Origin: Sphingorhabdus contaminans
Lineage (GTDB): Bacteria > Pseudomonadota > Alphaproteobacteria > Sphingomonadales > Sphingomonadaceae
Direction: 5' to 3'
NCBI RefSeq assembly: GCF_007280415.1
Contig: NZ_VKKU01000001.1
Location: forward strand, 558,001 to 622,000
DNA length: 64,000 nt
Shown: positions 1 to 64,000 of the stretch, one piece after another
Position numbering within the stretch: position 1 is the first letter of the stretch
Layout of the letters: every line of letters begins with the position of its first letter
Notes under the pieces: generated by a model
What the model was told of the DNA's origin: nothing
Database searches by the model: none
What the model saw: the letters and a program-made list of their open reading frames with translations, nothing else
Program-made: the position numbers and the translations under genes

Positions 1-344
1 GCATTCCCGACCAATTGGTCGAGCAAGGTGCGAAAGGCGCCAAGATTGCGGTTGTCGGGTGGGGGTCAACTTACGGTCCAATTGCGCAAGCCGTCCGCCG
101 CAAGCGTGCAGAAGGATTGGACGTTGCCCATGTGCACATCCGTCATATCTGGCCAATGCCGAAGAATTTGGGCGAGGTGCTGAAAAGCTTTGACCATATC
201 ATCGTGCCCGAAATGAACACCGGCCAGTTGAAAACTGTGCTGCGTGACCAGTTTCTCGTCGATGCCAAGCCCGTGAACAAAGTTTCCGGACAACCCTTTA
301 CCATTGCAGAAATCGAAGCCGCGATCGAAGGTGCATTATCATGA
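1..344 (+). CDS. korA: 2-oxoglutarate:ferredoxin oxidoreductase subunit alpha (C-terminal fragment)
   Basis: Partial gene cut by the left edge; the reading frame is open from base 3 and about 113 residues remain. The fragment has the C-terminal region of the alpha subunit of 2-oxoacid:acceptor oxidoreductases, with VVGWGSTYGP, the HIRHIWPMP segment and the VPEMNTGQL segment typical of KorA. The family oxidatively decarboxylates 2-oxoglutarate to succinyl-CoA, passing electrons to ferredoxin; alpha forms a heterodimer with beta. The TTG at 15 is internal, not a start. The stop overlaps the korB start by 4 bases (ATGA), so the two are translationally coupled. Confidence 0.88.
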   Translation, partial: IPDQLVEQGAKGAKIAVVGWGSTYGPIAQAVRRKRAEGLDVAHVHIRHIWPMPKNLGEVLKSFDHIIVPEMNTGQLKTVLRDQFLVDAKPVNKVSGQPFTIAEIEAAIEGALS

Positions 345-1375
345 ACGACATGACCCCTGTAAAAGCTTCAAGCCCCAAAGACTGGGAAACTGATCAGGAA
401 GTCCGCTGGTGCCCGGGTTGCGGTGATTACGCTATTTTGAAAGCCGTACAGCGGACGATGCCCGAACTGGGCAGCACGCCCGAAAATACGGTCTTCATCA
501 GCGGCATCGGCTGTTCGTCGCGCTTTCCCTATTATATGGAAACCTATGGCTTCCATACGATCCACGGTCGTGCACCCGCTATCGCCACCGGCGTAAAGCT
601 GGCAAATCCCGATCTCGACGTCTGGATCATTACTGGAGACGGTGACGCTCTTTCTATCGGCGGCAATCACACCATGCATCTGCTGCGCCGCAATCTGGAT
701 TGCCAGATCATGCTGTTCAACAATGAGATATATGGTTTGACCAAAGGGCAGTATTCGCCCACCAGCCGTGTTGGGACCACAAGTCCATCCACGCCTTACG
801 GTTCAGTTGACCGGCCGGCGACCCCCTGTGCTTTCGCATTGGGTGCAGGTGCGCGCTTTGTCGCCCGCGGGTTTGATGTGTCCAAAAATCTGCCCGAAGT
901 GCTGAAGGCCGCGCATGCCCATCGCGGGGCAGCTTTCATTGAGATCTTCCAGAACTGCATCGTATACAACAAAGATGTTTTCGAAGATTTCGCCGCACCT
1001 AAGGGTGCTGAGGACCGGCAACTGTGGCTGCGCAATGGCGAGCCGATGCTTTTCGCAAAAGGTGAAAAAGGTATCGCGCTCGATGCTGACGCGTTGACCT
1101 TGAAGGTGGTTGATGTTGTCGATGGCGATTGGCAGTCGGCGGGCGTTATCGTCCATGATGTCACCAACCGTTCGGTTGCACATATGTTGGTGGAAATGCG
1201 TTTTGGCGAGTTTCCGATGGCACTTGGTGTCCTGTATGACGATCCGCGTCCAACGTTCAACGATGCCGTAATTGCGCAAAATGAATCGGCAAGTGCGGGC
1301 AAAACTGCAGACCTTGGAAAGCTTTTGGCGAAGGGGCAGACTTGGACTGTAGAAGAAGGGCATCCCGAAACCTGA
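341..1375 (+). CDS. korB: 2-oxoglutarate:ferredoxin oxidoreductase subunit beta
   Basis: A 344-residue beta subunit carrying the thiamine diphosphate site and Fe-S ligands. Visible are the N-terminal CPGCGD motif (Cys24, Cys27), GIGCSSRFPYY with a further ligand cysteine, and the ThDP/Mg signature GDGDALSIGGNH near residue 100 followed by NNEIYGLTKGQ. With KorA it makes succinyl-CoA from 2-oxoglutarate, CoA and oxidised ferredoxin. Full length for the family. The start overlaps the korA stop (ATGA). Substrate preference for 2-oxoglutarate over pyruvate is inferred from overall resemblance to KorB. Confidence 0.9.
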   Translation: MNDMTPVKASSPKDWETDQEVRWCPGCGDYAILKAVQRTMPELGSTPENTVFISGIGCSSRFPYYMETYGFHTIHGRAPAIATGVKLANPDLDVWIITGDGDALSIGGNHTMHLLRRNLDCQIMLFNNEIYGLTKGQYSPTSRVGTTSPSTPYGSVDRPATPCAFALGAGARFVARGFDVSKNLPEVLKAAHAHRGAAFIEIFQNCIVYNKDVFEDFAAPKGAEDRQLWLRNGEPMLFAKGEKGIALDADALTLKVVDVVDGDWQSAGVIVHDVTNRSVAHMLVEMRFGEFPMALGVLYDDPRPTFNDAVIAQNESASAGKTADLGKLLAKGQTWTVEEGHPET

Positions 1376-1434
1376 CTTCGGTGCCGACATAACGCTGTAT
1401 TGCATTCAGCGGCTTAGTCCGCCAGCAAAGCGTC

Positions 1435-2397
1435 ATGGATAATCTTACGCATAGCCTGGTCGGTGCATTGCTGGGACAGGCAGGATTAAAACGCAAAACC
1501 GGACTGGCGATGCCGACGCTGATCATCGCCGCCAACATTCCGGATATCGATGCCGTTGCCGTGCTGCTCGGCGGCAGCCAGCATCTGGCGCTGCGTCGCG
1601 GGATTACCCACGGACCGATTGCTATGGTCGTGCTGCCGCTGTTGCTTTGGGGTATAATGCTCTGGTTTGACCGATGGCAAACGAGGCGCGGCAAACGGCC
1701 GGAAAGTCGTTTGCCTGTCGACACAAAATGGTTATTGGCGCTCGCCTATATCGGTTGCCTTAGCCATCCCTTGTTCGATTGGTTCAACAGCTATGGCATC
1801 CGCTTGCTTGAACCCTTTTCCAGCCAATGGTTCTACGGCGACACGATTTTTATCATCGACATCTGGCTGTGGTGCGCCTTGATTGCAGGTGTGTGGCTGT
1901 CGTTACGCGGCGAGCGGCGAGGAAGACAGAATTGGCGCACGCCTGCGTTGGTGAGTATGTCGACCATTTTTGCCTACATTGCCGCGAATGGGTTGATTAC
2001 TGGGCGGGCGGAGCAACTGACAGGCAATGCTGTGCAATCCCAGTTTGGCGTCGTTCCAGCTATGGTAGTGGCCAATCCAGTCCCGGTACAATTCTGGAAG
2101 CGAGAAATGCTGTGGCGCGACGCAACCCATTATGGGCAGGGCAGTTTCTCGGTGCCAGATGCTGTCAGTCTCGATCCCAAAATCGGCAAACACAACATGG
2201 GCGACGCTGAAGCAGTCGCGCAAATGGCCAGAGACAAAAATGCCGATGCCTTTCTTTTTTGGTCGCGTATGCCGGTGTTGCGTGAACAAGTGCATGGATC
2301 TTCGAATGTTCGTGTCCTGTCGGACCAACGCTTTGGCAATCCCTTGGTTCAGGACCGTTTCACGGTTGCCGTTCCTGCCGAGAATCCGGAAAAATGA
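1435..2397 (+). CDS. YdjM-like membrane-bound metal-dependent hydrolase family protein
   Basis: A 320-residue protein that begins MDNLTHSLVGALLG and has the family's conserved metal-ligand pattern: HSLVG, NIPDIDA, RRGITHGP and SHPLFDWFNSYG. Several hydrophobic segments (about residues 55-80, 100-120, 140-165 and 175-195) place it in the inner membrane. Members (DUF457/YdjM type) are predicted zinc hydrolases; one is LexA-regulated in E. coli, but substrates are unknown. Its stop overlaps the photolyase start by 4 bases (ATGA), so the two are co-translated and may share a DNA-damage context, which is inference. Confidence 0.8.
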   Translation: MDNLTHSLVGALLGQAGLKRKTGLAMPTLIIAANIPDIDAVAVLLGGSQHLALRRGITHGPIAMVVLPLLLWGIMLWFDRWQTRRGKRPESRLPVDTKWLLALAYIGCLSHPLFDWFNSYGIRLLEPFSSQWFYGDTIFIIDIWLWCALIAGVWLSLRGERRGRQNWRTPALVSMSTIFAYIAANGLITGRAEQLTGNAVQSQFGVVPAMVVANPVPVQFWKREMLWRDATHYGQGSFSVPDAVSLDPKIGKHNMGDAEAVAQMARDKNADAFLFWSRMPVLREQVHGSSNVRVLSDQRFGNPLVQDRFTVAVPAENPEK

Positions 2398-3791
2398 CCC
2401 AGCCAGTTATTCTATGGTTTCGCCGCGATCTGCGTCTGGCGGATCAGAAAGCGCTGACCGCTGCGGCAGGAAGCGGCTCGCCCGTCATACCCGTCTATAT
2501 TCTTGATGACGAAACGCCCAAGCACCGCAAAATGGGTGGTGCATCGCGCTGGTGGTTGCACCACAGTCTCGCATCCCTCGATGACGATTTAAAGAAGGCC
2601 GGATCCCGTTTACTCCTCCGACATGGCAAATCCGAAGAGGTGCTAGCGAGCCTTGTTAATGAAACGGGCGCTTCGGCCATCCATTGCATCAGGCATTATG
2701 AACCTTGGTGGCGAAATGCCGAAAAAGCGGTGGCGAAGGCTTTGCCCGCTGATTGCGCATTCTATTGTCATGACGGCAACTATCTTTTGCCACCCGGCAG
2801 CGTGACCGCAGGCAGCGGCGGTCAGTACAAGATCTATACACCGTTCATGCGCGCATTGTGGCAACATATGCCACCTTCCGATCCTTTACCTGCACCTAAG
2901 AACATTCCAGCGCCGCAAAATTGGCCGAAAAGTGAAACGATTGCCGATTGGAACCTGCTGCCAACCCGTCCCGATTGGGCAGGCGGCATGCGTGACATGT
3001 GGAAGCCCGGTGAAGCGGGCGCGAAAGCCCGTCTCGAGGCCTTTGCCGATAAGGCGAGGCATTATGATGAAAAGCGCAATCTGCCTTCCGTTGCCGGATC
3101 TTCTTTTTTATCTCCGCACCTCCATTTTGGCGAAATATCGCCCGCAACCTGTTGGCATCGCACTATGTCCGCTGGCGGTTCGGTTGACGTATTTTTGAAA
3201 GAGTTAATCTGGCGGGATTATGCGCAAAATGTGATCTGCCAATTTCCCGAATATGGAAGCAAGAACGCCCGCGACACCTTTGACAAGATGCCATGGCGGG
3301 ATCTGGACGACCCAGCCGTCAAAGCAGACTTTGTCGCATGGACAAAGGGACAGACAGGATATCCGATTGTTGATGCCGGTATGCGGCAGCTTTGGACAAC
3401 CGGCTGGATGCACAACCGGGTTCGGATGATTGCTGCATCCTTTCTGATTAAGCATCTGCTCATCGACTGGCGGGCGGGCGAGCAATGGTTTTGGGACACG
3501 CTCGTTGATGCCGACTATGGATCAAACGCCGTAAACTGGCAGTGGACGGCGGGATCTGGCGTGGACAGCAATATGTTCGTCCGTATCATGGCACCATTGT
3601 CCCAATCGGAAAAATTTGATGCAGCGCGCTATATCCGGGAATGGGTGCCGGAATTATCCGACTTGCGCGAACCATATATTCATGACCCTGAGGAGCATGG
3701 TGTCCGGCCGAAAGCATACCCACGCAAATTGATTGGCCACAAGCAGGCGCGGGAACGTGCGTTGGCGGCCTTTTCTGAAACAAAAGATTAG
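2394..3791 (+). CDS. phrB: Deoxyribodipyrimidine photolyase
   Basis: A 465-residue light-dependent DNA repair enzyme that splits cyclobutane pyrimidine dimers using FADH-. The N-terminal Rossmann antenna domain starts with ILWFRRDLRLADQ, and the C-terminal helical FAD domain has KELIWRDYA, TGYPIVDAGMRQL, GWMHNRVRM and NWQWTAGSG. Length and motifs fit class I CPD photolyases. The start is fixed by the ATGA overlap with the preceding membrane hydrolase gene. A cryptochrome cannot be excluded, but the intact NRVRM and WQWTAGSG blocks favour a photolyase. It converges on the SDR gene 6 bases downstream. Confidence 0.92.
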   Translation: MTQPVILWFRRDLRLADQKALTAAAGSGSPVIPVYILDDETPKHRKMGGASRWWLHHSLASLDDDLKKAGSRLLLRHGKSEEVLASLVNETGASAIHCIRHYEPWWRNAEKAVAKALPADCAFYCHDGNYLLPPGSVTAGSGGQYKIYTPFMRALWQHMPPSDPLPAPKNIPAPQNWPKSETIADWNLLPTRPDWAGGMRDMWKPGEAGAKARLEAFADKARHYDEKRNLPSVAGSSFLSPHLHFGEISPATCWHRTMSAGGSVDVFLKELIWRDYAQNVICQFPEYGSKNARDTFDKMPWRDLDDPAVKADFVAWTKGQTGYPIVDAGMRQLWTTGWMHNRVRMIAASFLIKHLLIDWRAGEQWFWDTLVDADYGSNAVNWQWTAGSGVDSNMFVRIMAPLSQSEKFDAARYIREWVPELSDLREPYIHDPEEHGVRPKAYPRKLIGHKQARERALAAFSETKD

Positions 3792-3797
3792 AAGCGA

Positions 3798-4508
3798 TCA
3801 GCCGTCTACGGCGATCCGAGTGCCCGTCTCAAATTCCCGTTGCAATAAAGCAACAATGGCTTCTGCAACCACAGAGGGTTCTTTTACGGTCGCCGGGTCT
3901 TCACCAGGATAGGCTGCGGCCCGCATTTTTGTCCGGGTTTTACCTGGATCGACAATGGCGGCTCGTACAGCAGAGATATTCTTCACTTCCTCGGCATAGC
4001 TGCGCACCAGCGTCTCCAAAGCCGCTTTAGAAGCTCCATAGGCACCCCAAAATGCGCGGGGTGTAGCGCCGACGGAGGAGGTGAGGGCGATCAGGCGACC
4101 GGCGTCACTCTTACGGAGAAGCGCATCGAACGATGCGATGAGCACTTGCTGCGCCGTGACATTCAATGTGAAAAGACGAGCAAATTCAGCGCCATCTATC
4201 GCCGGTACCGGGGCCAAGGTACCCAGCATTGCCGCGTTGAGTATAAGATGATCGAGTTTGCCCCAGCGTTCCGTGACCGCGGCGGCAAGACGGGAAATGC
4301 TGTCCCCGTCGGTGAGGTCCAATGGAGCGATGGTCGCGCTGCCACCTGCTTCGAAAATCTCATCCTCTACTGATTCGAGATCCTTGGCGGTACGCGCAGT
4401 TATGATCACATGTGCGCCCTGTGCAGCGAGTGCTTTTGCCGTTGCGGCGCCGATTCCCCGGCTGGCACCGGTGACCAGTGCAATCTTATCTTCAAAAATA
4501 TTGCTCAT
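3798..4508 (-). CDS. SDR family NAD(P)-dependent oxidoreductase
   Basis: A 236-residue classical short-chain dehydrogenase. The cofactor site VTGASRGIGAA lies at residues 13-23, followed by the NAA motif in LILNAAMLG and catalytic Ser-Tyr-Lys in LTSSVGA and YGASK. Arg after the TGAS motif suggests NADP(H) preference. The substrate cannot be read from sequence. It starts 3 bases after the purF stop on the same strand and so is probably co-transcribed with it; a conserved neighbourhood rather than a shared pathway is the likely reason. Confidence 0.85.
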   Translation of the reverse strand: MSNIFEDKIALVTGASRGIGAATAKALAAQGAHVIITARTAKDLESVEDEIFEAGGSATIAPLDLTDGDSISRLAAAVTERWGKLDHLILNAAMLGTLAPVPAIDGAEFARLFTLNVTAQQVLIASFDALLRKSDAGRLIALTSSVGATPRAFWGAYGASKAALETLVRSYAEEVKNISAVRAAIVDPGKTRTKMRAAAYPGEDPATVKEPSVVAEAIVALLQREFETGTRIAVDG

Positions 4509-4511
4509 GGA

Positions 4512-5969
4512 TTAGGCGAGCTTTCTTTCGCCAAGCATGATGAGGTCTCCGGCTTCGGATTCTTCATGATCTGTCAGACTTGTGGGATAATCACCGGTAA
4601 AGCATGCGTCGCAATATTGCGGCTTGCCGTTGTTGCGCGCATCTTCTCCCAGCGCGCGATACAATCCGTCGATCGACAGGAATGCGAGGCTGTCCGCCTG
4701 AATGAATTTGCACATTTCCTCGACGTCCATTCTGCTCGCCAGCAATTTTGACCGCTCGGGTGTGTCGACGCCGTAGAAACAACTGTTCATTGTCGGCGGG
4801 CTGGCAATGCGCATATGCACTTCGGCAGCACCCGCTTCACGCATCATTTGAACGATTTTTAGCGAAGTAGTGCCGCGCACAATGGAATCGTCGATGAGAA
4901 CGATTTTCTTGCCCGCTACGAGGTTCTTGTTGGCATTATGCTTCAGCTTAACGCCTAAATGGCGAACGCCGTCGCCCGGCTGGATAAAGGTGCGGCCGAC
5001 ATAATGTGACCTGATGATCCCTAGTTCAAATGGGATGCCCGCAGCTTCGGCATAGCCGATGGCGGCAGGGGTGCCGCTGTCGGGAACCGGAATCACATAA
5101 TCGACGTCGACGCCATTCTCCCGCGCGAGTTCAGCACCAATAGCCTTACGCACGGAATATACGCTGATCCCTTCGACGATGGAGTCGGGGCGGGAAAAAT
5201 AGACATGTTCGAAAATGCAGGGACGCTGTGCGACCGGGATGAACGGCTTGTGCGAATGGATTTCGCCATTACGCACGACGATGAGCTCGCCCGGCTCAAC
5301 GGCGCGGATAAACTCGGCTCCGACAATATCGAGAGCGACGGTTTCCGAAGCAAAGATGATGGATTCGCCCAGTTTGCCCATCACCAAAGGCCGTATTCCC
5401 AGCGGGTCGCGGCAAGCGATCAAACCCTCGGTTGTCAGACAGATCAGCGAGTAGGCACCTTCGACCCTTTTTAGCGCGTCGATCAGGCGGTCGAGCAATG
5501 TCCTGTAGCCGGAGGTCGCGACCAGGTGGATGATCACCTCGGTGTCGGATGTCGACTGGAAAATGGAACCTCGCCGCACGAGGTCGCGCCGCAAAGTCAT
5601 CGCGTTCGAGATGTTACCATTATGTGCGATGGCAAAACCGCCGGTCGCCAGGTCGGCGTAGAGCGGCTGCACATTGCGAAGGGATGTCTCGCCTGTTGTG
5701 GAATAGCGTACATGTCCGGCGGCGCTGCGTCCGACCAGACCGCTGATGATTTCTTCGCGGTCGAAATTGCCTGCGACATGGCCCATGGCGCGATGGGTAT
5801 GGAAGTCGTGACCGTCGAAGCTCGTGATTCCAGCTGCTTCTTGGCCGCGGTGCTGCAGGGCGTGCAGGCCAAGCGCAACCATGGCGGAAGCACCTTCGGC
5901 GTCAGTCACGCCGAAAATGCCGCACTCCTCCCGAAGTTTGTCGTCGTCAAATGGGTCGGTGGTCAGCAT
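4512..5969 (-). CDS. purF: Amidophosphoribosyltransferase (glutamine PRPP amidotransferase)
   Basis: A 485-residue enzyme for the first committed step of purine synthesis: PRPP plus glutamine gives 5-phosphoribosylamine. The N-terminal Ntn glutaminase domain shows ECGIFGV with Cys16, implying a 15-residue propeptide to be cleaved, and HRGQEAAGI. The C-terminal phosphoribosyltransferase domain has the PRPP loop VLIDDSIVRGTTS near residue 355. The frame runs upstream to 6194, but that extension overlaps divergent hisI and lacks family similarity, so ATG at 5969 is chosen. The SDR gene follows 3 bases later. Confidence 0.95.
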   Translation of the reverse strand: MLTTDPFDDDKLREECGIFGVTDAEGASAMVALGLHALQHRGQEAAGITSFDGHDFHTHRAMGHVAGNFDREEIISGLVGRSAAGHVRYSTTGETSLRNVQPLYADLATGGFAIAHNGNISNAMTLRRDLVRRGSIFQSTSDTEVIIHLVATSGYRTLLDRLIDALKRVEGAYSLICLTTEGLIACRDPLGIRPLVMGKLGESIIFASETVALDIVGAEFIRAVEPGELIVVRNGEIHSHKPFIPVAQRPCIFEHVYFSRPDSIVEGISVYSVRKAIGAELARENGVDVDYVIPVPDSGTPAAIGYAEAAGIPFELGIIRSHYVGRTFIQPGDGVRHLGVKLKHNANKNLVAGKKIVLIDDSIVRGTTSLKIVQMMREAGAAEVHMRIASPPTMNSCFYGVDTPERSKLLASRMDVEEMCKFIQADSLAFLSIDGLYRALGEDARNNGKPQYCDACFTGDYPTSLTDHEESEAGDLIMLGERKLA

Positions 5970-6082
5970 TATATCGAATCCCGCTGCGCTTCGCTGGGTG
6001 GCATATAGGCATGGTTGGCCCTCTTGTCTCCCCCTTGTCGTGATAGTGTCATAAAGAAAATGTTGGCGAGCCTTTTCGGCAT

Positions 6083-6099
6083 GGTTTAGGTCCCTAACC
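6083..6099 (+). promoter_or_regulatory. Inverted repeat spanning the hisI ribosome-binding site
   Basis: Sequence GGTTTAGGTCCCTAACC directly abuts the hisI ATG and forms a nearly perfect inverted repeat (GGTT-AGG with CCT-AACC). It includes the only Shine-Dalgarno-like TAGG. It could fold to occlude initiation or bind a repressor; a chance palindrome is equally possible. Confidence 0.3.
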
Positions 6100-6459
6100 A
6101 TGACAGATGACCGCGAAACAGGGTTGGAGCTAAATCCGAAATTTGACGCCAATGGTTTGGTGACAGCAGTCGTGACCGATGCTGCAGATGGCACCGTGCT
6201 TATGGTCGGCCATATGAATGCCGAAGCTTTGGCGAAAAGCGTGGAAACTGGAACTGCAGTTTTCTTTTCGCGCAGTCGTCAGCGTCTGTGGCAAAAGGGG
6301 GAAAGCAGCGGAAATTTCCTTTTTATCAAGGAATTGCGGGTCGATTGCGATCAGGATGCCATCTGGGTAATTGCAGAGCCAAAGGGACCAACCTGCCATA
6401 CCGGTGAACGCAGCTGTTTCTATCGCCGCCTGACGGACGATAGGTTGGAACGCGTGTGA
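6100..6459 (+). CDS. hisI: Phosphoribosyl-AMP cyclohydrolase
   Basis: A 119-residue monofunctional HisI that opens the adenine ring of phosphoribosyl-AMP in the third step of histidine synthesis. Core family residues are visible: [30 protein letters not shown], the Zn/Mg ligand segment VDCDQDA and [11 protein letters not shown] with the conserved cysteines. No HisE domain is fused. It lies alone, divergent from purF, with a 130-base shared intergenic region. A GTGA overlap couples it to the next lipoprotein gene. Confidence 0.93.
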
Positions 6460-6983
6460 ATTACCGCAGGTTACATGCTTCGTTGCTGCTGCTGGCACTT
6501 GCTGCGTGCGACAATGGGGCTTTGGCGCCAACGACCTCGGATGCCCCGTCAGGCGAAGCATTGGACGACCAGGCGGTTGCCGTTGGGATTATGCCCGATC
6601 CGGATGATGTCGAATTTGCCGGACGTTTTGAAACGCGTAGCGAGCTGGGCACAGACAAATTTTGCGCGGTTTCCAACGGGACGCAACAGTTTAATATTGG
6701 ATTTCTGGCGGTGTACGGTCCGGAGAGCAAATGCGAAGGAACGGGCACCGCGACGATCAAAGGGCAGACAGTGCGCGTCGTGCTGACAGGGCAGGGAAGC
6801 TGTTCGTTCGATGCACGCTACGACGGCATAGAATTGCGCTTCCCCGGCACTGTGGAAAGTGGCTGCTCAACCTATTGTTCTGCCAACGCCAATCTGTCGG
6901 GCACCCATTATTTCATGGTTCAACCCGGAGATGAAGCTGCCCGTCAAACACTGGGGCGCGATATCGAAAGATTATGCGGTTAG
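6456..6983 (+). CDS. Putative secreted lipoprotein, unknown function
   Basis: A 175-residue protein with a GTG start overlapping hisI by 4 bases. The N-terminus is a lipoprotein signal: basic start, hydrophobic LLLLALAAC with lipobox LAAC and Cys18, then a Ser/Thr/Ala/Pro-rich linker. The mature part has six further cysteines, several in pairs (CSTYC), suggesting disulfides in the periplasm. I do not recognise the domain. Translational coupling to hisI looks positional. It converges on the Sel1/SPOR gene with a 4-base overlap of the stop codons. Confidence 0.7.
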
Positions 6984-8020
6984 CCCGGAACAACGAGGCA
7001 GGCTTGTCCGGCGGCCTTTAGCTTGCCGCACATTTCGTCTGCTGCCGCACGGCTGGCAAAGGGACCAGCCTGTAACCGAGTGAGTTGTCCGCTGTTCTTA
7101 TAAGTCGGTTGCAGGGAATCAATTCCCGCAACTTTCCCTTTCAACGAAGCCCATAACTTCCTGGCGTTCGCATCTTCCCCAAAAGCGCCCAGCTGGATAC
7201 GCCACGGGCTCGCCGCCGCAGGCGTCGCTGGTTTGGGGGCTGGCGCTGCCGCAGGTTTAACTGCAACGGGCGTCGTGGCTTTCGGCTTGGCTGCTGGAAC
7301 GCCAACCGCTGGTATGTTCGCCGGAAAGCCGGGAGGATTTGCCGATGGTATTGACGAAGGCGGGACCGCTACCTGCTTGGTGGGTTTGGCCGGGGGGCTT
7401 GTGTTGATCGGGAATCCGGCGGCCTGAGCCGAAGCATTCCGGCTGGCGCGCTGTTCCAGATCGCCCGCAAGCACTGTTGCTGCCTGACGCTGTTCAAGTG
7501 GAACATATTTGTCCATTTGCGACAGGCTTTGCGAAGCCGGAGCCATGCCAGCCGACGAGGCAAGCGACATCAGGGCGTAAGCGCGAACCCAGTCTTTTGC
7601 GATATGTGTGCCATTGAACAATTCGGTTGCCAGCAAATATTGTGCCCGCGGGTCACCACGGTCGGCCGACGCCTGCAAAATGGGAAGCGCCTCAGGAACG
7701 CGGCCTTGATAGTGCAGCAGGTGGCCATAACTATCCATTGCCTTCAAATGACCTTGTGCGGCTGCCTTTTTATACCAGTCGAGCGCGATATTGAGGTCGG
7801 TCTTTACACCGCGTCCCGTTTTGTAGGCCTGACCCATGTTGAACTGGGCATCCGGATCGCCTTTTAGGGCAGGTTCGCGCCATTCCTTGACAGCGGCCTC
7901 ATAGTCGCCGCGGCTCCAGGCATCGACCCCCGCCTTGACGTCAGCTGCAGCTGGTGCCGATTGCAGCGATAGTGCCAAGGCAGCTATAGCCAGTTTCGAA
8001 AGGTGCGACCCTAACTTCAT
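6980..8020 (-). CDS. Sel1-like repeat and SPOR domain protein
   Basis: A 346-residue exported protein. A signal peptide (residues 1-26, ending APAAA) precedes Sel1-like TPR repeats at about 30-180 (GDPDAQFNMGQAYKTGRGV, AALDWYKKAA-type blocks), a Pro/Ala/Lys-rich linker, and a C-terminal SPOR domain at about 268-346 (WRIQLGAFGEDANARKLW). SPOR domains bind denuded septal peptidoglycan, so a role at the division site or cell wall is likely. ATG at 8020 is chosen because GGAGGAATTAC precedes it; the longer frame to 8071 lacks a good ribosome site. It lies divergent from a ParA-type gene. Confidence 0.8.
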   Translation of the reverse strand: MKLGSHLSKLAIAALALSLQSAPAAADVKAGVDAWSRGDYEAAVKEWREPALKGDPDAQFNMGQAYKTGRGVKTDLNIALDWYKKAAAQGHLKAMDSYGHLLHYQGRVPEALPILQASADRGDPRAQYLLATELFNGTHIAKDWVRAYALMSLASSAGMAPASQSLSQMDKYVPLEQRQAATVLAGDLEQRASRNASAQAAGFPINTSPPAKPTKQVAVPPSSIPSANPPGFPANIPAVGVPAAKPKATTPVAVKPAAAPAPKPATPAAASPWRIQLGAFGEDANARKLWASLKGKVAGIDSLQPTYKNSGQLTRLQAGPFASRAAADEMCGKLKAAGQACLVVPG

Positions 8021-8200
8021 GTAATTCCTCCGAACTAAAAGCGAGTTTCTTATAATATGCAAGAAACTCAAAAATGGTAAACATTTCCGATTAATCTCTT
8101 AACCAGCCCAATGCCCCAAATCATTAGGTCAGATGCGGCTATATAGATTAAGGTTTACGCTATGCCAGCCAATATTCGTGCGGTGAAATCAGGTGCAGCG

Positions 8201-8215
8201 TTAACGGATTTTTAG
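8201..8215 (+). promoter_or_regulatory. CtrA-box-like site upstream of the ParA-type gene
   Basis: TTAA-N7-TTAG, one mismatch from the recalled alphaproteobacterial CtrA consensus TTAA-N7-TTAA, lies 49 bases upstream of the GTG start in the 243-base divergent intergenic region. Such a short motif also arises by chance. Confidence 0.25.
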
Positions 8216-8263
8216 CCCTGTTCTGTCACATCCCCATTTGAAACATTTACAAAGGGGAATGAT

Positions 8264-8983
8264 GTGAGGGTTCTCGCATTAGCATCACAGAAGGGCGGGT
8301 CGGGCAAAACCACCCTTTCTGGCCACTTAGCGGTTCAGGCACAACTTGCCGGAGCCGGGCCTGTCGTCTTGATTGATATCGATCCGCAAGGGTCGTTGGC
8401 CGATTGGTGGAATGAACGTGAGGCCGATCTTCCCGCTTTTGCCCAAACCACCGTTGCGCGCCTAGCCTCGGATTTGGCTGTTCTGCGCCAGCAGGGCTTC
8501 AAACTTGCTGTTATCGATACGCCACCTGCCATTACCATGGCGATCCAGAGCGTTATTTCGGTTGCCGAGTTGATTGTCGTTCCGACCCGTCCGAGTCCGC
8601 ATGACCTGCGCGCCGTGGGAGCCACAGTCGATCTTTGTGAACGCGCCGGAAAGCCGCTGATCTTTGTGGTCAACGCAGCGACGCCAAAAGCAAAGATCAC
8701 ATCAGAAGCTGCCGTTGCTTTGTCGCAGCATGGCACCGTTGCACCAATCACTCTTCACCACCGTACCGATTTTGCAGCGTCGATGATCGACGGCCGTACG
8801 GTAATGGAAATCGATCCGGGCGGCAGGTCTTCGCAAGAAGTTGTCCAGCTCTGGGCTTATATTTCGGACCGACTGGAAAAGAATTTCCGCCGGACAGTAT
8901 TCAGTGCTCCCGCCGCTGCGGCCAATCCGCAAGTCGCTGCCGCACGACCGATGGGCGGCTTTGGCCGCCGTGTTGTTGGTTGA
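8264..8983 (+). CDS. ParA/MinD-type P-loop ATPase
   Basis: A 239-residue ParA-family ATPase. The deviant Walker A KGGSGKTT is at residues 10-17 with its signature lysine, IDIDPQGSLADW is the A-prime region, and VIDTPPA is Walker B. Such ATPases position DNA or protein cargo on the nucleoid or at the cell pole. No ParB or origin genes are nearby; instead the next gene encodes a ribbon-helix-helix-like protein, and two SPOR-domain genes flank the pair. GTG at 8264 is used, preceded by AAAGGGGAA. This is probably an orphan ParA distinct from the chromosomal parAB; its role is inference. Confidence 0.88.
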   Translation: MRVLALASQKGGSGKTTLSGHLAVQAQLAGAGPVVLIDIDPQGSLADWWNEREADLPAFAQTTVARLASDLAVLRQQGFKLAVIDTPPAITMAIQSVISVAELIVVPTRPSPHDLRAVGATVDLCERAGKPLIFVVNAATPKAKITSEAAVALSQHGTVAPITLHHRTDFAASMIDGRTVMEIDPGGRSSQEVVQLWAYISDRLEKNFRRTVFSAPAAAANPQVAAARPMGGFGRRVVG

Positions 8984-9000
8984 GCGAAGAAAAGGGGGCA

Positions 9001-9624
9001 ATGAAGATGAGCGAACCTAAGCCGATAGCATCACTTTCCGGAATTTTGCTGGCCCGCAAAGGGCTGGCCCGTCCCGCCATGCGCCGTCCGTCTTTGATGG
9101 GCAGCAATGGAAATGCCGCTTTGTCGCAGGACGACCTGGGCTGGAACGACATGGGTTATGATGTCGATCCTGATCCCAATACGCCGATGGATTATGACCA
9201 CAGCTTCCACGGACAAAACCCGCTGGCGGGCGCTGTTCCGGAAGTTAAAAGCCAACAGGAACGTATTTTTGATGAATATGATTCTGAGTTTGACGCCGGA
9301 TTTGACAGTTTGGCCGGAGCAGAACCGGAAGTTGATACGGCACTGACTGTGGTAAGCATGATCCCCGAACCGCCGGTGCAACCAATTACGCGCCGTGGAA
9401 AAACCGACGCGCCGCGTTCGCGGGCACGTTCGAAACCGGGGCTCAAGGAAAAGGCGGCCTTCACATTGCGTCTCGATGGAGAGCGTCATTTGAAGCTGCG
9501 TCTTGCCTGCGCTGTCCGGCATCAGTCGGCACAAAATCTCGTGACCGATGCGCTGGACGCATTTCTCGAATCCATGCCGGAAATTGGGCACCTTGCGTCC
9601 CACGTTCCAACGAAAAAACATTGA
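9001..9624 (+). CDS. Acidic protein with C-terminal ribbon-helix-helix-like domain
   Basis: A 207-residue protein immediately downstream of the ParA-type gene. Residues 1-150 are low-complexity and acidic (Asp/Pro-rich around 44-70) with a basic segment at 131-150. Residues 151-192 resemble a ribbon-helix-helix fold: a short strand (AAFTLRLDG), a helix with HLKLRLACA and a second helix (SAQNLVTDALDAFL). RHH proteins are common DNA-binding partners of ParA ATPases, so this may be its cognate adaptor. ATG at 9001 is preceded by AAGGGGG; an upstream TTG at 8980 would overlap the ParA stop. Family not firmly recognised. Confidence 0.65.
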   Translation: MKMSEPKPIASLSGILLARKGLARPAMRRPSLMGSNGNAALSQDDLGWNDMGYDVDPDPNTPMDYDHSFHGQNPLAGAVPEVKSQQERIFDEYDSEFDAGFDSLAGAEPEVDTALTVVSMIPEPPVQPITRRGKTDAPRSRARSKPGLKEKAAFTLRLDGERHLKLRLACAVRHQSAQNLVTDALDAFLESMPEIGHLASHVPTKKH

Positions 9625-9655
9625 ACCCAAGTCTGAGCTTTTTTGAGGTGATACC

Positions 9656-11008
9656 ATGAATAGCAAATTTGTCGTAAAGCTCGCATTATCGACTGCTTTT
9701 GTGGCAGTGCCCGCGATGACCGCGTCGACTGCCGGTTTTGGGAGCACCGATAAAGTTTCGGCTAAAAAGGCCGGCCCTGAAAAAGCATATGACTGGGCGA
9801 AAAAGGCAGAACAGGCGTTCGCAAAGGGTAAGGCCGACCGTGCCCTGACCTTTGCGGAACTTGCTGTTGAAGCCGATATGCAGAACCGCGACTATCGTGG
9901 TCTTCTGGCCCGTATTTACATGTCGCAGGGACGTTTCGTCTCGGCAGAGCGGACGTTGATGGACGTGATGGAATTGGGCCAGGTGGATCCCCGCACGGTG
10001 ATCAGCCTTGCCCTAGCCCGTATTGCCCAAGGCAATGTCGATTCTGCCGTCATGCTGGTCGAAGCAAACCGTTCGATCCTGCCCGTCAGCGACTATGGCC
10101 TGACCCTTGCCCTTGCGGGTCGTGCGGGTGAGGCTGTGAACATTCTTTCCGATGCGATCCGGGCCGACAGCGCCACGGTGCGCACCCGCCAGAATCTGGC
10201 GCTGGCCTATGCCCTTGACGGCCGCTGGCGCGATGCACGCATTATGGCGTCGCAGGACATGGCACAGTCGCAAGTAAATGACCGGATAGCCGAATGGGCG
10301 CAGTTTGCACGCCCCGAAGCCTATACATTGCGCGTCGCCGGACTATTGAAGGTGCGCCCCAACATGGCGGATACCGGGCAACCCGTCCGGCTGGCTCTCA
10401 ACAGCGCCCCATCTGCAGGATTGGCGCAAGCCGAAGTGCCAGCGGCTCCGGTTGAAATGGCCTCTGCACCGCAAGCTGCACCGGTTGAACTCGCTGCACT
10501 TGGCCCTGCGCCTGTGTCGGATAGCGTTGGCTTTGCCGCTGTCGAAGCCGCTGTAAACACAGTGGAATCGGATCCATTGGCAGTTGCCGCTGTTGAAGAG
10601 GCTCCGCTGATCAAGGCGCCCGTTGTTCCTGCAAAGGCGGCTGCGCCTGCCGCACCGGTCAAGCTCGCGCTTGCCGATGTGCCGGCGTCGAAACCGTCGC
10701 TGAAGTCTTCGACCCATCTGGTGCAGCTTGGTGCGTTTTCGAACGCTGCAAATGCCGCTGCGGCGTGGAACAAATATAGCAAACGCTACGGCGTGTTGAG
10801 TGGCCTGGATTCGGCCAGCTCGACTGTTACGGTGAACGGCAAGAAATTCGTCCGTCTGGCCGCAACAGGTTTCACCAATAGTGCATCGGCAAATGCAGCA
10901 TGCAGCAAGATCAAGGCGCAGGGCGGAGTTTGCCTTGTCCGTGCAGTGGGTGCCGAAAAGCCTGTGCGCATGGCGAGTGCTGCAGGTCGCAAGATCGCCG
11001 CGCGCTAA
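9656..11008 (+). CDS. TPR repeat and SPOR domain protein
   Basis: A 450-residue exported protein. A signal peptide spans residues 1-26, TPR-like helices run about 40-230 (AYDWAKKAEQAFAKGKADRA, YRGLLARIYMSQGRF), an Ala/Pro/Val-rich linker spans 240-350, and a SPOR domain occupies about 358-430 (HLVQLGAFSNAANAAAAW). The layout mirrors the Sel1/SPOR protein on the other side of the ParA gene. GAGGTGATACC gives a strong ribosome site before the ATG. Same strand and close spacing (31 bases) suggest an operon with ParA and the RHH protein. Septal wall localisation is inferred from SPOR. Confidence 0.8.
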   Translation: MNSKFVVKLALSTAFVAVPAMTASTAGFGSTDKVSAKKAGPEKAYDWAKKAEQAFAKGKADRALTFAELAVEADMQNRDYRGLLARIYMSQGRFVSAERTLMDVMELGQVDPRTVISLALARIAQGNVDSAVMLVEANRSILPVSDYGLTLALAGRAGEAVNILSDAIRADSATVRTRQNLALAYALDGRWRDARIMASQDMAQSQVNDRIAEWAQFARPEAYTLRVAGLLKVRPNMADTGQPVRLALNSAPSAGLAQAEVPAAPVEMASAPQAAPVELAALGPAPVSDSVGFAAVEAAVNTVESDPLAVAAVEEAPLIKAPVVPAKAAAPAAPVKLALADVPASKPSLKSSTHLVQLGAFSNAANAAAAWNKYSKRYGVLSGLDSASSTVTVNGKKFVRLAATGFTNSASANAACSKIKAQGGVCLVRAVGAEKPVRMASAAGRKIAAR

Positions 11009-11049
11009 GTCGCAGCACATCGAAGTCCTTAAGGGGCGGCGGGTTCGGC

Positions 11050-12273
11050 TTAGGCCGGTATAACCTTGCCGCCCTTTAACATATGCCGCACCCGTCCTTG
11101 CACCGGCAAGCGGTCAAAGGGCGTATTTCCGGCAAGTGCAGCCATTTTGTCGCCATCGACCTGCCAAGGCGCATCGGGATCGATGAGGATAACATCGGCC
11201 TCGCAACCCTCGGCGATGCGCCCGGCATTTAATCCCAAAATGCGCGCCGGATTGGTGGCGAGCAGCTCGAAGAGGCGTCCGGTCGAAATCGTCCCCTCAC
11301 GCACCAGATTGAGAGATAGGGCGAGCAGCGTTTCGGCCCCGGCCATGCCAGGTGCGGCTTCCGAAAAGGGAAGGCGCTTATCTTCGGGGCCCCGCGGGTC
11401 ATGGCCCGATGAAATTACATCAATCGTTCCATCGGCCACTGCCGCGATGCAGCTCATGCGATTGGCCTCATCCCGCAGAGGTGGCGAAAGTCGGGCGAAA
11501 GTGCGGAAATCGAAAATGGCGTTGTCGGACAGGAATAGATGTCCCGGCGTGATACCACAGCTAATCCGTAAGCCACGAGATTTACCCTCCCGTATCAAAT
11601 CAAGGCCGCGGGCGGTGGTCACCTGCCGGAAGTGGACATGAGCTCCACTTTCCTCGGCGAGAATCAAATCGCGGGCTATTGCAAGCGTCTCGGTTGCCGG
11701 CGAAGCGCTCGAAAGGCCAAGCAGTGTCGCTGTTTCGCCATTGGTTGCAACCGCTTTGCCGGCAAGTCCCGCATCTTCGCTGTGGACGATGACTGGCAAG
11801 TCAAGCGCCGCACAATAGCGCATGATCCGCAGCATAATCCCGCTGTCGGCAATCCAGCTACGTCCGGTGGCTACACCAACGGCACTCGCTTCTTTCATCA
11901 AGGCAATTTCGGCCATATGAAGCCCGTCCAACCCTTGCGTAGCGGCAGCGAGCGGGTGCACCCACAGGTCAGGTTTCCCTTTTAACGCGGCGTAACGAAC
12001 GGTGGCGGGGTCATCATGAACCGGCGACTGGTCCGGCATCAGTGCCGCCCGTGTAATGCCGCCAAAGCGGAAAGCCGGCTTGTCGGTTTTGAAGACGCCC
12101 AGATCTATAATACCCGGCGCTACTATCAGACCTGATGCATCCAGCTGTTCGGCGATCGGCGCAGCCTTGCCGACGGACGCAATCTTGCCATTTTCGATAT
12201 GGATATGCGCCGCCTCGGCCTTTGCAATGCCGGGAAGGACTGCCTGGCCGCCGAGGATGTTGATTCCGGTCAT
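11050..12273 (-). CDS. Inactive dihydroorotase-like protein (PyrX type) partnered with ATCase
   Basis: A 407-residue amidohydrolase-fold protein encoded directly after pyrB with an ATGA overlap that fixes the ATG at 12273. The fold is recognisable ([30 protein letters not shown]), but the dihydroorotase metal ligands are gone. PGIIDLGVF at 53-61 lacks both histidines of DxHxH. HFRQV at 214-218 has Gln for the ligand His. SSGHDPR at 288-294 has Gly where the catalytic Asp of TDHAPH belongs. Family knowledge: such pseudo-dihydroorotases are structural partners of class A aspartate carbamoyltransferases. An active pyrC would then have to lie outside the window. Confidence 0.85.
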
Positions 12274-13265
12274 GCCCAACCCTCCACAGATCGCGCTTTT
12301 CGGGTTAGGATATCGAGGCAGGCCATACGGACGGCTACGCCCATTTCGACCTGTTCGGTAATGGCAGAACGTTCCACATGGTCGGCAATGTTGCTGGCAA
12401 TTTCGACGCCGCGATTCATGGGGCCAGGGTGCATGACAAGCGCATCCGGTTTCGCCAGCGCCAGCCTGCGTTCATCCAGCCCGTAAAGATGGTAATATTC
12501 TCTGGGGGAGGGGATGAAATCGCCCTGCATACGTTCATTCTGCAGCCTGAGCATCATGACCACATCCGCGCCGTTTAACGCTGTGTCGAAATCGCTGTAA
12601 GATTTGGCACCAAATGCTTCGATCCCGTGCGGCATAAGGGCAGGCGGAGCAACCACACGGACGTCGGCGCCCAGACTTTTCAGGCAGAAAATATTGGACC
12701 GGGCCACACGGCTGTGGAGCACGTCGCCGCAGATCACAACAGTCTGTCCTTCCACGTCACCCTTCCGGCGCATGATAGTGAGGGCGTCGAGCAGTGCTTG
12801 GGTTGGGTGTTCGTGGCTGCCGTCACCAGCATTCAGAACTGGGCAGTCGACTTTGCTGGAAATGAGCTGCACCGCCCCCGAGCTTGCGTGGCGAATCACA
12901 ATTGCATCGGCGCGCATGGCGTTCAGCGTCATGGCCGTATCAATTAGCGTTTCACCTTTTTTGACGCTGGACTGCGCAGCGTGCATGTTGACGACGTCGG
13001 CACCCAGCCGCTTTCCCGCTATCTCGAACGAAAGCAGCGTGCGTGTCGAATTTTCAAAGAAGGCGTTGATGATCGTCATGCCGGACAACCGGTCATCATG
13101 CTTTGCGGGCCCCGAACGGTTAAGAGCTACCCAATGTTCGGCCTCTTTCAAAATGTAGAGAATTTCCCATTTTTGGAGTCCGGCAATGCCAAGCAAATGC
13201 CTGTGCGGAAAAGCGTCCGAACCGGCTGGAAAACGGTCGGCGGCGATATTCTTTGTCCATGTCAT
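12270..13265 (-). CDS. pyrB: Aspartate carbamoyltransferase catalytic subunit
   Basis: A 331-residue ATCase that joins carbamoyl phosphate and aspartate to carbamoylaspartate in pyrimidine synthesis. The carbamoyl-phosphate loop [13 protein letters not shown], the [10 protein letters not shown] segment and the [12 protein letters not shown] block are intact. ATG at 13265 is preceded by AAGGG and gives normal length; the frame runs on to 13304. No pyrI regulatory subunit is present. Its stop overlaps the start of the pseudo-dihydroorotase, as in class A ATCase operons. ruvX lies 42 bases upstream on the same strand. Confidence 0.94.
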
Positions 13266-13307
13266 TAAAGCGATGCCCTTAGAGGGAAAGCGGATGCATA
13301 GCAAGCA

Positions 13308-13766
13308 TCACACAGTCAAAGCATCAATGGCCCCTTGCAGGATAAATGCAGCCGCACCGCTATCAATTTTCTCGGCTCTTTTGGCGCGGCTCATGTCGGC
13401 GGCGATCATGTCCCGCTCGACTGCCTGTGTCGACCAGCGTTCGTCACGCAGCAGGATGGGTAAGCCCAGATCGGCGATATTACGGGCAAAGGCACGGCTC
13501 GACTGGCTTCTGGGACTCTCGCTGCCATCCATGTTCAAAGGGAGGCCGATCACGATGCCCTTTGTCGGCCGGGTGGCGATTGCGGCCTGCAATGCGACTT
13601 TGTCTTTGGAAAATTTGCTCCGCTTGATGAGGTCGGAGGGTGAGGCAAAGGACCAGCCTGCGTCACAGAAGGCCGTTCCAATGGTTTTGCTGCCTACGTC
13701 CAGACCGATCAGCACCCCGCCTTCAGGGAGCGCATTGCGAAAATCGGAAACCTGTTCAAAGATCAT
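13308..13766 (-). CDS. ruvX: RuvX/YqgF family putative pre-16S rRNA nuclease
   Basis: A 152-residue RNase H-fold protein with the family start [15 protein letters not shown], the central GLPLNMDGS motif and the [10 protein letters not shown] motif. Known members process pre-16S rRNA 5' ends and were earlier called Holliday-junction resolvases. ATG at 13766 overlaps the upstream DUF3089 stop (ATGA), which settles the start against the longer frame to 13793. It sits in a minus-strand operon upstream of pyrB. Confidence 0.9.
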
Positions 13767-14884
13767 TTGGCCAGGAACTTCTGCGTACGCCAAAGAGCAT
13801 CCGCCCGGACATTTGCCCAGAAGAGCGGATAATCATAAACATGGTAGTTGTTGCCCGGCAGGACATAGGGACCCATGTCTACGGGGGCTCCAATCAATAA
13901 AAACCCTTTTTCATCGCAACGGGCAGGGACGGTTTCCGGGATTAGTTCGCCAGTGCTCATATCGCCCGAGGGTTTGAGCGTGCCGAGATTGGCTGCTGGG
14001 GGCGACGCGCCGTCCGCCCCGCCATTAAGGGGGTTGGTGCACAGGATCGGCGTGTCCTTACGCGATTCGCCGTTAAAGCCTGTCGTTGCGTTATATAGTT
14101 CCAGTATTTTGGTATATTTGGCGGGTTCTGCATAGCTTTCCCAACCCATGATGCAGCCTGTCTGGTCCGGCGACGTGCAGACAGGCAGACCCATTTCGGG
14201 GATGTCTGTGGTGATCGAAACCGGCCAGCCAACGACATAGGCCGCGACAATGCGCTTGGCGATTGGTTTGCCTGCAATGCGGTCTTTAAGAAGATGTGTC
14301 AGATGCAGCGCGCCCTGGCTGTGACCTGCCAATATGATGGGGCGGTCTTTCTGCACCGTTCTCACAAAATGATCGAAGGCAAGCAGGATGTCCTGATAGG
14401 CATCGTTCAGAGCTTGTGCGCCTTCCGGCTTTGTTGTCAGAAACGCACCAATTCCGGCCTGACGATAACGGGGCGCCCAGATTTCGCCCGACGCGGCAAA
14501 AGGTGTCGCAAGACCGCGCAGGAACAGTCGGGCCCGTGCCTGCGATTCCTGATCGTCAAGCGGCGCGTTCCAGTGCGTGCGAGCCATGAACGATGTGGGA
14601 TGGATGAAGAAAATGGCGGCTGAACCCGGAACTTCGGTCTTTGGCGCGCCCACCGGTACCCACAATGTCGGATTGTTGTCCTTCTGCCCGGCACGCGAAA
14701 ACCACATGGCAGGATCTTCATAGACATTTTTGGCAAGCGCGGCCTGCTTTTCAAACTTTACTGTCGGTTCAAGCTGGCCAATCGCAAAGTCGGTCAGTTC
14801 GTCCTGATAAATGCGCAGGACGAAACCACCCGCTATGACCAATACGATCAGGCTGGCGAACAGATAAAGAAATTTGCGAGCCAA
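13763..14884 (-). CDS. DUF3089 family alpha/beta hydrolase-like membrane protein
   Basis: A 373-residue protein with an N-terminal transmembrane anchor (about residues 5-24) and a periplasmic alpha/beta-hydrolase-like domain. The nucleophile elbow GHSQG gives Ser189, and FFIHPTSF at 92-99 plus the C-terminal [10 protein letters not shown] are DUF3089 features. Substrate unknown; lipase or esterase activity is inference. The open frame runs to 15148 but would overlap divergent gatC. The likely start is TTG at 14884 preceded by GGGAATTACAAC, placing the membrane anchor at the N-terminus; this start is uncertain. Confidence 0.78.
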
Positions 14885-15028
14885 AGTTGTAATTCCCGAT
14901 GTTCGTGCGGCTGAAACAGCCAGCGCATGTACTCTATTTCGCAAAAATAGCACCGCAAATTTGAATGTGACCTGACAAGGGCCGCTTTTCCGTTGAAGCG
15001 AGCCATACGCAATGCTAGCGGCGGCGCT

Positions 15029-15316
15029 ATGTCTGTAGATAAAGATACCGTGAACAAAATAGCACGGCTTTCGCGCATCGCGATCAGCGATGCAGAGGCT
15101 GACAAGATGGTCGGCGAGCTCAATGGCATTCTGGCCTGGGTGGAGCAATTGGGCGAGGTGGACGTCACCGGCGTTGAGCCGATGACGGCCGTCATTCCCA
15201 ATAAGCTGCGCCTGCGTGACGATGTCGTCACCGATGGCGATGTGCGCGAAAAGGTCCTTGCAAACGCGCCCGCCCGTGAGGGCAGTTTCTTTGGCGTGCC
15301 GAAGGTGATTGAATAA
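15029..15316 (+). CDS. gatC: Aspartyl/glutamyl-tRNA amidotransferase subunit C
   Basis: A 95-residue GatC with the usual [15 protein letters not shown] start, the [19 protein letters not shown] core and a C-terminal [12 protein letters not shown]. GatC clamps GatA to GatB in the GatCAB complex, which amidates misacylated Glu-tRNA(Gln) or Asp-tRNA(Asn). ATG at 15029 matches family length; the longer frame from 14993 does not. The stop overlaps the gatA start by one base. Confidence 0.93.
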
Positions 15317-16800
15317 TGACCGATTTTTCCAGAATGGGCGTCGCCGCCATTCGCGATGGCGTGGCCAATGGCGAATTCAAGGCCGTTGAAGTGGCCGAGG
15401 CGCTGAATGCACGCGTTGCAAATGCAAAAGCGCTGAATGCGTTCATCGTAGAAACTCCGGAAAAGGCGCTTGAAGCAGCAGCGGCCGTTGACGCCGACCG
15501 CGCCGCAGGCAAGCCGCTTGGCAAGATGGCAGGTGTGCCGATTGGCATGAAGGATCTGTTCTGCACCGAAGGTGTCCAGACGACCGCCGCCAGCCACATT
15601 CTTGAAGGTTTCGTGCCTACCTATGAATCGACGGTGTCGGCGAACCTGTGGAAAGCGGGCGCCGGGATGCTGGGCAAGCTCAATCTCGATCAGTTCGCCA
15701 TGGGATCGTCCAACGAAACCAGCTATTTCGGCAATGTCATTTCGCCCTGGCGCCGCAACGACGGAAGCAACGCCGCCCTTGCGCCTGGCGGGTCGTCGGG
15801 TGGATCGTCTTCGGCCATCGCAGCACGTCTGTGTCCCGCAGCAACCGGAACCGACACTGGCGGGTCCATCCGCCAGCCTGCGGCGTTCACTGGTATCAGC
15901 GGTATCAAGCCAACATATGGCCGCTGCTCCCGCTGGGGGATTGTGGCTTTCGCTAGTTCACTTGATCAGGCGGGCCCGATGGCACGCGATGTCCGCGATT
16001 GCGCCATCATGCTGGAGGCGATGGCCGGGTTTGATCCCAAGGACTCGACATCTCTCGACCTGCCTGTCCCTGAATGGGAAGCTGGTCTGAACAGCGATTT
16101 GAAGGGCAAGCGGATCGGTATACCCCGCGAATATCGTCTCGACGGGATAGACGAGGATATTGCCGCCATGTGGGACAATGGCATCGCCTGGCTGAAAGAT
16201 GCCGGTGCCGAAGTTGTCGACATCAGCCTGCCGCACACCAAATATGCATTGCCTGCCTATTACATTATCGCCCCGGCGGAGGCATCGTCCAATCTGGCGC
16301 GCTATGATGGTGTGCGCTTTGGCTTGCGGGACCTGCCCGATGGTTCGGGCCTGCAGGATATGTATGCCGCGACCCGTGCCGCAGGATTTGGCGCCGAGGT
16401 CCGCCGCCGCATCATGATCGGTACATACGTTCTGTCTGCCGGCTTTTATGACGCCTATTATACGCAAGCCCAAAAGGTCCGCGCTTTGATCGCGCGCGAT
16501 TTTGAGCAGGCATGGGCAAGCTGTGACCTGATCCTGGCCCCGACCGCACCAAGCGCGGCGTTCGGACTGGGTGAAAAGACGAGCGATCCGCTGGCCATGT
16601 ACCTGAATGACGTGTTCGCCGTGCCTGCATCTCTGGCCGGTCTGCCTGCCATGTCGGTGCCTGGCGGCCTCAGCAAAGACGGATTGCCATTGGGCCTTCA
16701 GATCATCGGCAAGGCGCTTGATGAGCAGTCTGTACTGAATGCCGGTCTGGCAATCGAAGAACGTTCCGGATTTACGGCGGAAGCCGGAGAGTGGTGGTAA
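15316..16800 (+). CDS. gatA: Aspartyl/glutamyl-tRNA amidotransferase subunit A
   Basis: A 494-residue amidase that releases ammonia from glutamine for transamidation. The Ser-cisSer-Lys triad is visible: Lys79 in GMKDLF, Ser160 in [10 protein letters not shown] and nucleophile Ser184 in [12 protein letters not shown]. Spacing of the two serines (24 residues) matches characterised GatA. It sits between gatC (1-base overlap) and gatB, in the usual gatCAB order. Other amidase-signature enzymes look similar, but the operon settles the call. Confidence 0.95.
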
Positions 16801-16801
16801 G

Positions 16802-18271
16802 ATGAGCGAGTATCGTATCCAGGGAAACACCGGTGAGTGGGAGGTCGTCATCGGCCTTGAAGTCCATGCACAAGTTACATCCAATGCCAAGCTCTTTTCC
16901 GGCGCCTCTGCGGCCTATGGTGGCGAGCCAAACAGCCATGTTTCGCTCGTGGATGCGGCCATGCCGGGGATGTTGCCGGTGCCGAACCGCGAATGTCTGC
17001 GTCAGGCCGTCCGTACCGGAATGGCGATCAATGCCCAGATCAATCGGTGGTCGCGCTTTGACCGCAAGAACTATTTCTACGCCGATTTGCCGCAGGGATA
17101 CCAGATTTCGCAGCTTTACCACCCCATTGTGGGCGAAGGTGAAATCGAGGTGACATTGAACGAGAAGGATCCTGATAGCCCGACCAAGAAAATCGGTATC
17201 GAACGTATCCACGTCGAACAGGATGCCGGCAAGTTGATGCACGACCAGCATCCGACCATGTCTTTTGTAGACCTCAACCGTTCGGGCGTTGCGCTGATGG
17301 AAATCGTCTCGCGGCCGGACATGCGTTCGCCGCAGGAGGCTGGAGCCTATCTTAAGAAACTGCGGTCCATTCTGCGCTATGTGGGGTCGTGCGACGGAAA
17401 TATGGAGCAGGGCTCCATGCGCGCAGACGTCAATGTTTCGGTGCGCAAGCCTGGCGGCCCCTTGGGCACGCGGACCGAAACAAAGAATGTGAACTCGATC
17501 CGCTTCATGATGCAGGCCATCGAATATGAGGCGCAGCGCCAGATCGATCTGATCGAAAGTGGCGGCGAAGTTGTGCAGGAAACCCGCCTGTTCGACCCGA
17601 ATAAGATGGAAACCCGTTCGATGCGGTCCAAGGAAGATGCGCATGACTATCGTTATTTTCCGGACCCTGACCTTTTGCCTGTCGAACTGGACGATGCGTT
17701 TCTGGAAGAATGCCGGGAAAGCCTGCCGGAACTGCCCGATGCAAAGCGCAAACGGTACGAAGGCATGGGGCTGTCTGCCTATAACGCCGCAGTCCTGACT
17801 GCAGAGGCAGAGACCGCGTTCTGGTTTGAGGATTTGCTCGGCCATGGCGTCGATCCCAAACAGGGGTCGAATTGGCTGCTGTCCGAATTATTCGGCGCAC
17901 TCAACAAATTGGGCAAGTCGCTGGATGAAAGTCCGGTGAATCCTGCGCAAGCAGCCGAATTGCTCGGTCTTGTTGCCGATGGAACAATTAGCGGCAGCAT
18001 TGCCAAGCAGGTCTTTGAAATCATGCTCGAAACAGGGCAGGGCGCAGCTGCCATTGTGGAAGAGCGCGGCCTGAAACAGACCAATGATACCGGGGCAATC
18101 GAAGCCGAAATCGCCAAGATCATGGCCGCCAATGAAGACAAGGTCGTCGAATATCGCTCGGGCAAAGATAAGCTTTTTGGCTTCTTCGTCGGTCAGACCA
18201 TGAAGGCGATGCAGGGCAAAGCCAACCCGCAGGTCATCAACGAGCTGTTGAAGAAGGTGTTAGACGTCTGA
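16802..18271 (+). CDS. gatB: Aspartyl/glutamyl-tRNA amidotransferase subunit B
   Basis: A 489-residue GatB that phosphorylates the misacylated tRNA carboxylate and accepts ammonia from GatA. Family blocks are clear: [55 protein letters not shown] and [17 protein letters not shown], plus the C-terminal YqeY-like tail at about 340-489. ATG at 16802 is chosen over an upstream in-frame start inside gatA. It ends 2 bases before the stop of a convergent gene. Confidence 0.95.
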
Positions 18272-18273
18272 TA

Positions 18274-19131
18274 TTAGGGCAGAACGTGCAGGAACAACAG
18301 TCCGTTTGACCAGATCAGAATATCGTCCGGGCTGAGGCCACCACGCTTTATGATCGGGCCATTGTAGCCAGCAGCGAACCCCTGCTCACGGTTCTTGTTG
18401 CCGAAAGCGTTTAAGTCGGCGGACGTCATGTTCAAAGCGATCGGGATCAGCTGCTCCATTTGGCGAAAAGAATCGACGATCGCCTCTTTGGCGCGTTTGC
18501 CGTCGTCTTCACTCCAAAGAAGGGCATTTTTGTCATGTTCGAACGATCGTTTATTTAACTGAACGATGCTCGTCACAGTTTGTTTGAAAACAACCGCATT
18601 GTTTCGAGCCAGCCGTACATCAGCGAAAACACGGATACTGGAAAAGTCAGGAGACAGATCATAGCGGAAGGATATCTCTGCTACATTCTCACCGGGCTGA
18701 CCTGTATAGGACATGTCCTTGTGCAGGGCAGGCGTTCCTGCGTGTAGCCAATCAATAGTAGCCAGCGCTTTCGCTGAACTAGTTAGCGCAAGTGCATCAA
18801 CGTCAAACCCGCTCAGTACTCCGCGTACAGGCTGTATGGTGTGTTCTGCTTTATCTTTCAGGGACTTGGATAAAATCTTCTTTTTGTCGTCAAGGGAATA
18901 GACGATCAAGGTATCAAGCAATCCCCCTGAAGGCGGGCGTGCGACACGGCCGACATCGACGGTGGATTCGATCGCAGTTTGGGGCAAAAACACGCGAACC
19001 TCGAATAGATCCGCCGACGTACGGTCCTTGGCAGAAAGTGTTACTGGATCGTTTCGCTTGCCTTGTGAGGCATCCGCAACAGCCGAATGCAATCCAGCGC
19101 ACAGTCCCAAGATTAGGATCGGTCTCAGCAT
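18274..19131 (-). CDS. Secreted protein of unknown function
   Basis: A 285-residue protein with a signal peptide at about residues 1-21. The mature part has no cysteine and reads as a beta-rich periplasmic domain; around 165-200 it has alternating hydrophobics (ISFRYDLSPDFSSIRVFADV). I recognise no family. It is the last of three minus-strand genes (20574 to 18274), each encoding an exported protein, so a shared envelope role is likely. Weak GAGAG precedes the start. Confidence 0.65.
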   Translation of the reverse strand: MLRPILILGLCAGLHSAVADASQGKRNDPVTLSAKDRTSADLFEVRVFLPQTAIESTVDVGRVARPPSGGLLDTLIVYSLDDKKKILSKSLKDKAEHTIQPVRGVLSGFDVDALALTSSAKALATIDWLHAGTPALHKDMSYTGQPGENVAEISFRYDLSPDFSSIRVFADVRLARNNAVVFKQTVTSIVQLNKRSFEHDKNALLWSEDDGKRAKEAIVDSFRQMEQLIPIALNMTSADLNAFGNKNREQGFAAGYNGPIIKRGGLSPDDILIWSNGLLFLHVLP

Positions 19132-19191
19132 AGGACGGCTCTCAATAAATGGCAGGATAAACGGTTTTTTGATTTGCCCGTTCGAGGCGAA

Positions 19192-19224
19192 CTGCGGTGG
19201 GTAGCCGAAAAGCTCCCACCGCAG
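19192..19224. repeat. 10-bp perfect inverted repeat between two exported-protein genes
   Basis: CTGCGGTGGG (19192-19201) and CCCACCGCAG (19215-19224) form a perfect 10-bp stem with a 13-base loop. No T-run follows on either strand, so it is more likely a transcript-stabilising or processing hairpin than an intrinsic terminator. Confidence 0.45.
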
Positions 19225-19239
19225 GATCGGGTAATTGCC

Positions 19240-19890
19240 TTATTTTGCAGCCTTTATGGTTTTCGCGAACTCGACAAAGTTCTTTGCAAATACTTCGCGT
19301 AATTCGGTTTCGGCCGCTTCAGTTTCGTCGGTGGTTTTCGGAGGAAAGCTCGACAGGCCATTGCCACCCCGACCTTTGACCAGCTTAGCCTTGGTTTTAC
19401 CGCCTCTAAAATCCTTGAAAATGAAGCGGTTGTTTAGCGAACGACCATAAATAGCCCTTTTGGTGTAGAAATTCTGCGTGATTAGCAGCTCCACGTAGCA
19501 AGGGGCGGTCGATGAGCTAAGCCGGTTGGTCGCCTTTGTCGAAACCTTCCTGTCGGCAATTGGGGTTTCATATATGATCTGCGAAGGCTGCAGCTTCAAT
19601 TCCGTAACCAAATCAAGCGATTTAAGTGCTTCGATTTGGAGCCTAGGCCCGAGTGCTTCTTTCAGATATTCGGCTTCACTAATGTTCCGGTCCTTATTGG
19701 CGGCGGCATCGGCAACGGCTCCGATGATTCCGAAGCCCGAGAGAAGGCTAGTGGTCATAGCCTGGCCTTCCAATGTGGGAAAAACATGCAATTCACATTC
19801 AGGCGCTGCGGCATCCTGTGCCATTGCAGGGTGCGTAACGCAAACTGCAAATAATGCAGCAATTTTGCTTATGGTTGAAAATTTCATCAT
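19240..19890 (-). CDS. Secreted protein of unknown function
   Basis: A 216-residue protein with a clear signal peptide (about 1-25, ending HPAMAQ). The mature region holds two cysteines, a Gly/Ala-rich stretch at about 48-65, then a mixed beta region and a Lys/Arg-rich segment near 165-178. Not recognised. GGAG before tandem ATG codons supports the start. It lies between two other exported-protein genes on the same strand. Confidence 0.62.
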   Translation of the reverse strand: MMKFSTISKIAALFAVCVTHPAMAQDAAAPECELHVFPTLEGQAMTTSLLSGFGIIGAVADAAANKDRNISEAEYLKEALGPRLQIEALKSLDLVTELKLQPSQIIYETPIADRKVSTKATNRLSSSTAPCYVELLITQNFYTKRAIYGRSLNNRFIFKDFRGGKTKAKLVKGRGGNGLSSFPPKTTDETEAAETELREVFAKNFVEFAKTIKAAK

Positions 19891-19923
19891 TCAGTCTCCA
19901 GCTTGAATTTAGAAAAGGGCAGG

Positions 19924-20574
19924 TCAGGACGGAGGCGTATTGGCTTCCGGGGGTTTGGGCGGTGAGTCTTGCGGTAATTCTGGTGCTTTGGTCTCAGAAA
20001 TCGGACCAGAAGATGGTTCGGTTACTACCGCGAAGCTGATGTCTTCGCCGGTTCGTGCTTTCAGTTCGCGGCCTTTGGGAATGAAGCTTGATTTACCCTT
20101 CACCAGCGCCGCCGCGACGCCGACCGCAAACATTGTAGCTGCCGCCGCGCCGTTGTTGTTGCCGCCTTCTTCTCTATACCGTCCGTCGAGTAGAATCCGT
20201 TGGCCGTTGAGTTCTAGAAAACGTAATGAAATTCCCAAAATGCCGGGTTTGCCAAATGCGCCGTTCTTGGTGACGAAGGTGACTACACCTTCGCCTAATG
20301 TGCCTTTCGGAATAGCAATAGTTCCACCATGTACGACGTCATGCACAACCATGACCTTGAACTTGTCGCCTATATTGCTGCTCGTTGTTGAAATGTCGTC
20401 GATCAGGGACACAATTACCGGCGAACCGGCTAAAAGTTTCGCCTTTAAAGGCTCCACCTGCATCTGGGCCGTTTCCGAGGTGGGGTTCGGAAGAGACGTG
20501 ACAGGAGTTTGTAAATCTTGGGCATTAACCGCAGCGCAGCAAATACCGAAAAGCGGCACAATTATTGTTTTCAT
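19924..20574 (-). CDS. Exported protein of unknown function with a TrbI/VirB10-like beta region
   Basis: A 216-residue protein starting at ATG 20574, preceded by GGGGGGCAC. A signal peptide (about 1-19, ending AVNAQ) is followed by a beta-rich domain at 40-170 with IPKGTLGEGVV, KPGILGISLRFLELNGQRI and a Gly/Asn-rich YREEGGNNNG turn. The C-terminal 40 residues are Pro/Ser/Glu-rich. The IPKGT-GxVx-LRFxxLxxxG pattern vaguely recalls beta-barrel domains of VirB10/TrbI-like proteins, but no secretion genes are near. First gene of a three-gene exported-protein cluster. Confidence 0.6.
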   Translation of the reverse strand: MKTIIVPLFGICCAAVNAQDLQTPVTSLPNPTSETAQMQVEPLKAKLLAGSPVIVSLIDDISTTSSNIGDKFKVMVVHDVVHGGTIAIPKGTLGEGVVTFVTKNGAFGKPGILGISLRFLELNGQRILLDGRYREEGGNNNGAAAATMFAVGVAAALVKGKSSFIPKGRELKARTGEDISFAVVTEPSSGPISETKAPELPQDSPPKPPEANTPPS

Positions 20575-20879
20575 GTGCCCCCCGGCAAAAGTCAGTGAAG
20601 ATATAACTGGCTTATGGTTGCTTTGTACGTTTCGAGGGATGCCGATGCCCCGTTTATATTGCAAGCTGTTTCGGGGCCGTGATTGTTCAAAAAGCTATCA
20701 ATTTTACAACTGGGCAAAAAGTTGCAGGTGGCTTGTCTAATAACTATGCAGAGTTCTGCATCAGAAATCCGCCTTTGGCGAAAAATTTTACTTTCTTTCC
20801 GGCGCCGCCGATTTAGAAAACATACGCACAAACAATAGACTGGTTTCTGTACCGGTCCGCAAAAGAGGGGGAGTTTTGC
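20575..20879. other. Divergent intergenic region with an operator-like palindrome
   Basis: A 305-base gene-free stretch between two divergent exported-protein units. The notable element is ATGCAGAGTTCTGCAT (20746-20761), two perfect 7-base arms around a 2-base centre, a plausible dimeric repressor site. I see no tRNA, convincing small RNA or T-run terminator. Promoters for both arms are expected here but not confidently placed. Confidence 0.45.
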
Positions 20880-21476
20880 GTGCGTCCATTGACCATCGCG
20901 CTTGTCTTGAGCGCGTCATTTCTGTCGAGTCCGATTTCCGCCAATGACAGCGATAGCCTGAGTGCTTCGCCTTTTGGCGTTGTCGAAATCGCTGCTGACG
21001 AAGCTTCCAAGCTCGAGATGCCCAAACTGGAATTTACCGAGGGCCTTGAAGACGCGAAAAATTACGACAAATATTATTATTTCCGGCGCGACGAGACGGA
21101 TTTTGCAACGGCCTATGCCGATATAACGGAATGCGACGGCTATGCCCGAGCGCTGGTTTCCAGCTATAAATATCAGGAAGCGCCTTATCCCTATGCGGGT
21201 ACGCTGGCGGGAGCCGCCGGTGGCATGATTGCCAACGCCATGATGGCCGCGATCTTTGTGCCGGGCGAAAAGCGGCGGATGCGCCGCGTCAACATGCGGC
21301 AATGCATGGGATTCAAGGGTTATGAACGGATCGGGCTGAACAAGGAATTGTGGGAAACCTTCAATTTTGAAGAAGGGACAGGCGCCGAAGAGGAAGAGTC
21401 GCGGCTGCGTGCCCTGAAACTACAGGCTTTGGTTGCATCAAAAGCCGCTGCCACCGAAAAGGTATTGCCACGATGA
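20880..21476 (+). CDS. Secreted protein of unknown function
   Basis: A 198-residue protein with a GTG start and a signal peptide at about residues 1-22 (ISANDS cleavage region). Further on are a Tyr-rich stretch (YDKYYYF, near 62-68), a Gly/Ala-rich hydrophobic segment at about 104-124 (AGTLAGAAGGMIANAMM) resembling glycine-zipper segments of envelope proteins, and a charged Glu-rich C-terminal helix. Two cysteines may pair. GGGGGAG precedes the start. Family not recognised. An ATGA overlap with the next gene makes them a translationally coupled pair. Confidence 0.65.
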   Translation: MRPLTIALVLSASFLSSPISANDSDSLSASPFGVVEIAADEASKLEMPKLEFTEGLEDAKNYDKYYYFRRDETDFATAYADITECDGYARALVSSYKYQEAPYPYAGTLAGAAGGMIANAMMAAIFVPGEKRRMRRVNMRQCMGFKGYERIGLNKELWETFNFEEGTGAEEEESRLRALKLQALVASKAAATEKVLPR

Positions 21477-22390
21477 ACAAGATAATTCTCACTCTTGCCG
21501 CCCTGTCTGCTGCGGCAGCCCCCCAGATCGCTGCTGCCAAATCGAAGGTGCCGGTGTTTGTCGAGGCCAAGCATGTCAAAGACGCGCCTGTCGTCACTCT
21601 TGATCCGGCAAAGGCATATGTCCTCCTGCGTACGCCTTACGCAATGCCGATGCATTTTGTGAAAATTCCCAACGCCGAAGACCAGGCCGCCTACGACAAG
21701 CTTCGGGAAGAGGCATTCATCGAGGCCAAAGAAGACTATGCCAAAGCGATCGTGAAATATGAACGTGATCTGGCCGTCGCCAAGAAAACATCAGGCATGA
21801 AGCTGCCGAAAAAGCCCGTAGAGCCTACCGAATCCAATTTCCAGTTCACCCAGTTTTCGCAGATGGCGAACTTTACGATAGGCCCATTCAATCGCTTTTA
21901 TAGCAAGGGCGGCGGGACCTACCTTCACGCTGTAACCCCCGGAACATACCGCATATTCGGGCAGGTAGATCCCTTGATCGGGGCAGGCGTCTGCTATTGT
22001 ATGGGCAGCGTGACATTTACGGCAGAAGCTGGAAAGATTGTTGATCTCGGCACGTTGACCACCGATTTGGCCAATTCCGGCCCGGCGGAAAAGGGCGACA
22101 GCAGTTCGCCCCGGCTTGCCGCAATGACCCTCGCTTTGGACCCAGTTGACGCCAATACGCCGGTTGACCCGCGCCTTGCGTCTTTGCCGCGCATTCCTGC
22201 CGATTTGCGGGCTGCAGGAAAGGTGCCCAACTATATGGGTATTGCGATATCGCGCTTGCCTGCGATCAAAGGTGTTCTGGGATATCAGCGTGACCGCATA
22301 ATCGACCGGAAGGCCGTGACGGAAGTTGCTCCGCAGGCCCCCGGCGATAGCATCCAACCCGCAGCAGACGCACCGGCAGCACAAAACTAG
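21473..22390 (+). CDS. Secreted protein of unknown function
   Basis: A 305-residue protein with a signal peptide at about 1-22 (LSAAAAPQIAAA). A charged helical segment spans about 70-115 (AAYDKLREEAFIEAKEDYAKAI). A beta-rich domain at about 118-200 has a CYC pair in GAGVCYCMGSVTF, and the tail is Ala/Pro-rich. I do not recognise it. It is coupled to the preceding secreted protein, so the two likely act together at the cell envelope. The stop is followed by a small hairpin without a T-run. Confidence 0.65.
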   Translation: MNKIILTLAALSAAAAPQIAAAKSKVPVFVEAKHVKDAPVVTLDPAKAYVLLRTPYAMPMHFVKIPNAEDQAAYDKLREEAFIEAKEDYAKAIVKYERDLAVAKKTSGMKLPKKPVEPTESNFQFTQFSQMANFTIGPFNRFYSKGGGTYLHAVTPGTYRIFGQVDPLIGAGVCYCMGSVTFTAEAGKIVDLGTLTTDLANSGPAEKGDSSSPRLAAMTLALDPVDANTPVDPRLASLPRIPADLRAAGKVPNYMGIAISRLPAIKGVLGYQRDRIIDRKAVTEVAPQAPGDSIQPAADAPAAQN

Positions 22391-22443
22391 CGTCTTTCAT
22401 TAAGACGACGACCCTGCGGAAAAGCTCAATCGCCGCTTGGTAC

Positions 22444-22472
22444 TTGCCCTTGTGCACCTTTCCCGTTAGAGG
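22444..22472 (+). promoter_or_regulatory. Candidate promoter of tRNA-Leu
   Basis: TTGCCC and TAGAGG separated by 17 bases lie 34 bases upstream of the tRNA 5' end, a spacing that suits a sigma-70 type promoter with a short leader. Assigned by eye only. Confidence 0.35.
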
Positions 22473-22506
22473 CTCCCGTCGTTTGTGAAACGGCAGCTTT
22501 TCGTAA

Positions 22507-22591
22507 GCGGGCGTGGCGGAATTGGTAGACGCACCAGATTTAGGTTCTGGCATCGCAAGGTGTGGGGGTTCGAGTCCCTTCGCCCGCACCA
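22507..22591 (+). tRNA. tRNA-Leu (anticodon UAG)
   Basis: An 85-base tRNA with an encoded CCA end. The acceptor stem pairs GCGGGCG (22507-22513) with CGCCCGC (22581-22587), discriminator A. The anticodon arm is CCAGA-TTTAGGT-TCTGG with anticodon TAG at 22541-22543, reading CUA and other CUN leucine codons. The long variable arm (class II) and GGTTCGAGTCC T-arm agree with leucine. It stands alone between a secreted-protein gene and tig. Confidence 0.96.
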
Positions 22592-22684
22592 CGAAATGGG
22601 GTATAACCTGGGCTGCCGTTGAACCCGAAAGCCATTTAACAGTTTAAGGCAAGCTACCCGCTTGTCCCAGATAGAGAAGATAAC

Positions 22685-24202
22685 ATGCAGACCGTCGAGA
22701 CACAGAATGAAGGCCTGAAGCGCGCATATCGGATGACGATTACCGCGAAAGATGTCGAATCGCGCATTGATGCCGAGGTAAAGAAAATCGCCCCTCAAGT
22801 GCGGATGCCCGGCTTCCGTCCCGGTAAGGTTCCGGCCAATCTGGTCAAGAAAATGCACAAGGATTCCTTGCTGCAGGATGCGCTCAACAGCTCCATCCAG
22901 GAAGGCGTGCAGAAGGCGATTGCCGACAATAAACTGCGTCCGGCAACCCAGCCCCATGTCCATCTCGACAATGACTATGCGCCCGGCAAGGATGCTGTGG
23001 TCGACTTCCATCTCGAAGTATTGCCGGCAATTTCCGCTCCGTCGATTGACGGTATCACGCTGGAGCGTCTGACCGTCGAAGTTACAGACGCCGCGGTTGA
23101 CGAATCGATCCTGAAGCTGGCCGCTGGTCAAAAGAGCTTCGAAGCCGCAGATAAGAAATATGCCGCCAAATTGGGCGATAGTGTCGTGATCGATTTTGAA
23201 GGCAAGATCGATGGCGTCCCGTTCGAAGGCGGGAAGGGCGAAGGCATGGCGGTCGAGCTTGGCTCAGGCCAGCTGATCCCTGGATTTGAAGACCAGCTGG
23301 TCGGCGTAAAAGCCAATGATGAAAAGGTCATCAACGTAACTTTCCCGGAAGATTACAACGCCGAGAACCTGAAGGGCAAGGCTGCAACTTTCGATATCGT
23401 TGTGGCTGAAGTCCGTAAGCCGGTCGAAGCAAAAGCCGATGATAATCTTGCCAAGATGTTCGGCTTGGAAGGCATCGACAAGTTGCGCGAGCTGATGAAG
23501 GTTCAGGTCGAGCAGGAACATAATGGCCTGACGCGCACCTATATGAAGCGCCAGTTGCTTGACCAGCTTGCCGCGGACCATGATTTTGACGTTCCGCCAT
23601 CGATGGTCGAAGCGGAATTCGAGCAGATTTGGGCACAGCTTGAACAGGAAGCTGCGCGTGAAGAAGATCCCGAAGCCGCGAAGAAGGAAATGGAAGCCGA
23701 GCGCAATGATTATCGCGATATTGCCGTTCGTCGCGTGCGTCTTGGCCTGTTGCTGTCCGAAATCGGTCAGGCAAATGGCGTCGAGGTCAGCAGCCAGGAA
23801 ATGAACATGCTGGTTCAGCAAGCGGCCCAGCAATACCGCCCTGAAGACCGTCAGCGTTTTGTGCAATATTTGCAGGAAAATCCGATGGCGGCGGCTCAGC
23901 TGCGCGCGCCTCTGTTCGAAGACAAGGTTGTCGATTTCCTTTTCGGTAAGGCGACCGTAACCGAAAAGACAGTGACGAAGGAAGAACTGGAAGCGGCGAT
24001 CGAAGCCGAACCGGATGCAAAGCCCGCTGCAAAGAAGAAGGCTCCTGCCAAAAAGGCAGCGGCTAAGGAAGAGGCGTCTGCCAAGGAAGCCAAGCCTGCG
24101 GCAAAGAAGGCTGCTCCTAAAAAGGAAGCCGCCGAGGCTAAGGACGATGCTAAGCCGGCTGCGAAAAAGGCACCGGCCAAGAAGGCTGCAGCGAAGAAAT
24201 AA
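22685..24202 (+). CDS. tig: Trigger factor chaperone with Lys/Ala-rich C-terminal tail
   Basis: A 505-residue ribosome-bound chaperone and peptidyl-prolyl isomerase. The ribosome-docking signature GFRPGKVP is at residues 43-50, the FKBP-type PPIase domain at about 155-245 (VIDFEGKIDGVPFEGG, LIPGFEDQLVG), and the substrate-cradling C-domain at about 255-430. The last 65 or so residues are an unusual histone-H1-like Lys/Ala/Pro repeat (AKKAAAKK type) absent from the roughly 430-residue E. coli protein. clpP and clpX, its frequent neighbours, lie downstream beyond katG. Confidence 0.95.
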   Translation: MQTVETQNEGLKRAYRMTITAKDVESRIDAEVKKIAPQVRMPGFRPGKVPANLVKKMHKDSLLQDALNSSIQEGVQKAIADNKLRPATQPHVHLDNDYAPGKDAVVDFHLEVLPAISAPSIDGITLERLTVEVTDAAVDESILKLAAGQKSFEAADKKYAAKLGDSVVIDFEGKIDGVPFEGGKGEGMAVELGSGQLIPGFEDQLVGVKANDEKVINVTFPEDYNAENLKGKAATFDIVVAEVRKPVEAKADDNLAKMFGLEGIDKLRELMKVQVEQEHNGLTRTYMKRQLLDQLAADHDFDVPPSMVEAEFEQIWAQLEQEAAREEDPEAAKKEMEAERNDYRDIAVRRVRLGLLLSEIGQANGVEVSSQEMNMLVQQAAQQYRPEDRQRFVQYLQENPMAAAQLRAPLFEDKVVDFLFGKATVTEKTVTKEELEAAIEAEPDAKPAAKKKAPAKKAAAKEEASAKEAKPAAKKAAPKKEAAEAKDDAKPAAKKAPAKKAAAKK

Positions 24203-24234
24203 GCTTCCTGTAACTTCACATAAGACAATATTTT

Positions 24235-24262
24235 GGGGGCCGCATTTTGCGGCCCCCTTTTT
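24235..24262 (+). terminator. Intrinsic terminator after tig
   Basis: A perfect 9-bp GC stem GGGGGCCGC / GCGGCCCCC with loop ATTTT, followed by TTTTT, 32 bases after the tig stop. Confidence 0.9.
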
Positions 24263-24290
24263 GTTTGAGGGCAATCAGGCCATGGGTATG

Positions 24291-24324
24291 AAAAAGGGGG
24301 CCGGAATGCACCGGCCCCCTTTTT
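24291..24324. terminator. Bidirectional terminator between tig and katG
   Basis: AAAAA-GGGGGCCGG-AATGCA-CCGGCCCCC-TTTTT: a 9-bp stem flanked by an A-run and a T-run, so it terminates in both directions. It lies 15 bases past the katG stop on the minus strand. Confidence 0.88.
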
Positions 24325-24339
24325 CTGCTTTGATAGGGT

Positions 24340-26523
24340 TCAGGCCAGATCAAACCGGTCTGCGTTCATCACCTTGACCCATGCCTTGACGAAATCACGC
24401 ACGAACTTTTCTTCGTGCCCTCGCTCCGCATAGACTTCGGCGGTGGCGCGAAGCTGGCTGTTCGATCCGAAGATGAGATCGGTACGCGTGGCGCGCCATT
24501 TTTCGGTGCGACCGCCACGTGTGTAGCCAATGAATTCTTCATCGCTTGCAGTATCGACACGTTCCCAGAATGTTTCGATATCCAGCAGGTTGACGAAGAA
24601 GTCGTTCGACAGCACGCCTTTCCGATTTGTCAGCACACCTTCGGGAATGTCCTTATGGTTTGCACCCAGAACCCGCAAACCGCCGACGAGCACTGTCATT
24701 TCCGGGCCTGACAGGCCAAGTAGCGAAGCCCGGTCAATCAGCAGTTCCTCGGTCTTCACCGGCTGACGCGTTTTCAGATAATTGCGGAAGCCATCGGCCT
24801 GAGGTTCCATCCAGTGGAAGCTTTCGACATCTGTCCAGTCCTGGGTCGCGTCGCCGCGTCCTCCTGTAAATGGAACGGTGATATCAAATCCTCCGTCTTT
24901 TGCCGCCTTTTCGACCGCTGCCGATCCCGCCAAAACAATCGCGTCGGCAAGGCTCATCGAACCGCGCAGTTCTTCAAGCTTTGCCAGAACCTTAGCCAGC
25001 TCTTCGGGCTCATTAACATCCCAGTCCTTTTGCGGTGCAAGCGCAATCCGTGCACCATTGGCACCACCGCGTTTGTCCGATTTGCGGAAAGTTGATGCCG
25101 ATGCCCAAGCGGTTTTGACAAGCTGCGCTACAGTCAGGCCGCTCGACAGGACAGCGGACTTGAACGCAGCGACCTCTGCATCAGATGGAACGACGCCCTG
25201 CGGCACAGGATCCTGCCATATCAGGTCTTCTTCCGGAACTTCCGGTCCCAGATACAGGCATTTCGGTCCCATATCGCGGTGGCACAGTTTGAACCAGGCA
25301 CGGGCAAATGCGTCATCCAGGGCGGCCTGATCATCGCGGAAGCGCTCTGAAATTGCCCGGAATTCCGGATCCATCTTCAACGCCATGTCGGCGGTGGTCA
25401 TCATTGTGGGGACCCGCTTGTTCGGGTCACGCGCGTCAGGTGCCATATCTTCGGGGTCAGGATTGATCGGCTGCCATTGCTTGGCACCCGCCGGGCTCTC
25501 GACCAGTTCATAGTCATATTTGAACAACAGGCGAAAATAGTCGCCGCCCCATTTTGTCGGGTTGTTCGACCAGGAACCCTCAATGCCGGAGGTTGTGATG
25601 TGACCTTTTCCGATTTCCTCGGCGTCGGTCAGCCAGCCGAAACCCTGCTGGTGGATTTCCTCGCTTGCAGGCGCCTTGCCGAAATTCGCGGCGGGCTTTG
25701 CCCCATGCGCCTTGCCAAATGCGTGGCCACCGGCGGTCAGAGCGACGGTTTCTTCCGAGTTCATTGCCATTCGGCTGAACGTCGCCTTCATGTCGCGTGC
25801 AGATTTCAGCGGGTCGGGATCGCCACCGGGTCCTTCCGGGTTTACATAAATCAAGCCCATCTGGATTGCAGCCAGAGGACCCTCCAGATCAGCTTGCTCT
25901 TCGGTAATGCGGGTCTTTGCGCCCTCGTTCACCCAGATTTCCTCGGCACCCCAGAATGTGTCGCCTTCGGATTGGTATACGTCCTTGCGACCGCCGCCAA
26001 AACCGAAGACGGGGCCACCCATGCTTTCGATCGCGACATTACCGGCAAGGATGAACAGGTCTGCCCAGCTTATCGATTGGCCATATTTCTGCTTTATCGG
26101 CCACAAAAGGCGCCGTGCCTTGTCAAGATTGCCGTTGTCCGGCCAGCTGTTGAGGGGTTCGAACCGTTGCTGCCCGCTGCCGGCCCCGCCACGACCATCG
26201 GTCACGCGATATGTTCCCGCTGCGTGCCATGCCATGCGGATCATGAAGGGACCGTAATGGCCATAGTCGGCCGGCCACCACGGTTTGCTGTCCGTCATCA
26301 ATGCCGTAAGATCGGCTTTCAACGCCGCGTAATCGAGCTTTTTGAACGCTTCGGCATAATTGAAATCCTCGCCCATCGGATCGGGCGAAACGCCGTGTTG
26401 GTGCAACATATCAACCGGCAGCGCGTCGGGCCACCAATCCTTATTCTGTCGTCCGAGCAATGAGCGGATTTGATTCTCGCCGCCATGTACGGGGCAACCT
26501 GCCTTGGGGTCTGCATCTGCCAT
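24340..26523 (-). CDS. katG: Catalase-peroxidase
   Basis: A 727-residue bifunctional haem catalase-peroxidase that removes hydrogen peroxide. The distal site [11 protein letters not shown] gives Arg96, Trp99 and His100. The Tyr of the Trp-Tyr-Met adduct is in [11 protein letters not shown] near 218, and the proximal histidine lies in [11 protein letters not shown] near 260. Both duplicated peroxidase domains are present at normal length. ATG at 26523 (MADADPKAG) is used; the frame extends to 26607 without family similarity. It is divergent from clpP across 212 bases. Confidence 0.96.
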
Positions 26524-26609
26524 AAGTCTATCCTCTTCTTTCGGGTTTGAGTCGATTTTTAGAAAATGCCACTCGCTCCTTAATCGGTCAAAGCAATGAA
26601 ACGACACAC

Positions 26610-26634
26610 ACTAATCGATTTTATCGAAATTAGT
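26610..26634. promoter_or_regulatory. Imperfect palindrome between katG and clpP
   Basis: A 25-base AT-rich element with outer arms ACTAAT and ATTAGT and inner CGAT/ATCG halves, offset by two bases. It lies 87 bases from the katG start and 102 from clpP. It could be an operator for katG (OxyR- or Fur-family); it does not match a consensus I can state. Confidence 0.3.
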
Positions 26635-26670
26635 TCCGGCATGGCGAACGTAATCTTAACCCTTTTCCTG

Positions 26671-26700
26671 CTTGAAACTTTTGCCCTTCACGCCGATGTA
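26671..26700 (+). promoter_or_regulatory. Candidate heat-shock (RpoH) promoter of clpP
   Basis: CTTGAA at 26671-26676, then a 15-base spacer and GCCGATGTA at 26692-26700, close to the recalled sigma-32 pattern CTTGAA-N13-15-CCCCATNTA. It lies 36 bases upstream of the clpP ATG. clpP is a classical RpoH target, and rpoH is in this window. Confidence 0.5.
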
Positions 26701-26735
26701 GGCGCAAAGGCAATTGAGCCAAAACAGAGGTATTT

Positions 26736-27371
26736 ATGCACGATCCTTATTTCGATCCTACCACCGCACTCGTTCCCGTTGTTATTGAGCAATCAAACCG
26801 AGGCGAGCGCAGCTGGGACATTTTCTCAAGGCTACTGCGTGAACGTATCATTTTTGTGACGGGCGAAGTCGAAGACGGCATGGCCTCGATCATTACGGCG
26901 CAATTGCTGTTCCTCGAGTCGGATAATCCGAAAAAAGATATCTGGATGTACATCAACTCGCCCGGAGGCGTTGTGACCGCCGGTATGGCGATCCACGACA
27001 CCATGCAGTATATCCGTCCCAAAGTGGGCACGGTCTGCATCGGTCAGGCGGCGTCGATGGGCAGTTTCCTTCTCGCGGCGGGTGAGCCCGGAATGCGGGT
27101 TGCGCTGACCAACAGCCGCATCATGGTGCACCAGCCTTCGGGCGGCGCACGCGGGATGGCGTCGGATATCCAGATCCAGGCGAATGAAATCCTGCGTATT
27201 CGCAAGCGGATGAACGATCTGTACGCGAAATATACCGGAAAGCCGCTCAAGGAAATCGAGAAGGCGATGGACCGCGATACGTTCCTGGAAGCAGAAGAGG
27301 CTAAGGCGTTCGGTATCGTTGACCAGGTTTTCGATAAGCGCCCTGCAAATCCAGACGCTGAAGCGGGATAA
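26736..27371 (+). CDS. clpP: ATP-dependent Clp protease proteolytic subunit
   Basis: A 211-residue serine protease that forms the ClpP tetradecamer degrading unfolded and tagged proteins with ClpX or ClpA. The catalytic triad is readable: Ser107 in [11 protein letters not shown], His132 in MVHQPSGG and Asp181 in AMDRDTF. The axial-entrance region and IINSPGG-type oxyanion strand (MYINSPGG) are present. ClpX follows after 136 bases, the standard pairing. Confidence 0.96.
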
Positions 27372-27386
27372 ACCTGTTAGGTTTTT
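27370..27386 (+). terminator. Weak hairpin with T-run after clpP
   Basis: AAACCT-GTT-AGGTTT followed by T residues overlaps the clpP stop. The short AT-rich stem suggests at most partial termination before clpX. Confidence 0.35.
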
Positions 27387-27428
27387 GTCCACCAGTTTTA
27401 CTAACATGGCGAACCCCTTTTTGGGCTA

Positions 27429-27456
27429 TTGCCAAAATCGAACGCATCTTTAGGAT
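27429..27456 (+). promoter_or_regulatory. Candidate clpX promoter
   Basis: TTGCCA and TAGGAT with a 16-base spacer lie 52 bases upstream of the clpX ATG, consistent with clpX having its own promoter besides read-through from clpP. Confidence 0.35.
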
Positions 27457-27507
27457 GACGTTTCTATTACAATTCGCGCCCCTGCGGGCGTGGAAGCAGG
27501 ACATTTT

Positions 27508-28779
27508 ATGACTAAGCTAAGCGGATCCGATACCAAGAGCACACTTTACTGCTCCTTCTGCGGGAAATCGCAGCACGAAGTCCGCAAACTGATTGCAGGG
27601 CCTACGGTATTCATCTGCGACGAATGCGTTGAATTATGCAACGATATCATTCGCGAAGAAACCAAGGGTACGTTGACCGGCCGCAAAGAAGGCGAAGTGC
27701 CGAGTCCGCAGGAAATCTGCGACGTTCTTGACGATTATGTCATTGGCCAGCCGCAGGCGAAGCGCGTTTTGTCCGTTGCTGTCCACAACCACTATAAGCG
27801 CCTGAACCATGGCGCAAAGGGTGCTGATGTCGAACTGGCCAAGTCGAACATCCTGCTTGTCGGACCGACAGGTTGTGGCAAGACCCTGCTGGCGCAGACT
27901 TTGGCAAAGACGTTTGACGTCCCATTCACGATGGCGGACGCGACGACTCTGACCGAGGCGGGCTATGTCGGTGAAGATGTCGAAAACATCATACTGAAGC
28001 TGTTGCAGGCGTCCGACTATAATGTCGAAAAGGCGCAGCGCGGCATTGTGTACATCGACGAAATCGACAAGATCAGCCGCAAGGCTGAAAATCCGTCAAT
28101 CACGCGCGATGTCAGCGGGGAGGGCGTTCAGCAGGCCCTTCTGAAGCTGATGGAAGGCACGACCGCAAGTGTGCCGCCCCAGGGTGGCCGCAAGCATCCG
28201 CAGCAGGAATTTCTGCAGGTCGACACCACCAACATCCTGTTCATCTGCGGCGGCGCGTTCGCAGGCCTGGAAAAGATCATTTCCAATCGGCTTGAAGGCA
28301 AGTCCATCGGATTTGGTGCCCATGTGGCCGATCCGGACGAACGCCGCACAGGCGAAGTGCTGAAACAGATCGAACCCGAAGATCTGCTGAAATATGGTTT
28401 GATCCCTGAATTTGTGGGCCGTTTGCCGGTGACCGCAACGCTGGAAGATCTCGACATTGCCGCACTGGTGAAGATCCTGTCCGAGCCGAAGAATGCGCTT
28501 GTTAAGCAGTATCGCAAGCTGTTCGAGATGGAAGATGTGGGCCTGAGCTTCACCGACGATGCTCTTGAAGCGGTCGCCAAAAAGGCGATTGAGCGCAAGA
28601 CAGGTGCGCGTGGTTTGCGTTCGATCCTAGAGGCGATTTTGCTCGATACGATGTTCGACCTGCCGACATTTGACGGCGTGGACGAAGTTGTGGTCGACAA
28701 GGATGTTGTTGAAGGCCGTAAAACTCCGGTGCTCGTATACGCCAAATCGGCAAAGGCCGAGAAGGAAGACGCGGCTTAA
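27508..28779 (+). CDS. clpX: ATP-dependent Clp protease ATP-binding subunit ClpX
   Basis: A 423-residue AAA+ unfoldase. The N-terminal zinc-binding domain has Cys15, Cys18, Cys37 and Cys40 (CSFC, CDEC). The AAA+ module carries Walker [13 protein letters not shown], Walker [10 protein letters not shown] and the sensor/arginine region [10 protein letters not shown], with the ClpP-docking IGF-type loop in the middle (SIGFGAHV). ATG at 27508 gives the normal start MTKLSG; a GTG 18 bases earlier is less likely. Confidence 0.96.
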
Positions 28780-28929
28780 AGGCAGGCTGCGGAAGGGCAC
28801 TGTTGCGCCGCTGCAACAACTTCTAAAAAAAACATTAAATGCCCCTTTATGCCGCGGTTGCTGCAGCGCAGCACTTTGCCTGCGTGTGCGCAGTCGCTAA
28901 GGCCGAATCACTGCTGATTTGGGGCCCGG

Positions 28930-28947
28930 CTGTCATTTAACTGACAT
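28930..28947 (+). promoter_or_regulatory. Pho-box-like site upstream of the TonB receptor
   Basis: CTGTCAT-TTAA-CTGACAT: two 7-base direct repeats with one mismatch, separated by 4 bases, matching the recalled PhoB box layout CTGTCAT-N4-CTGTCAT. It lies in the 271-base region before the receptor gene, 104 bases from its ATG. It also reads as a TGTCA-N6-TGACA palindrome, so another regulator is possible. Confidence 0.5.
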
Positions 28948-29050
28948 TTTCCAACCCCAAGGGGGCGCTGCGACCACTCCCGCCGCCGCGATTCGACAAA
29001 TCGGACGCGTAGATTTGAGGTGGGTCGTTGGACATATAAGGGGTCTAGAC

Positions 29051-31672
29051 ATGAAATTTCGTTACACACTCGCTGTCAGCGCTGTTGCGCTTTCGGTATG
29101 CAGTTTTTCAAATGCGGCTTTCGCACAGTCGACCGGCTCGATCGAAGTCGACGATGAAGAAGTTGAAGCCATCGTTGTGACCGGTAGCCGTGCAGAGCAG
29201 GGCGTAAAGGGAGTTGTTGTACCCGACGCCACCAAGCCTCGCGCGGTTCTGACCGAAGAATTCATCGCCACGCAAACCTCTGGCCAGTCGATTCTGAACA
29301 CGATCAACCAGGTTCCCGGCGTCAACTTCACCAACTCGGACGCTTATGGTTCGTCTGGCGGTAACCTGCGTATTCGCGGTTTTGACGGTAACCGTATCAG
29401 CCTGACCTTCGACGGTTTTCCGCTGAACGATACTGGTAACTACGCCATCTTCTCGAACCAGCAGCTTGATCCGGAACTGATCTATTCGGTCAACGTCAAC
29501 CTCGGCACCACCGACGTTGACTCGCCCACGGCATCTGCTGCCGGCGGCACGGTCAACTATCTGACGCGCACCCCGAAAAGCGATATGGGCGGCGTTACTG
29601 TTCTGACTCTGGGTGGCGAAAATTATAAGCGTGCTTTCGGTATGTTCGACACCGGTGAATTCACCAAGTTCGGCACCCGCGCATTCATCGCCGCGTCCAG
29701 AACGGAATATGACAAGTTCAAAGGTCCGGGCGAAATCAAGAAATTCCAAGTGAACGCCGGTATCTACCATCCGATCGGCGACAATGGCGACTTCATATAC
29801 ATCAAGGGCCATTACAACGAAAACCGGAACAATTTTTACCGGAACATCACCCTGGCTGAAATCCGCTCGATCACCGGCCGTCCGTTGATGGCCAATGTCG
29901 GCGGCTTCACGAAGGCGCAGGAAGAAACCATCTTCAACTTCGACAACCTCGATACCTGCGCACGCACCTTTGCCGGTCCTGGCGTTGCCCAGAACGACAA
30001 TGGCGGTTCGGGCCCCAACGGAACCGGTGCAAGCGCCCCGGCAATTGCTGGTTCGACGGCAAATAACCCGTTGAACACGTCGAGCTGCAGCAACTTCTTT
30101 GGAGTCCGTATCAACCCTTCGAATACCGGTAACATCCGCCTGAACTCGAAGTTCACGATCACGGACAGCCTGACCTTCACCTTCGACTATGGCTATCAAT
30201 ATGTTCAGGCCAATGGCGGCGGTTCAACGGTTATCGCTGAAAACTCCGCGATTGTGCGTGGTTCTTCGGGTCTCGCTGGCAAGGATTATAACGGCGATGG
30301 CGATTTTCTCGACTCGATCCGTTTCTACACGCCGAACAACACCCGCACCAACCGCTTCACGGTCCTGACCTCGCTGATCTGGGACATCACCGACGCGCAC
30401 CGCGTTCGTGTGGCCTACACCTTTGACCGTGGTCGTCACCGTCAGACCGGCCAGTGGGGCTATCTGGATGGCCGTGGTTTCCCTGAATCGCCCTTTGGCG
30501 GCTTGACCGGACGTCCGGTTCTGTCGGCAGATGGCGTTGAGCTGCGTCAGCGCGATCGTCTTTCGATCGCTTTGCTGAACCAGCTTTCGGCGCAATATGT
30601 CGGTAAGTTCTTCGACGACGCCCTGCGGGTCGAGGCAGGTCTGCGTATGCCGTTCTTCGAGCGCGATCTCGAAAACTTCTGCTTCACGCAAACCAGCGGT
30701 AGCGGTTTTGCAACCTGCACCTCGCAGCCCGTTGGCACGACAGCAGTTCCGAACACCGGTGGCCAGATCTTCATCGTGCCGCCTACGGCAGTGGGTCCTT
30801 TCGCATCAAACGCGGTATGGGCACCTTTCACGGCGAAATACAAATTCTCGCCCGTCCTGCCGAGCTTTGGCTTCACCTACCGGATTACCGATGATGCATC
30901 GATCTTCGGCAGCTATGCCAAGGGCTTCTCGTCGCCGCGTACCGACAACCTTTACCGTGCGCCGATCGTGTCGGTTGATCCTGAAACCACCGATACGTTC
31001 GATTTGGGTGTTCGCTACACCACCAACCGCGTCCAGGCACAGGCTACGGCATGGATGACCGATTTCAAAAACCGCATCGTAACCTCGTTCGATCAGGTTA
31101 ATGGTATCTCGGTCGACCGTAACATTGGTACGGTTAAGGGTAAGGGCGTCGATATCGGTATCGCCATCCGTCCGCTGGACTGGTTCACCTTCCAGGGTAA
31201 TGCGTCGTACAACGACTCGACGCTGCGTGACGACATTCTGGTGTCGAGCACCGTTACCCTGCCCACAAAGGGCAAGCGCGTCGTGGAAACGCCGAAATGG
31301 ACCCTTGGCTATCGTGCACAGGTCGAATTCGGCCCGGTTTCTGCTGGCCTGCAGGTCAAATATGTCAGCGACCGTTTTGCGACCGACCTGAACGACATCA
31401 AGTCGGAAGCCTACACCACGGCTGACTTCGATGCCCGTTTCGATCTGGATCAGTTCGGTGCGAAGAACAGCTGGTTGCAGTTCAACGTGACCAACATCTT
31501 CGACCGCTTCTATCTTGCCAACATCGGCACCCAGATTGCTGGCCCTGCAAACAATGGTCTGGTTCTGGTTCCGGGTCTGGCCGCAGGCGCTTCGATCCCT
31601 GGTGGTTCGGCTCCGAACTTCAGCATCGGCGCACCGCGCACCTTCTCGGGCACCTTGCGCATCGGTTTCTAA
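29051..31672 (+). CDS. TonB-dependent receptor
   Basis: An 873-residue outer-membrane receptor. A signal peptide (1-25, ending NAAFAQ) precedes a TonB-box-like EEVEAIVVTGSR near 35-46, a plug domain (LNTINQVPGVNFT, NLRIRGFDGNRISLTFDG, GGTVNYLTRTP) and a 22-strand-type barrel ending in an aromatic C-terminus (LRIGF). The longer frame from 28919 runs through intergenic sequence; ATG at 29051 is preceded by AAGGGG. Substrate unknown; the Pho-box-like site suggests import of a phosphorus-containing or phosphate-regulated nutrient. Confidence 0.9.
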   Translation: MKFRYTLAVSAVALSVCSFSNAAFAQSTGSIEVDDEEVEAIVVTGSRAEQGVKGVVVPDATKPRAVLTEEFIATQTSGQSILNTINQVPGVNFTNSDAYGSSGGNLRIRGFDGNRISLTFDGFPLNDTGNYAIFSNQQLDPELIYSVNVNLGTTDVDSPTASAAGGTVNYLTRTPKSDMGGVTVLTLGGENYKRAFGMFDTGEFTKFGTRAFIAASRTEYDKFKGPGEIKKFQVNAGIYHPIGDNGDFIYIKGHYNENRNNFYRNITLAEIRSITGRPLMANVGGFTKAQEETIFNFDNLDTCARTFAGPGVAQNDNGGSGPNGTGASAPAIAGSTANNPLNTSSCSNFFGVRINPSNTGNIRLNSKFTITDSLTFTFDYGYQYVQANGGGSTVIAENSAIVRGSSGLAGKDYNGDGDFLDSIRFYTPNNTRTNRFTVLTSLIWDITDAHRVRVAYTFDRGRHRQTGQWGYLDGRGFPESPFGGLTGRPVLSADGVELRQRDRLSIALLNQLSAQYVGKFFDDALRVEAGLRMPFFERDLENFCFTQTSGSGFATCTSQPVGTTAVPNTGGQIFIVPPTAVGPFASNAVWAPFTAKYKFSPVLPSFGFTYRITDDASIFGSYAKGFSSPRTDNLYRAPIVSVDPETTDTFDLGVRYTTNRVQAQATAWMTDFKNRIVTSFDQVNGISVDRNIGTVKGKGVDIGIAIRPLDWFTFQGNASYNDSTLRDDILVSSTVTLPTKGKRVVETPKWTLGYRAQVEFGPVSAGLQVKYVSDRFATDLNDIKSEAYTTADFDARFDLDQFGAKNSWLQFNVTNIFDRFYLANIGTQIAGPANNGLVLVPGLAAGASIPGGSAPNFSIGAPRTFSGTLRIGF

Positions 31673-31696
31673 TCAACCGATCAGAGCGAATAGGAA

Positions 31697-31725
31697 AGGG
31701 CGGGGCTTCGGCTCCGCCCTTTTTA
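31697..31725 (+). terminator. Intrinsic terminator after the TonB receptor
   Basis: AGGGCGGGGC-TTCG-GCTCCGCCCT: a 10-bp stem with one G-U pair and a stable UUCG tetraloop closed by C-G, followed by TTTTA. Confidence 0.9.
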
Positions 31726-31729
31726 TTTG

Positions 31730-32431
31730 CTATTTGTAGATGCAGCTATCGAGGCCATCGCGTTGAACCACGCGGATGCGGGCGGCGATGCTGTTGCCAT
31801 AACGACGTGTAAAGCCGCCTGCACCGTGGACGGCACGTTTTTTGGGCAGCGGAAGTACTGCGGCGATTCTCGCTGCTTCCTGACGGGTCAGGTTCTTCGC
31901 GCTTTTCTTATAATAACGCTGTGCTCCGGCTTCGGCACCATAAGTCCCGATGCCCGTTTCGGCGACGTTCAGATAGACTTCCATGATGCGGCGCTTGCCC
32001 CAGATCGTTTCGATCAGGAATGTGAAATAAACCTCCGGCACCTTGCGCAAATAGCGTGTCCAGCCGCTGCCTTGCCAGAGGAACACATTTTTGGCGGTCT
32101 GCTGACTGATCGTGGAGCCGCCGCGCATACGGCCGCCGCTCTTGTTACGTTCCAGCGCCTTTTCAATAGCTTCGCGGTCAAAGCCGTCATGATTGCAAAA
32201 TTTGCCATCCTCGGCCGCGATAACGGCCCGGACCAGATTGGGTGAGATGTTGGACAGCCGCGTCCAATCCCGCGTCGCTCCATTGCTGTCGAACAGCATG
32301 GTCAGGGTCGTAGGGACGGGTACCACGGCGTAAATCGCGGTCAATGCGACACTACCGATCAAAAAATAAAGCAACCATTTGAAGGTAAAGCGGAAGAAAC
32401 GGGCGGAAAACGAGCGCTTCGGTTCGGTCAT
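31730..32431 (-). CDS. mtgA: Monofunctional peptidoglycan glycosyltransferase
   Basis: A 233-residue GT51 enzyme that polymerises lipid II into glycan strands at the outer face of the inner membrane. It has an N-terminal transmembrane segment (about 15-38) and the catalytic motifs [14 protein letters not shown] (essential Glu), [13 protein letters not shown], and [25 protein letters not shown]. No transpeptidase domain is fused, which separates it from class A PBPs. It is convergent with the TonB receptor; rpoH is 53 bases upstream on the same strand. Confidence 0.94.
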
Positions 32432-32484
32432 AGACCAAAGCTAGCGCAGCATATTCCGCCCGTCACCTGTTTTTACGGTTTGCC

Positions 32485-33390
32485 TTAATTGGCGAGAATC
32501 AAACGCTTTTCACCCGCGATGCGCATCATCGCCTTCTGAAGCTTTTCAAACGCGCGTACTTCGATCTGACGCACACGTTCGCGGCTGACATTATATGTCT
32601 GGCTCAGCTCCTCGAGCGTTTTAGGCTCGTCGATCAGGCGGCGCTCGGTCAGGATGTGCTTTTCACGATCATTCAGGCTGTCGAGTGCTTCAGACAGCAT
32701 TGCATGCCGCATGTCGCCTTCCTGTGCCTCGGCAACACGTTCATCCTGCAAAGGCTCGTCATCAACAAGCCAATCCTGCCACTGGCCGTCACCATCTTCG
32801 CGCATCGGCACGTTGAGTGACGTATCGCCACCCATCGCCATCCGGCGGTTCATGTTGTGCACTTCTTCTTCAGACACGCCCAAATCTGTCGCGATCTTGC
32901 TGACCGCTTCCGGATTTAAGTCGCCATCTTCAAAGGCTTGCAGGTTATTCTTCATACGACGCAGATTGAAGAACAGCTTCTTCTGCGCTGCGGTGGTGCC
33001 GATTTTCACCAGGCTCCAGCTACGCAGAATGAATTCCTGCATCGATGCACGGATCCACCACATTGCGTAGGTGGCAAGACGGAAGCCCCGGTCGGGATCA
33101 AATTTCTTAACGCCCTGCATCAACCCGATATTGCCTTCCGAAATAAGCTCGGAAACCGGCAATCCATAGCCGCGATAGCCCATCGCAATTTTGGAAACGA
33201 GGCGCAGGTGCGAGGTGACGAGCTGCTCGGCAGCTTTCGGGTCACCATGTTCCTGATAACGCTTGGCGAGCATATATTCCTGCTCGGGCTTGAGCACCGG
33301 GAATTTCCGGATTTCGCTCAAATATCTATTTAGGCTCGCATCCCCCCCGAGAGCAGGGATTGTGGCCGGAACATTCTTATGATCAGACAT
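32485..33390 (-). CDS. rpoH: RNA polymerase heat-shock sigma factor sigma-32
   Basis: A 301-residue sigma-70-family factor. Region 2 is HLRLVSKIAMGYRGYGLPVSEL and the GNIGLMQGVKKFDPDRGFRLATYAMWWIRASMQE block. The diagnostic RpoH box QKKLFFNLRR lies at 136-145, and region 4 has TLEELSQTYNVSRERVRQIE. The missing N-terminal region 1.1 and the RpoH box separate it from RpoD. ATG at 33390 is chosen over an upstream in-frame start. It directs transcription of chaperone and protease genes; clpP in this window has a matching promoter. Confidence 0.95.
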   Translation of the reverse strand: MSDHKNVPATIPALGGDASLNRYLSEIRKFPVLKPEQEYMLAKRYQEHGDPKAAEQLVTSHLRLVSKIAMGYRGYGLPVSELISEGNIGLMQGVKKFDPDRGFRLATYAMWWIRASMQEFILRSWSLVKIGTTAAQKKLFFNLRRMKNNLQAFEDGDLNPEAVSKIATDLGVSEEEVHNMNRRMAMGGDTSLNVPMREDGDGQWQDWLVDDEPLQDERVAEAQEGDMRHAMLSEALDSLNDREKHILTERRLIDEPKTLEELSQTYNVSRERVRQIEVRAFEKLQKAMMRIAGEKRLILAN

Positions 33391-33462
33391 GTTTCTCTCT
33401 TTCAATGTTGCCTGCAACCGGGCCTCATCAAGCACCCGACAGCACGCGTTCCCTATCAAAAC

Positions 33463-34404
33463 CTATATACGAAGATGACTTAACAGAAGCTGCATATCTT
33501 CTGGTAAACTGCTTTCGAACAATAAAGTTTCTCCAGATATTGGGTGAATAAACCCCAGCGACGCGGCGTGCAATGCCTGTCTATCGAATTTGGACTGATT
33601 TTGTCCGATTCTGTATGGGTTTTGTCGATTAGAATAAACGGAATCCCCAATTAACGGGTGTCCGATATGCGCCATATGGACGCGAACCTGATGTGTCCGC
33701 CCAGTTTCCAATGTGCACTCAACAAGCGCTGTTTTGGCAAATGTTTCAACCGTGCGGTAATGGGTAACGGCATGCTTTCCTTTGTTTTCAGGAAGTACGG
33801 CCATTTTTTTGCGGTTGGTCGTCGACCGGCCTATTTGCGTCTTTACCGTGCCGGCGGGCGGCGCAGGAATGCCGTTGACGATCGCTAGATAGCGTCGCTC
33901 AATGTCATGTGCGGCGAATAGTTTTGCCAGCCCCTCATGCGCGGAATCGCTTTTCGCAACGACCAGCAGGCCCGACGTATCCTTGTCGATTCGATGCACG
34001 ATACCCGGACGTTCGACGCCGCCAATACCGGATAGCTGCCCTTTGCAATGGTGTAGCAACGCATTAACGAGTGTGCCGTCCGCATGGCCAGCCGCGGGAT
34101 GGACGACAAGGCCCGCTGGCTTGTCGACGATGATCAGATGTTCGTCTTCGAATACAATAGTCAGGCCGATTTCCTGCGCTTCGGCCTTGTCCGGGCGTGG
34201 GGCAGGGACAGAAAGCTCGAAATTCTGTCCGGCAAATTTCTTGGAGGCTGCGTCGGTCGTCGCCTTACCTGCAATCCGCAGCGCGTCCTCAGCGATCAGA
34301 GCCTGAATACGGGCGCGCGAAAATTGGGGCAGGGCATGGGCCAATGCACTGTCCAGGCGTCCTTCGCCTAACACTCCTGAAAATATGGTATTTTCCCCAA
34401 CCAT
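33463..34404 (-). CDS. rluD: RluA/RluD family 23S rRNA pseudouridine synthase
   Basis: A 313-residue pseudouridine synthase. An N-terminal S4-like RNA-binding domain (residues 15-75, RLDSALAHALPQFSRARIQALI) precedes the catalytic domain with VDKPAGLVVHPAAGH and HRIDKDTSGLLVVAK containing the catalytic Asp. Length and the S4 domain fit RluD (helix 69 modification), but RluA/RluC paralogues are hard to exclude. rpoH lies 72 bases downstream, a neighbourhood common in alphaproteobacteria. Confidence 0.88.
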   Translation of the reverse strand: MVGENTIFSGVLGEGRLDSALAHALPQFSRARIQALIAEDALRIAGKATTDAASKKFAGQNFELSVPAPRPDKAEAQEIGLTIVFEDEHLIIVDKPAGLVVHPAAGHADGTLVNALLHHCKGQLSGIGGVERPGIVHRIDKDTSGLLVVAKSDSAHEGLAKLFAAHDIERRYLAIVNGIPAPPAGTVKTQIGRSTTNRKKMAVLPENKGKHAVTHYRTVETFAKTALVECTLETGRTHQVRVHMAHIGHPLIGDSVYSNRQNPYRIGQNQSKFDRQALHAASLGFIHPISGETLLFESSLPEDMQLLLSHLRI

Positions 34405-34420
34405 CGCCTAGACATGGGTG

Positions 34421-34828
34421 ATGCCATTGCGAATATCAAGGAAGCATCACAACGAACTTCTGGAACGGTCGCTTGCTGCCGGAAATCAGGAGTGCTGCGG
34501 CCTTCTTTTGGGGCAGGGTGATCGTGTGCTGGAGGTGGTGTCTTGTACCAATGTGGCGGATGATCCTGCGCTAAATTTCGAACTGGACCCCGGGGTTCTG
34601 CTGTCCCGCCACAAGGCCGCGCGTCACGGCGGAATGCCGATTATCGGCTATTACCATTCCCATCCCAATGGCCGCGCCGAACCATCGGCAACCGATGCAG
34701 CACAGGCGGCGGATGATGGACGCTATTGGGTGATAATCGCCGGAAACAGCGTGTCAGGCTGGAGACCTGAAGGGCAAGCAGAGCAAGTAATCGGATTTGA
34801 GTCCATTCCCATCCTAGTCGAGGGTTGA
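34421..34828 (+). CDS. JAMM/Mov34 (M67) family metalloprotease
   Basis: A 135-residue stand-alone JAMM domain. The zinc-protease signature is complete: Glu24 in QECCGLL, His79 and His81 in YYHSHP, Ser89 and Asp92 in EPSATDAA. Bacterial stand-alone members cleave bonds after ubiquitin-like or sulfur-carrier proteins (as in cysteine synthesis), but no carrier or E1-like gene is adjacent. A GTG at 34418 directly precedes the ATG; ATG is preferred. Divergent from rluD with only 16 bases between starts. Confidence 0.85.
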   Translation: MPLRISRKHHNELLERSLAAGNQECCGLLLGQGDRVLEVVSCTNVADDPALNFELDPGVLLSRHKAARHGGMPIIGYYHSHPNGRAEPSATDAAQAADDGRYWVIIAGNSVSGWRPEGQAEQVIGFESIPILVEG

Positions 34829-34885
34829 ATCCACGGGAAACAACGTCCATGAGCGCTGCAACAAGCTAATTTGGGAATTTTATCA

Positions 34886-35527
34886 ATGACGGAGTCCGAA
34901 GTAGACCTTGCCAGCCTCTTATGTTCGCGGTTGTGCCATGACCTCCTGAGCCCTGTCGGGGCGATGAATAATGGCCTCGAATTGCTGGCGGACGAACATG
35001 ATCCGGAAATGCGGCAGCGGTGCATGGATTTGCTGGCCGAAAGCGCGAAATCGGCGGCGGACAAACTGAAATTCTTTCGCCTCGCTTTTGGTGCGGCGGG
35101 CGGATTCGGTTCGGAAGTTGATCCCAATGATGCCAAAGCAGTCATCGAACCTTTGGTAACAGCGTCCGGACGGACGACCCTGGAATGGGCGGTGCCCGCC
35201 GGTTTCATGCCCAAACGCGCCATCAAGATTTTGCTGAACCTCGTCCTGCTCGCCAATGACGCTCTCGTGCGGGGCGGAACTTTGTTCGTCGGTGCCGAAA
35301 GCCGTGAGGGCGAACATGAGATCGTCATCCGTGCCAATGGCCCGCGGATTGTGATGGACGAAGCCATACGCACGACGCTGTCGGGAAATCTGGAAGCTGG
35401 ATCGGTTGATTCGCGTACGGCGGCGGCCTGGATGGCGCGCAATCTGGCGGTGCGTGGCGGCGGTTTGGTGCAATTGGCCGAACCTGATGCCGAACATCTG
35501 ATAATCGGCGCGCTCATACGCAATTGA
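34886..35527 (+). CDS. chpT: Histidine phosphotransferase ChpT
   Basis: A 213-residue dimeric histidine phosphotransferase of the alphaproteobacterial cell-cycle relay (CckA to ChpT to CtrA/CpdR). The phospho-accepting region SRLCHDLLSPVGAMNNGLELL gives His18, followed by a degenerate ATPase-like C-terminal domain (KILLNLVLLANDAL; GGGLVQL). ATG at 34886 (MTESEVDL) fits the family; the frame opens slightly earlier with TTG. It precedes the chemosensory genes on the same strand by 81 bases. Confidence 0.87.
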   Translation: MTESEVDLASLLCSRLCHDLLSPVGAMNNGLELLADEHDPEMRQRCMDLLAESAKSAADKLKFFRLAFGAAGGFGSEVDPNDAKAVIEPLVTASGRTTLEWAVPAGFMPKRAIKILLNLVLLANDALVRGGTLFVGAESREGEHEIVIRANGPRIVMDEAIRTTLSGNLEAGSVDSRTAAAWMARNLAVRGGGLVQLAEPDAEHLIIGALIRN

Positions 35528-35548
35528 CCCTTGCGAAAAGGGGCTTTG

Positions 35549-35564
35549 TAAACGGCATCTTAAC
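35549..35564 (+). promoter_or_regulatory. CtrA-box-like site upstream of cheA
   Basis: TAAA-N7-TTAAC, one mismatch from the recalled CtrA consensus TTAA-N7-TTAAC, 44 bases upstream of the cheA ATG and directly after chpT, whose product phosphorylates CtrA. A second similar site precedes cheY. Confidence 0.4.
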
Positions 35565-35608
35565 CATATCAGGGCACATCTCCAGCTTCGCTTATCGAGG
35601 CTGGATAA

Positions 35609-37990
35609 ATGGACGAACTGCTGGACGAATTTATCGCTGAAACGCGCGAAACGCTTGAGGCGTTGGCCGGTCAGTTGGTTCAATGGGAAAAGACCCCGCA
35701 AGATCGCGCTCTGATCGACAGCGTTTTCCGCTTTGTCCATACCGTGAAGGGGAGCTGCGGCTTTCTCGATCTGCCCCGTTTGCTGCGGCTGAGCCATGCT
35801 GCAGAAGATGTTCTGAGCTGCGCCCGTGATGGCCTGATCGTCGCCTCTCCCGCGCTCGTGTCTGCTATCCTCGCCGTCGTCGACCGCATTGCGGCGCTGA
35901 CCGAAGCGCTGGAATCGGGTCGCGCAGTGTATGACGATGATGGCGACCTGATCGACGCCATGCACGAATTCCTGCCAACGCATTCCGGCAATGCGACGCC
36001 ATCGCTATCGGGCGAAGAGGGTGCGCCTGCCGATATGGATGACGACGCAGCCGGCACACGGTCAAAGGCGCGGTCGGTCCGCGTATCGCTCAGCCTGCTC
36101 GACCGGCTGATGAATGGCGTGTCAGACATGGTATTGGCCCGCAACGAAGTATCGCGCCAGCTACGAAAATCCCAGGCAGGTGCAGAAGTCGACCTGGCCT
36201 TCGCCCGCCTGTCCGCCTCGGTTGCCGAAATGCGCGATGCGGTCGGACTGATGCGCATGCAGAATATTGACCGCCTGTTTTCGTCCTTGCCCCGTTTGCT
36301 GCGGGATATTTCGCTGGAGCTCGGCAAAGAGGTCGAACTGCGGATTGACGGAAGCGAGGTCGAAGTCGACCGTGAAATGGTGGAAGCATTGCGCGATCCG
36401 CTCACCCATATCCTGCGCAATGCGGTCGATCATGGCATTGAACATGCCGACGAACGTATCGCCGCCGGGAAAGATCCCGTTGGCCATATCCGCATCGTCG
36501 CGCGCCAGTCGGGCAACCAGATCCTGATCGAGATCATAGACGACGGCCGCGGTATCAACCTTGAGAAGCTCGGCACACGGGCCGTTTCCGCGAAAATTGT
36601 CAGCGCTGCGGAATGGCAGAAAATGCCGGAGAAGGCGCAACTCGGCACCATTTTCATTCCCGGTCTGTCAACAGCGGATTCCGTAACCGCCATTTCGGGT
36701 CGCGGTGTCGGAATGGACGTTGTCAAAAGCAATCTGCAAGCCATCGGCGGAACCGTTGATCTGGAGAATTATGAGGGGCTCGGCCTCAAAATGACGCTGC
36801 GGCTGCCCTTGACGCTATCGATCATCGCAGGGCTGACGATTAAAGCGGGCAACCAGTTTTTCGGGATTTCGCGCAATTCCATTGTCGAAATCCTGTCCAC
36901 GACAAACAAGAATGTATCCATTGAAGAACTGGGCGGCGCACAGATCGCGCACATCCGTGGCGAACGCTACCCATATGCGAAACTCGAAAAACTGCTCGGC
37001 ATCGCCGAGTCGACGGACAGCGTGATGACGGGCCGGACACTGGTCCTCATCCGCCCTGCCGTTGGCACCACCTATGTGCTCGATGTCGAAAATGTGATCG
37101 ATACCGAGGAATTGGTGGTTAAGCCGGGCGCCCCGATCATCATGGAAACCGGTCTTTATGCGGGAACGACGTTGCCTGATAATGGCCGGCCAATGCTTTT
37201 GCTGGATGCAAGCGGCTTGGGCGCAGCGATTGGTATTGAGCAGACCGAAGACAATAGAACCGACGACGTCGCGGAATATGCGGTTAAGGAAGCGAAACGA
37301 CCCTCCGCCTTGCTGTTCATCGCAACGGACGGAGCGCAGCGTGCGGTGCGTCTGAATGTCGTCGACCGCATCGAAGATATCGATGCTGATCAGATCGAAT
37401 TTGTCGGTGGCAAGATGCGCGCAAAAATCGGTGAAAGCCTGTTCGATATTTGCGAGCTGGCTGATATCCCGGCCGAGGGGCAGGTCAAGGCACTGCGTCT
37501 GACCGACGGTACTTCCACCAAATATATGGCAGTGGACGATGTCCTGGATATCTTCACGCTGGACGAAGAAATTTATCCAAGCGCCCATCCGGAAAAATGT
37601 GAAGGCGTGGTGTCCGCGCTCGGTAAGTCGGTAGAACTTGTCAATATATTTCAATATTTTGAAATGGAGGGGAGCGCAACGCGGGACGTTTCGGCACGAC
37701 CGCTCTGCTATATTGGCAGCGCTGGCGATGCGGAGTGGGAGAAACGGATATTGGCGCCGCTACTGACAGCATCAGGTTATGCAGTCAGTTTCGACGAGCA
37801 AGATCGCCATCAGGCCGCAATCGTCTTGAGCCGAACGCATCAGGAAGCCGCAGCCTATGCTGACGATGCGCGCCTATTGCTGTTGCGCGACACGGTGCAC
37901 GTAAAACCGGACGCCCGGTCCAGCATATACCGGTACGACCGTATCGGCCTGTTATCCGCCATTGAAGCCAAATTAGCAGGAGTCGCGTGA
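35609..37990 (+). CDS. cheA: CheA-like hybrid sensor kinase with two CheW-like domains and a degenerate receiver
   Basis: A 793-residue chemosensory histidine kinase. The P1/Hpt domain has RFVHTVKGSCGF with His44. There is no evident CheY-binding P2 domain, only a linker. P3 dimerisation starts near 155. P4 has N-box ILRNAVDHGIE near 267, G1 DDGRGI near 310 and G2 GRGVGMDVVK near 363. A CheW-like P5 spans about 400-530, a second CheW-like region 565-685, and the last 100 residues look like a receiver lacking the acidic pocket and phospho-Asp (AIVLSRT). No receptor (MCP) gene is in the window. Confidence 0.88.
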   Translation: MDELLDEFIAETRETLEALAGQLVQWEKTPQDRALIDSVFRFVHTVKGSCGFLDLPRLLRLSHAAEDVLSCARDGLIVASPALVSAILAVVDRIAALTEALESGRAVYDDDGDLIDAMHEFLPTHSGNATPSLSGEEGAPADMDDDAAGTRSKARSVRVSLSLLDRLMNGVSDMVLARNEVSRQLRKSQAGAEVDLAFARLSASVAEMRDAVGLMRMQNIDRLFSSLPRLLRDISLELGKEVELRIDGSEVEVDREMVEALRDPLTHILRNAVDHGIEHADERIAAGKDPVGHIRIVARQSGNQILIEIIDDGRGINLEKLGTRAVSAKIVSAAEWQKMPEKAQLGTIFIPGLSTADSVTAISGRGVGMDVVKSNLQAIGGTVDLENYEGLGLKMTLRLPLTLSIIAGLTIKAGNQFFGISRNSIVEILSTTNKNVSIEELGGAQIAHIRGERYPYAKLEKLLGIAESTDSVMTGRTLVLIRPAVGTTYVLDVENVIDTEELVVKPGAPIIMETGLYAGTTLPDNGRPMLLLDASGLGAAIGIEQTEDNRTDDVAEYAVKEAKRPSALLFIATDGAQRAVRLNVVDRIEDIDADQIEFVGGKMRAKIGESLFDICELADIPAEGQVKALRLTDGTSTKYMAVDDVLDIFTLDEEIYPSAHPEKCEGVVSALGKSVELVNIFQYFEMEGSATRDVSARPLCYIGSAGDAEWEKRILAPLLTASGYAVSFDEQDRHQAAIVLSRTHQEAAAYADDARLLLLRDTVHVKPDARSSIYRYDRIGLLSAIEAKLAGVA

Positions 37991-38424
37991 TGCCCAGCCT
38001 GTTTTTGATCGCCCATATTCACGGTTGTCGTGTTGCCATCAACAGCGACCAGATCGAATCTATCGTAAATGTACCGGACGTGATCCCGGTGCCCCATTGC
38101 GATCCGCGCGTTGCGGGTCTTTTCGCTTTGCGTAGCCGGGTGCTGACGCTGATCGACAGCCAATATCTCGTGACAGGCGAACGCCGCACGCTTCAGCGCG
38201 GATGTCTGGCGGTCGTGGTCGAAATTGTAGGCCATCATTACGGCCTGGCAGTCGACAAAGTGGAGGATGTGGTGCCGCTGTCTGCGGATAAGATCCAGCA
38301 ATGCATCCAGCCGGATGGCCAGTGGCAATCGATTGTGTCGGAAACGGTCGAAGTAGGGGACCAGCTTGTCATGATACTCGACCCGGCGCGGCTGGTTACG
38401 CGCGAACAATTGATGGCTGCTTGA
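37990..38424 (+). CDS. cheW: CheW-like coupling protein
   Basis: A 144-residue CheW-domain protein that would link receptors to CheA. Two SH3-like subdomains are visible: FLIAHIHGCRVAINSDQIESIV, the LRSRVLTLIDSQYLV strand and HHYGLAVDKVEDVVPL, typical of CheW. ATG at 37990 shares one base with the cheA TGA; a GTG one codon earlier is possible. It is translationally coupled to cheA. Confidence 0.87.
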   Translation: MPSLFLIAHIHGCRVAINSDQIESIVNVPDVIPVPHCDPRVAGLFALRSRVLTLIDSQYLVTGERRTLQRGCLAVVVEIVGHHYGLAVDKVEDVVPLSADKIQQCIQPDGQWQSIVSETVEVGDQLVMILDPARLVTREQLMAA

Positions 38425-38456
38425 GCGGTGCAGAAATTCGCCGACATGAAGGGAAA

Positions 38457-38472
38457 TTAACGTGTCGATAAC
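38457..38472 (+). promoter_or_regulatory. CtrA-box-like site upstream of cheY
   Basis: TTAA-N7-ATAAC, one mismatch from the recalled CtrA consensus, in the 96-base gap between cheW and cheY and 49 bases before the cheY ATG. Confidence 0.35.
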
Positions 38473-38520
38473 GACCGACCGATAAGGTCAGGGCCGGATC
38501 AGAATGAAGGTGGACTATAG

Positions 38521-38886
38521 ATGAAATCCTGTTTGATAGTCGATGATAGCAAGGTAATCCGCAAGGTTGCGCGGCATATACTTGAAACCATGCAATTTGA
38601 CGTGGCCGAAGCTGCTGACGGCAAGGAAGCGCTCGACCATTGTGCGCAAACCACGCCAGACGTTATCCTGCTCGACTGGAATATGCCGATCATGAGTGGC
38701 ATGGATTTTCTGCGTGCCTACCGCTCATCGGTTGCGGCACCTATGGCAAAGGTCATCTTCTGCACGACCGAAAATGGCATCGGGCATATCAAGGCGGCGA
38801 TTGAAGCCGGCGCCGACGAATATGTGATGAAACCGTTCGATCGTGAAACGCTTGAAGCCAAGCTGCAAATCGTCGGCTGCATATAG
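38521..38886 (+). CDS. cheY: CheY-like single-domain response regulator
   Basis: A 121-residue stand-alone receiver. The acidic pocket VDDSKVIRKV, phospho-acceptor Asp52 in ILLDWNMP, the switch Thr in FCTTENG and the conserved Lys104 in VMKPFDR are all present. It would take phosphate from the CheA homologue and signal to the flagellar motor or another output. Its place between cheW and cheB supports this; with no motor genes in the window the output is unknown. Confidence 0.9.
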   Translation: MKSCLIVDDSKVIRKVARHILETMQFDVAEAADGKEALDHCAQTTPDVILLDWNMPIMSGMDFLRAYRSSVAAPMAKVIFCTTENGIGHIKAAIEAGADEYVMKPFDRETLEAKLQIVGCI

Positions 38887-38898
38887 AGGCTGCTGGGG

Positions 38899-39984
38899 GT
38901 GACGGTCACGCACCAACTATCCGGTGTAACGCCGGGCCCGGATGTGGCGCCTATCCGCGTCATGCTCGTGGACGACAGTGTGGTGGCCCGTTCCATTTTC
39001 TCGCGCGTTCTTGGTCAGCATCAGCATATCGAGATAGTATGCGAAGCGCCCGATAGCGATGCGGCGCTTGACCATCTGGAAAGCAAGGATGTCGACATCA
39101 TCCTGCTCGATATCGAAATGCCCAAGCGCTCGGGTCTCGATGCGTTGCCCGATATTCTGGACAAGTCGAACGGTGCGCGTGTTCTGGTTGTTTCGGCATT
39201 TGCCGAAGAAAACGGCCCTGCCGCCCTGAATGCCCTGGCGCTGGGGGCGTGCGACACACTGGCAAAGCCGGGGCGATCCGGATTTTCGGGACGCTTTTCC
39301 GAAATATTGATTGATAAAGTCGTCCGCCTAGGCCGGACCGCGCGCCAGCATAACCGCAGTGAAGCGATGGTTACCGCAAAGATGGCGGTGGAATATCAGC
39401 AGATTGTCCGGCCGAAATGCATCGCAATAGGTGCATCTACAGGTGGCATTCCGCCGATCTACGAAATCATTCGCAATCTCGATCCTGCATTGGATTGCCC
39501 GATATTCATCACACAGCATTTGCCCGACGCCTTCATGCATTTTTTTGCGCGGCAACTGGGCGGACTGACGGATCGTCAGGTTTCGGTTGCGACACCGAAA
39601 GATCCGGTGCGGAACGGGCATATCTATATTGCGCCAGGTGATGCGCATCTTGTCTGCCGTCGCGAGCGGAATGGCGTGATACTGGATAGGCTCGAAGAGT
39701 ACAGCGAAAGCCGCTACTGCCCGTCGGTTGACGCCATGTTCCAGTCGCTTGCACGTGTTTATGGTGCGGGTTGCCTCGGCATTGTTTTCAGTGGGATGGG
39801 CAATGATGGTGCGAGCGGTGCTGAAGATATCATCGAAGTTGGCGGAACGACCCTTGTGCAGGATGTGGAAACATCCGTGGTATGGGGCATGCCGGGCGCC
39901 GTCGCCAAAAATGGTTTTGCCAGCGCCATTCTGGCCCCACATGAGATGACCGAGTTGCTCGGCCGAATTGCGAAAGCGGCATGA
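38899..39984 (+). CDS. cheB: Chemotaxis protein-glutamate methylesterase CheB
   Basis: A 361-residue two-domain enzyme that demethylates receptor glutamates. The N-terminal receiver has LVDDSVVARS and phospho-Asp71 in ILLDIEMPKRSG. The C-terminal methylesterase has the triad Ser near 179 (IGASTGG), His near 207 (TQHLP) and Asp near 303 (GNDGASG). A GTG at 38899 behind a GGGG-containing sequence is used; the extra N-terminal 15 residues leave the exact start uncertain. Overlaps cheR by 4 bases. Confidence 0.92.
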   Translation: MTVTHQLSGVTPGPDVAPIRVMLVDDSVVARSIFSRVLGQHQHIEIVCEAPDSDAALDHLESKDVDIILLDIEMPKRSGLDALPDILDKSNGARVLVVSAFAEENGPAALNALALGACDTLAKPGRSGFSGRFSEILIDKVVRLGRTARQHNRSEAMVTAKMAVEYQQIVRPKCIAIGASTGGIPPIYEIIRNLDPALDCPIFITQHLPDAFMHFFARQLGGLTDRQVSVATPKDPVRNGHIYIAPGDAHLVCRRERNGVILDRLEEYSESRYCPSVDAMFQSLARVYGAGCLGIVFSGMGNDGASGAEDIIEVGGTTLVQDVETSVVWGMPGAVAKNGFASAILAPHEMTELLGRIAKAA

Positions 39985-40844
39985 GTACGACGCAGCCTAA
40001 AGCTTATGCGACCCTTTCGGCGCTTCTGGAAAAACATACCGGGCAAACGCTGATGGCCAACCGGCACTGGCGCATCGACATGGCGCTGAAACCGCTGATG
40101 CGCGAGAATTCGATTCCCGATCTCGATACGCTGATTGCCCTTATTGAAATAGATGCGGACCCCAAATTGACCAGTGCCTGCGTAGAAGCCATGATCAATA
40201 ACGAAACTTGCTTTTTCCGGGATCAGGCAAATTTCGCCCTCTTGACGGGTCCGGTGCTGGATATGCTCCGCGAACAACGCATGGCGACCAAAAAGCTGCG
40301 TATTTGGTCGGCGGCCTGTTCGACGGGACAGGAGCCTTATTCGCTGGCAATGGCCATTCAGGAAAATGCGGAAAAGTGGCGCGGATGGACAATCCAGATC
40401 ATGGCCACCGACATTTCGACCTCGGCCCTCGCGCAGGCGCGGGCAGGGCGCTATTCCCAATTTGAAATCCAGCGTGGATTGCCGGTGATGCAGATGCTGC
40501 GTTACTTCGACCAGGATTTAGAAGACTGGGTTGCCAAAGACACTTTGCGGCGTGCCGTGACCTTCTCCGAACATAATATGCTGCAACCGGCGCCGCATTT
40601 CGGCAAATTCGACATCATCCTTTGCCGCAATATGCTGATGTATCTGGGTGAGGAAAAACGCGTGCAAGTGCTGGACGCCATTGCGTCGCGTATCGCCGAT
40701 GACGGCATTTTGATGCTCGGTGCGGCGGAAACCGTCATTGGCCAGACAGAAAAATTCAAATCGAGCGCAGAGTTTCGCGGATTTTACGAACCTGTCACCC
40801 GCGCTGCGACACAAAGCCTGCTCGCGCAACGCCGTTTCGGCTGA
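39981..40844 (+). CDS. cheR: Chemotaxis protein methyltransferase CheR
   Basis: A 287-residue SAM-dependent methyltransferase that methylates receptor glutamates, opposing CheB. The N-terminal helical domain contains NNETCFFRD, and the SAM-binding site is IWSAACSTGQEPYSLAM, followed by ATDIS and the FDIILCRNMLMYL motif. The start is fixed by the ATGA overlap with cheB. A methylation pair without a local receptor implies MCPs elsewhere in the genome. Confidence 0.93.
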   Translation: MSTTQPKAYATLSALLEKHTGQTLMANRHWRIDMALKPLMRENSIPDLDTLIALIEIDADPKLTSACVEAMINNETCFFRDQANFALLTGPVLDMLREQRMATKKLRIWSAACSTGQEPYSLAMAIQENAEKWRGWTIQIMATDISTSALAQARAGRYSQFEIQRGLPVMQMLRYFDQDLEDWVAKDTLRRAVTFSEHNMLQPAPHFGKFDIILCRNMLMYLGEEKRVQVLDAIASRIADDGILMLGAAETVIGQTEKFKSSAEFRGFYEPVTRAATQSLLAQRRFG

Positions 40845-40881
40845 TATTGCGCCAGTCCTCGGCTTTGCCTATGCATGGCGC

Positions 40882-41574
40882 ATGACCATGATCTGGAACC
40901 CATCGCCTAACTTTGGCGAACGTACCTTGCCCATCACGATGCTGGTTCTGCACTATACCGGCATGCCGACGGGTGCCGCCGCGATTGACTGGCTTGCCAA
41001 TCCGGCATCCAAGGTTTCGGCCCATTATGTAGTCGATGAAGACGGGCAACTGATCCACATGGTTCGTGAAGAACAGCGCGCGCAGCATGCCGGTATATCC
41101 TATTGGAGGGGGATTACGGACTGCAACAGCGCGAGTATCGGTATAGAGATTGTCAATCCGGGCCATGAATTTGGCTATCGCCCATTTCCCGAAGCGCAGA
41201 TGGATACGGTCACACGGCTCGTCGCCGAACTTATTAAAACCTATGGTATCGAACCCCGCAATGTTGTGGGCCACAGCGATGTTGCCCCTACGCGCAAGGA
41301 AGACCCGGGTGAGTTGTTTGACTGGGGCCGATTGGCGAAACTGGGCCTTGCAGTGCCGCGACCGACCGAGAAACTGGTTGATCCCGGCTGGACCGACGCT
41401 GCGTTCCTTCTTGCGCTGGAACGTTATGGCTATAGCGTCGCCGATGGCCGTGCCGCCGTGGTCGCATTCCAGCGCCGTTTCCGGCAGGAAAATATCGATG
41501 GGGTGATCGACGGTGAAAGCCGCGCAATATTGTGGAGCCTGCTCTTGGCCTATGAAAGCGGCAGTGCTACATAG
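40882..41574 (+). CDS. AmpD-like N-acetylmuramoyl-L-alanine amidase with peptidoglycan-binding domain
   Basis: A 230-residue zinc amidase (amidase_2 fold). Ligands are visible in MLVLHYTGM (first His) and VVGHSDVAPTRKEDPGELFDW (second His and Asp), with ASIGIEIVNPGHE between. A C-terminal PG-binding domain at about 175-228 has the VVAFQRRFRQENIDGVIDGES pattern. No signal peptide is seen, so it is probably a cytoplasmic AmpD-type recycling enzyme cleaving anhydro-muropeptides. Two nearby ATGs (40882, 40888) are possible starts. The rnpB promoter lies inside its 3' end. Confidence 0.88.
   Translation: MTMIWNPSPNFGERTLPITMLVLHYTGMPTGAAAIDWLANPASKVSAHYVVDEDGQLIHMVREEQRAQHAGISYWRGITDCNSASIGIEIVNPGHEFGYRPFPEAQMDTVTRLVAELIKTYGIEPRNVVGHSDVAPTRKEDPGELFDWGRLAKLGLAVPRPTEKLVDPGWTDAAFLLALERYGYSVADGRAAVVAFQRRFRQENIDGVIDGESRAILWSLLLAYESGSAT
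41545..41573 (+). promoter_or_regulatory. Candidate rnpB promoter inside the amidase 3' end
   Basis: TTGGCC (41545-41550), 17 bases, then TACATA (41568-41573) would start transcription about 41580, matching the RNase P RNA 5' end predicted from helix P1. It overlaps the last codons and stop of the amidase gene. Confidence 0.5.
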
Positions 41575-41579
41575 ACCGG

Positions 41580-41947
41580 GCCAGAGGGTCGGGCGACCGC
41601 CGCTTCACGGGTAACTGTGTCGGGGAGGAAAGTCCGGGCTCCAGCGAGGAACGGTGCCGGATAACGTCCGGCTGAGGTAACTCAAGGGAAAGTGCCACAG
41701 AAATCATACCTCCGCATTTCGATGCGGTAAGGTCGAAATGGTGCGGTAAGAGCGCACCGCGTTGCTGGTAACAGGAACGGCACGGCAAACCCCACCGGGA
41801 GCAAAACCGAATAGGGGCGGCACATGGCATCCTCCTGCCAGTCGCCCGGGTTGGTTGCATGAGCGGCGCAGCAATGTTCCGCCTAGATGAATGGTCGCAC
41901 AATCGCCTTCGGGCGATGGACAAAACCCGGCTTATAGACCCTCTGGC
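41580..41947 (+). ncRNA. rnpB: RNase P RNA (class A)
   Basis: The catalytic RNA of RNase P, which matures tRNA 5' ends. The near-invariant block GGGGAGGAAAGTCCGGGCT is at 41622-41640. A conserved ACAGAAA segment follows near 41697. The 3' part holds CGCCTAGATGAATGG and ACAAAACCCGGCTTATAG. Helix P1 pairs CCAGAGGGTC (41581-41590) with GACCCTCTGG (41937-41946), which sets both ends to within a few bases. The 3' end overlaps the stop of a convergent gene at 41932. Confidence 0.95.
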
Positions 41948-42321
41948 TTTTTACCCCATGACCAATAGGCCAGCGCAAAGATGGCGACCACCCCGGCCTC
42001 GATTGCGATCGGCGCACCGACTCGCGGTCCGAAACCGTCAATTGCAAGACTGACAAAACGGCCAACCAACGCACTTCCGACAAGCAGCATCGCCGCCAAC
42101 GCCCATGTCCTGCTCTGCTTTGCAGCCGCGATGAATGCGAACAGGGCAATCGCCAGGAACAGGCCGCCGACATCGGCACGAACATTGGCGCGGCCTATAT
42201 CGCCCAGTGCCTGCATGCCCCGCTCAACGGGCAAATGCTGTAGCCGGAACCAGTGTGGCCCCACGCCCAGAAGCGCCATGATACCAATCAATCCAACCAA
42301 AATCCTTGAAACCAGCGCCAT
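41932..42321 (-). CDS. Small integral membrane protein (possibly DUF4345-like)
   Basis: A 129-residue protein with four predicted membrane spans (about 5-22, 48-67, 72-95, 105-122). GRFVSLAIDGFG between spans three and four recalls DUF4345-type small membrane proteins, but the match is weak. Function unknown. Its stop lies inside the 3' end of rnpB, an antisense overlap of about 16 bases. Confidence 0.62.
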   Translation of the reverse strand: MALVSRILVGLIGIMALLGVGPHWFRLQHLPVERGMQALGDIGRANVRADVGGLFLAIALFAFIAAAKQSRTWALAAMLLVGSALVGRFVSLAIDGFGPRVGAPIAIEAGVVAIFALAYWSWGKKPEGL

Positions 42322-42415
42322 AGTCCCTCCCGTTTACGCTTACGTCACATTTACTTATCCTATTGATTATGGTTCTTATCGACACAAGAGGCCAATTTTC
42401 CGGAGGGGTAAGACC

Positions 42416-43051
42416 ATGTCGTTAGTTGATCGTGCAAAGAATATGATATTGAAGCCCGCTGAAGAGTGGAATGTCGTCGCGGACGAACCTGCCACGGTGG
42501 GCGGGCTTTTCACAGGCTATGCCATGATCCTGGCGGCAATTCCGCTTGTGGCAGCAATTTTGTTTACCGGCGTTTTCGGTATCACTGCGGCCGGACTTGG
42601 CGGCATGGGCGGGGGCATGATGGCGATGGGCGTCAGCGCCATTACCACCATGGCGGTCATTGGTTATGTGCTGTCCCTAGTCACACTTTATGTCATGAGC
42701 ATCATCGTCAACGCCGTTTCGCCCCACTTTAATGGCAAATCGGACGTTGTGCAGTCGACCAAGTTGATGACCTATGCGTCGACGCCGACCTGGGTGGCTG
42801 GCCTGGTAAGCTGGATACCGTTATTGGGCGGACTCATATCGCTCGCTGCGATCGCTTATGTCGTTTATCTCATCTATTTGGGGCTTCAGCCCGTACTCGG
42901 CGTGCCCAAAGAAAAGGTGGCGGGTTTCACTGTGGTGATTGTGCTTATCTACATCGTGCTCTCGCTGATCGTGTCGGGCGTGATTGTCGGCCTGCTTTTC
43001 TCCACATTTTTCAGTGCCGGCATGATGAGCGGCGCGCTCACCGGTGCATAA
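42416..43051 (+). CDS. Yip1-domain membrane protein
   Basis: A 211-residue protein with five hydrophobic spans and the Yip1-family start VDRAKNMILKPAEEWNVVADEPA. The Gly/Met-rich loop GLGGMGGGMMAMG lies near 61-73. ATG at 42416 follows a strong GGAGGGG; the frame extends back to 41981 without coding character. Bacterial Yip1 proteins are uncharacterised inner-membrane proteins, so no specific role is assigned. Confidence 0.8.
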   Translation: MSLVDRAKNMILKPAEEWNVVADEPATVGGLFTGYAMILAAIPLVAAILFTGVFGITAAGLGGMGGGMMAMGVSAITTMAVIGYVLSLVTLYVMSIIVNAVSPHFNGKSDVVQSTKLMTYASTPTWVAGLVSWIPLLGGLISLAAIAYVVYLIYLGLQPVLGVPKEKVAGFTVVIVLIYIVLSLIVSGVIVGLLFSTFFSAGMMSGALTGA

Positions 43052-43102
43052 AAAGCATATAGTGCTCTAGCAATATCGCCATGCCGTCGCTAAGTCGGCG
43101 GC

Positions 43103-43636
43103 ATGGTTCGATCCACGCGAAAAAATGACTGGGGATTTCCCCGCTGGCGCGGCTATGGCAGCAGCAGCGAAGCGCAGGAGGTTCGGCTTTGCGACCGGCA
43201 CGGCTGTACCAAGGCGGGCAATTGCCCGGCACCCAAATCGCCCAACAGCCCGGACCGCTGGATGTTCTGTGAGGAACATGCTGCCGAATATAACCGTGGC
43301 TGGGACTATTTCGAAGGTCTGACCAAAGAAGAGGCCGAGCAGCGCGAAGCCAATGAACGGCGCGATGCATCCGGCTATAAGGAATCCGCCCATTATGGCT
43401 GGGCCGGCTCGGGCGATGGCAGCCGGACTCGCGACGAGATGCGTGCGCTCGACATTTTGGGGCTCGACAGCGATTCCACGTTCGAAGACGCCAAGAAAGC
43501 CTGGCGAAAAATTGCCAAGGAAACCCACCCCGACGTGAACCCCGGTAACGCCGATGCGGCCAAGGCTTTCCAGGCCGGGCAAGCGGCATATGATGTCCTG
43601 CGCGTTGCCGAAGAACGTCGGGAGTGGAAGGGTTAG
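43103..43636 (+). CDS. J-domain protein with N-terminal cysteine cluster
   Basis: A 177-residue protein. A C-terminal J domain occupies about 112-177 with HPD at 142-144 (KETHPDVNPG), so it can stimulate a DnaK ATPase. The N-terminal half has Cys30, His33, Cys35, Cys41, Cys56 and His59, spaced like a small zinc-binding module. The J domain is at the C-terminus, unlike DnaJ. This arrangement occurs in uncharacterised alphaproteobacterial DnaJ-like proteins; its client is unknown. Confidence 0.78.
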   Translation: MVRSTRKNDWGFPRWRGYGSSSEAQEVRLCDRHGCTKAGNCPAPKSPNSPDRWMFCEEHAAEYNRGWDYFEGLTKEEAEQREANERRDASGYKESAHYGWAGSGDGSRTRDEMRALDILGLDSDSTFEDAKKAWRKIAKETHPDVNPGNADAAKAFQAGQAAYDVLRVAEERREWKG

Positions 43637-43675
43637 GGGCTTGCACGCCCAAACAGGCAGGCGCATAGGGCCCGC

Positions 43676-44068
43676 GTGATTCGTACCTTTACCCCTTTCC
43701 GGAATCTGGCGTCTGCGCTAATTGTGCTGGCGCTGGCGGTACGCATTGTCTTGCCTGCGGGTTTCATGCCGTCGAGCGAGCGCGGTTTTGCGCTCACCAT
43801 CTGTACCGGCATGGACACGCAGACGGTCTGGATGGACAAATCCGGCAAACTGCACAAAGAAGACCCGGCCAAGGGTAAATCGGTCGAGCATCAGCCCTGC
43901 GCCTTTGCAGGTGCCGCGATGGCCGGCGATGCGCCTGCCGACACAGTCTTTGTCGCCATGCCGCCGGTTGCCACGGCGGTTCCCGTCTTCGCAATACGCG
44001 AGATTTCGGTCGGCCAAGGCCTCGCCGCACCGCCGCCTCCTGCCATAGGTCCACCGTCCTACATCTAA
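43676..44068 (+). CDS. DUF2946-like small membrane-anchored protein
   Basis: A 130-residue protein with GTG start, an N-terminal hydrophobic span (about 10-30) and the DUF2946 hallmarks PAGFMP, LTICTG (Cys43) and an EHQPC segment (His72, Cys75). Such proteins are often encoded next to metal-related TonB receptors, as here (receptor gene 51 bases downstream), suggesting periplasmic copper handling. That role is inferred from context and ligand-like residues. Confidence 0.68.
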   Translation: MIRTFTPFRNLASALIVLALAVRIVLPAGFMPSSERGFALTICTGMDTQTVWMDKSGKLHKEDPAKGKSVEHQPCAFAGAAMAGDAPADTVFVAMPPVATAVPVFAIREISVGQGLAAPPPPAIGPPSYI

Positions 44069-44119
44069 ACCTCAGGGCTGCTTTGCGGCCTTTCTCCCGT
44101 TTAGATTTAGGAATTATAC

Positions 44120-46096
44120 ATGAAATACATAAGCTTTTTGCGTGCCACGTCGGCATGCGCCCTTTGCATTAGCTTCGCTCAATCTGCCGCAGCCGAGGAA
44201 GCGGCTGACCCTACGATCATCGTCACCGGCCGCGCGGCAACCGATGATGCGGAGGAGCGGGCAACCAAGACACCTGGCGGCACAGACATTGTCAGCCACG
44301 AAGATTATGCCGACAAAACCGTTGTCTCCCTGCGCGACACGCTGGCTTTCTCCCCCGGCGTCTATACCCAGCCGCGCTTCGGGCAAGAGGTCCGCATCTC
44401 CATCCGCGGATCAGGCCTGTCGCGTGGTTTCCATATGCGGGGCCTGACGCTGCTGCAGGATGGCATTCCGATCAATCTCGCAGATGACAATGGCGACTTT
44501 CAGGAACTGGAGCCGATCTTTTTCGACCATCTGGAAATCTACCGCGGGGCCAACGCCCTGCGTTTCGGGTCCGGCACCTTGGGGGGAGCGATCAACGGCG
44601 TTACGCCGACCGGTGATAATGCAAAGGGCCTGTATCTGCGCGGCGACGTAGGAAGTTTCAATTTCTACCGCGGGCTGGCATCCTTTGGGGCAGGGGACGA
44701 AAAGGCAAATGTCTGGGCCGCGGTCAGCGCCGACAGCCATGACGGTGATCGTCGGCATGCGCGGCGCGATTCCATCCGCTTTAACGGAAATGTCGGCCTG
44801 CGCCTTTCCGACGTGATTTCCACGCGCTTTTACGCAAGTGCAACCACGCTGGATCAGGAGCTGCCCGGCGCGCTGAATGCAACCACCGCGTTGTCGGCGC
44901 CACGAACCGGAAATTTTGTCGGCGATCAGGCCCGTGATATCAACTCGATCCGCATCCAGAACCGCACGCGGTTTGACTGGGACCAAAGCCGTCTGGATGT
45001 CGGCGCGTTCCTGAACGCAAAAGAGCTGTACCACCCCATTTTCCAGGTGATCGATCAAGTGTCGACCGACAGAGGCGTGTTTGCACGCTATGACCGGGAA
45101 GGGGAAGGCTGGAGCCTGACCTTGGGCGGGGAGTCGCGGTGGGGCACGATTGACGCGAAGCGCTTCGTCAATGTGAACGGCAAACGCGGCGCGTTGACAT
45201 TTGATGCAGACCAGACGGCACGCACATCAAATATCTATGGCGAAATAAGGTTCACTCCCGTTGCGCAACTGACACTGGTCGCTGGCGGTATCTATGCCGA
45301 CGGTTCCCGAAAGCAGGCACAGATCGTCCCGACGACAGTGACCGCCAGTGCCTCTTTCAACGCTTTCTCGCCAAAGTTCGGTCTTTTGTGGGAACCTTCC
45401 GAAGACGTCCAGTTTTTCGCCAATTATAGCAAATCCGCCGAGTTCCCTACCTTTGTGGAACTGGCGCAAATTGCCGCCTTCGTTCCGGTCAAGGCACAGA
45501 CCGCCTGGACAGCTGAACTCGGCACACGCGGCAAATCGGGTTGGGTCAGTTGGGACATCGCCTTCTACCGCGCGGCGGTAAAGCGGGAAATGCTGCAATT
45601 CACGGTGGGTCCAGACATTCCGGCATCGACATTCAATGCCAACAAGACACGCCACCAAGGCATTGAGGCGGCCTTTAGTGCGGAACCAACCGACTGGCTT
45701 CGCTTCCGGCAAATCTGGCAATATTCGGACTTCCGGTTCGTGGATGATGCCCAATATGGGAATAACCGCCTGCCGGTCGTGCCCAGACATGTTCTCCGGT
45801 CCGAAGTGCGAATTGGTAGTGACGATCTGCACATTGCACCCAATCTGGAATGGGTGCCGCAGGGCGCATGGGCCGACTATCGTAACACCACGCGTACTTC
45901 CAGCTACACATTGCTTGGCATTTCGGGTGGCGCTCGCATTATGGACGGCGTGGACCTGTTTATCGATGCCCGCAATGTGACGGGCAAAAAGGCCATTGGT
46001 GATGTTTCGGCAGCAATCCTCGCAACGCCGGCATCAGTCATCTATTACCCCGTCGAACGCCGTGCCATTTATGGCGGCATTCGCGCACGCTTTTAA
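44120..46096 (+). CDS. TonB-dependent receptor, probable metal/siderophore type
   Basis: A 658-residue outer-membrane receptor. A signal peptide spans about 1-25 (AQSAAAEE), then a TonB-box-like TIIVTGR, a plug domain (LAFSPGVYTQPRFGQEVRISIRG, FHMRGLTLLQDGIPINLAD, IYRGANALRFGSGTLGGAING) and a beta barrel ending IRARF. Plug sequence and size resemble FecA/OprC-like metal receptors. It sits between DUF2946 and a PepSY protein, a typical metal-acquisition arrangement; copper or ferric chelate is inference. Confidence 0.88.
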   Translation: MKYISFLRATSACALCISFAQSAAAEEAADPTIIVTGRAATDDAEERATKTPGGTDIVSHEDYADKTVVSLRDTLAFSPGVYTQPRFGQEVRISIRGSGLSRGFHMRGLTLLQDGIPINLADDNGDFQELEPIFFDHLEIYRGANALRFGSGTLGGAINGVTPTGDNAKGLYLRGDVGSFNFYRGLASFGAGDEKANVWAAVSADSHDGDRRHARRDSIRFNGNVGLRLSDVISTRFYASATTLDQELPGALNATTALSAPRTGNFVGDQARDINSIRIQNRTRFDWDQSRLDVGAFLNAKELYHPIFQVIDQVSTDRGVFARYDREGEGWSLTLGGESRWGTIDAKRFVNVNGKRGALTFDADQTARTSNIYGEIRFTPVAQLTLVAGGIYADGSRKQAQIVPTTVTASASFNAFSPKFGLLWEPSEDVQFFANYSKSAEFPTFVELAQIAAFVPVKAQTAWTAELGTRGKSGWVSWDIAFYRAAVKREMLQFTVGPDIPASTFNANKTRHQGIEAAFSAEPTDWLRFRQIWQYSDFRFVDDAQYGNNRLPVVPRHVLRSEVRIGSDDLHIAPNLEWVPQGAWADYRNTTRTSSYTLLGISGGARIMDGVDLFIDARNVTGKKAIGDVSAAILATPASVIYYPVERRAIYGGIRARF

Positions 46097-46104
46097 GGGA
46101 GGGC

Positions 46105-47448
46105 ATGATGGAAGCGACATCCTTTTATCGCACCATCTGGCGCTGGCATTTTTACGCTTCGCTTTTTGTGATGCCGCTTGTGCTCTTGCTCGCGACTACG
46201 GGCGCAATTTACCTGTTCAAACCGCAACTGGATCGTTGGGAGGAGCGTGCCTATTCCGGCCTGCCGACCGACGGTGCGGTGTCACCCAATGCGCAGTTGG
46301 AGGCCGTCATGACGGCCAATCCCGATGCGCAATTTCACGGCTATCGTCTGCCCGAAAGGGCGGGCGATGCTGCGGTGATCCACATCGGCCTTGCCGACGG
46401 CCGGTCCATGCGTGATGTCTATGTCTCCCCGCAGGGCAAGGTTCTGGGCAGTGTCGATCCGGAAAAGCGGATCTCGGCCACCGTGTCGCGTATCCACGGA
46501 TCGCTCTTTCTAGGGAAAGTCGGCGACTGGATCGTGGAACTGGCGGCGTGCTGGGCCATCGTCATGATCATCACCGGCCTATATATGTGGTGGCCTCGCG
46601 GGCAGGGCCTGGCAGGTGTTGTCTGGCCCCGGCTTCAACGCGGGTCGCGTGTTATGCTGCGTGATTTGCATGCGGTCACGGGGTTCTGGGTGTCAGGTCT
46701 GGCACTGGTGCTGTTGACCACAGGTTTGCCCTGGGCGAGCGTCTGGGGCGATGCATTCCGGTTGGCGCGTACCGAACTGGGTCTGGTGCAGGGGGCGCAG
46801 GATTGGAAAACAGGGGCCGCTTTGCCCCATGCCGAACATGACCATGATGCCATGATGAAGATGCAGGCCGCCGGTGTTCCGCTGGTGGCGTTGGGGGATA
46901 TGGTTCGCAAGGCCGAGGCGGAACGACTGCCGCATCCGGTCTGGGTCAAGCCGCCGGGCGCGCCCGAACGTTTCGGCCCGCCTGCACCCATGGCCTGGAC
47001 CGTCAAATCGGAGGCGCAAAACAGGCCGCTTAATCGCACCATAATGTTCGACATGGCAACAGGCGAAGAAGTATCGCGCAAGGGGTTCGCCGACAAACAT
47101 GTCATCGACCGTGCGGTGAACTATGGCATTGCCTGGCATGAAGGGCAATTGTTCGGCTGGATCAACCAGGCGATCGGCGTGCTGACCGCCGTTGCACTCA
47201 TCACCCTGACCGTCACCGGATTCATGATGTGGCGGCGGCGCAAGCCAGCGGCTTCCTTGGGCGCACCGCCACTGCCATCGGCAACCCACAAGATGCGGGG
47301 TGCCGTCATAATCCTGTTTGTGCTGGCTGTGCTGTTGCCGCTGCTGGCAGGCTCGTTGTTGCTTCTGTGGTTGTTCGACCGGCTGGTGTTGCCGCGTCTT
47401 CCGTCACTGGCGCAATGGCTCGGCCTGCGACCGGTTCAACCGGCGTAG
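46105..47448 (+). CDS. PepSY-domain membrane protein (PiuB-like)
   Basis: A 447-residue inner-membrane protein with four main spans (about 12-35, 145-165, 190-215, 350-375) and periplasmic PepSY-type regions (RIHGSLFLGKVGDWIVELAA; AWHEGQLFGWINQ). A histidine-rich HAEHDHD sits in the second periplasmic loop (near 243-249). The family works with TonB receptors, probably reducing or releasing imported iron or copper ligands. It begins 8 bases after the receptor stop. The 3' end overlaps convergent sufE by 13 bases. Confidence 0.85.
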   Translation: MMEATSFYRTIWRWHFYASLFVMPLVLLLATTGAIYLFKPQLDRWEERAYSGLPTDGAVSPNAQLEAVMTANPDAQFHGYRLPERAGDAAVIHIGLADGRSMRDVYVSPQGKVLGSVDPEKRISATVSRIHGSLFLGKVGDWIVELAACWAIVMIITGLYMWWPRGQGLAGVVWPRLQRGSRVMLRDLHAVTGFWVSGLALVLLTTGLPWASVWGDAFRLARTELGLVQGAQDWKTGAALPHAEHDHDAMMKMQAAGVPLVALGDMVRKAEAERLPHPVWVKPPGAPERFGPPAPMAWTVKSEAQNRPLNRTIMFDMATGEEVSRKGFADKHVIDRAVNYGIAWHEGQLFGWINQAIGVLTAVALITLTVTGFMMWRRRKPAASLGAPPLPSATHKMRGAVIILFVLAVLLPLLAGSLLLLWLFDRLVLPRLPSLAQWLGLRPVQPA

Positions 47449-47840
47449 CGCGCGGCAGTTTCGCGGATCAACGCGATCATATTGGGGATGCCCTGCGTCC
47501 GGTTCGAGCTTAACTGGTTTTTGAGGTCGAACGGGGCGAGGGCGCCTTCAATATCTGTTTGGCCGATCTCGGCGGCCGACTTGCCTTCGACGGTTTTCAG
47601 TACAAGCGCAATGATGCCTTTGGTGATGGCCGCATTGCTGTCGGCCAGAAAAGACAGTTTGTCCGCGTCAGTCACCGGATAGACCCAGACGCTCGCCGAA
47701 CATCCGCGCACAAGGGTCGCGTCGGTCTTGAGAGCGTCCGGCATTTCCGGCAGTTCCTTGCCGAGATCGATCAGCAAACGGTACCGGTCGTCTGCGTCCA
47801 GAAAGTCATATTCTTCAAAAATATCGTTCAGCGCGCTCAT
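47436..47840 (-). CDS. sufE: SufE-family sulfur acceptor protein
   Basis: A 134-residue SufE that takes persulfide sulfur from the cysteine desulfurase SufS for Fe-S cluster assembly. The catalytic Cys47 lies in LVRGCSASVWV, preceded by RYRLLIDLGKELP. No other suf genes are nearby. It follows the last small psp-operon gene after 27 bases on the same strand and may be transcribed with it. Confidence 0.9.
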   Translation of the reverse strand: MSALNDIFEEYDFLDADDRYRLLIDLGKELPEMPDALKTDATLVRGCSASVWVYPVTDADKLSFLADSNAAITKGIIALVLKTVEGKSAAEIGQTDIEGALAPFDLKNQLSSNRTQGIPNMIALIRETAARYAG

Positions 47841-47867
47841 GTCGCGCCCCGCTTATGGCGGCAGGGC

Positions 47868-48110
47868 TCAGATATCAATCCCTGCCGCAATAGCTTCCAG
47901 CTTTTTCACGCGTTCTTTCAGGTCCGCGACTTCGATCCGCGATGTGGCCGATGGTACCGGTGCATCGCTTCCTTGACGTGCAAGGTCGAGTTCGGCGTGC
48001 TTCAGCGCGATCCAGTCGCGCCAGCCGCGTAAACCCAGGGTGGAGACTATACCGACGCACAGGACGGCAAACGCACCTACGATGATATAGAAATTAGGAT
48101 CCTGTGGCAT
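47868..48110 (-). CDS. Small membrane protein with PspB-like coiled coil (psp operon)
   Basis: An 80-residue protein: one membrane span (about 8-27), a basic-amphipathic linker and a C-terminal coiled coil with LKERVKKLEAIAAG at 64-77, a shortened version of the segment shared by its upstream neighbours. It lacks the terminal E-I-E-x-L-R. Last small gene before sufE, 34 bases after the preceding family member. Confidence 0.72.
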   Translation of the reverse strand: MPQDPNFYIIVGAFAVLCVGIVSTLGLRGWRDWIALKHAELDLARQGSDAPVPSATSRIEVADLKERVKKLEAIAAGIDI

Positions 48111-48144
48111 GGTTCCTTCCTTTCCTTCCCTTTTCGCGTCCGCA

Positions 48145-48417
48145 TTAGCGGTTACGCAATTCCTCTATCTGACGGTTGAGATCTGTGGCGCTGTTGTTGT
48201 CGGTCGCGATCCGCTCAAGAACCTGGATGCGTTCCTTCAACGCGCGGATTTCTTCCTGCATTGCGCTGGTGTCGCTGTTGCCGATCATACGCTGGGTTTT
48301 GTTGCCCATCATATCTTCGTCTTCGATAATGCCGAGCTTCGCCTTTTGCTTGGTCTGGATGATCTTGCCGATCGTCACGATTGCGATGATCGCAACCACC
48401 ATTTCAAATGGGCCCAT
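48145..48417 (-). CDS. Small membrane protein with PspB-like coiled coil (psp operon)
   Basis: A 90-residue protein with a membrane span at about 5-20, an acidic/Met-rich linker (IEDEDMMGNK) and a coiled coil at 52-75 carrying LKERIQVLERIATD (60-73), then a tail ending IEELRNR. The motif resembles the C-terminal half of E. coli PspB (RERIQALESIL as recalled). Spacing is 11 bases from the upstream paralogue. Likely tethers or modulates PspA; function inferred. Confidence 0.75.
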   Translation of the reverse strand: MGPFEMVVAIIAIVTIGKIIQTKQKAKLGIIEDEDMMGNKTQRMIGNSDTSAMQEEIRALKERIQVLERIATDNNSATDLNRQIEELRNR

Positions 48418-48428
48418 TTTTTCCTCCG

Positions 48429-48725
48429 TTATCTCAAATCTGGTTTGGGTTCGAGTTGCCGTGGCGGCAAGCTGCGTAGCTCTTCAATTTCTTTCGCGAT
48501 GCTGTAGCCCTGATCGGTAATGATCCGCTCCAGTACGGCGACGCGCTCTTCCAACACGGCTTGTTTGCTCGCATATTGGGCTGCCTTTTCCGCGATCATA
48601 TCTGCTTCCATGGCCATCCGCTGCTCCTTCAGCTTGAACCAGGGACGGACAAACACGCCGCCGAATATCGCCAATAGTCCGCAGGATATCCCTAGGATTG
48701 GAATGAGGAGGGGGTTGATTTCCAT
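48429..48725 (-). CDS. Small membrane protein with PspB-like coiled coil (psp operon)
   Basis: A 98-residue protein with a strong membrane span (about 7-27), a long amphipathic helix (KLKEQRMAMEADMIAEKAAQ, 31-50) and LEERVAVLERIITD at 58-71 followed by AKEIEELR. The C-terminus adds a proline-rich tail (LPPRQLEPKPDLR) missing from the other copies. It lies 12 bases downstream of the next paralogue. No enzyme motif is present. Confidence 0.75.
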   Translation of the reverse strand: MEINPLLIPILGISCGLLAIFGGVFVRPWFKLKEQRMAMEADMIAEKAAQYASKQAVLEERVAVLERIITDQGYSIAKEIEELRSLPPRQLEPKPDLR

Positions 48726-48737
48726 AATTGTTACCTC

Positions 48738-49064
48738 TTAATTTGACGGGCCGCGAAGGGCTTCGATTTCGGCCGTCAGGCGGTGGCTGTCGTCGACTAC
48801 AATCTTTTCGATGTTGGCGAGGCGATCTTTCACCGATCCGAGTTCAGCGCGCAGTTGGGCATTTTCCTGGCTCAGCAGGCGCACGCGTTCGACAGCCTCC
48901 TGGTCATTTTTCGGATATACTGCCTGGCCCCAGGCACCGTCGAGCGGATAGCCGTTCTTGATACGCAACCAGGTGGTTATGACCCATCCTGCTGTCCCTA
49001 CCACGGTGATGAGCGTGATGGGCATTGCCAAGCGCATCAATCCTTCGACCAAAGTTGGATCCAT
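48738..49064 (-). CDS. Small membrane protein with PspB-like coiled coil (psp operon)
   Basis: A 108-residue protein: membrane span (about 13-33), then WLRIKNGYPLDGAWG at 32-46, a coiled coil at 60-92 with VKDRLANIEKIVVD (78-91), and AEIEALR near the end. The TAGW...W[LI]R...GYPL...WG block is shared with the neighbouring upstream gene (49086-49376), so these two are the closest paralogues in the array and probably a tandem duplication. AGAGGAATTAGTC precedes the ATG. Confidence 0.76.
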   Translation of the reverse strand: MDPTLVEGLMRLAMPITLITVVGTAGWVITTWLRIKNGYPLDGAWGQAVYPKNDQEAVERVRLLSQENAQLRAELGSVKDRLANIEKIVVDDSHRLTAEIEALRGPSN

Positions 49065-49085
49065 GACTAATTCCTCTCTTCGCGC

Positions 49086-49376
49086 TTAACGCAGCTTTTC
49101 AATTTCTTCCGAAAGGCGGCCGGCCTTATCGGTGACAATACGTTCCAGAACCGCAATGCGTTCTTCCAGATTGCCGATCTTGCCGTTCAGCGATTCATTC
49201 TCGTTGGTCAGCAGGGTGATTTTACGTTCGGCATCCACATCAACCTTGGGCGTCGTGCCACCCCACTCGTTTTCGAGTGGGTATCCGTGACGTGCCCGGA
49301 TCCAGTTGTTGATAATCCATCCAGCGGTGCAGATCAGAACGATCGCAACGATAAATGAAGACCCTCCAATGCTCAT
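49086..49376 (-). CDS. Small membrane protein with PspB-like coiled coil (psp operon)
   Basis: A 96-residue protein: membrane span (about 6-25), WIRARHGYPLENEWGG at 25-40, a coiled coil at 48-84 with LEERIAVLERIVTD (70-83), and the terminal EEIEKLR. ATG at 49376 overlaps the stop of the upstream 52-residue gene (ATGA), which settles the start over the longer frame to 49391. Close paralogue of the next gene downstream. Function inferred only from the PspB-like tail and the operon. Confidence 0.76.
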   Translation of the reverse strand: MSIGGSSFIVAIVLICTAGWIINNWIRARHGYPLENEWGGTTPKVDVDAERKITLLTNENESLNGKIGNLEERIAVLERIVTDKAGRLSEEIEKLR

Positions 49377-49531
49377 GCTATGTCCTTCCACGGTAGACGG
49401 CGGGTAACAGGTTTGATTTCGGAATGGCGGTAATCAACACGCCAGTTTTGCCGGTTTGCATTCCGCTTTTTCTGGGCGAAGTGCCGGTAAACAAACCAGG
49501 CAATCAGGCCGAGAACGATCAGGGTGAACAT
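49373..49531 (-). CDS. 52-residue basic single-span membrane protein (psp operon)
   Basis: A very short gene. GGAGGAAAATA gives a strong ribosome site before ATG 49531. The product is a hydrophobic span at residues 2-15 (FTLIVLGLIAWFVY) followed by a strongly basic tail (HFAQKKRNANRQNWRV, then KPVTRRLPWKDIA). It lacks the coiled coil of its neighbours. The TGA overlaps the next gene's ATG (ATGA), so the two are translationally coupled. The good ribosome site and coupling argue that it is real. Confidence 0.7.
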   Translation of the reverse strand: MFTLIVLGLIAWFVYRHFAQKKRNANRQNWRVDYRHSEIKPVTRRLPWKDIA

Positions 49532-49554
49532 TATTTTCCTCCTTTGCGCGCCGC

Positions 49555-49827
49555 TTAACGCAGGCGTTCGAGCTCTTGATTCAGGCTCAAATGGTTGTCT
49601 GTCGTGATGCGTTCCATCACCGAAAGGCGCTCTTCCAGCCGGAGCATCTGGCCCCGCATCATTTCATTTTCGTTGATCAACAACTCGGTTTGACGGCTTG
49701 GCGCGATCCCTTCCGATTTGAGGGCTGCTTTGACCTTGCGTCGGCCGTACCACTGTATTGTCAATGTGCAGATGGTTCCGATCCCCATTCCAAAGAATGT
49801 TGTCAGAAAAAATGCATCGGCTTCCAT
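49555..49827 (-). CDS. Small membrane protein with PspB-like coiled coil (psp operon)
   Basis: A 90-residue protein with a membrane span (about 5-25), a basic stop-transfer YGRRKVKAALK and a coiled coil at 47-78 holding LEERLSVMERITTD (64-77), ending QELERLR. First of the extra small genes after pspC, 25 bases downstream. The PspB-like arrangement (short N-terminal span, cytoplasmic coiled coil) suggests interaction with PspA or PspC at the inner membrane. Confidence 0.76.
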   Translation of the reverse strand: MEADAFFLTTFFGMGIGTICTLTIQWYGRRKVKAALKSEGIAPSRQTELLINENEMMRGQMLRLEERLSVMERITTDNHLSLNQELERLR

Positions 49828-49852
49828 TATCTATTCCCTCCCAAAATCCGGC

Positions 49853-50233
49853 TTAGCGCAGGCTTTCGATTTCGTCGGCGAGCTGCTTGTTGTTGCTCAC
49901 ATAATAGAGCTCGACGTCAGCAAGGCGGTTGTCGATTTCGCGGAAGCGCGAACGGATGTCGCGGGTCGTGCGGGCAGGGGACTGGCGTACGCCCTGCCAG
50001 AACTTCTGGTCTTCATTGTCGACATAAAGATGGATCGGCTTTTTGTTTGCAAACCATGCTGCGCCGAAATAGGCGATCAGGGTCCAGGGAAAGCCGCCGG
50101 CCAGGGTCAGGATGACGGCGCCTAAACGGACCCAGAGAACGTCAACACCTGTATAGTCCGAGATCCCTGCGCATACGCCCTTCCATTTGGCATTTTGCTT
50201 GTCGAGATAAAATTGGGTGTGTTTGCTGCTCAT
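49853..50233 (-). CDS. pspC: Phage shock protein C, envelope stress sensor
   Basis: A 126-residue PspC: the conserved domain at 8-65 has KWKGVCAGISDYTGVDVLWVR and a membrane span (about 36-62). PspC senses inner-membrane stress and recruits PspA away from PspF. Unusually, the C-terminus (97-126, FREIDNRLADVELYYV through DEIESLR) resembles the terminal coiled coil of the small proteins encoded downstream. ATG at 50233 is one base after the pspB stop; a longer frame to 50290 lies inside pspB. Confidence 0.88.
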   Translation of the reverse strand: MSSKHTQFYLDKQNAKWKGVCAGISDYTGVDVLWVRLGAVILTLAGGFPWTLIAYFGAAWFANKKPIHLYVDNEDQKFWQGVRQSPARTTRDIRSRFREIDNRLADVELYYVSNNKQLADEIESLR

Positions 50234-50234
50234 C

Positions 50235-50522
50235 TCAACGGTTCCTTTCCAGCCGGCGAATATTTTCTGCGGTATAATCTTCTGTTTCATGGGTAAGGCG
50301 ACGCGGCGAGAAAGATGGATTGTCCTGGCTTACAAGACGTTCCACCGTGTCCATGCGATCTTCGAGGCGGCGTGCCAGTTCGTACATTTCGGCCAGCATC
50401 CGCTCATCATCGTTGGTAAGCGTGGCTGCTGTTTTCCATTTGGTGACATGGTGCAGGATCAACCAAGGGAGACCCAGAAAGATAGTTGGTATGACAACGA
50501 GGGCAATTGCTGCGTCTTCCAT
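50235..50522 (-). CDS. pspB: Phage shock protein B
   Basis: A 95-residue PspB with a membrane span (about 6-26) and a cytoplasmic coiled coil containing LARRLEDRMDTVERLVSQDNP at 49-69, as in classical PspB. PspB partners PspC in stress signalling to PspA. It is longer than the roughly 75-residue E. coli protein, with an extra charged C-terminus. It starts 6 bases after pspA on the same strand. Confidence 0.85.
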   Translation of the reverse strand: MEDAAIALVVIPTIFLGLPWLILHHVTKWKTAATLTNDDERMLAEMYELARRLEDRMDTVERLVSQDNPSFSPRRLTHETEDYTAENIRRLERNR

Positions 50523-50528
50523 GGGGGA

Positions 50529-51212
50529 TTAACCTTCCTTCTTCGATTCTTGCTTCATGGCCTTTTTCATTTCCTCGAGCTCCGCATCGACAACGTCGAA
50601 GGATTCAAGGGCGGCAATCTCGTCACCAAGGGTGCGTGGCGCATCATTTCCGATGGCAAGGGCATCTGCGTAACCCTGGGCTTCATCCACGCGGCGTTCC
50701 AGAACGTCGAAGCGTGAAAAGGCTTCGCGGACCTTGTCGCCATTGTACATGGTGCGCAGCTTGACCTGATTTTCCGCGCTTTCGAGGCGCGTCATCAGCG
50801 CATTCTGACGGCTGCGGGCATCGGCCAGCTTCTTCTGCAGCTTGTGGATGTCCTGCTCCGATGCCTTCAGGGCGTCGTTGAGTACATCGACTTCAGCGGT
50901 CAGCTGGTCCTTCATATCGGTCGCCTTGCGCTTTTCGAGCAATGCCGCCTTGGCGAGGTCTTCACGTCCCTTCGACAGCGCGAGATGCGCCTTGTCCGTC
51001 CAATCCGCCTCGAGAGTGTTCAGCTTGTCGATATGGCGACGCAGTTCTTTCTGGTCGGCGATCGTGCGCGCGGCAGAGGCGCGGACTTCGACAAGAGTTT
51101 CCTCCATTTCGAGGATGATCATACGGATCATCTTTGCCGGGTCTTGCGACTTGTCGAGCAAGTCGGTGACATTGGCGGCGATGATGTCGCGGGTTCGTGA
51201 AAAAATGCCCAT
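50529..51212 (-). CDS. pspA: Phage shock protein A (PspA/IM30 family)
   Basis: A 227-residue all-helical membrane-remodelling protein. The amphipathic N-terminal helix MGIFSRTRDIIAANVTDLLDK precedes the DPAKMIRMIILEMEETLVEVRA block, then long coiled-coil helices to about 185 and a C-terminal helix. PspA binds stressed inner membrane and, when idle, inhibits PspF. ATG at 51212 is the family start, preceded by CCGGAGTTACCCT; the frame to 51404 is not used. A hairpin lies just upstream. Confidence 0.94.
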   Translation of the reverse strand: MGIFSRTRDIIAANVTDLLDKSQDPAKMIRMIILEMEETLVEVRASAARTIADQKELRRHIDKLNTLEADWTDKAHLALSKGREDLAKAALLEKRKATDMKDQLTAEVDVLNDALKASEQDIHKLQKKLADARSRQNALMTRLESAENQVKLRTMYNGDKVREAFSRFDVLERRVDEAQGYADALAIGNDAPRTLGDEIAALESFDVVDAELEEMKKAMKQESKKEG

Positions 51213-51261
51213 AGGGTAACTCCGGTTATGACTTGTTCTGTACGTGTCTTCAAAAATTGGG

Positions 51262-51300
51262 GCGACCGGGGCTAGGGGGGAGCTGGGGGACCCCGGTCGC
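51262..51300 (-). terminator. Hairpin/attenuator before pspA
   Basis: A perfect 10-bp GC stem, GCGACCGGGG (51262-51271) with CCCCGGTCGC (51291-51300), and a 19-base loop. Read on the minus strand it is followed within a few bases by ATTTTTG. It lies between the 62-residue gene and pspA, so it may partly terminate or act as an mRNA-processing/stabilising site setting relative expression. Confidence 0.6.
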
Positions 51301-51312
51301 GGGCTCACGAAG

Positions 51313-51501
51313 TCAGGCGAGATAGCTGACAACGATAGGCCGTTGGGAGTGGGTGTATGCATTGACCTGGTTATCTTCCTGGTGATTGAACACCGAAATC
51401 GCATAGCTGGTGAAGATCATGGACATGGACAAGGCCACGGCCACCCAGAGACGGCTTTCGCTTTCTTTGAAGCTTTCCTGTGCTTTGTGTTCGGTGTTCA
51501 T
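51313..51501 (-). CDS. 62-residue single-span membrane protein, first gene of the psp operon
   Basis: A short gene whose ATG is preceded by AGGGAAGACCAAA. The product has a charged N-terminus (NTEHKAQESFKESESR), a membrane span at about 18-38 and a short polar, probably periplasmic, C-terminus. It lies between the sigma-54 promoter and pspA and so should be strongly induced by PspF. Not recognised; it lacks the coiled coil of the downstream small proteins. Confidence 0.68.
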   Translation of the reverse strand: MNTEHKAQESFKESESRLWVAVALSMSMIFTSYAISVFNHQEDNQVNAYTHSQRPIVVSYLA

Positions 51502-51553
51502 TTTGGTCTTCCCTTTGTTTGCTTTGCCTGCTTTTGCCGGCTTGCAAACAGTA

Positions 51554-51570
51554 TTGCAGGGAGCGTGCCA
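51554..51570 (-). promoter_or_regulatory. Sigma-54 promoter of the psp operon
   Basis: On the minus strand the sequence is TGGCACGCTCCCTGCAA, matching the recalled consensus TGGCACG-N4-TTGCA with the invariant GG and GC at correct spacing and one deviation. It lies 53 bases upstream of the 62-residue gene and 100 bases from divergent pspF, an enhancer-binding activator of sigma-54 RNA polymerase. Confidence 0.85.
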
Positions 51571-51670
51571 ATTTCAGTTTTTCGCGGAAATTAGCCAGTT
51601 TTTCATATTTATCGCCCATATCGACTAGTAAATATTGCTATTAGGTGGTGAAATATGCCAATCTTTAAAA

Positions 51671-52708
51671 ATGGAGCGTGATAGCCATCAATTTATCGGG
51701 CAGTCGTCCGCCTTTCTGGACGCGGTGGAGCGTGCCAGCCGGGCTGCGCCGCTGAACCGGCCTGTCCTTGTGGTTGGTGAGCGCGGGACGGGTAAGGAAT
51801 TGATCGCCGAACGTCTGCACCGCCTCAGCTCGCGCTGGGACGGCCCGCTGGTGACCATGAACTGCGCGGCGTTGCCGGAGACTCTGATCGAGGCGGAGCT
51901 GTTCGGGCATGAGGCAGGGGCCTTTACCGGTGCCACTCGCGCCCGCGAGGGGCGCTTTGAAGAGGCGGATGGCGGGACCCTGTTCCTGGACGAGCTCGGG
52001 ACGCTGAGCATGGGCGCGCAGGAAAGGTTGCTGCGCGCGGTCGAATATGGCGAGGTTACCCGCATCGGTTCCTCGCGCCCCGTCCGCGTCGATGTGCGCA
52101 TCGTGGCGGCGACAAACGAGCATCTGCCTAACATGGTCGAGGCGGGGAAATTCAGGGCCGACCTGCTGGACCGGCTCTGCTTCGAAGTCGTGACCTTGCC
52201 CCCCTTGCGGGTGCGGGAGGGCGATGTGGAGGTACTGTCCGACTATTTCGGCCGGCGCATGGCGGCGGAGCTGGGCTGGGATGGCTGGCCGGGATTTGGT
52301 GAGGTGGCGCGGCGGGCGATGGAGAATTATCTGTGGCCGGGCAATGTGCGCGAGCTGCGCAATGTTGTCGAACGCGCGGTCTATCGCTGGGCCGACCCCA
52401 GCCAGCCTGTCGACTATATCCAGTTCGATCCGTTCGAAAGTCCGTGGCGCGTGGGCATCGCCGCCGCCGCGCCGACCAATGTGCCGACCAGCAGGGACAA
52501 GGAAACCGCCGAACCCCGCTATTCCACAGACCTCAGCCAGTTGGTCGACGTCACCGATTTCCGGGAAGCGACCGAAAAATATGAAAAGGCGGTGCTGGAA
52601 CAGGCGCTCGCCAAATGCCGCTATAACCAGCGCCAGACCGCAAAGGCGCTCAACCTCAGCTATGACCAGCTACGGCACACGCTGAAAAAACACGACCTGC
52701 TGAATTAA
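51671..52708 (+). CDS. pspF: Psp operon transcriptional activator PspF
   Basis: A 345-residue bacterial enhancer-binding protein. The AAA+ domain begins at residue 1 with no receiver. Walker A is GERGTGKELIAERLH, the sigma-54-contacting loop is GAFTGA (in GHEAGAFTGATRA), and Walker B is GGTLFLDELG. A Fis-type helix-turn-helix closes the C-terminus (NQRQTAKALNLSYDQLRHTLKK). Absence of an input domain fits PspF, which is inhibited by PspA. ATG at 51671 is the family-length start; the frame opens at 51635. It is divergent from the operon it activates. Confidence 0.92.
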   Translation: MERDSHQFIGQSSAFLDAVERASRAAPLNRPVLVVGERGTGKELIAERLHRLSSRWDGPLVTMNCAALPETLIEAELFGHEAGAFTGATRAREGRFEEADGGTLFLDELGTLSMGAQERLLRAVEYGEVTRIGSSRPVRVDVRIVAATNEHLPNMVEAGKFRADLLDRLCFEVVTLPPLRVREGDVEVLSDYFGRRMAAELGWDGWPGFGEVARRAMENYLWPGNVRELRNVVERAVYRWADPSQPVDYIQFDPFESPWRVGIAAAAPTNVPTSRDKETAEPRYSTDLSQLVDVTDFREATEKYEKAVLEQALAKCRYNQRQTAKALNLSYDQLRHTLKKHDLLN

Positions 52709-52712
52709 AAAA

Positions 52713-52744
52713 AATCCCCCTCCGGTTAGGGAGAGGGATTTTTT
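52713..52744. terminator. Bidirectional terminator after pspF
   Basis: AATCCCCCTCC-GGTTA-GGGAGAGGGATT, a stem with one mismatch, flanked by an A-run on the left and a T-run on the right. It serves pspF and the convergent PuuD-like gene. Confidence 0.8.
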
Positions 52745-52770
52745 AGCATGCCCCGCTAAACGGAGGCGAC

Positions 52771-53337
52771 TTAGCCGCCGTTGGCGCTGACCATGCAGTA
52801 CAGCATCGGAATCGACAGCATCGTGTTGAGTCGCGAGGTCATCATGGCGGTGGTTGCCGCCTTCGCCTTGGTCGCATCGTCGGCTTCGACAATGCCCAGC
52901 GCCTTTTTCTGGTTCGGCCAGATGATGAACCAGACGTTGAACGCCATGATCACCGCCAGCCACATGCCAACGCCGATCAGCTTGAATGGCGACTGCAGGG
53001 TGAATGCCTGATGTGCATAACCGGCAAGAACCGCGACGATCAGGCCTGTCAACACCGTCAACGCCGCGCCCCAGCGGAAGAAGAACAGAGCCGCCGGTGC
53101 AATATGCTTCGATACGCCGGGTTTCAGTTCGGCGGGAATTTTCGGCATGGTCGGGATCTGCACAAAGTTGAAATAATAGAGCAACCCGATCCAGACGATG
53201 CCGAAGAAGGTGTGCAGCCAGCGTGTGACAGCCTGAGCGGTTACTTCATCGGCGCCGTGCACCGAAAACATGACGCCAAAGGCCAGTATGAGGCCTGCCA
53301 CCAGCACCAGATGCAAATTTCCAAAAAACTTTGCCAT
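52771..53337 (-). CDS. PuuD-like (urate oxidase N-terminal/DUF989) membrane protein
   Basis: A 188-residue protein with about five membrane spans. Conserved features include VTRWLHTFFGIVWIGLLYYFNFVQIP, LFFFRWGAALTVLTG and FNVWFIIWPNQKKALG, typical of the membrane domain of the PuuD urate hydroxylase family. The C-terminal cytochrome c domain of true PuuD is absent, so urate oxidation cannot be assumed. A conserved histidine in span two may bind haem. Confidence 0.75.
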   Translation of the reverse strand: MAKFFGNLHLVLVAGLILAFGVMFSVHGADEVTAQAVTRWLHTFFGIVWIGLLYYFNFVQIPTMPKIPAELKPGVSKHIAPAALFFFRWGAALTVLTGLIVAVLAGYAHQAFTLQSPFKLIGVGMWLAVIMAFNVWFIIWPNQKKALGIVEADDATKAKAATTAMMTSRLNTMLSIPMLYCMVSANGG

Positions 53338-53395
53338 TCCAAATCCCCTATATTGAACGTCTTTATACCCTCAGCCTAGCCAAGCGCGGGTTGTC

Positions 53396-54025
53396 TTACA
53401 AGCCGGGCGTGCCCCCATCTTTTGTTTGGTCGCCCAAATTCAAACCATGCCGCAACAGCATGGGGATGTTTGCCATGGCAAACAAAAAGGTGAGAGCCGG
53501 AAGCCCGAAGGTTTTTACCGTTATATACTGGTCACTGGTCAGCAACGGGATCATCACCTCGTTCAAGCCGGCAAGAAACAGGAAAAACAGGCCCCAGCTC
53601 AACGACAATTTGAGCCAGCCTTGCTCGCTCAGTCCGTCATAGGCTTGTTCCAGAAGATATTTCAGAGCAGGTTTCGACCGGAGCCAGCCGACCAGAATGA
53701 TCGCCGCAAAGAGCAGATAGACGGCCGTTGCCTTATGCTGGATGAATCCGAAATCGCGGAACCAAAGGGTCAACGCGCCGAAACCGATCACAAATACCGC
53801 CGACATCTTCATCATCGGCGAGATGCGTCCGATCTTCCACTTGGACACGATCATGGCGATCACAATCGCAACCATGAAGGCGGCGGTACCAACCAAGGGC
53901 CCTTGCACGGGGTCGGTGTCGGAATGACCGAAGCGCGAACCCAGAAAGAAGATCAGCAGCGGACCGAAATCGAGCGCGAAGTTAAGCAGGCCGGAGGGCT
54001 TTTTTGCCGTCTGTTCGGATGTCAT
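53396..54025 (-). CDS. yciB: Inner membrane-spanning protein YciB (septation protein A family)
   Basis: A 209-residue protein of the YciB/IspZ family with five or six spans and the family blocks LNFALDFGPLLIFFLG, the KWKIGRISPMMKMS loop, and GLNEVMIPLLTSDQYITVKTFGLP. Homologues affect cell-envelope synthesis and septation. The start overlaps the ftsY stop by 4 bases, so it ends a tightly packed dapF-mtaB-ftsY-yciB operon. Confidence 0.9.
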   Translation of the reverse strand: MTSEQTAKKPSGLLNFALDFGPLLIFFLGSRFGHSDTDPVQGPLVGTAAFMVAIVIAMIVSKWKIGRISPMMKMSAVFVIGFGALTLWFRDFGFIQHKATAVYLLFAAIILVGWLRSKPALKYLLEQAYDGLSEQGWLKLSLSWGLFFLFLAGLNEVMIPLLTSDQYITVKTFGLPALTFLFAMANIPMLLRHGLNLGDQTKDGGTPGL

Positions 54026-54954
54026 TGCGCACCGCCGCTAATCGCGCGGGCAAGATCCTGCGCGTTAAAGGGGCGCAGGTCATCAATGGTTTCGCCCACA
54101 CCAATGGCGTGGATAGGCAGGCCGAACTGCTTGGCCGCCGCAACCAAAATGCCGCCGCGTGCGCTGCCGTCCAACTTGGTCATGACAAGGCCGGTAACAT
54201 TGGCGACTTCCTTGAAAATCTCGATCTGCGACAGGGCATTTTGTCCCGTCGTCGCATCCAGGACGAGCACAACATCATGGGGCGCCTCGGGGTTGAGGCG
54301 GCCCAGCACGCGCCGGATTTTGGCCAGCTCGTCCATCAACTCGCGCTTGTTCTGCAAACGACCCGCGGTATCGACGATCAGGACATCGATGCCTTCGGCT
54401 GTGGCGCGCTTGACCGCGTCGAACACGACACCTGCGGCATCGCCTCCTTCGGGGCCGGTAACGATGGGCACGCCGATGCGCTCTGCCCACACCTTCAACT
54501 GGCCGATGGCGGCGGCACGGAATGTATCGCCTGCGGCCAGCATGACGCCATAATCCTGTTCGAGGAAAAGATGCGCGAGTTTGGCTATCGTCGTCGTCTT
54601 GCCCGATCCGTTCACCCCGATCACAAGGATGACTTGCGGGCGCGGGAATGCATCAATGTCCAGTGGCTCTGCGACCGGTGCCAGCACGGCTGCAATCTCG
54701 TCCTCGACAATCTGGCGAATACCTTCGGCGTCGATGCCCTTGTCAAAACGGCCCGTGGCAATCTTGTCGCGTATCTGGGCGGCCATCGCCGGGCCGAGGT
54801 CCGATGCAATCAATGCATCTTCAATCTCGTCAAGGTCTGCGGCGTCAAGCTTTGCCTTGGTCACCAACCCTGTAATATTATCGGTCAGTTTGCTGGATGT
54901 TTTCTTGAGCCCGCCAAACAGCCGGTCTTTCCAACCTGCCTTCTCTTCGCTCAT
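54022..54954 (-). CDS. ftsY: Signal recognition particle receptor FtsY
   Basis: A 310-residue SRP receptor GTPase that docks ribosome-nascent-chain-SRP complexes at the membrane. The NG domain shows GVNGSGKTTTIAKLAH (P-loop), DTFRAAAIGQL, DTAGRLQNK, TKLDGSARGG and the C-terminal GVGETIDDLRPF. The acidic A domain of E. coli FtsY is almost absent, as in other short FtsY proteins. Overlaps both neighbours by 4 bases. Its partner ffh is also in this window. Confidence 0.95.
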   Translation of the reverse strand: MSEEKAGWKDRLFGGLKKTSSKLTDNITGLVTKAKLDAADLDEIEDALIASDLGPAMAAQIRDKIATGRFDKGIDAEGIRQIVEDEIAAVLAPVAEPLDIDAFPRPQVILVIGVNGSGKTTTIAKLAHLFLEQDYGVMLAAGDTFRAAAIGQLKVWAERIGVPIVTGPEGGDAAGVVFDAVKRATAEGIDVLIVDTAGRLQNKRELMDELAKIRRVLGRLNPEAPHDVVLVLDATTGQNALSQIEIFKEVANVTGLVMTKLDGSARGGILVAAAKQFGLPIHAIGVGETIDDLRPFNAQDLARAISGGAQ

Positions 54955-56204
54955 GCAATGACCTCTGCGTGCAAACTTCCGTCCTTCACTTCAACAATGC
55001 GGGCCGACACGATGCTGCCTTCGGGCATTGGCCTGTCCAGACCCACATAAGCAAAATTTTCCGCATGACCAGCACGACCGCCTCGTTCGACCGCAATTTT
55101 CTGCACGGACCCTGTCAGGCTGTTCAGCCATTGGGTGCGCTCGGTTGCAACCGCTTCCCGCAATGCCCGGGCGCGGGCCTTGATATCGGCGGCAGGAACC
55201 TGAGGCATTTTCGCCGCGGGCGTGCCCAATTTGGGCGAGTAGGGGAAAATATGGCCGTGCACGATCTGGCATTGGCGGACCAGATCAAGGCTGTTCTGGA
55301 ACATTGCATCATCTTCGGTTGGGAAACCGGCAATGATGTCGGCGCCTATGGCGATTTCCGGACGCTGGGATTTCATCCGCGCCACAAGATCAATGGCCAT
55401 TTCACGGCTATGTCGGCGCTTCATCCGTTTAAGGATCATATTGTCGCCTGCCTGCAGAGATAGATGCACATGCGGCATCAGACGCGGCTCGCCTGTCAGC
55501 AGGGCAAAAAGACGCTCGTCAATTTCCACGCCGTCAATGGAGGAAAGGCGCAAGCGTTCCAAATCCGGAACCAGCTTCAATATCCGTTCCACCAGCAATC
55601 CCAGATTGCCCTTGCCGGGCAGGTCGGGGCCATAGCTGGTGACATCCACGCCGGTCAGAACGACTTCTTTAAAGCCTTTGTCGACTAGGGTGCGGATATG
55701 TTCGATAACACTGCCCGCCGGGACCGACCGGCTGTTGCCGCGTCCAAAGGGTATGATGCAGAATGTGCACCGGTGGTCGCATCCATTCTGTACCTCGACA
55801 AAGGCGCGGGTCTTTCCCGAATAGGCGGTGACCAGATGCGGGGCCGTCTGCTGCAACGTCATGATGTCGGACACCACGACAGGACGTTCGGGGTTCCGCA
55901 CAATCTGGTTGAGCAGGGCAGGGTCCTGCTTTTCGGCGTTGCCAAAAATGGCCGATACTTCGGGCATATTCCGGAATGTATCGGGCTCTACCTGCGCAGC
56001 GCAGCCGGTGACCATGATACGGGCATCGGGACGCCGTTTGCGGGCCTGCCGGATCGCCTGGCGGGTCTGGCGCACCGCTTCATTTGTCACCGCGCAACTG
56101 TTGACGATGACTATATCGTCCTGATCCGCCAGTTGTTCGGCCAGCGCATTGCTTTCAGCGAGATTGAGGCGGCAGCCCATGCTGATGACTTCAATCTGGC
56201 TCAC
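54951..56204 (-). CDS. mtaB: tRNA t6A37 methylthiotransferase MtaB
   Basis: A 417-residue radical-SAM enzyme that converts t6A37 to ms2t6A37 in tRNAs reading ANN codons. The N-terminal UPF0004 domain (MGCRLNLAESNALAEQL, VNSCAVTNEA, VTGCAAQ) supplies three Cys ligands; the radical-SAM motif is CDHRCTFC; a TRAM-like region closes the C-terminus. MtaB, rather than MiaB, is favoured by the RLNLAESN start. Coupled by 4-base overlaps to dapF and ftsY. Confidence 0.92.
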   Translation of the reverse strand: MSQIEVISMGCRLNLAESNALAEQLADQDDIVIVNSCAVTNEAVRQTRQAIRQARKRRPDARIMVTGCAAQVEPDTFRNMPEVSAIFGNAEKQDPALLNQIVRNPERPVVVSDIMTLQQTAPHLVTAYSGKTRAFVEVQNGCDHRCTFCIIPFGRGNSRSVPAGSVIEHIRTLVDKGFKEVVLTGVDVTSYGPDLPGKGNLGLLVERILKLVPDLERLRLSSIDGVEIDERLFALLTGEPRLMPHVHLSLQAGDNMILKRMKRRHSREMAIDLVARMKSQRPEIAIGADIIAGFPTEDDAMFQNSLDLVRQCQIVHGHIFPYSPKLGTPAAKMPQVPAADIKARARALREAVATERTQWLNSLTGSVQKIAVERGGRAGHAENFAYVGLDRPMPEGSIVSARIVEVKDGSLHAEVIA

Positions 56205-57007
56205 CCGAAATCATCCCAGTCAACTTCGCCCATGAAAACATAGGTCGCCCCGCCGGTCATCTCGATCGGACCGCCGGGTGTCCAGCCAATGGTCAAATCA
56301 CCACCGGCCTGATGCACGGTCACAGGGGATGCGACTTTACCCTGACGTATCGCGGCAATGGCGGTGGCGCAGGCTCCGGTGCCGCAGGCGCGTGTTTCGC
56401 CAACACCCCGTTCCCAGACGCGCAAAAACAGTTCCCCATTGCGTATCGACGCAACGTTGACATTCACGCGCTCGGGAAAGGCAGCATCATGCTCAATCTG
56501 CGGTCCCAAATGGGCCAGATCGACCGCATCTGCGTTCGCAACGAAAAAGATGGCATGCGGATTGCCGACATTGACCGCCATCGGGCTGGCGAGTTCGTCC
56601 CAGGCCATGGGCATTGCCGCGCTGTCCATCGCAAATGCGAGCGGAATGTCCTGCCAGTCGAAACGCGGCGGCGGCATTTGCAGGGTGATGCTGTTTTGAC
56701 CGTAGGTGCCGTCAATTTTTCCGCCATCGGTTTCAATTGTGGCATCTTGCCCAAGTAGGGAGACCACGCACCGGGTTGCGTTGCCGCAGGATTCTACCTC
56801 GCTGCCATCCTGATTGAAAATGCGCATCCGGACGGTTGCCACATCGGACGGTTCAAGCAGGATCAACTGGTCGCAACCAACGCCGGTTTTACGGTCTGCC
56901 AACGCTTTTGCACGTGCCGCTGTCATCTCCACAGGGGAGGTACGGGTATCAATGATCACGAAATCATTGCCCAATCCATGCATTTTATGAAAATTGCCAC
57001 GCGCCAT
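56201..57007 (-). CDS. dapF: Diaminopimelate epimerase
   Basis: A 268-residue epimerase that interconverts LL- and meso-diaminopimelate for lysine and peptidoglycan. Two catalytic cysteines sit in ESCGNATRCV and ETRACGTGACA, and the start FHKMHGLGNDFVIID is typical. First gene of the dapF-mtaB-ftsY-yciB operon. ATG at 57007 agrees with family length. Confidence 0.95.
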   Translation of the reverse strand: MARGNFHKMHGLGNDFVIIDTRTSPVEMTAARAKALADRKTGVGCDQLILLEPSDVATVRMRIFNQDGSEVESCGNATRCVVSLLGQDATIETDGGKIDGTYGQNSITLQMPPPRFDWQDIPLAFAMDSAAMPMAWDELASPMAVNVGNPHAIFFVANADAVDLAHLGPQIEHDAAFPERVNVNVASIRNGELFLRVWERGVGETRACGTGACATAIAAIRQGKVASPVTVHQAGGDLTIGWTPGGPIEMTGGATYVFMGEVDWDDFG

Positions 57008-57078
57008 GCCGCGCGATTTAGGGGCAGTGTGCTCTCAAGTCCAGAATTCATCCATTGTCCGGCGGGACAAATGGGCAA

Positions 57079-58707
57079 TCAGGACGCCTTGCGCTCCGTA
57101 TAGTCGTCCTGCCGTGCCGCTTCCGTACCGTTCTGGCGACGACGGCTGGGTATCAGGTCCTTTTGGGCCAATATGGTGCGAACCTGATCAATGTTCATTG
57201 GCTGGCCGAAATACCAGCCTTGTCCTTTTGTGCAGCCTAGAGCCTTCAGCTTGGCAATGCTTTCCTCATCCTCGATACCTTCTGCCGTGATTGGCACGTC
57301 CAGGCTTGCACCAAGGCCGGCAATGGCACTGACAATCGCGGCGCTTTCGGCATTTTCGAACATGGATGAAACAAAACTGCGGTCGATCTTGATCCGGTCA
57401 AACGGCAGCGCGCGCAAATGGGCGAGCGAGCTGTAACCGGTGCCGAAATCATCCAGCGCGATGCGGATACCCTGATTTTTGAGGCTTCCGACAATCGACT
57501 GGGCGAGGCTCAGATTCTTGAACAGCGAGCTTTCGGTTATTTCCACTTCCAGACGGCTGGCCGGAAAGCCGGTTTCCACCAAAAGCTTCACGATTTTTTG
57601 TGCAAGCCACGGGTCCTTCAACTGGACAGGCGAAATATTGACGGAAATGGTCAGTTTCGGGTCCCAGTTCTTCGCTTCGATCATGGCCTTGCGGATGATG
57701 CTCATCGAAAGGTCACCGATCATTCCCGTTTCTTCTGCGACAGGGATGAAGTCATCGGGTGAAATCAGGCCGCGGACGGGTGATACCCAGCGGGCCAGCA
57801 TTTCAAATCCGACCAGTTCGCCGGTATTCAAATCGATCTGCTGTTCGAAATAGGGCACAAATTCTTCGTTCGGAATGGCGGCACGAATGTCACCCTCCAG
57901 CGAGTTGCGCGACCGCAATTCGACTTCCATGCCGCTTTCAAACCAGTTGAAACCGTTTCGTCCATTCTTTTTCGCCGCGTAGAGCGCGATATCGGCGCGG
58001 CGGATCAGCATGTCGATCGAGTCACAATCAATTTCGGGACGGCTTATGCCAATGGATGCTGTGACCGTCTGTTCGCTGTCAGAAATCATGACCGGGCGGG
58101 CAAGTGCCTCGACCAGATCTTCTGCAACGCGGTCCACCGATTCCGGATATTCGGGTTCAAATACCATGCAGATGCCGAATTCGTCGCCGCCCAGACGGGC
58201 GATCACACTGCTGGGTGGTACGACGTCGCGCATGCGGTCGGCAATCTCGCGCAGCAGGAAATCGCCACAATCATGGCCGTAAATGTCGTTGACCTTTTTG
58301 AACCCGTCCAGGTCGACCATAAGGAACGCGATGGATTTGCCGCGACGCGACGCCCGGGCGCTCAGTTCCGCGGTTTTTTCCTTGATGGCACGGCGATTGA
58401 ACAAATTGGTCAACGGATCGGTCATTGCCATATGCTGCGCGCGCACTTCGGCCTTGCGGTACACGTCGATCTCGTCGCTCAGCGCGCTCGTGCGGCGCCA
58501 GATAAGCAGAATAAGCGCGATATTGAGCAAAAGAGCGGTGACCATCACCTGGTCCGTACCCTGATGGCTCACCCCGATAATGGAACGGACCGTTTGGGCG
58601 CCAACCTCGCCACCAATTGCCACAAACATGGCAATCGCGGCAAACATGACTACACCGTACATGACGCTGCGGCTTTTTCCCGCTGGCGTCACTTTGGGCA
58701 ATGCCAT
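57079..58707 (-). CDS. Membrane-anchored GGDEF-EAL cyclic-di-GMP enzyme
   Basis: A 542-residue protein: two membrane spans (about 14-35 and 48-68), a GGDEF domain with intact RLGGDEFGI and an EAL domain with GFEMLARW (EML for EAL), NISPVQL, EITESSLF, DDFGTGYSSL and AEGIE. Both active sites look complete, so it could make and degrade cyclic di-GMP. No RxxD inhibitory site precedes GGDEF. ATG at 58707 has GAGG 8 bases upstream; in-frame ATGs at 58737 and 58773 are alternatives. Confidence 0.9.
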   Translation of the reverse strand: MALPKVTPAGKSRSVMYGVVMFAAIAMFVAIGGEVGAQTVRSIIGVSHQGTDQVMVTALLLNIALILLIWRRTSALSDEIDVYRKAEVRAQHMAMTDPLTNLFNRRAIKEKTAELSARASRRGKSIAFLMVDLDGFKKVNDIYGHDCGDFLLREIADRMRDVVPPSSVIARLGGDEFGICMVFEPEYPESVDRVAEDLVEALARPVMISDSEQTVTASIGISRPEIDCDSIDMLIRRADIALYAAKKNGRNGFNWFESGMEVELRSRNSLEGDIRAAIPNEEFVPYFEQQIDLNTGELVGFEMLARWVSPVRGLISPDDFIPVAEETGMIGDLSMSIIRKAMIEAKNWDPKLTISVNISPVQLKDPWLAQKIVKLLVETGFPASRLEVEITESSLFKNLSLAQSIVGSLKNQGIRIALDDFGTGYSSLAHLRALPFDRIKIDRSFVSSMFENAESAAIVSAIAGLGASLDVPITAEGIEDEESIAKLKALGCTKGQGWYFGQPMNIDQVRTILAQKDLIPSRRRQNGTEAARQDDYTERKAS

Positions 58708-58894
58708 ATTTTCTGCCTCAGATGGCTGTTGTTCCATAGCTTTTGCACGTTCCAATCGGGCACGTCCATGCACCTGGAAAGGTCAAGATTTGATTAAGTT
58801 CCGTTCAGTATAAGGTTCAAAAGGGATCGATCGGCCTGTTTGCGCAAAGAATCTTGCAATTGGCTACCTTTCCGACTAAGGCGGCGCCAAGCGG

Positions 58895-58906
58895 GCGAAG
58901 GTTCGC
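58895..58906. repeat. Palindromic repeat copy 1 upstream of ffh
   Basis: GCGAAGGTTCGC, two 5-base arms around GG. An identical copy starts 52 bases downstream, close to five helical turns, so both would face the same side of the DNA. Confidence 0.45.
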
Positions 58907-58946
58907 AACTGAAATTATGGAAAATCAATCTTTTCCAGGCTGGTCG

Positions 58947-58958
58947 GCGAAGGTTCGC
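58947..58958. repeat. Palindromic repeat copy 2 upstream of ffh
   Basis: Second identical GCGAAGGTTCGC, 57 bases before the ffh ATG. The pair could be operator sites or short transcript hairpins. Confidence 0.45.
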
Positions 58959-59014
58959 TCACCGGCTTTTTGTTCGTTTATGCCCTGAATGGGGCATTTT
59001 GGTAAGGAAGACGC

Positions 59015-60499
59015 ATGTTTGACAAGCTGAGCGACCGGTTAGGAGGGGTGTTCGACCGCCTGCGTGGTCGCGGTGCGTTGAACGAAGCCGACGTCCGCGA
59101 AGCAATGCGCGAAGTGCGCGTTGCCTTGCTGGAGGCGGACGTTGCTCTGCCTGTGGTTCGCGAATTTGTTGAAAAGGCGACCGAAAAGGCCGTTGGCCAG
59201 TCGGTTCTGAAATCGGTCACGCCCGGCCAGCAGGTGGTCAAGATCGTTAATGACGCTCTTGTCGAAATGCTGGGCGCGGAACAGAGCGACCTCAATCTGG
59301 CGGTTGCACCGCCGGCGATCATCATGATGGTCGGTCTGCAAGGTTCGGGTAAAACCACCACGACCGCCAAAATCGCGAAGATGTTGAAGACGAAGCAGGG
59401 CAAAAAGGTCCTGATGGCGTCGCTCGACGTCAACCGTCCGGCCGCGCAGGAACAGCTTGCAACGCTGGGAACGCAGACCGAAGTTGCGACCTTGCCAATC
59501 GTGCTGGGGCAGCAGCCGGTTGATATTGCAAAGCGTGCAATGCAGGCGGCAAAGCTGCAGGGCTTTGATGTGCTGTTGCTCGACACCGCCGGGCGTTTGC
59601 ATGTCGATCAGCAATTGATGGACGAAATGCAGGCGGTGGCGAAGGTATCGACGCCGCAGGAAATCCTGCTCGTTGTGGACTCGCTGACTGGTCAGGATGC
59701 GGTCAACGTCGCCAAGAATTTTGGCGAGCGGGTCGATCTGACAGGTATCGTGCTGACCCGTATGGACGGCGATGCGCGCGGCGGTGCGGCGCTTTCGATG
59801 CGTGCCGTTACGGGCAAGCCGATCAAATTTGCCGGTGTCGGTGAAAAGCTGGATGCGATCGAGGCCTTTAATCCCGAGCGTGTTGCTGGCCGTATTCTTG
59901 GCATGGGCGACGTCGTCGGGCTGGTCGAGCGGGCGGCCGAAATCGTCGACAAGGACGAGGCCGACAAACTCGCCGCGAAAATGGCCAAGGGCCAGTTCGA
60001 CATGAACGATCTTCGCATGCAGTTCCGCCAGATGACCAAGATGGGCGGCCTGGGCGCGCTGGCAGGGATGATGCCGGGCATGAAAAAGGCTAAGGCAGCG
60101 ATGGATGCCAGCGGCATGAACGATAAGCTTCTGATCCATATGGACGCAATCATTGGCTCCATGACGCCAAAAGAGCGGGCCAAGCCGGAATTGCTGAACG
60201 CCAAACGGAAAATCCGTATCGCCAAGGGTTCGGGCATGACCGTGCAGGATGTGAACAAGCTGATCAAGATGCACCAGGAAATGGCGACCGCCATGAAGCG
60301 GATCCGCAAGATGGGTGGCTTGAAGGGATTGGCCGCGATGTTTGGCGGCAAGGGCGGCGCAGATCTGGGCGGGGCGATGGAGGGCATGCACGGCCTGCCG
60401 CCCGGCGCGATGCCGCCGGGGATGGGCGGGCTGCCCGGCATGGGCGGCGCAGGCGGACTTCCCCCCGACCTCGCACGACTTCTTAGTAAAAAGAAATAA
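59015..60499 (+). CDS. ffh: Signal recognition particle protein Ffh
   Basis: A 494-residue SRP54 homologue. The NG GTPase domain has GLQGSGKTTTTAKIAK, DVNRPAAQEQL, DTAGRLHVD and TRMDGDARGG. The Met-rich M domain (about 300-430) binds SRP RNA and signal peptides; its RNA-binding segment includes KRKIRIAKGSGMTVQDVNKL. The C-terminus is a Gly/Met/Pro-rich tail (MPPGMGGLPGMGGAGG). It heads the ffh-rpsP-rimM-trmD-rplS cluster common in bacteria. Confidence 0.96.
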   Translation: MFDKLSDRLGGVFDRLRGRGALNEADVREAMREVRVALLEADVALPVVREFVEKATEKAVGQSVLKSVTPGQQVVKIVNDALVEMLGAEQSDLNLAVAPPAIIMMVGLQGSGKTTTTAKIAKMLKTKQGKKVLMASLDVNRPAAQEQLATLGTQTEVATLPIVLGQQPVDIAKRAMQAAKLQGFDVLLLDTAGRLHVDQQLMDEMQAVAKVSTPQEILLVVDSLTGQDAVNVAKNFGERVDLTGIVLTRMDGDARGGAALSMRAVTGKPIKFAGVGEKLDAIEAFNPERVAGRILGMGDVVGLVERAAEIVDKDEADKLAAKMAKGQFDMNDLRMQFRQMTKMGGLGALAGMMPGMKKAKAAMDASGMNDKLLIHMDAIIGSMTPKERAKPELLNAKRKIRIAKGSGMTVQDVNKLIKMHQEMATAMKRIRKMGGLKGLAAMFGGKGGADLGGAMEGMHGLPPGAMPPGMGGLPGMGGAGGLPPDLARLLSKKK

Positions 60500-60545
60500 G
60501 TTTCGGATTTAATATAATTTAATACCAGAAAGGTGAGTTAGTTTT

Positions 60546-61073
60546 ATGGCATTATCCATGCGTTTGTCACGCGGCGGTTCGAAGAAGCGTCCTTATTACA
60601 AAATCGTCGTTGCCGACGCCCGCGCACCGCGGGACGGCAAGTTCATCGAGCGTATCGGCAGCTACAACCCGCAGCTTCCCAAGGACAGCGACCAGCGCGT
60701 TGTACTCGACAGCGAGCGTGCGAAGCACTGGCTGGCCGCTGGCGCGCAGCCTTCGGACCGCGTTGCCCGTTTCCTCGACGCCGCAGGTGTCAAGGAGCGC
60801 AAGGCCAAGAACAACCCGAACAAGGGTGAGCCTGGCCAGAAAGCCAAGGACCGCGCTGAAGACAAGGCTGCCAAGGCAGCTGAGGCTGCTGAAGCCGCTG
60901 CCGCTGCTGCCGCCGCACCTGAGCCTGAAGTAGTCGAAGAAGCCCCCGCTGCAGAAGAAGCAGCCCCGGCTGAAGCGGTTGCCGAAGAAGCACCTGCCGC
61001 GGAAGAAGCACCCGCTGCTGAAGAAGCTGCACCTGCAGCCGAAGAAGCTTCGCAAGAAAAGGCAGAGGGCTAA
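60546..61073 (+). CDS. rpsP: 30S ribosomal protein S16 with long Ala/Glu-rich tail
   Basis: A 175-residue S16. The conserved core is residues 1-85 ([44 protein letters not shown]). It is followed by a Lys-rich linker and roughly 70 residues of Ala/Glu/Pro repeats (EEAPAAEEA type). Typical S16 is about 80-90 residues; alphaproteobacterial versions are often extended, though this tail is long. An AAGGTGAG ribosome site precedes the ATG. Confidence 0.95.
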
Positions 61074-61076
61074 GCC

Positions 61077-61571
61077 TTGCCAAACACCACCGTCACGCTG
61101 GCCGCCATTTCGGGCGCGCATGGCGTGACGGGTGAGGTGCGGTTGAAGCTGTTTGCCGACAGCATCGACAGCCTCAAACGCTATAAAAGCTTCAATGATG
61201 GCGCGCTGACGGTCAAATCCCTGCGCCCCACCAAAGACGGCGCCATCGCGCGCTTTGCCGAGATCAACGATCGTAACGCGGCGGAAAAGTTGCGCAGCAC
61301 ATTGCTGACAGTCCCGCGGGAGGCTTTGCCGCCGCTGGGCGAGGACGAATATTATCACAGCGATCTGCTGGGGCTTCCCTGCGTTTCGACAGAGGGTAAG
61401 GACCTTGGCACCTGCATCGCCGTCGAAAATTTCGGCGCGAGCGATGTGCTGGAGATCCAGTTACCATCCGAAGACGGCAAACCGGGCAAGAAATTCATGG
61501 TGCCCATGACGAAAGAGGCCGTTCCCGAATGGGGCGACCGCATCGTGATCGATGCCGACTTCGTGATATGA
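61077..61571 (+). CDS. rimM: Ribosome maturation factor RimM
   Basis: A 164-residue RimM that assists 30S 3' domain assembly by binding S19. The N-terminal domain has the [13 protein letters not shown]-like start ([13 protein letters not shown]), and the PRC-barrel domain starts at about 92 ([20 protein letters not shown]). The start is TTG at 61077, only 3 bases after rpsP. Overlaps trmD by 4 bases. Confidence 0.92.
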
Positions 61572-62308
61572 GCTTTCACGCACAGATCCTGACGCTTTAC
61601 CCCGAAATGTTTCCGGGTCCGCTGGGCGTGTCGCTCGCGGGACGGGCTCTGGAAGAGGGCAAATGGTCGTGCACGCCCATCCATATCCGCGATTATGCGA
61701 CCGACAAGCATCGTACCGTTGACGATACACCGGCGGGCGGCGGGGCTGGCATGGTGCTGCGCGCGGATATATTGGCGGCGGCTGTCGACGACGCCATGGT
61801 CCGGCAGCCAACCGTGCCCATTCTCGCCATGACCCCGCGCGGCAAACCCATTACACAGGCACGCATCCGTGAACTGGCCTCCGGCCCCGGTGTCACCGTA
61901 TTGTGTGGCCGTTTCGAAGGCTTTGACGAGCGTCTTTTTGACGCACGTCCGCACATTGAGCAGGTTTCGATGGGCGATATTGTCCTGTCAGGGGGCGAAA
62001 TTGGCGCTTTAATGCTGTTAGACGCTTGCATTCGGCTGCTTCCCGGCGTAATGGGCGCGACTTCCAGCGGTGACGAGGAGTCCTTTGAACAAGGATTGCT
62101 TGAATATCCGCACTATACCCGACCCAATGATTGGGAAGGGCGGATGATCCCTGAAGTGTTGCGATCGGGGGATCATGCGAAAATCGCCGCCTGGCGGAAA
62201 CAAAGGGCGGAGGAAGATACTCGGTTACGCAGACCGGACCTTTGGGGGCGTTACAAGGACGCTCGGGTTCAGCCTGCCTCTGACGTGCAACAGAAGAATA
62301 AGGATTAA
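61568..62308 (+). CDS. trmD: tRNA (guanine37-N1)-methyltransferase TrmD
   Basis: A 246-residue SPOUT methyltransferase that makes m1G37, preventing +1 frameshifting. The trefoil-knot motifs [14 protein letters not shown] and [20 protein letters not shown] are intact, as are [23 protein letters not shown] near the N-terminus. The ATGA overlap with rimM fixes the start. Standard gene order before rplS. Confidence 0.95.
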
Positions 62309-62315
62309 ATGGGGC

Positions 62316-62708
62316 ATGAACCTCATCCAGACACTCGAAGCCGAAGCCATTGCGGCACTGGCAGAAAACAAGAAAATCCCGGCGTTCCGCGCGGGTGACA
62401 CCGTTAAGGTGGGCGTGAAGGTTATCGAAGGTGACCGTACGCGTATTCAGAATTACGAAGGCGTCTGCATTGCGCGTTCGAACAAGGGTATGGGCTCCAA
62501 CTTCACCGTACGCAAAATGTCGTTTGGTGAAGGCGTTGAGCGCGTATTCCCGCTGTACAGCCCGAATATCGACAGCATCGAAGTTGTCCGCAAGGGCGTC
62601 GTACGTCGTGCGAAGCTTTATTATCTGCGTGGTTTGACCGGTAAGAAGGCGCGTATCGCCGAACGCCGTGACCCGCGCACTATTAAGACCACCGAGGCTG
62701 CCGAATAA
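62316..62708 (+). CDS. rplS: 50S ribosomal protein L19
   Basis: A 130-residue L19 at the 30S-50S interface, with [51 protein letters not shown] and [20 protein letters not shown] all intact. ATG at 62316 gives the normal N-terminus; the frame extends upstream into trmD. A strong terminator follows. Confidence 0.96.
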
Positions 62709-62743
62709 GGCAGGGGCTCCGCTGCGTTCTTAAACCGAACATG

Positions 62744-62780
62744 AAAGGCCGGGCTCCCACAAAGAGCCCGGCCTTTTTCT
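62744..62780 (+). terminator. Intrinsic terminator after rplS
   Basis: A perfect 13-bp stem AAAGGCCGGGCTC / GAGCCCGGCCTTT with a 7-base loop, running into a T-rich tract. It ends the ffh-rplS operon before asd. Confidence 0.92.
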
Positions 62781-62810
62781 TTGTCCAAACCTGATCTGAG
62801 GGAAACATTT

Positions 62811-63836
62811 ATGGGTTATCGTATCGTAGTCGCCGGCGCGACGGGCAATGTTGGCCGTGAAGTCGTCAACATCCTGGCAGAGCGCGAATTCCCCGCTGAC
62901 GAAATCGCCGTACTGGCATCGTCGCGCAGTCAGGGGATCGAAATCGAATATGGCGACACCGGCAAAATGCTGAAGGTCCAGAATATCGAACATTTCGACT
63001 GGAACGGCTGGGATATGGCCATTTTTGCGATCGGTTCGGATGCGACCAAGAAATTTGCGCCCATCGCTGCGGCGGCAGGTTGTGTGGTCATCGACAACAG
63101 TTCGCTGCACCGTATGGACCCCGACATTCCCCTGATCGTTCCGGAAGTAAATCCGGACGCGATTGACGGCTACACACGCAAGAACATCATCGCCAATCCC
63201 AACTGCTCCACGGCACAGCTTGTCGTCGCCCTGAAGCCCTTGCACGATTATGCCAACATTACGCGCGTTGTCGTGTCGACATATCAATCGGTGTCGGGCG
63301 CAGGTAAGGCAGGTATGGATGAACTGTTCGATCAGAGCCGAAACATCTTTGTAGGTGACAGTGTCGAGCCCAAAAAGTTCACCAAGCAGATCGCCTTCAA
63401 CCTGATCCCCCACATCGACAGTTTCCTGGAGGACGGATACACCAAGGAAGAATGGAAGATGATGGTCGAGGTGAAGAAGATACTCGACCCCAAGATCAAG
63501 CTGACGGCAACCTGCGTCCGCGTGCCGGTCTTTGTCGGCCACAGTGAAGCCGTTTCCATTGAATATGAGCGGGAAATGTCGGCGGCCAAGGCCAAGTCGA
63601 TTTTGCGCGAGTCGCCCGGCATCATGCTGGTCGACAAGCATGAAGATGGCGGTTACGCGACCCCGATCGAGGCCGCTGGCGATGACGCCACCTATGTCAG
63701 CCGCGTCCGCGAAGACCCGACCGTAGATAACGGACTTGCCTTCTGGTGCGTGTCCGATAACCTTCGCAAGGGGGCGGCTTTGAATGCCGTACAGATCGCT
63801 GAACTGTTGGGACGGCGGCATTTGAAGAAGGGGTAA
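62811..63836 (+). CDS. asd: Aspartate-semialdehyde dehydrogenase
   Basis: A 341-residue enzyme that makes aspartate semialdehyde for lysine, diaminopimelate, threonine and methionine. The NADP site VAGATGNVGREVV is at residues 7-19, catalytic Cys132 lies in ANPNCSTAQLV, and a C-terminal AAGDDATYVSRVREDP is seen. ATG at 62811 follows GAGGGAAACATTT. It supplies substrate for the pathway that includes dapF in this window, although far from it. Confidence 0.95.
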   Translation: MGYRIVVAGATGNVGREVVNILAEREFPADEIAVLASSRSQGIEIEYGDTGKMLKVQNIEHFDWNGWDMAIFAIGSDATKKFAPIAAAAGCVVIDNSSLHRMDPDIPLIVPEVNPDAIDGYTRKNIIANPNCSTAQLVVALKPLHDYANITRVVVSTYQSVSGAGKAGMDELFDQSRNIFVGDSVEPKKFTKQIAFNLIPHIDSFLEDGYTKEEWKMMVEVKKILDPKIKLTATCVRVPVFVGHSEAVSIEYEREMSAAKAKSILRESPGIMLVDKHEDGGYATPIEAAGDDATYVSRVREDPTVDNGLAFWCVSDNLRKGAALNAVQIAELLGRRHLKKG

Positions 63837-63851
63837 TTTCGGTCACCGCGC

Positions 63852-64000
63852 ATGTTTGACTATAGTCATGCCATCGTCCGAAGCCCTGCCGCATCCGTGG
63901 TGGCAGGGTTGCGGGCAGGTGACGGGCCGGATCCCGATTTCGAAGCGCTCTGCGCCGAACATGATGCCTATGTGCGGACGTTGGAAAGCCTCGGTCTGCA
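63852..64000 (+). CDS. Dimethylargininase-like amidinotransferase/hydrolase (N-terminal fragment)
   Basis: A partial gene cut by the right edge; 49 residues are visible. The start MFDYSHAIVRSPAASVV, then GLRAGDGPDPDF and EHDAYVRTLESLGL, resembles the N-terminus of dimethylarginine dimethylaminohydrolases (guanidino-modifying fold). The catalytic residues lie beyond the window, so activity cannot be judged. It starts 15 bases after asd, possibly co-transcribed. Confidence 0.7.
   Translation, partial: MFDYSHAIVRSPAASVVAGLRAGDGPDPDFEALCAEHDAYVRTLESLGL

Follow-up and report, generated by a model that had tools for sequence, protein, structure and literature searches.

The locus raises the question of why a psp operon should carry, behind pspA, pspB and pspC, seven further genes encoding small membrane proteins. 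The explanation that we favor, at a probability of roughly one half, is a psp operon with a multiplied membrane-sensor part, in which several membrane anchors would offer a docking tail of the PspB/PspC type to a single PspA. The relevant features of the window (i.e., the whole 64,000-nucleotide stretch that was analyzed) are as follows:

51671–52708, plus strand: pspF, encoding a divergent sigma-54 enhancer-binding activator, named by likeness (ORF listed from 51635, ATG at 51671)
51556–51570, minus strand: sigma-54 −24/−12-like site, TGGCACGCTCCCTGC, one mismatch to TGGCACN5TTGC
51313–51501, minus strand: g0, ORF for a 62-aa single-span leader protein, between the sigma-54-like site and pspA
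50529–51212, minus strand: pspA, 227 aa from the ATG at 51212 (TIGR02977, 265.8 bits, cut-off 242.95)
50235–50522, minus strand: pspB, 95 aa (TIGR02976, 84.8 bits, cut-off 51.7; Pfam PspB, 70.5 bits)
49853–50233, minus strand: pspC, 126 aa, C-terminus DEIESLR (TIGR02978, 118.9 bits, cut-off 104)
49555–49827, minus strand: g4, tailed membrane protein of subfamily D, 90 aa (A1 profile, E 1.4e-20, own genome)
49373–49531, minus strand: g5, 52-aa single-span protein without the tail (array profile 7.3%, no clear kinship)
49086–49376, minus strand: g6, tailed membrane protein of subfamily A2, 96 aa (A1 profile, E 1.3e-26)
48738–49064, minus strand: g7, tailed membrane protein of subfamily A1, 108 aa (A1 profile, E 2.0e-22)
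48429–48725, minus strand: g8, tailed membrane protein of subfamily B, 98 aa (A1 profile, E 4.3e-22)
48145–48417, minus strand: g9, tailed membrane protein of subfamily C, 90 aa (A1 profile, E 4.4e-24)
47868–48110, minus strand: g10, short-tailed relative with helix 1 only, 80 aa (hhalign to the array, 94.6%)

The first-pass annotation had placed seven small membrane-protein genes after pspA-pspB-pspC, all in one orientation and either overlapping or separated by no more than 34 bases, and both order and spacing are right (gaps from pspC to g10 of 25, 23, −4, 21, 12, 11 and 34 bases); its interval, 47868–50522, gave the correct gene order but left pspA outside and missed g0 and the sigma-54-like site. 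The PspA, PspB and PspC of the window all exceed the NCBIfam cut-offs, PspA being the single match at E ≤ 1e-5 in the whole genome, and the order pspABC was found in 79 of 79 loci having all three genes. No minus-strand terminator was listed in the terminator and sigma-70 scan of the window, a scan that performs near chance level.

Wherever pspF was found (77 loci), its best match lay on the strand opposite pspC. Matches to TGGCACN5TTGC with up to two mismatches barely exceed expectation in the window (111 versus 91.9), and the case for the sigma-54 site therefore rests on position and conservation: of 80 loci examined, 55 have an equivalent site ahead of pspA, as compared to a mean of 0.93 and a maximum of 5 in shuffles. 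The strict pattern is missing from the other 25 loci, many of them from Sphingomonas; two of these fit a looser pattern. The window combines a divergent pspF with a putative sigma-54 promoter, recognized by pattern and conservation. The leader ORF g0, homologues of which occupy the same position in near relatives, has a Ka/Ks of 0.04–0.15.

By profile comparison, g4 and g6–g9 belong to a single homologous family, to which g10 is related as a shorter protein; for g5 no relationship was detected. Separate profile seeds from g4, g6, g7, g8 and g9 each grew to 210–212 of 312 proteins, i.e., the same family; because all seeds reached nearly the same set, these profiles were useless for labeling subfamilies, which were defined by hand-made regular expressions (14 of 240 proteins unclassified). 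Profile E-values over 8,359 ORFs were bimodal, with array members mostly at E < 1e-12 and with PspC, PspB and g10 in a second mode at about 1e-4 to 1e-3, alongside a few overlapping or out-of-frame ORFs. Local hhalign comparison of the array profile gave 82% for PspC, 80% for PspB and 95% for g10, versus 0.1–2.1% for reversed profiles, 0.9% for PspA, 0.4% for SufE and 7.3% for g5; the proposed coiled-coil similarity thus persists in profile comparisons (80–95% for true profiles). Six proteins had been described as sharing a PspB-like layout. A paralogous family is indeed present, with five members plus the shorter g10, but "PspB-like" is half of the picture, since the tail is common to PspB and PspC and its last box is that of PspC. 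The seventh membrane protein, of 52 residues, stands apart from this family.

Helix 1 of the tail matches both PspB and PspC, while the EIExLR box matches PspC only and is absent from the window's PspB. Five of the six tailed proteins contain helix 1 and a box of this type, g10 having helix 1 only. The box is found at the extreme C-terminus of g4 and g6 and near the end of g7 and g9, and also internally in g8, 14 residues before the end. The invariant residues of the PspC tail (R103, E108, I122, L125 and R126) have the same spacing as the conserved R, E, I, L and R of the array. C-terminal positions of TIGR02978 were matched by g4 and g6 (87–121), g8 (83–121), g7 (66–121) and g9 (50–121) at E-values of 0.0016–0.1 (0.0016 for g7, 0.015 for g4). 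PspB and PspC were the two commonest NCBIfam models among the matches of 28 array members, each being matched by 16 of the 28 at E ≤ 0.1 (best E for the PspB model, 9.1e-6). NCBIfam matches of individual g4–g10 proteins fall far under the curated cut-offs, including that of TIGR02976 (best 12.6 bits versus 51.7, for g6), and for g8 and g9 unrelated models scored equally well or better (blaBOR, 0.059; HpnN, 0.0018). Pfam scans of g4–g10 one at a time gave nothing, or generic names under the cut-off, and PF04024, the PspC domain, had no match in these proteins at E ≤ 10. Against E. coli, the array profile gave 23.4 bits for PspB and only 4.3 for PspC. Taken on the family profile, the array tail is homologous to that at the C-terminus of PspC; single-protein matches are weak.

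Tail homology to PspB and PspC would also suit decoys or buffers that bind the PspB/PspC tails or PspA and set the induction threshold, a form of negative regulation in which copy number, which ranges from 1 to 7 among sampled genomes of the window's family, would tune sensitivity. A pure buffer, however, would need neither conserved distinct spans nor subfamilies kept across genera, and we regard this explanation as unlikely.

Lysine and arginine residues after the span outnumber those before it in 234 of 240 array members, suggesting a single span with the N-terminus outside and the tail in the cytoplasm; judged by this charge rule, the array members would share the layout of PspB, i.e., an N-terminal span and a cytoplasmic coiled coil with a conserved helix. 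Among 290 within-locus paralogue pairs, identity was 0.60 for the tail but 0.22 for the span, as compared to 0.21 for shuffled spans (the tail motif was found in all but 3 of 243 proteins). Inside the five named subfamilies, span identity was 0.34–0.49, values that are raised by the inclusion of closely related loci, and one locus (L011) joins a B-type span to a C-type tail. A more specific proposal, which we offer tentatively, is a modular repertoire in which one PspA and one PspF would read single-span sensors that share an interchangeable docking tail of the PspB/PspC type, with spans diversified, exchanged and conserved per subfamily; if so, a whole bacterial family would use a single response to sense several distinct membrane states. 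Both structure models are weak and single-chain (pLDDT 70.5 and 56.0), the former being the AlphaFold model of g6, with helices at 5–30 and 47–95. A search for a solved structure of a relative found none, as the matches of the array profile (best E 0.0028) were all to helical proteins of different types, and the PspC structure search returned potassium-channel chains only.

The same spans can be viewed differently if the array proteins are effectors, i.e., additional membrane anchors by which the PspA scaffold would be tethered or tuned after the response has been switched on; their spans would then differ only for packing into their lipid or protein surroundings. One PspA faces many tails, the array would be made together with PspA from the same sigma-54 promoter, and the PspBC complex is described, in the passages available from PMC5596341, as both regulatory and protective. 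Span conservation by subfamily (0.34–0.49 versus 0.21 when shuffled), however, suggests that each span has its own partner, which is beyond the needs of a generic anchor; we consider the effector explanation possible but doubtful.

Ka/Ks values were 0.01–0.14 for the psp and small genes with orthologues in L010 and L012; g4 was left out, since the sequence compared with it was a paralogue (96 aa, approximately 42% identical) rather than an orthologue. For g6–g10 the range was 0.01–0.12, a rough estimate with Ks > 1 in several comparisons, and g8 is 97% identical to its L010 orthologue (Ka/Ks 0.01); g5 gave 0.13–0.14 against L010 and L011. In L011, divergence is seen in g8 (identity 0.57, Ka/Ks 0.18) and in g9 (identity 0.51, Ka/Ks 0.32). 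These ratios indicate purifying selection on every gene that could be paired with an orthologue, i.e., on all except g4. Copy number does differ between close relatives, g4 being absent from L010–L012, as might be expected of neutral tandem pspB duplicates heading for decay. Such decay is nevertheless already contradicted by the low Ka/Ks of g6–g10 and by the retention of subfamilies across genera, leaving it barely credible.

The array is not local, as the first-pass annotation had supposed, but near-universal in the window's family, which, judging by those of the nearest loci that have names, we take to be Sphingomonadaceae: at least one member is present in all 113 genomes sampled from this family, and at least three in 106 of the 113. 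Other families of the same order have 0–2 members, counts that may be low in these and other groups because profile A1 was built on Sphingomonadaceae loci. The array sits 3′ of pspC in all but two of the 80 named loci (78 of 80); the remaining two loci end in pspC or about 330 bases past it. Subfamily D (g4) occurs in six other loci, relatives of g5 in 17 other loci of 80, and a g10 match in 76 of 81 loci.

Outside the family, a relative located away from psp was found in 26 of 27 genomes of other families of the order (chosen from 56 with a match) and in 10 of 11 further genomes of other orders or classes; G072 has a psp-linked relative only, and G015, G027 and G054 have psp-linked as well as separate copies. 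In G376, G676 and eight genomes of other classes, the approximately 1.5 kb flanking the copy on each side contains no psp gene. The tail may thus have a job outside Psp, and the array could represent a free-standing family of small membrane coiled-coil proteins that was captured behind pspC and expanded for unrelated reasons. Tail homology specifically to PspB and PspC, the placement behind pspC in 78 of 80 loci, the shared sigma-54-like site, and the insertion of a gene for a tail protein between pspB and pspC of the distant genome G438 (locus L097) all argue against capture, which we judge quite improbable. The class-wide search gave matches outside the window's own family in four genomes, with true tail proteins in G376 and G438; the G229 match is PspC itself, and that in G383 lies within a 441-aa protein. 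Scored with the subfamily profiles, 24 of the 27 relatives found in other families have type C (g9) as their top match; type C was not retained as the founder type, single best pairwise matches being split between B (10), C (9) and A2 (8).

In the multiplied-sensor explanation, each array gene encodes a single-span membrane protein with a coiled-coil tail that shares ancestry with those at the C-termini of PspB and PspC. These tails may pair with one another or with those of PspB and PspC and, in the stressed state, may dock PspA, by analogy with the tail of Yersinia PspC, for which the passages available describe binding to PspA in the on state. The whole gene set would be turned on together by PspF and sigma-54. 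The differing spans might recognize different membrane states or partners, and one PspA and one PspF would therefore be controlled, or PspA recruited, from several inputs. Homology, arrangement, purifying selection (with g4 outside the test), conserved spread and a constant tail with a variable span support this explanation, as do the charge-based topology, the sigma-54-like site, the single PspA match in the genome and the loss of PspA binding reported for E. coli PspC zipper mutants (PMC3068692). Counted against it are the relatives away from psp, the individual NCBIfam matches below cut-off, the weak structure models and the weak match to E. coli PspC. Also counted against it are two points on the E. 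coli PspC zipper, which (77–98) overlaps only partly the stretch matched by the array profile (87–112) and which the part of PMC3068692 available to us places in the periplasm.

A natural set of proteins with a constant tail and varied spans represents a ready-made test of which signals PspB and PspC detect, and it ties small unnamed membrane proteins of a large environmental group to a known repair system.

The window resembles the classical pspABC(D) and pspF systems of E. coli and Yersinia in its divergent pspF, sigma-54-like site and pspA-pspB-pspC order; it differs in the leader gene g0 ahead of pspA and in the seven extra small membrane genes found after pspC, where the E. coli operon has pspD and pspE and no array. 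The array profile gave −1.2 bits against E. coli PspD, i.e., no likeness at the level of this profile. Like PspB (TIGR02976, PF06667), array members have one N-terminal span followed by a predicted cytoplasmic coiled coil with a matching helix 1, but they bear the EIExLR box and, for g4–g10, stay under the TIGR02976 cut-off. Like the PspC tail (the end of TIGR02978), they have helix 1, a turn and the EIExLR box with equally spaced conserved residues, but g4–g10 are without the PF04024 domain that comes before it. In Zymomonas mobilis, pspA, pspB and pspC are up-regulated with ethanol, with ZMO1062 named alongside them as a hypothetical member (PMC3495753), and ZMO1062–ZMO1065 are up-regulated in xylose (PMC8645129); the passages available from these papers mention no array genes in this psp set, and gene numbering suggests that ZMO1062 may correspond to g0. 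Known psp operons had been expected to have one PspB; Ravi et al. (2024; PMC11237479) mention "PspB duplicates", in one clause with one accession (AOL22920.1), as well as PspC fused to a divergent PspB. The main text of that paper contains no occurrence of Sphingo or Erythrobacter, and its passages available to us do not give subfamilies, copy numbers or any modularity of span and tail. In having additional genes related to pspB within a psp operon, the window resembles those duplicates; PspB duplication in psp operons was already in print in 2024, and the array described here is a further variant of it.

The genes pspA, pspB and pspC lie on the minus strand of the window, each scoring above its own NCBIfam cut-off, with pspF divergent from them; pspC is followed by seven small genes (g4–g10) with successive gaps of 25, 23, −4, 21, 12, 11 and 34 bases. 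The first-pass annotation had described an expanded phage-shock operon at 47868–50522 with PspB-like small membrane proteins, and its main points (gene order, strand and spacing) held on rechecking; the range takes in the array genes and leaves pspA just outside. Since an internal EIExLR box is present in g8, this box occurs in five of the six tailed proteins rather than four, and g10, which had been counted as a tailed PspB-like member, carries the first half of the tail and lacks the second. Two features ahead of pspA had been missed, and are given here with the gene following the array:

51556–51570, minus strand: sigma-54-like site TGGCACGCTCCCTGC, a pattern match upstream of g0
51313–51501, minus strand: g0, a 62-aa single-span ORF ending RPIVVSYLA, between the sigma-54-like site and pspA
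47436–47840, minus strand: sufE, starting 27 bases past g10

The sigma-54-like pattern is frequent in the window (111 matches with at most two mismatches vs. 91.9 expected). Counting the window along with 79 named loci, 55 of these 80 have a site of the same form 5′ of pspA, as compared to a mean of 0.93 and a maximum of 5 in 200 rounds of single-base shuffling of the pspA-upstream stretches; because the loci are related, these 55 are not independent events. Relatives of g0, which is possibly a counterpart of Zymomonas ZMO1062, are found at the equivalent position in near relatives, with low Ka/Ks (0.04–0.15). At the other end, sufE is located within 300 bases of g10 on the same strand in 66 of the 73 loci where both were found, suggesting that the psp transcript may extend through sufE.

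Profiles seeded by g4, g6, g7, g8 or g9 all recovered one same family (210–212 of 312 proteins each). Among the best 90 of 101 matches to the array profile across 8,359 ORFs of the fetched loci, E-values were bimodal; the upper mode comprised array members (mostly E < 1e-12), while the lower comprised PspC, PspB and g10 (about 1e-4 to 1e-3), plus a few overlapping or out-of-frame ORFs. In hhalign, the array family gave 82% with sphingomonad PspC, 80% with PspB and 95% with g10, vs. 0.9% (PspA), 0.4% (SufE) and 7.3% (g5) for the controls, and only 0.1–2.1% with reversed PspB, PspC, PspA, g10 and array family. The PspB alignment was confined to helix 1 (21 columns); the PspC alignment included helix 1, the turn and the EIExLR box (34 columns). 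When 28 array proteins were scanned with NCBIfam (E ≤ 0.1), the PspB and PspC models, with 16 proteins each, were the two commonest of all models (best E 9.1e-6); PspB and PspC scores for g4–g10 were far under the cut-offs, and an unrelated model matched g8 and g9 equally well or better. At the sequence level, the profile, hhalign and NCBIfam results thus identify the array tail as a PspB/PspC tail, yet under the curated cut-offs the array proteins qualify as neither of the two.

A profile search of the window's own genome found the five array proteins, all at E 1.4e-20 or better, a single protein unlinked to them (E 2.3e-12) and weak matches to g10, PspC, PspB and two others (E 0.004 to 0.135). 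The unlinked 123-aa protein (G000:C1:1325978-1326346; L112:1474-1845, minus strand), which lies outside the window and shows no clear membrane span, combines the array tail with a zinc-ribbon-like part (Pfam DUF6487, 18.9 bits, under the cut-off of 24); 11 others of 59 family genomes searched matched it, ten in the tail part only and one in the first part only. A second PspC-domain match in this genome (locus L002; G000:C1:1176676-1176864; E 5.6e-14) lacks the tail, and its alignment is interrupted by one TGA; two or three PspC matches are seen in many of the family's genomes.

Across 290 within-locus paralogue pairs, the 14-residue tail core presented 60% identity, a value inflated by picking the core by motif, while the membrane spans of the same pairs, independently of motif choice, presented 22% vs. 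21% for shuffled spans. Between loci, span identity was 34–49% inside the five named subfamilies, inflated by closely related loci, and 23% for 14 unclassified proteins. That paralogue spans are at the shuffled level but alike inside subfamilies shows a conserved span particular to each subfamily and a tail common to all. Above-average exceptions in the window are g6/g9 (0.47) and g6/g7 (0.37). The last tailed protein of a Sphingorhabdus profundilacus locus (L011:7493-7750, plus strand), is a natural swap of a B-type span onto a C-type tail: its span is closest to type B proteins from elsewhere (79%), its tail to type C (87.5%). The tailless 52-aa membrane protein g5 (49373–49531, minus strand) is present in 18 of 81 loci, always directly ahead of, or overlapping, an A2 gene.

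Lysine and arginine are more numerous after the span than before it in 234 of 240 array members, which by the positive-inside rule would place the tail in the cytoplasm. Ka/Ks of g5–g10 against loci L010 and L012 was 0.01–0.13 where Ks was finite, g5 vs. L012 being saturated and Ks exceeding 1 in several other comparisons; g8 and g10 were as conserved as pspA and pspC against L010, and a g4 orthologue was absent from the loci used. With a single PspA match in the genome, the likeliest reading is that several membrane anchors, all with the same kind of docking tail, would face one PspA, each span being adjusted to a particular partner or state of the membrane. The array proteins may act mainly as sensors, effectors or buffers. 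Structure models of g6 (helices 5–30 and 47–95; pLDDT 70.5) and PspC (tail in two helices, 90–112 and 116–125; pLDDT 56.0) add little.

At least one array member was found in 78, and at least two in 73, of 80 named loci (the best 80 of 119 collected via PspC, sphingomonadal wherever named); the contigs of the other two stop in pspC or about 330 bases past it. The window has five. Among 196 genomes of the order (E ≤ 1e-5), all 113 of the window's family, inferred to be Sphingomonadaceae, had at least one match and 106 at least three (mean 4.06), as compared to one match in 47, two in 9 and none in 27 of 83 genomes of other families. Matches were found in 8 of 289 genomes of the class sample (E ≤ 1e-4; four of the own family), where PspC matched in 27 (E ≤ 1e-10), and in 22 of 249 of the phylum sample (ten of the own family).

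Outside the family, 19 psp loci were examined, a twentieth region not being a psp locus; in three, all from family f8, pspC is followed by a single tail gene, and none was found in the stretch examined of the other 16. In one further genome, G438, a tail gene sits between pspB and pspC. Of the 56 other-family genomes of the order with a match, 27 were searched for its location: a copy lies apart from psp in 26, accompanied by a second, psp-linked copy in G015, G027 and G054, and G072 has only a psp-linked one. Subfamily profiles placed 24 of these 27 relatives closest to type C, the type of g9, and the single best pairwise hits were to B (10), C (9) and A2 (8). A plausible, tentative history is that a free-standing small gene, perhaps g9-like, gave rise to a copy behind pspC, which may then have expanded in the window's family.

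Free-standing relatives also occur in eight genomes of other classes (L151–L158), with psp genes absent from about 1.5 kb on either side. In five f8 genomes (L184, L187, L200, L204 and L209), the psp-distant tail gene is directly 3′ of an rpoD-type sigma-70 factor gene. Two f8 psp loci carry an additional small gene with a PspC domain, placed after pspC and ahead of their one tail gene (L171:4540-4776, 78 aa, and L172:4224-4466, 80 aa; plus strand).

In Yersinia, the PspC tail is reported to bind PspA in the on state. In E. coli, PspA no longer binds PspC when the PspC zipper is mutated, and the zipper region is assigned to the periplasm (PMC3068692); the zipper (residues 77–98) overlaps only partially with the stretch matched by the array profile (87–112). 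Zymomonas psp genes and an adjoining hypothetical gene have been reported to be raised under stress (PMC3495753, PMC8645129). The available sections of Popp et al. 2022 (PMC9239133) describe PspA and PspC paralogues and no array of this kind, and no description of the array was found in the accessible open-licence literature. Extra PspB-related genes ("PspB duplicates") in psp operons are already in print in the available text of Ravi et al. 2024 (PMC11237479); as far as these sources extend, the array is therefore a new variant of an already-known kind of psp-operon expansion.
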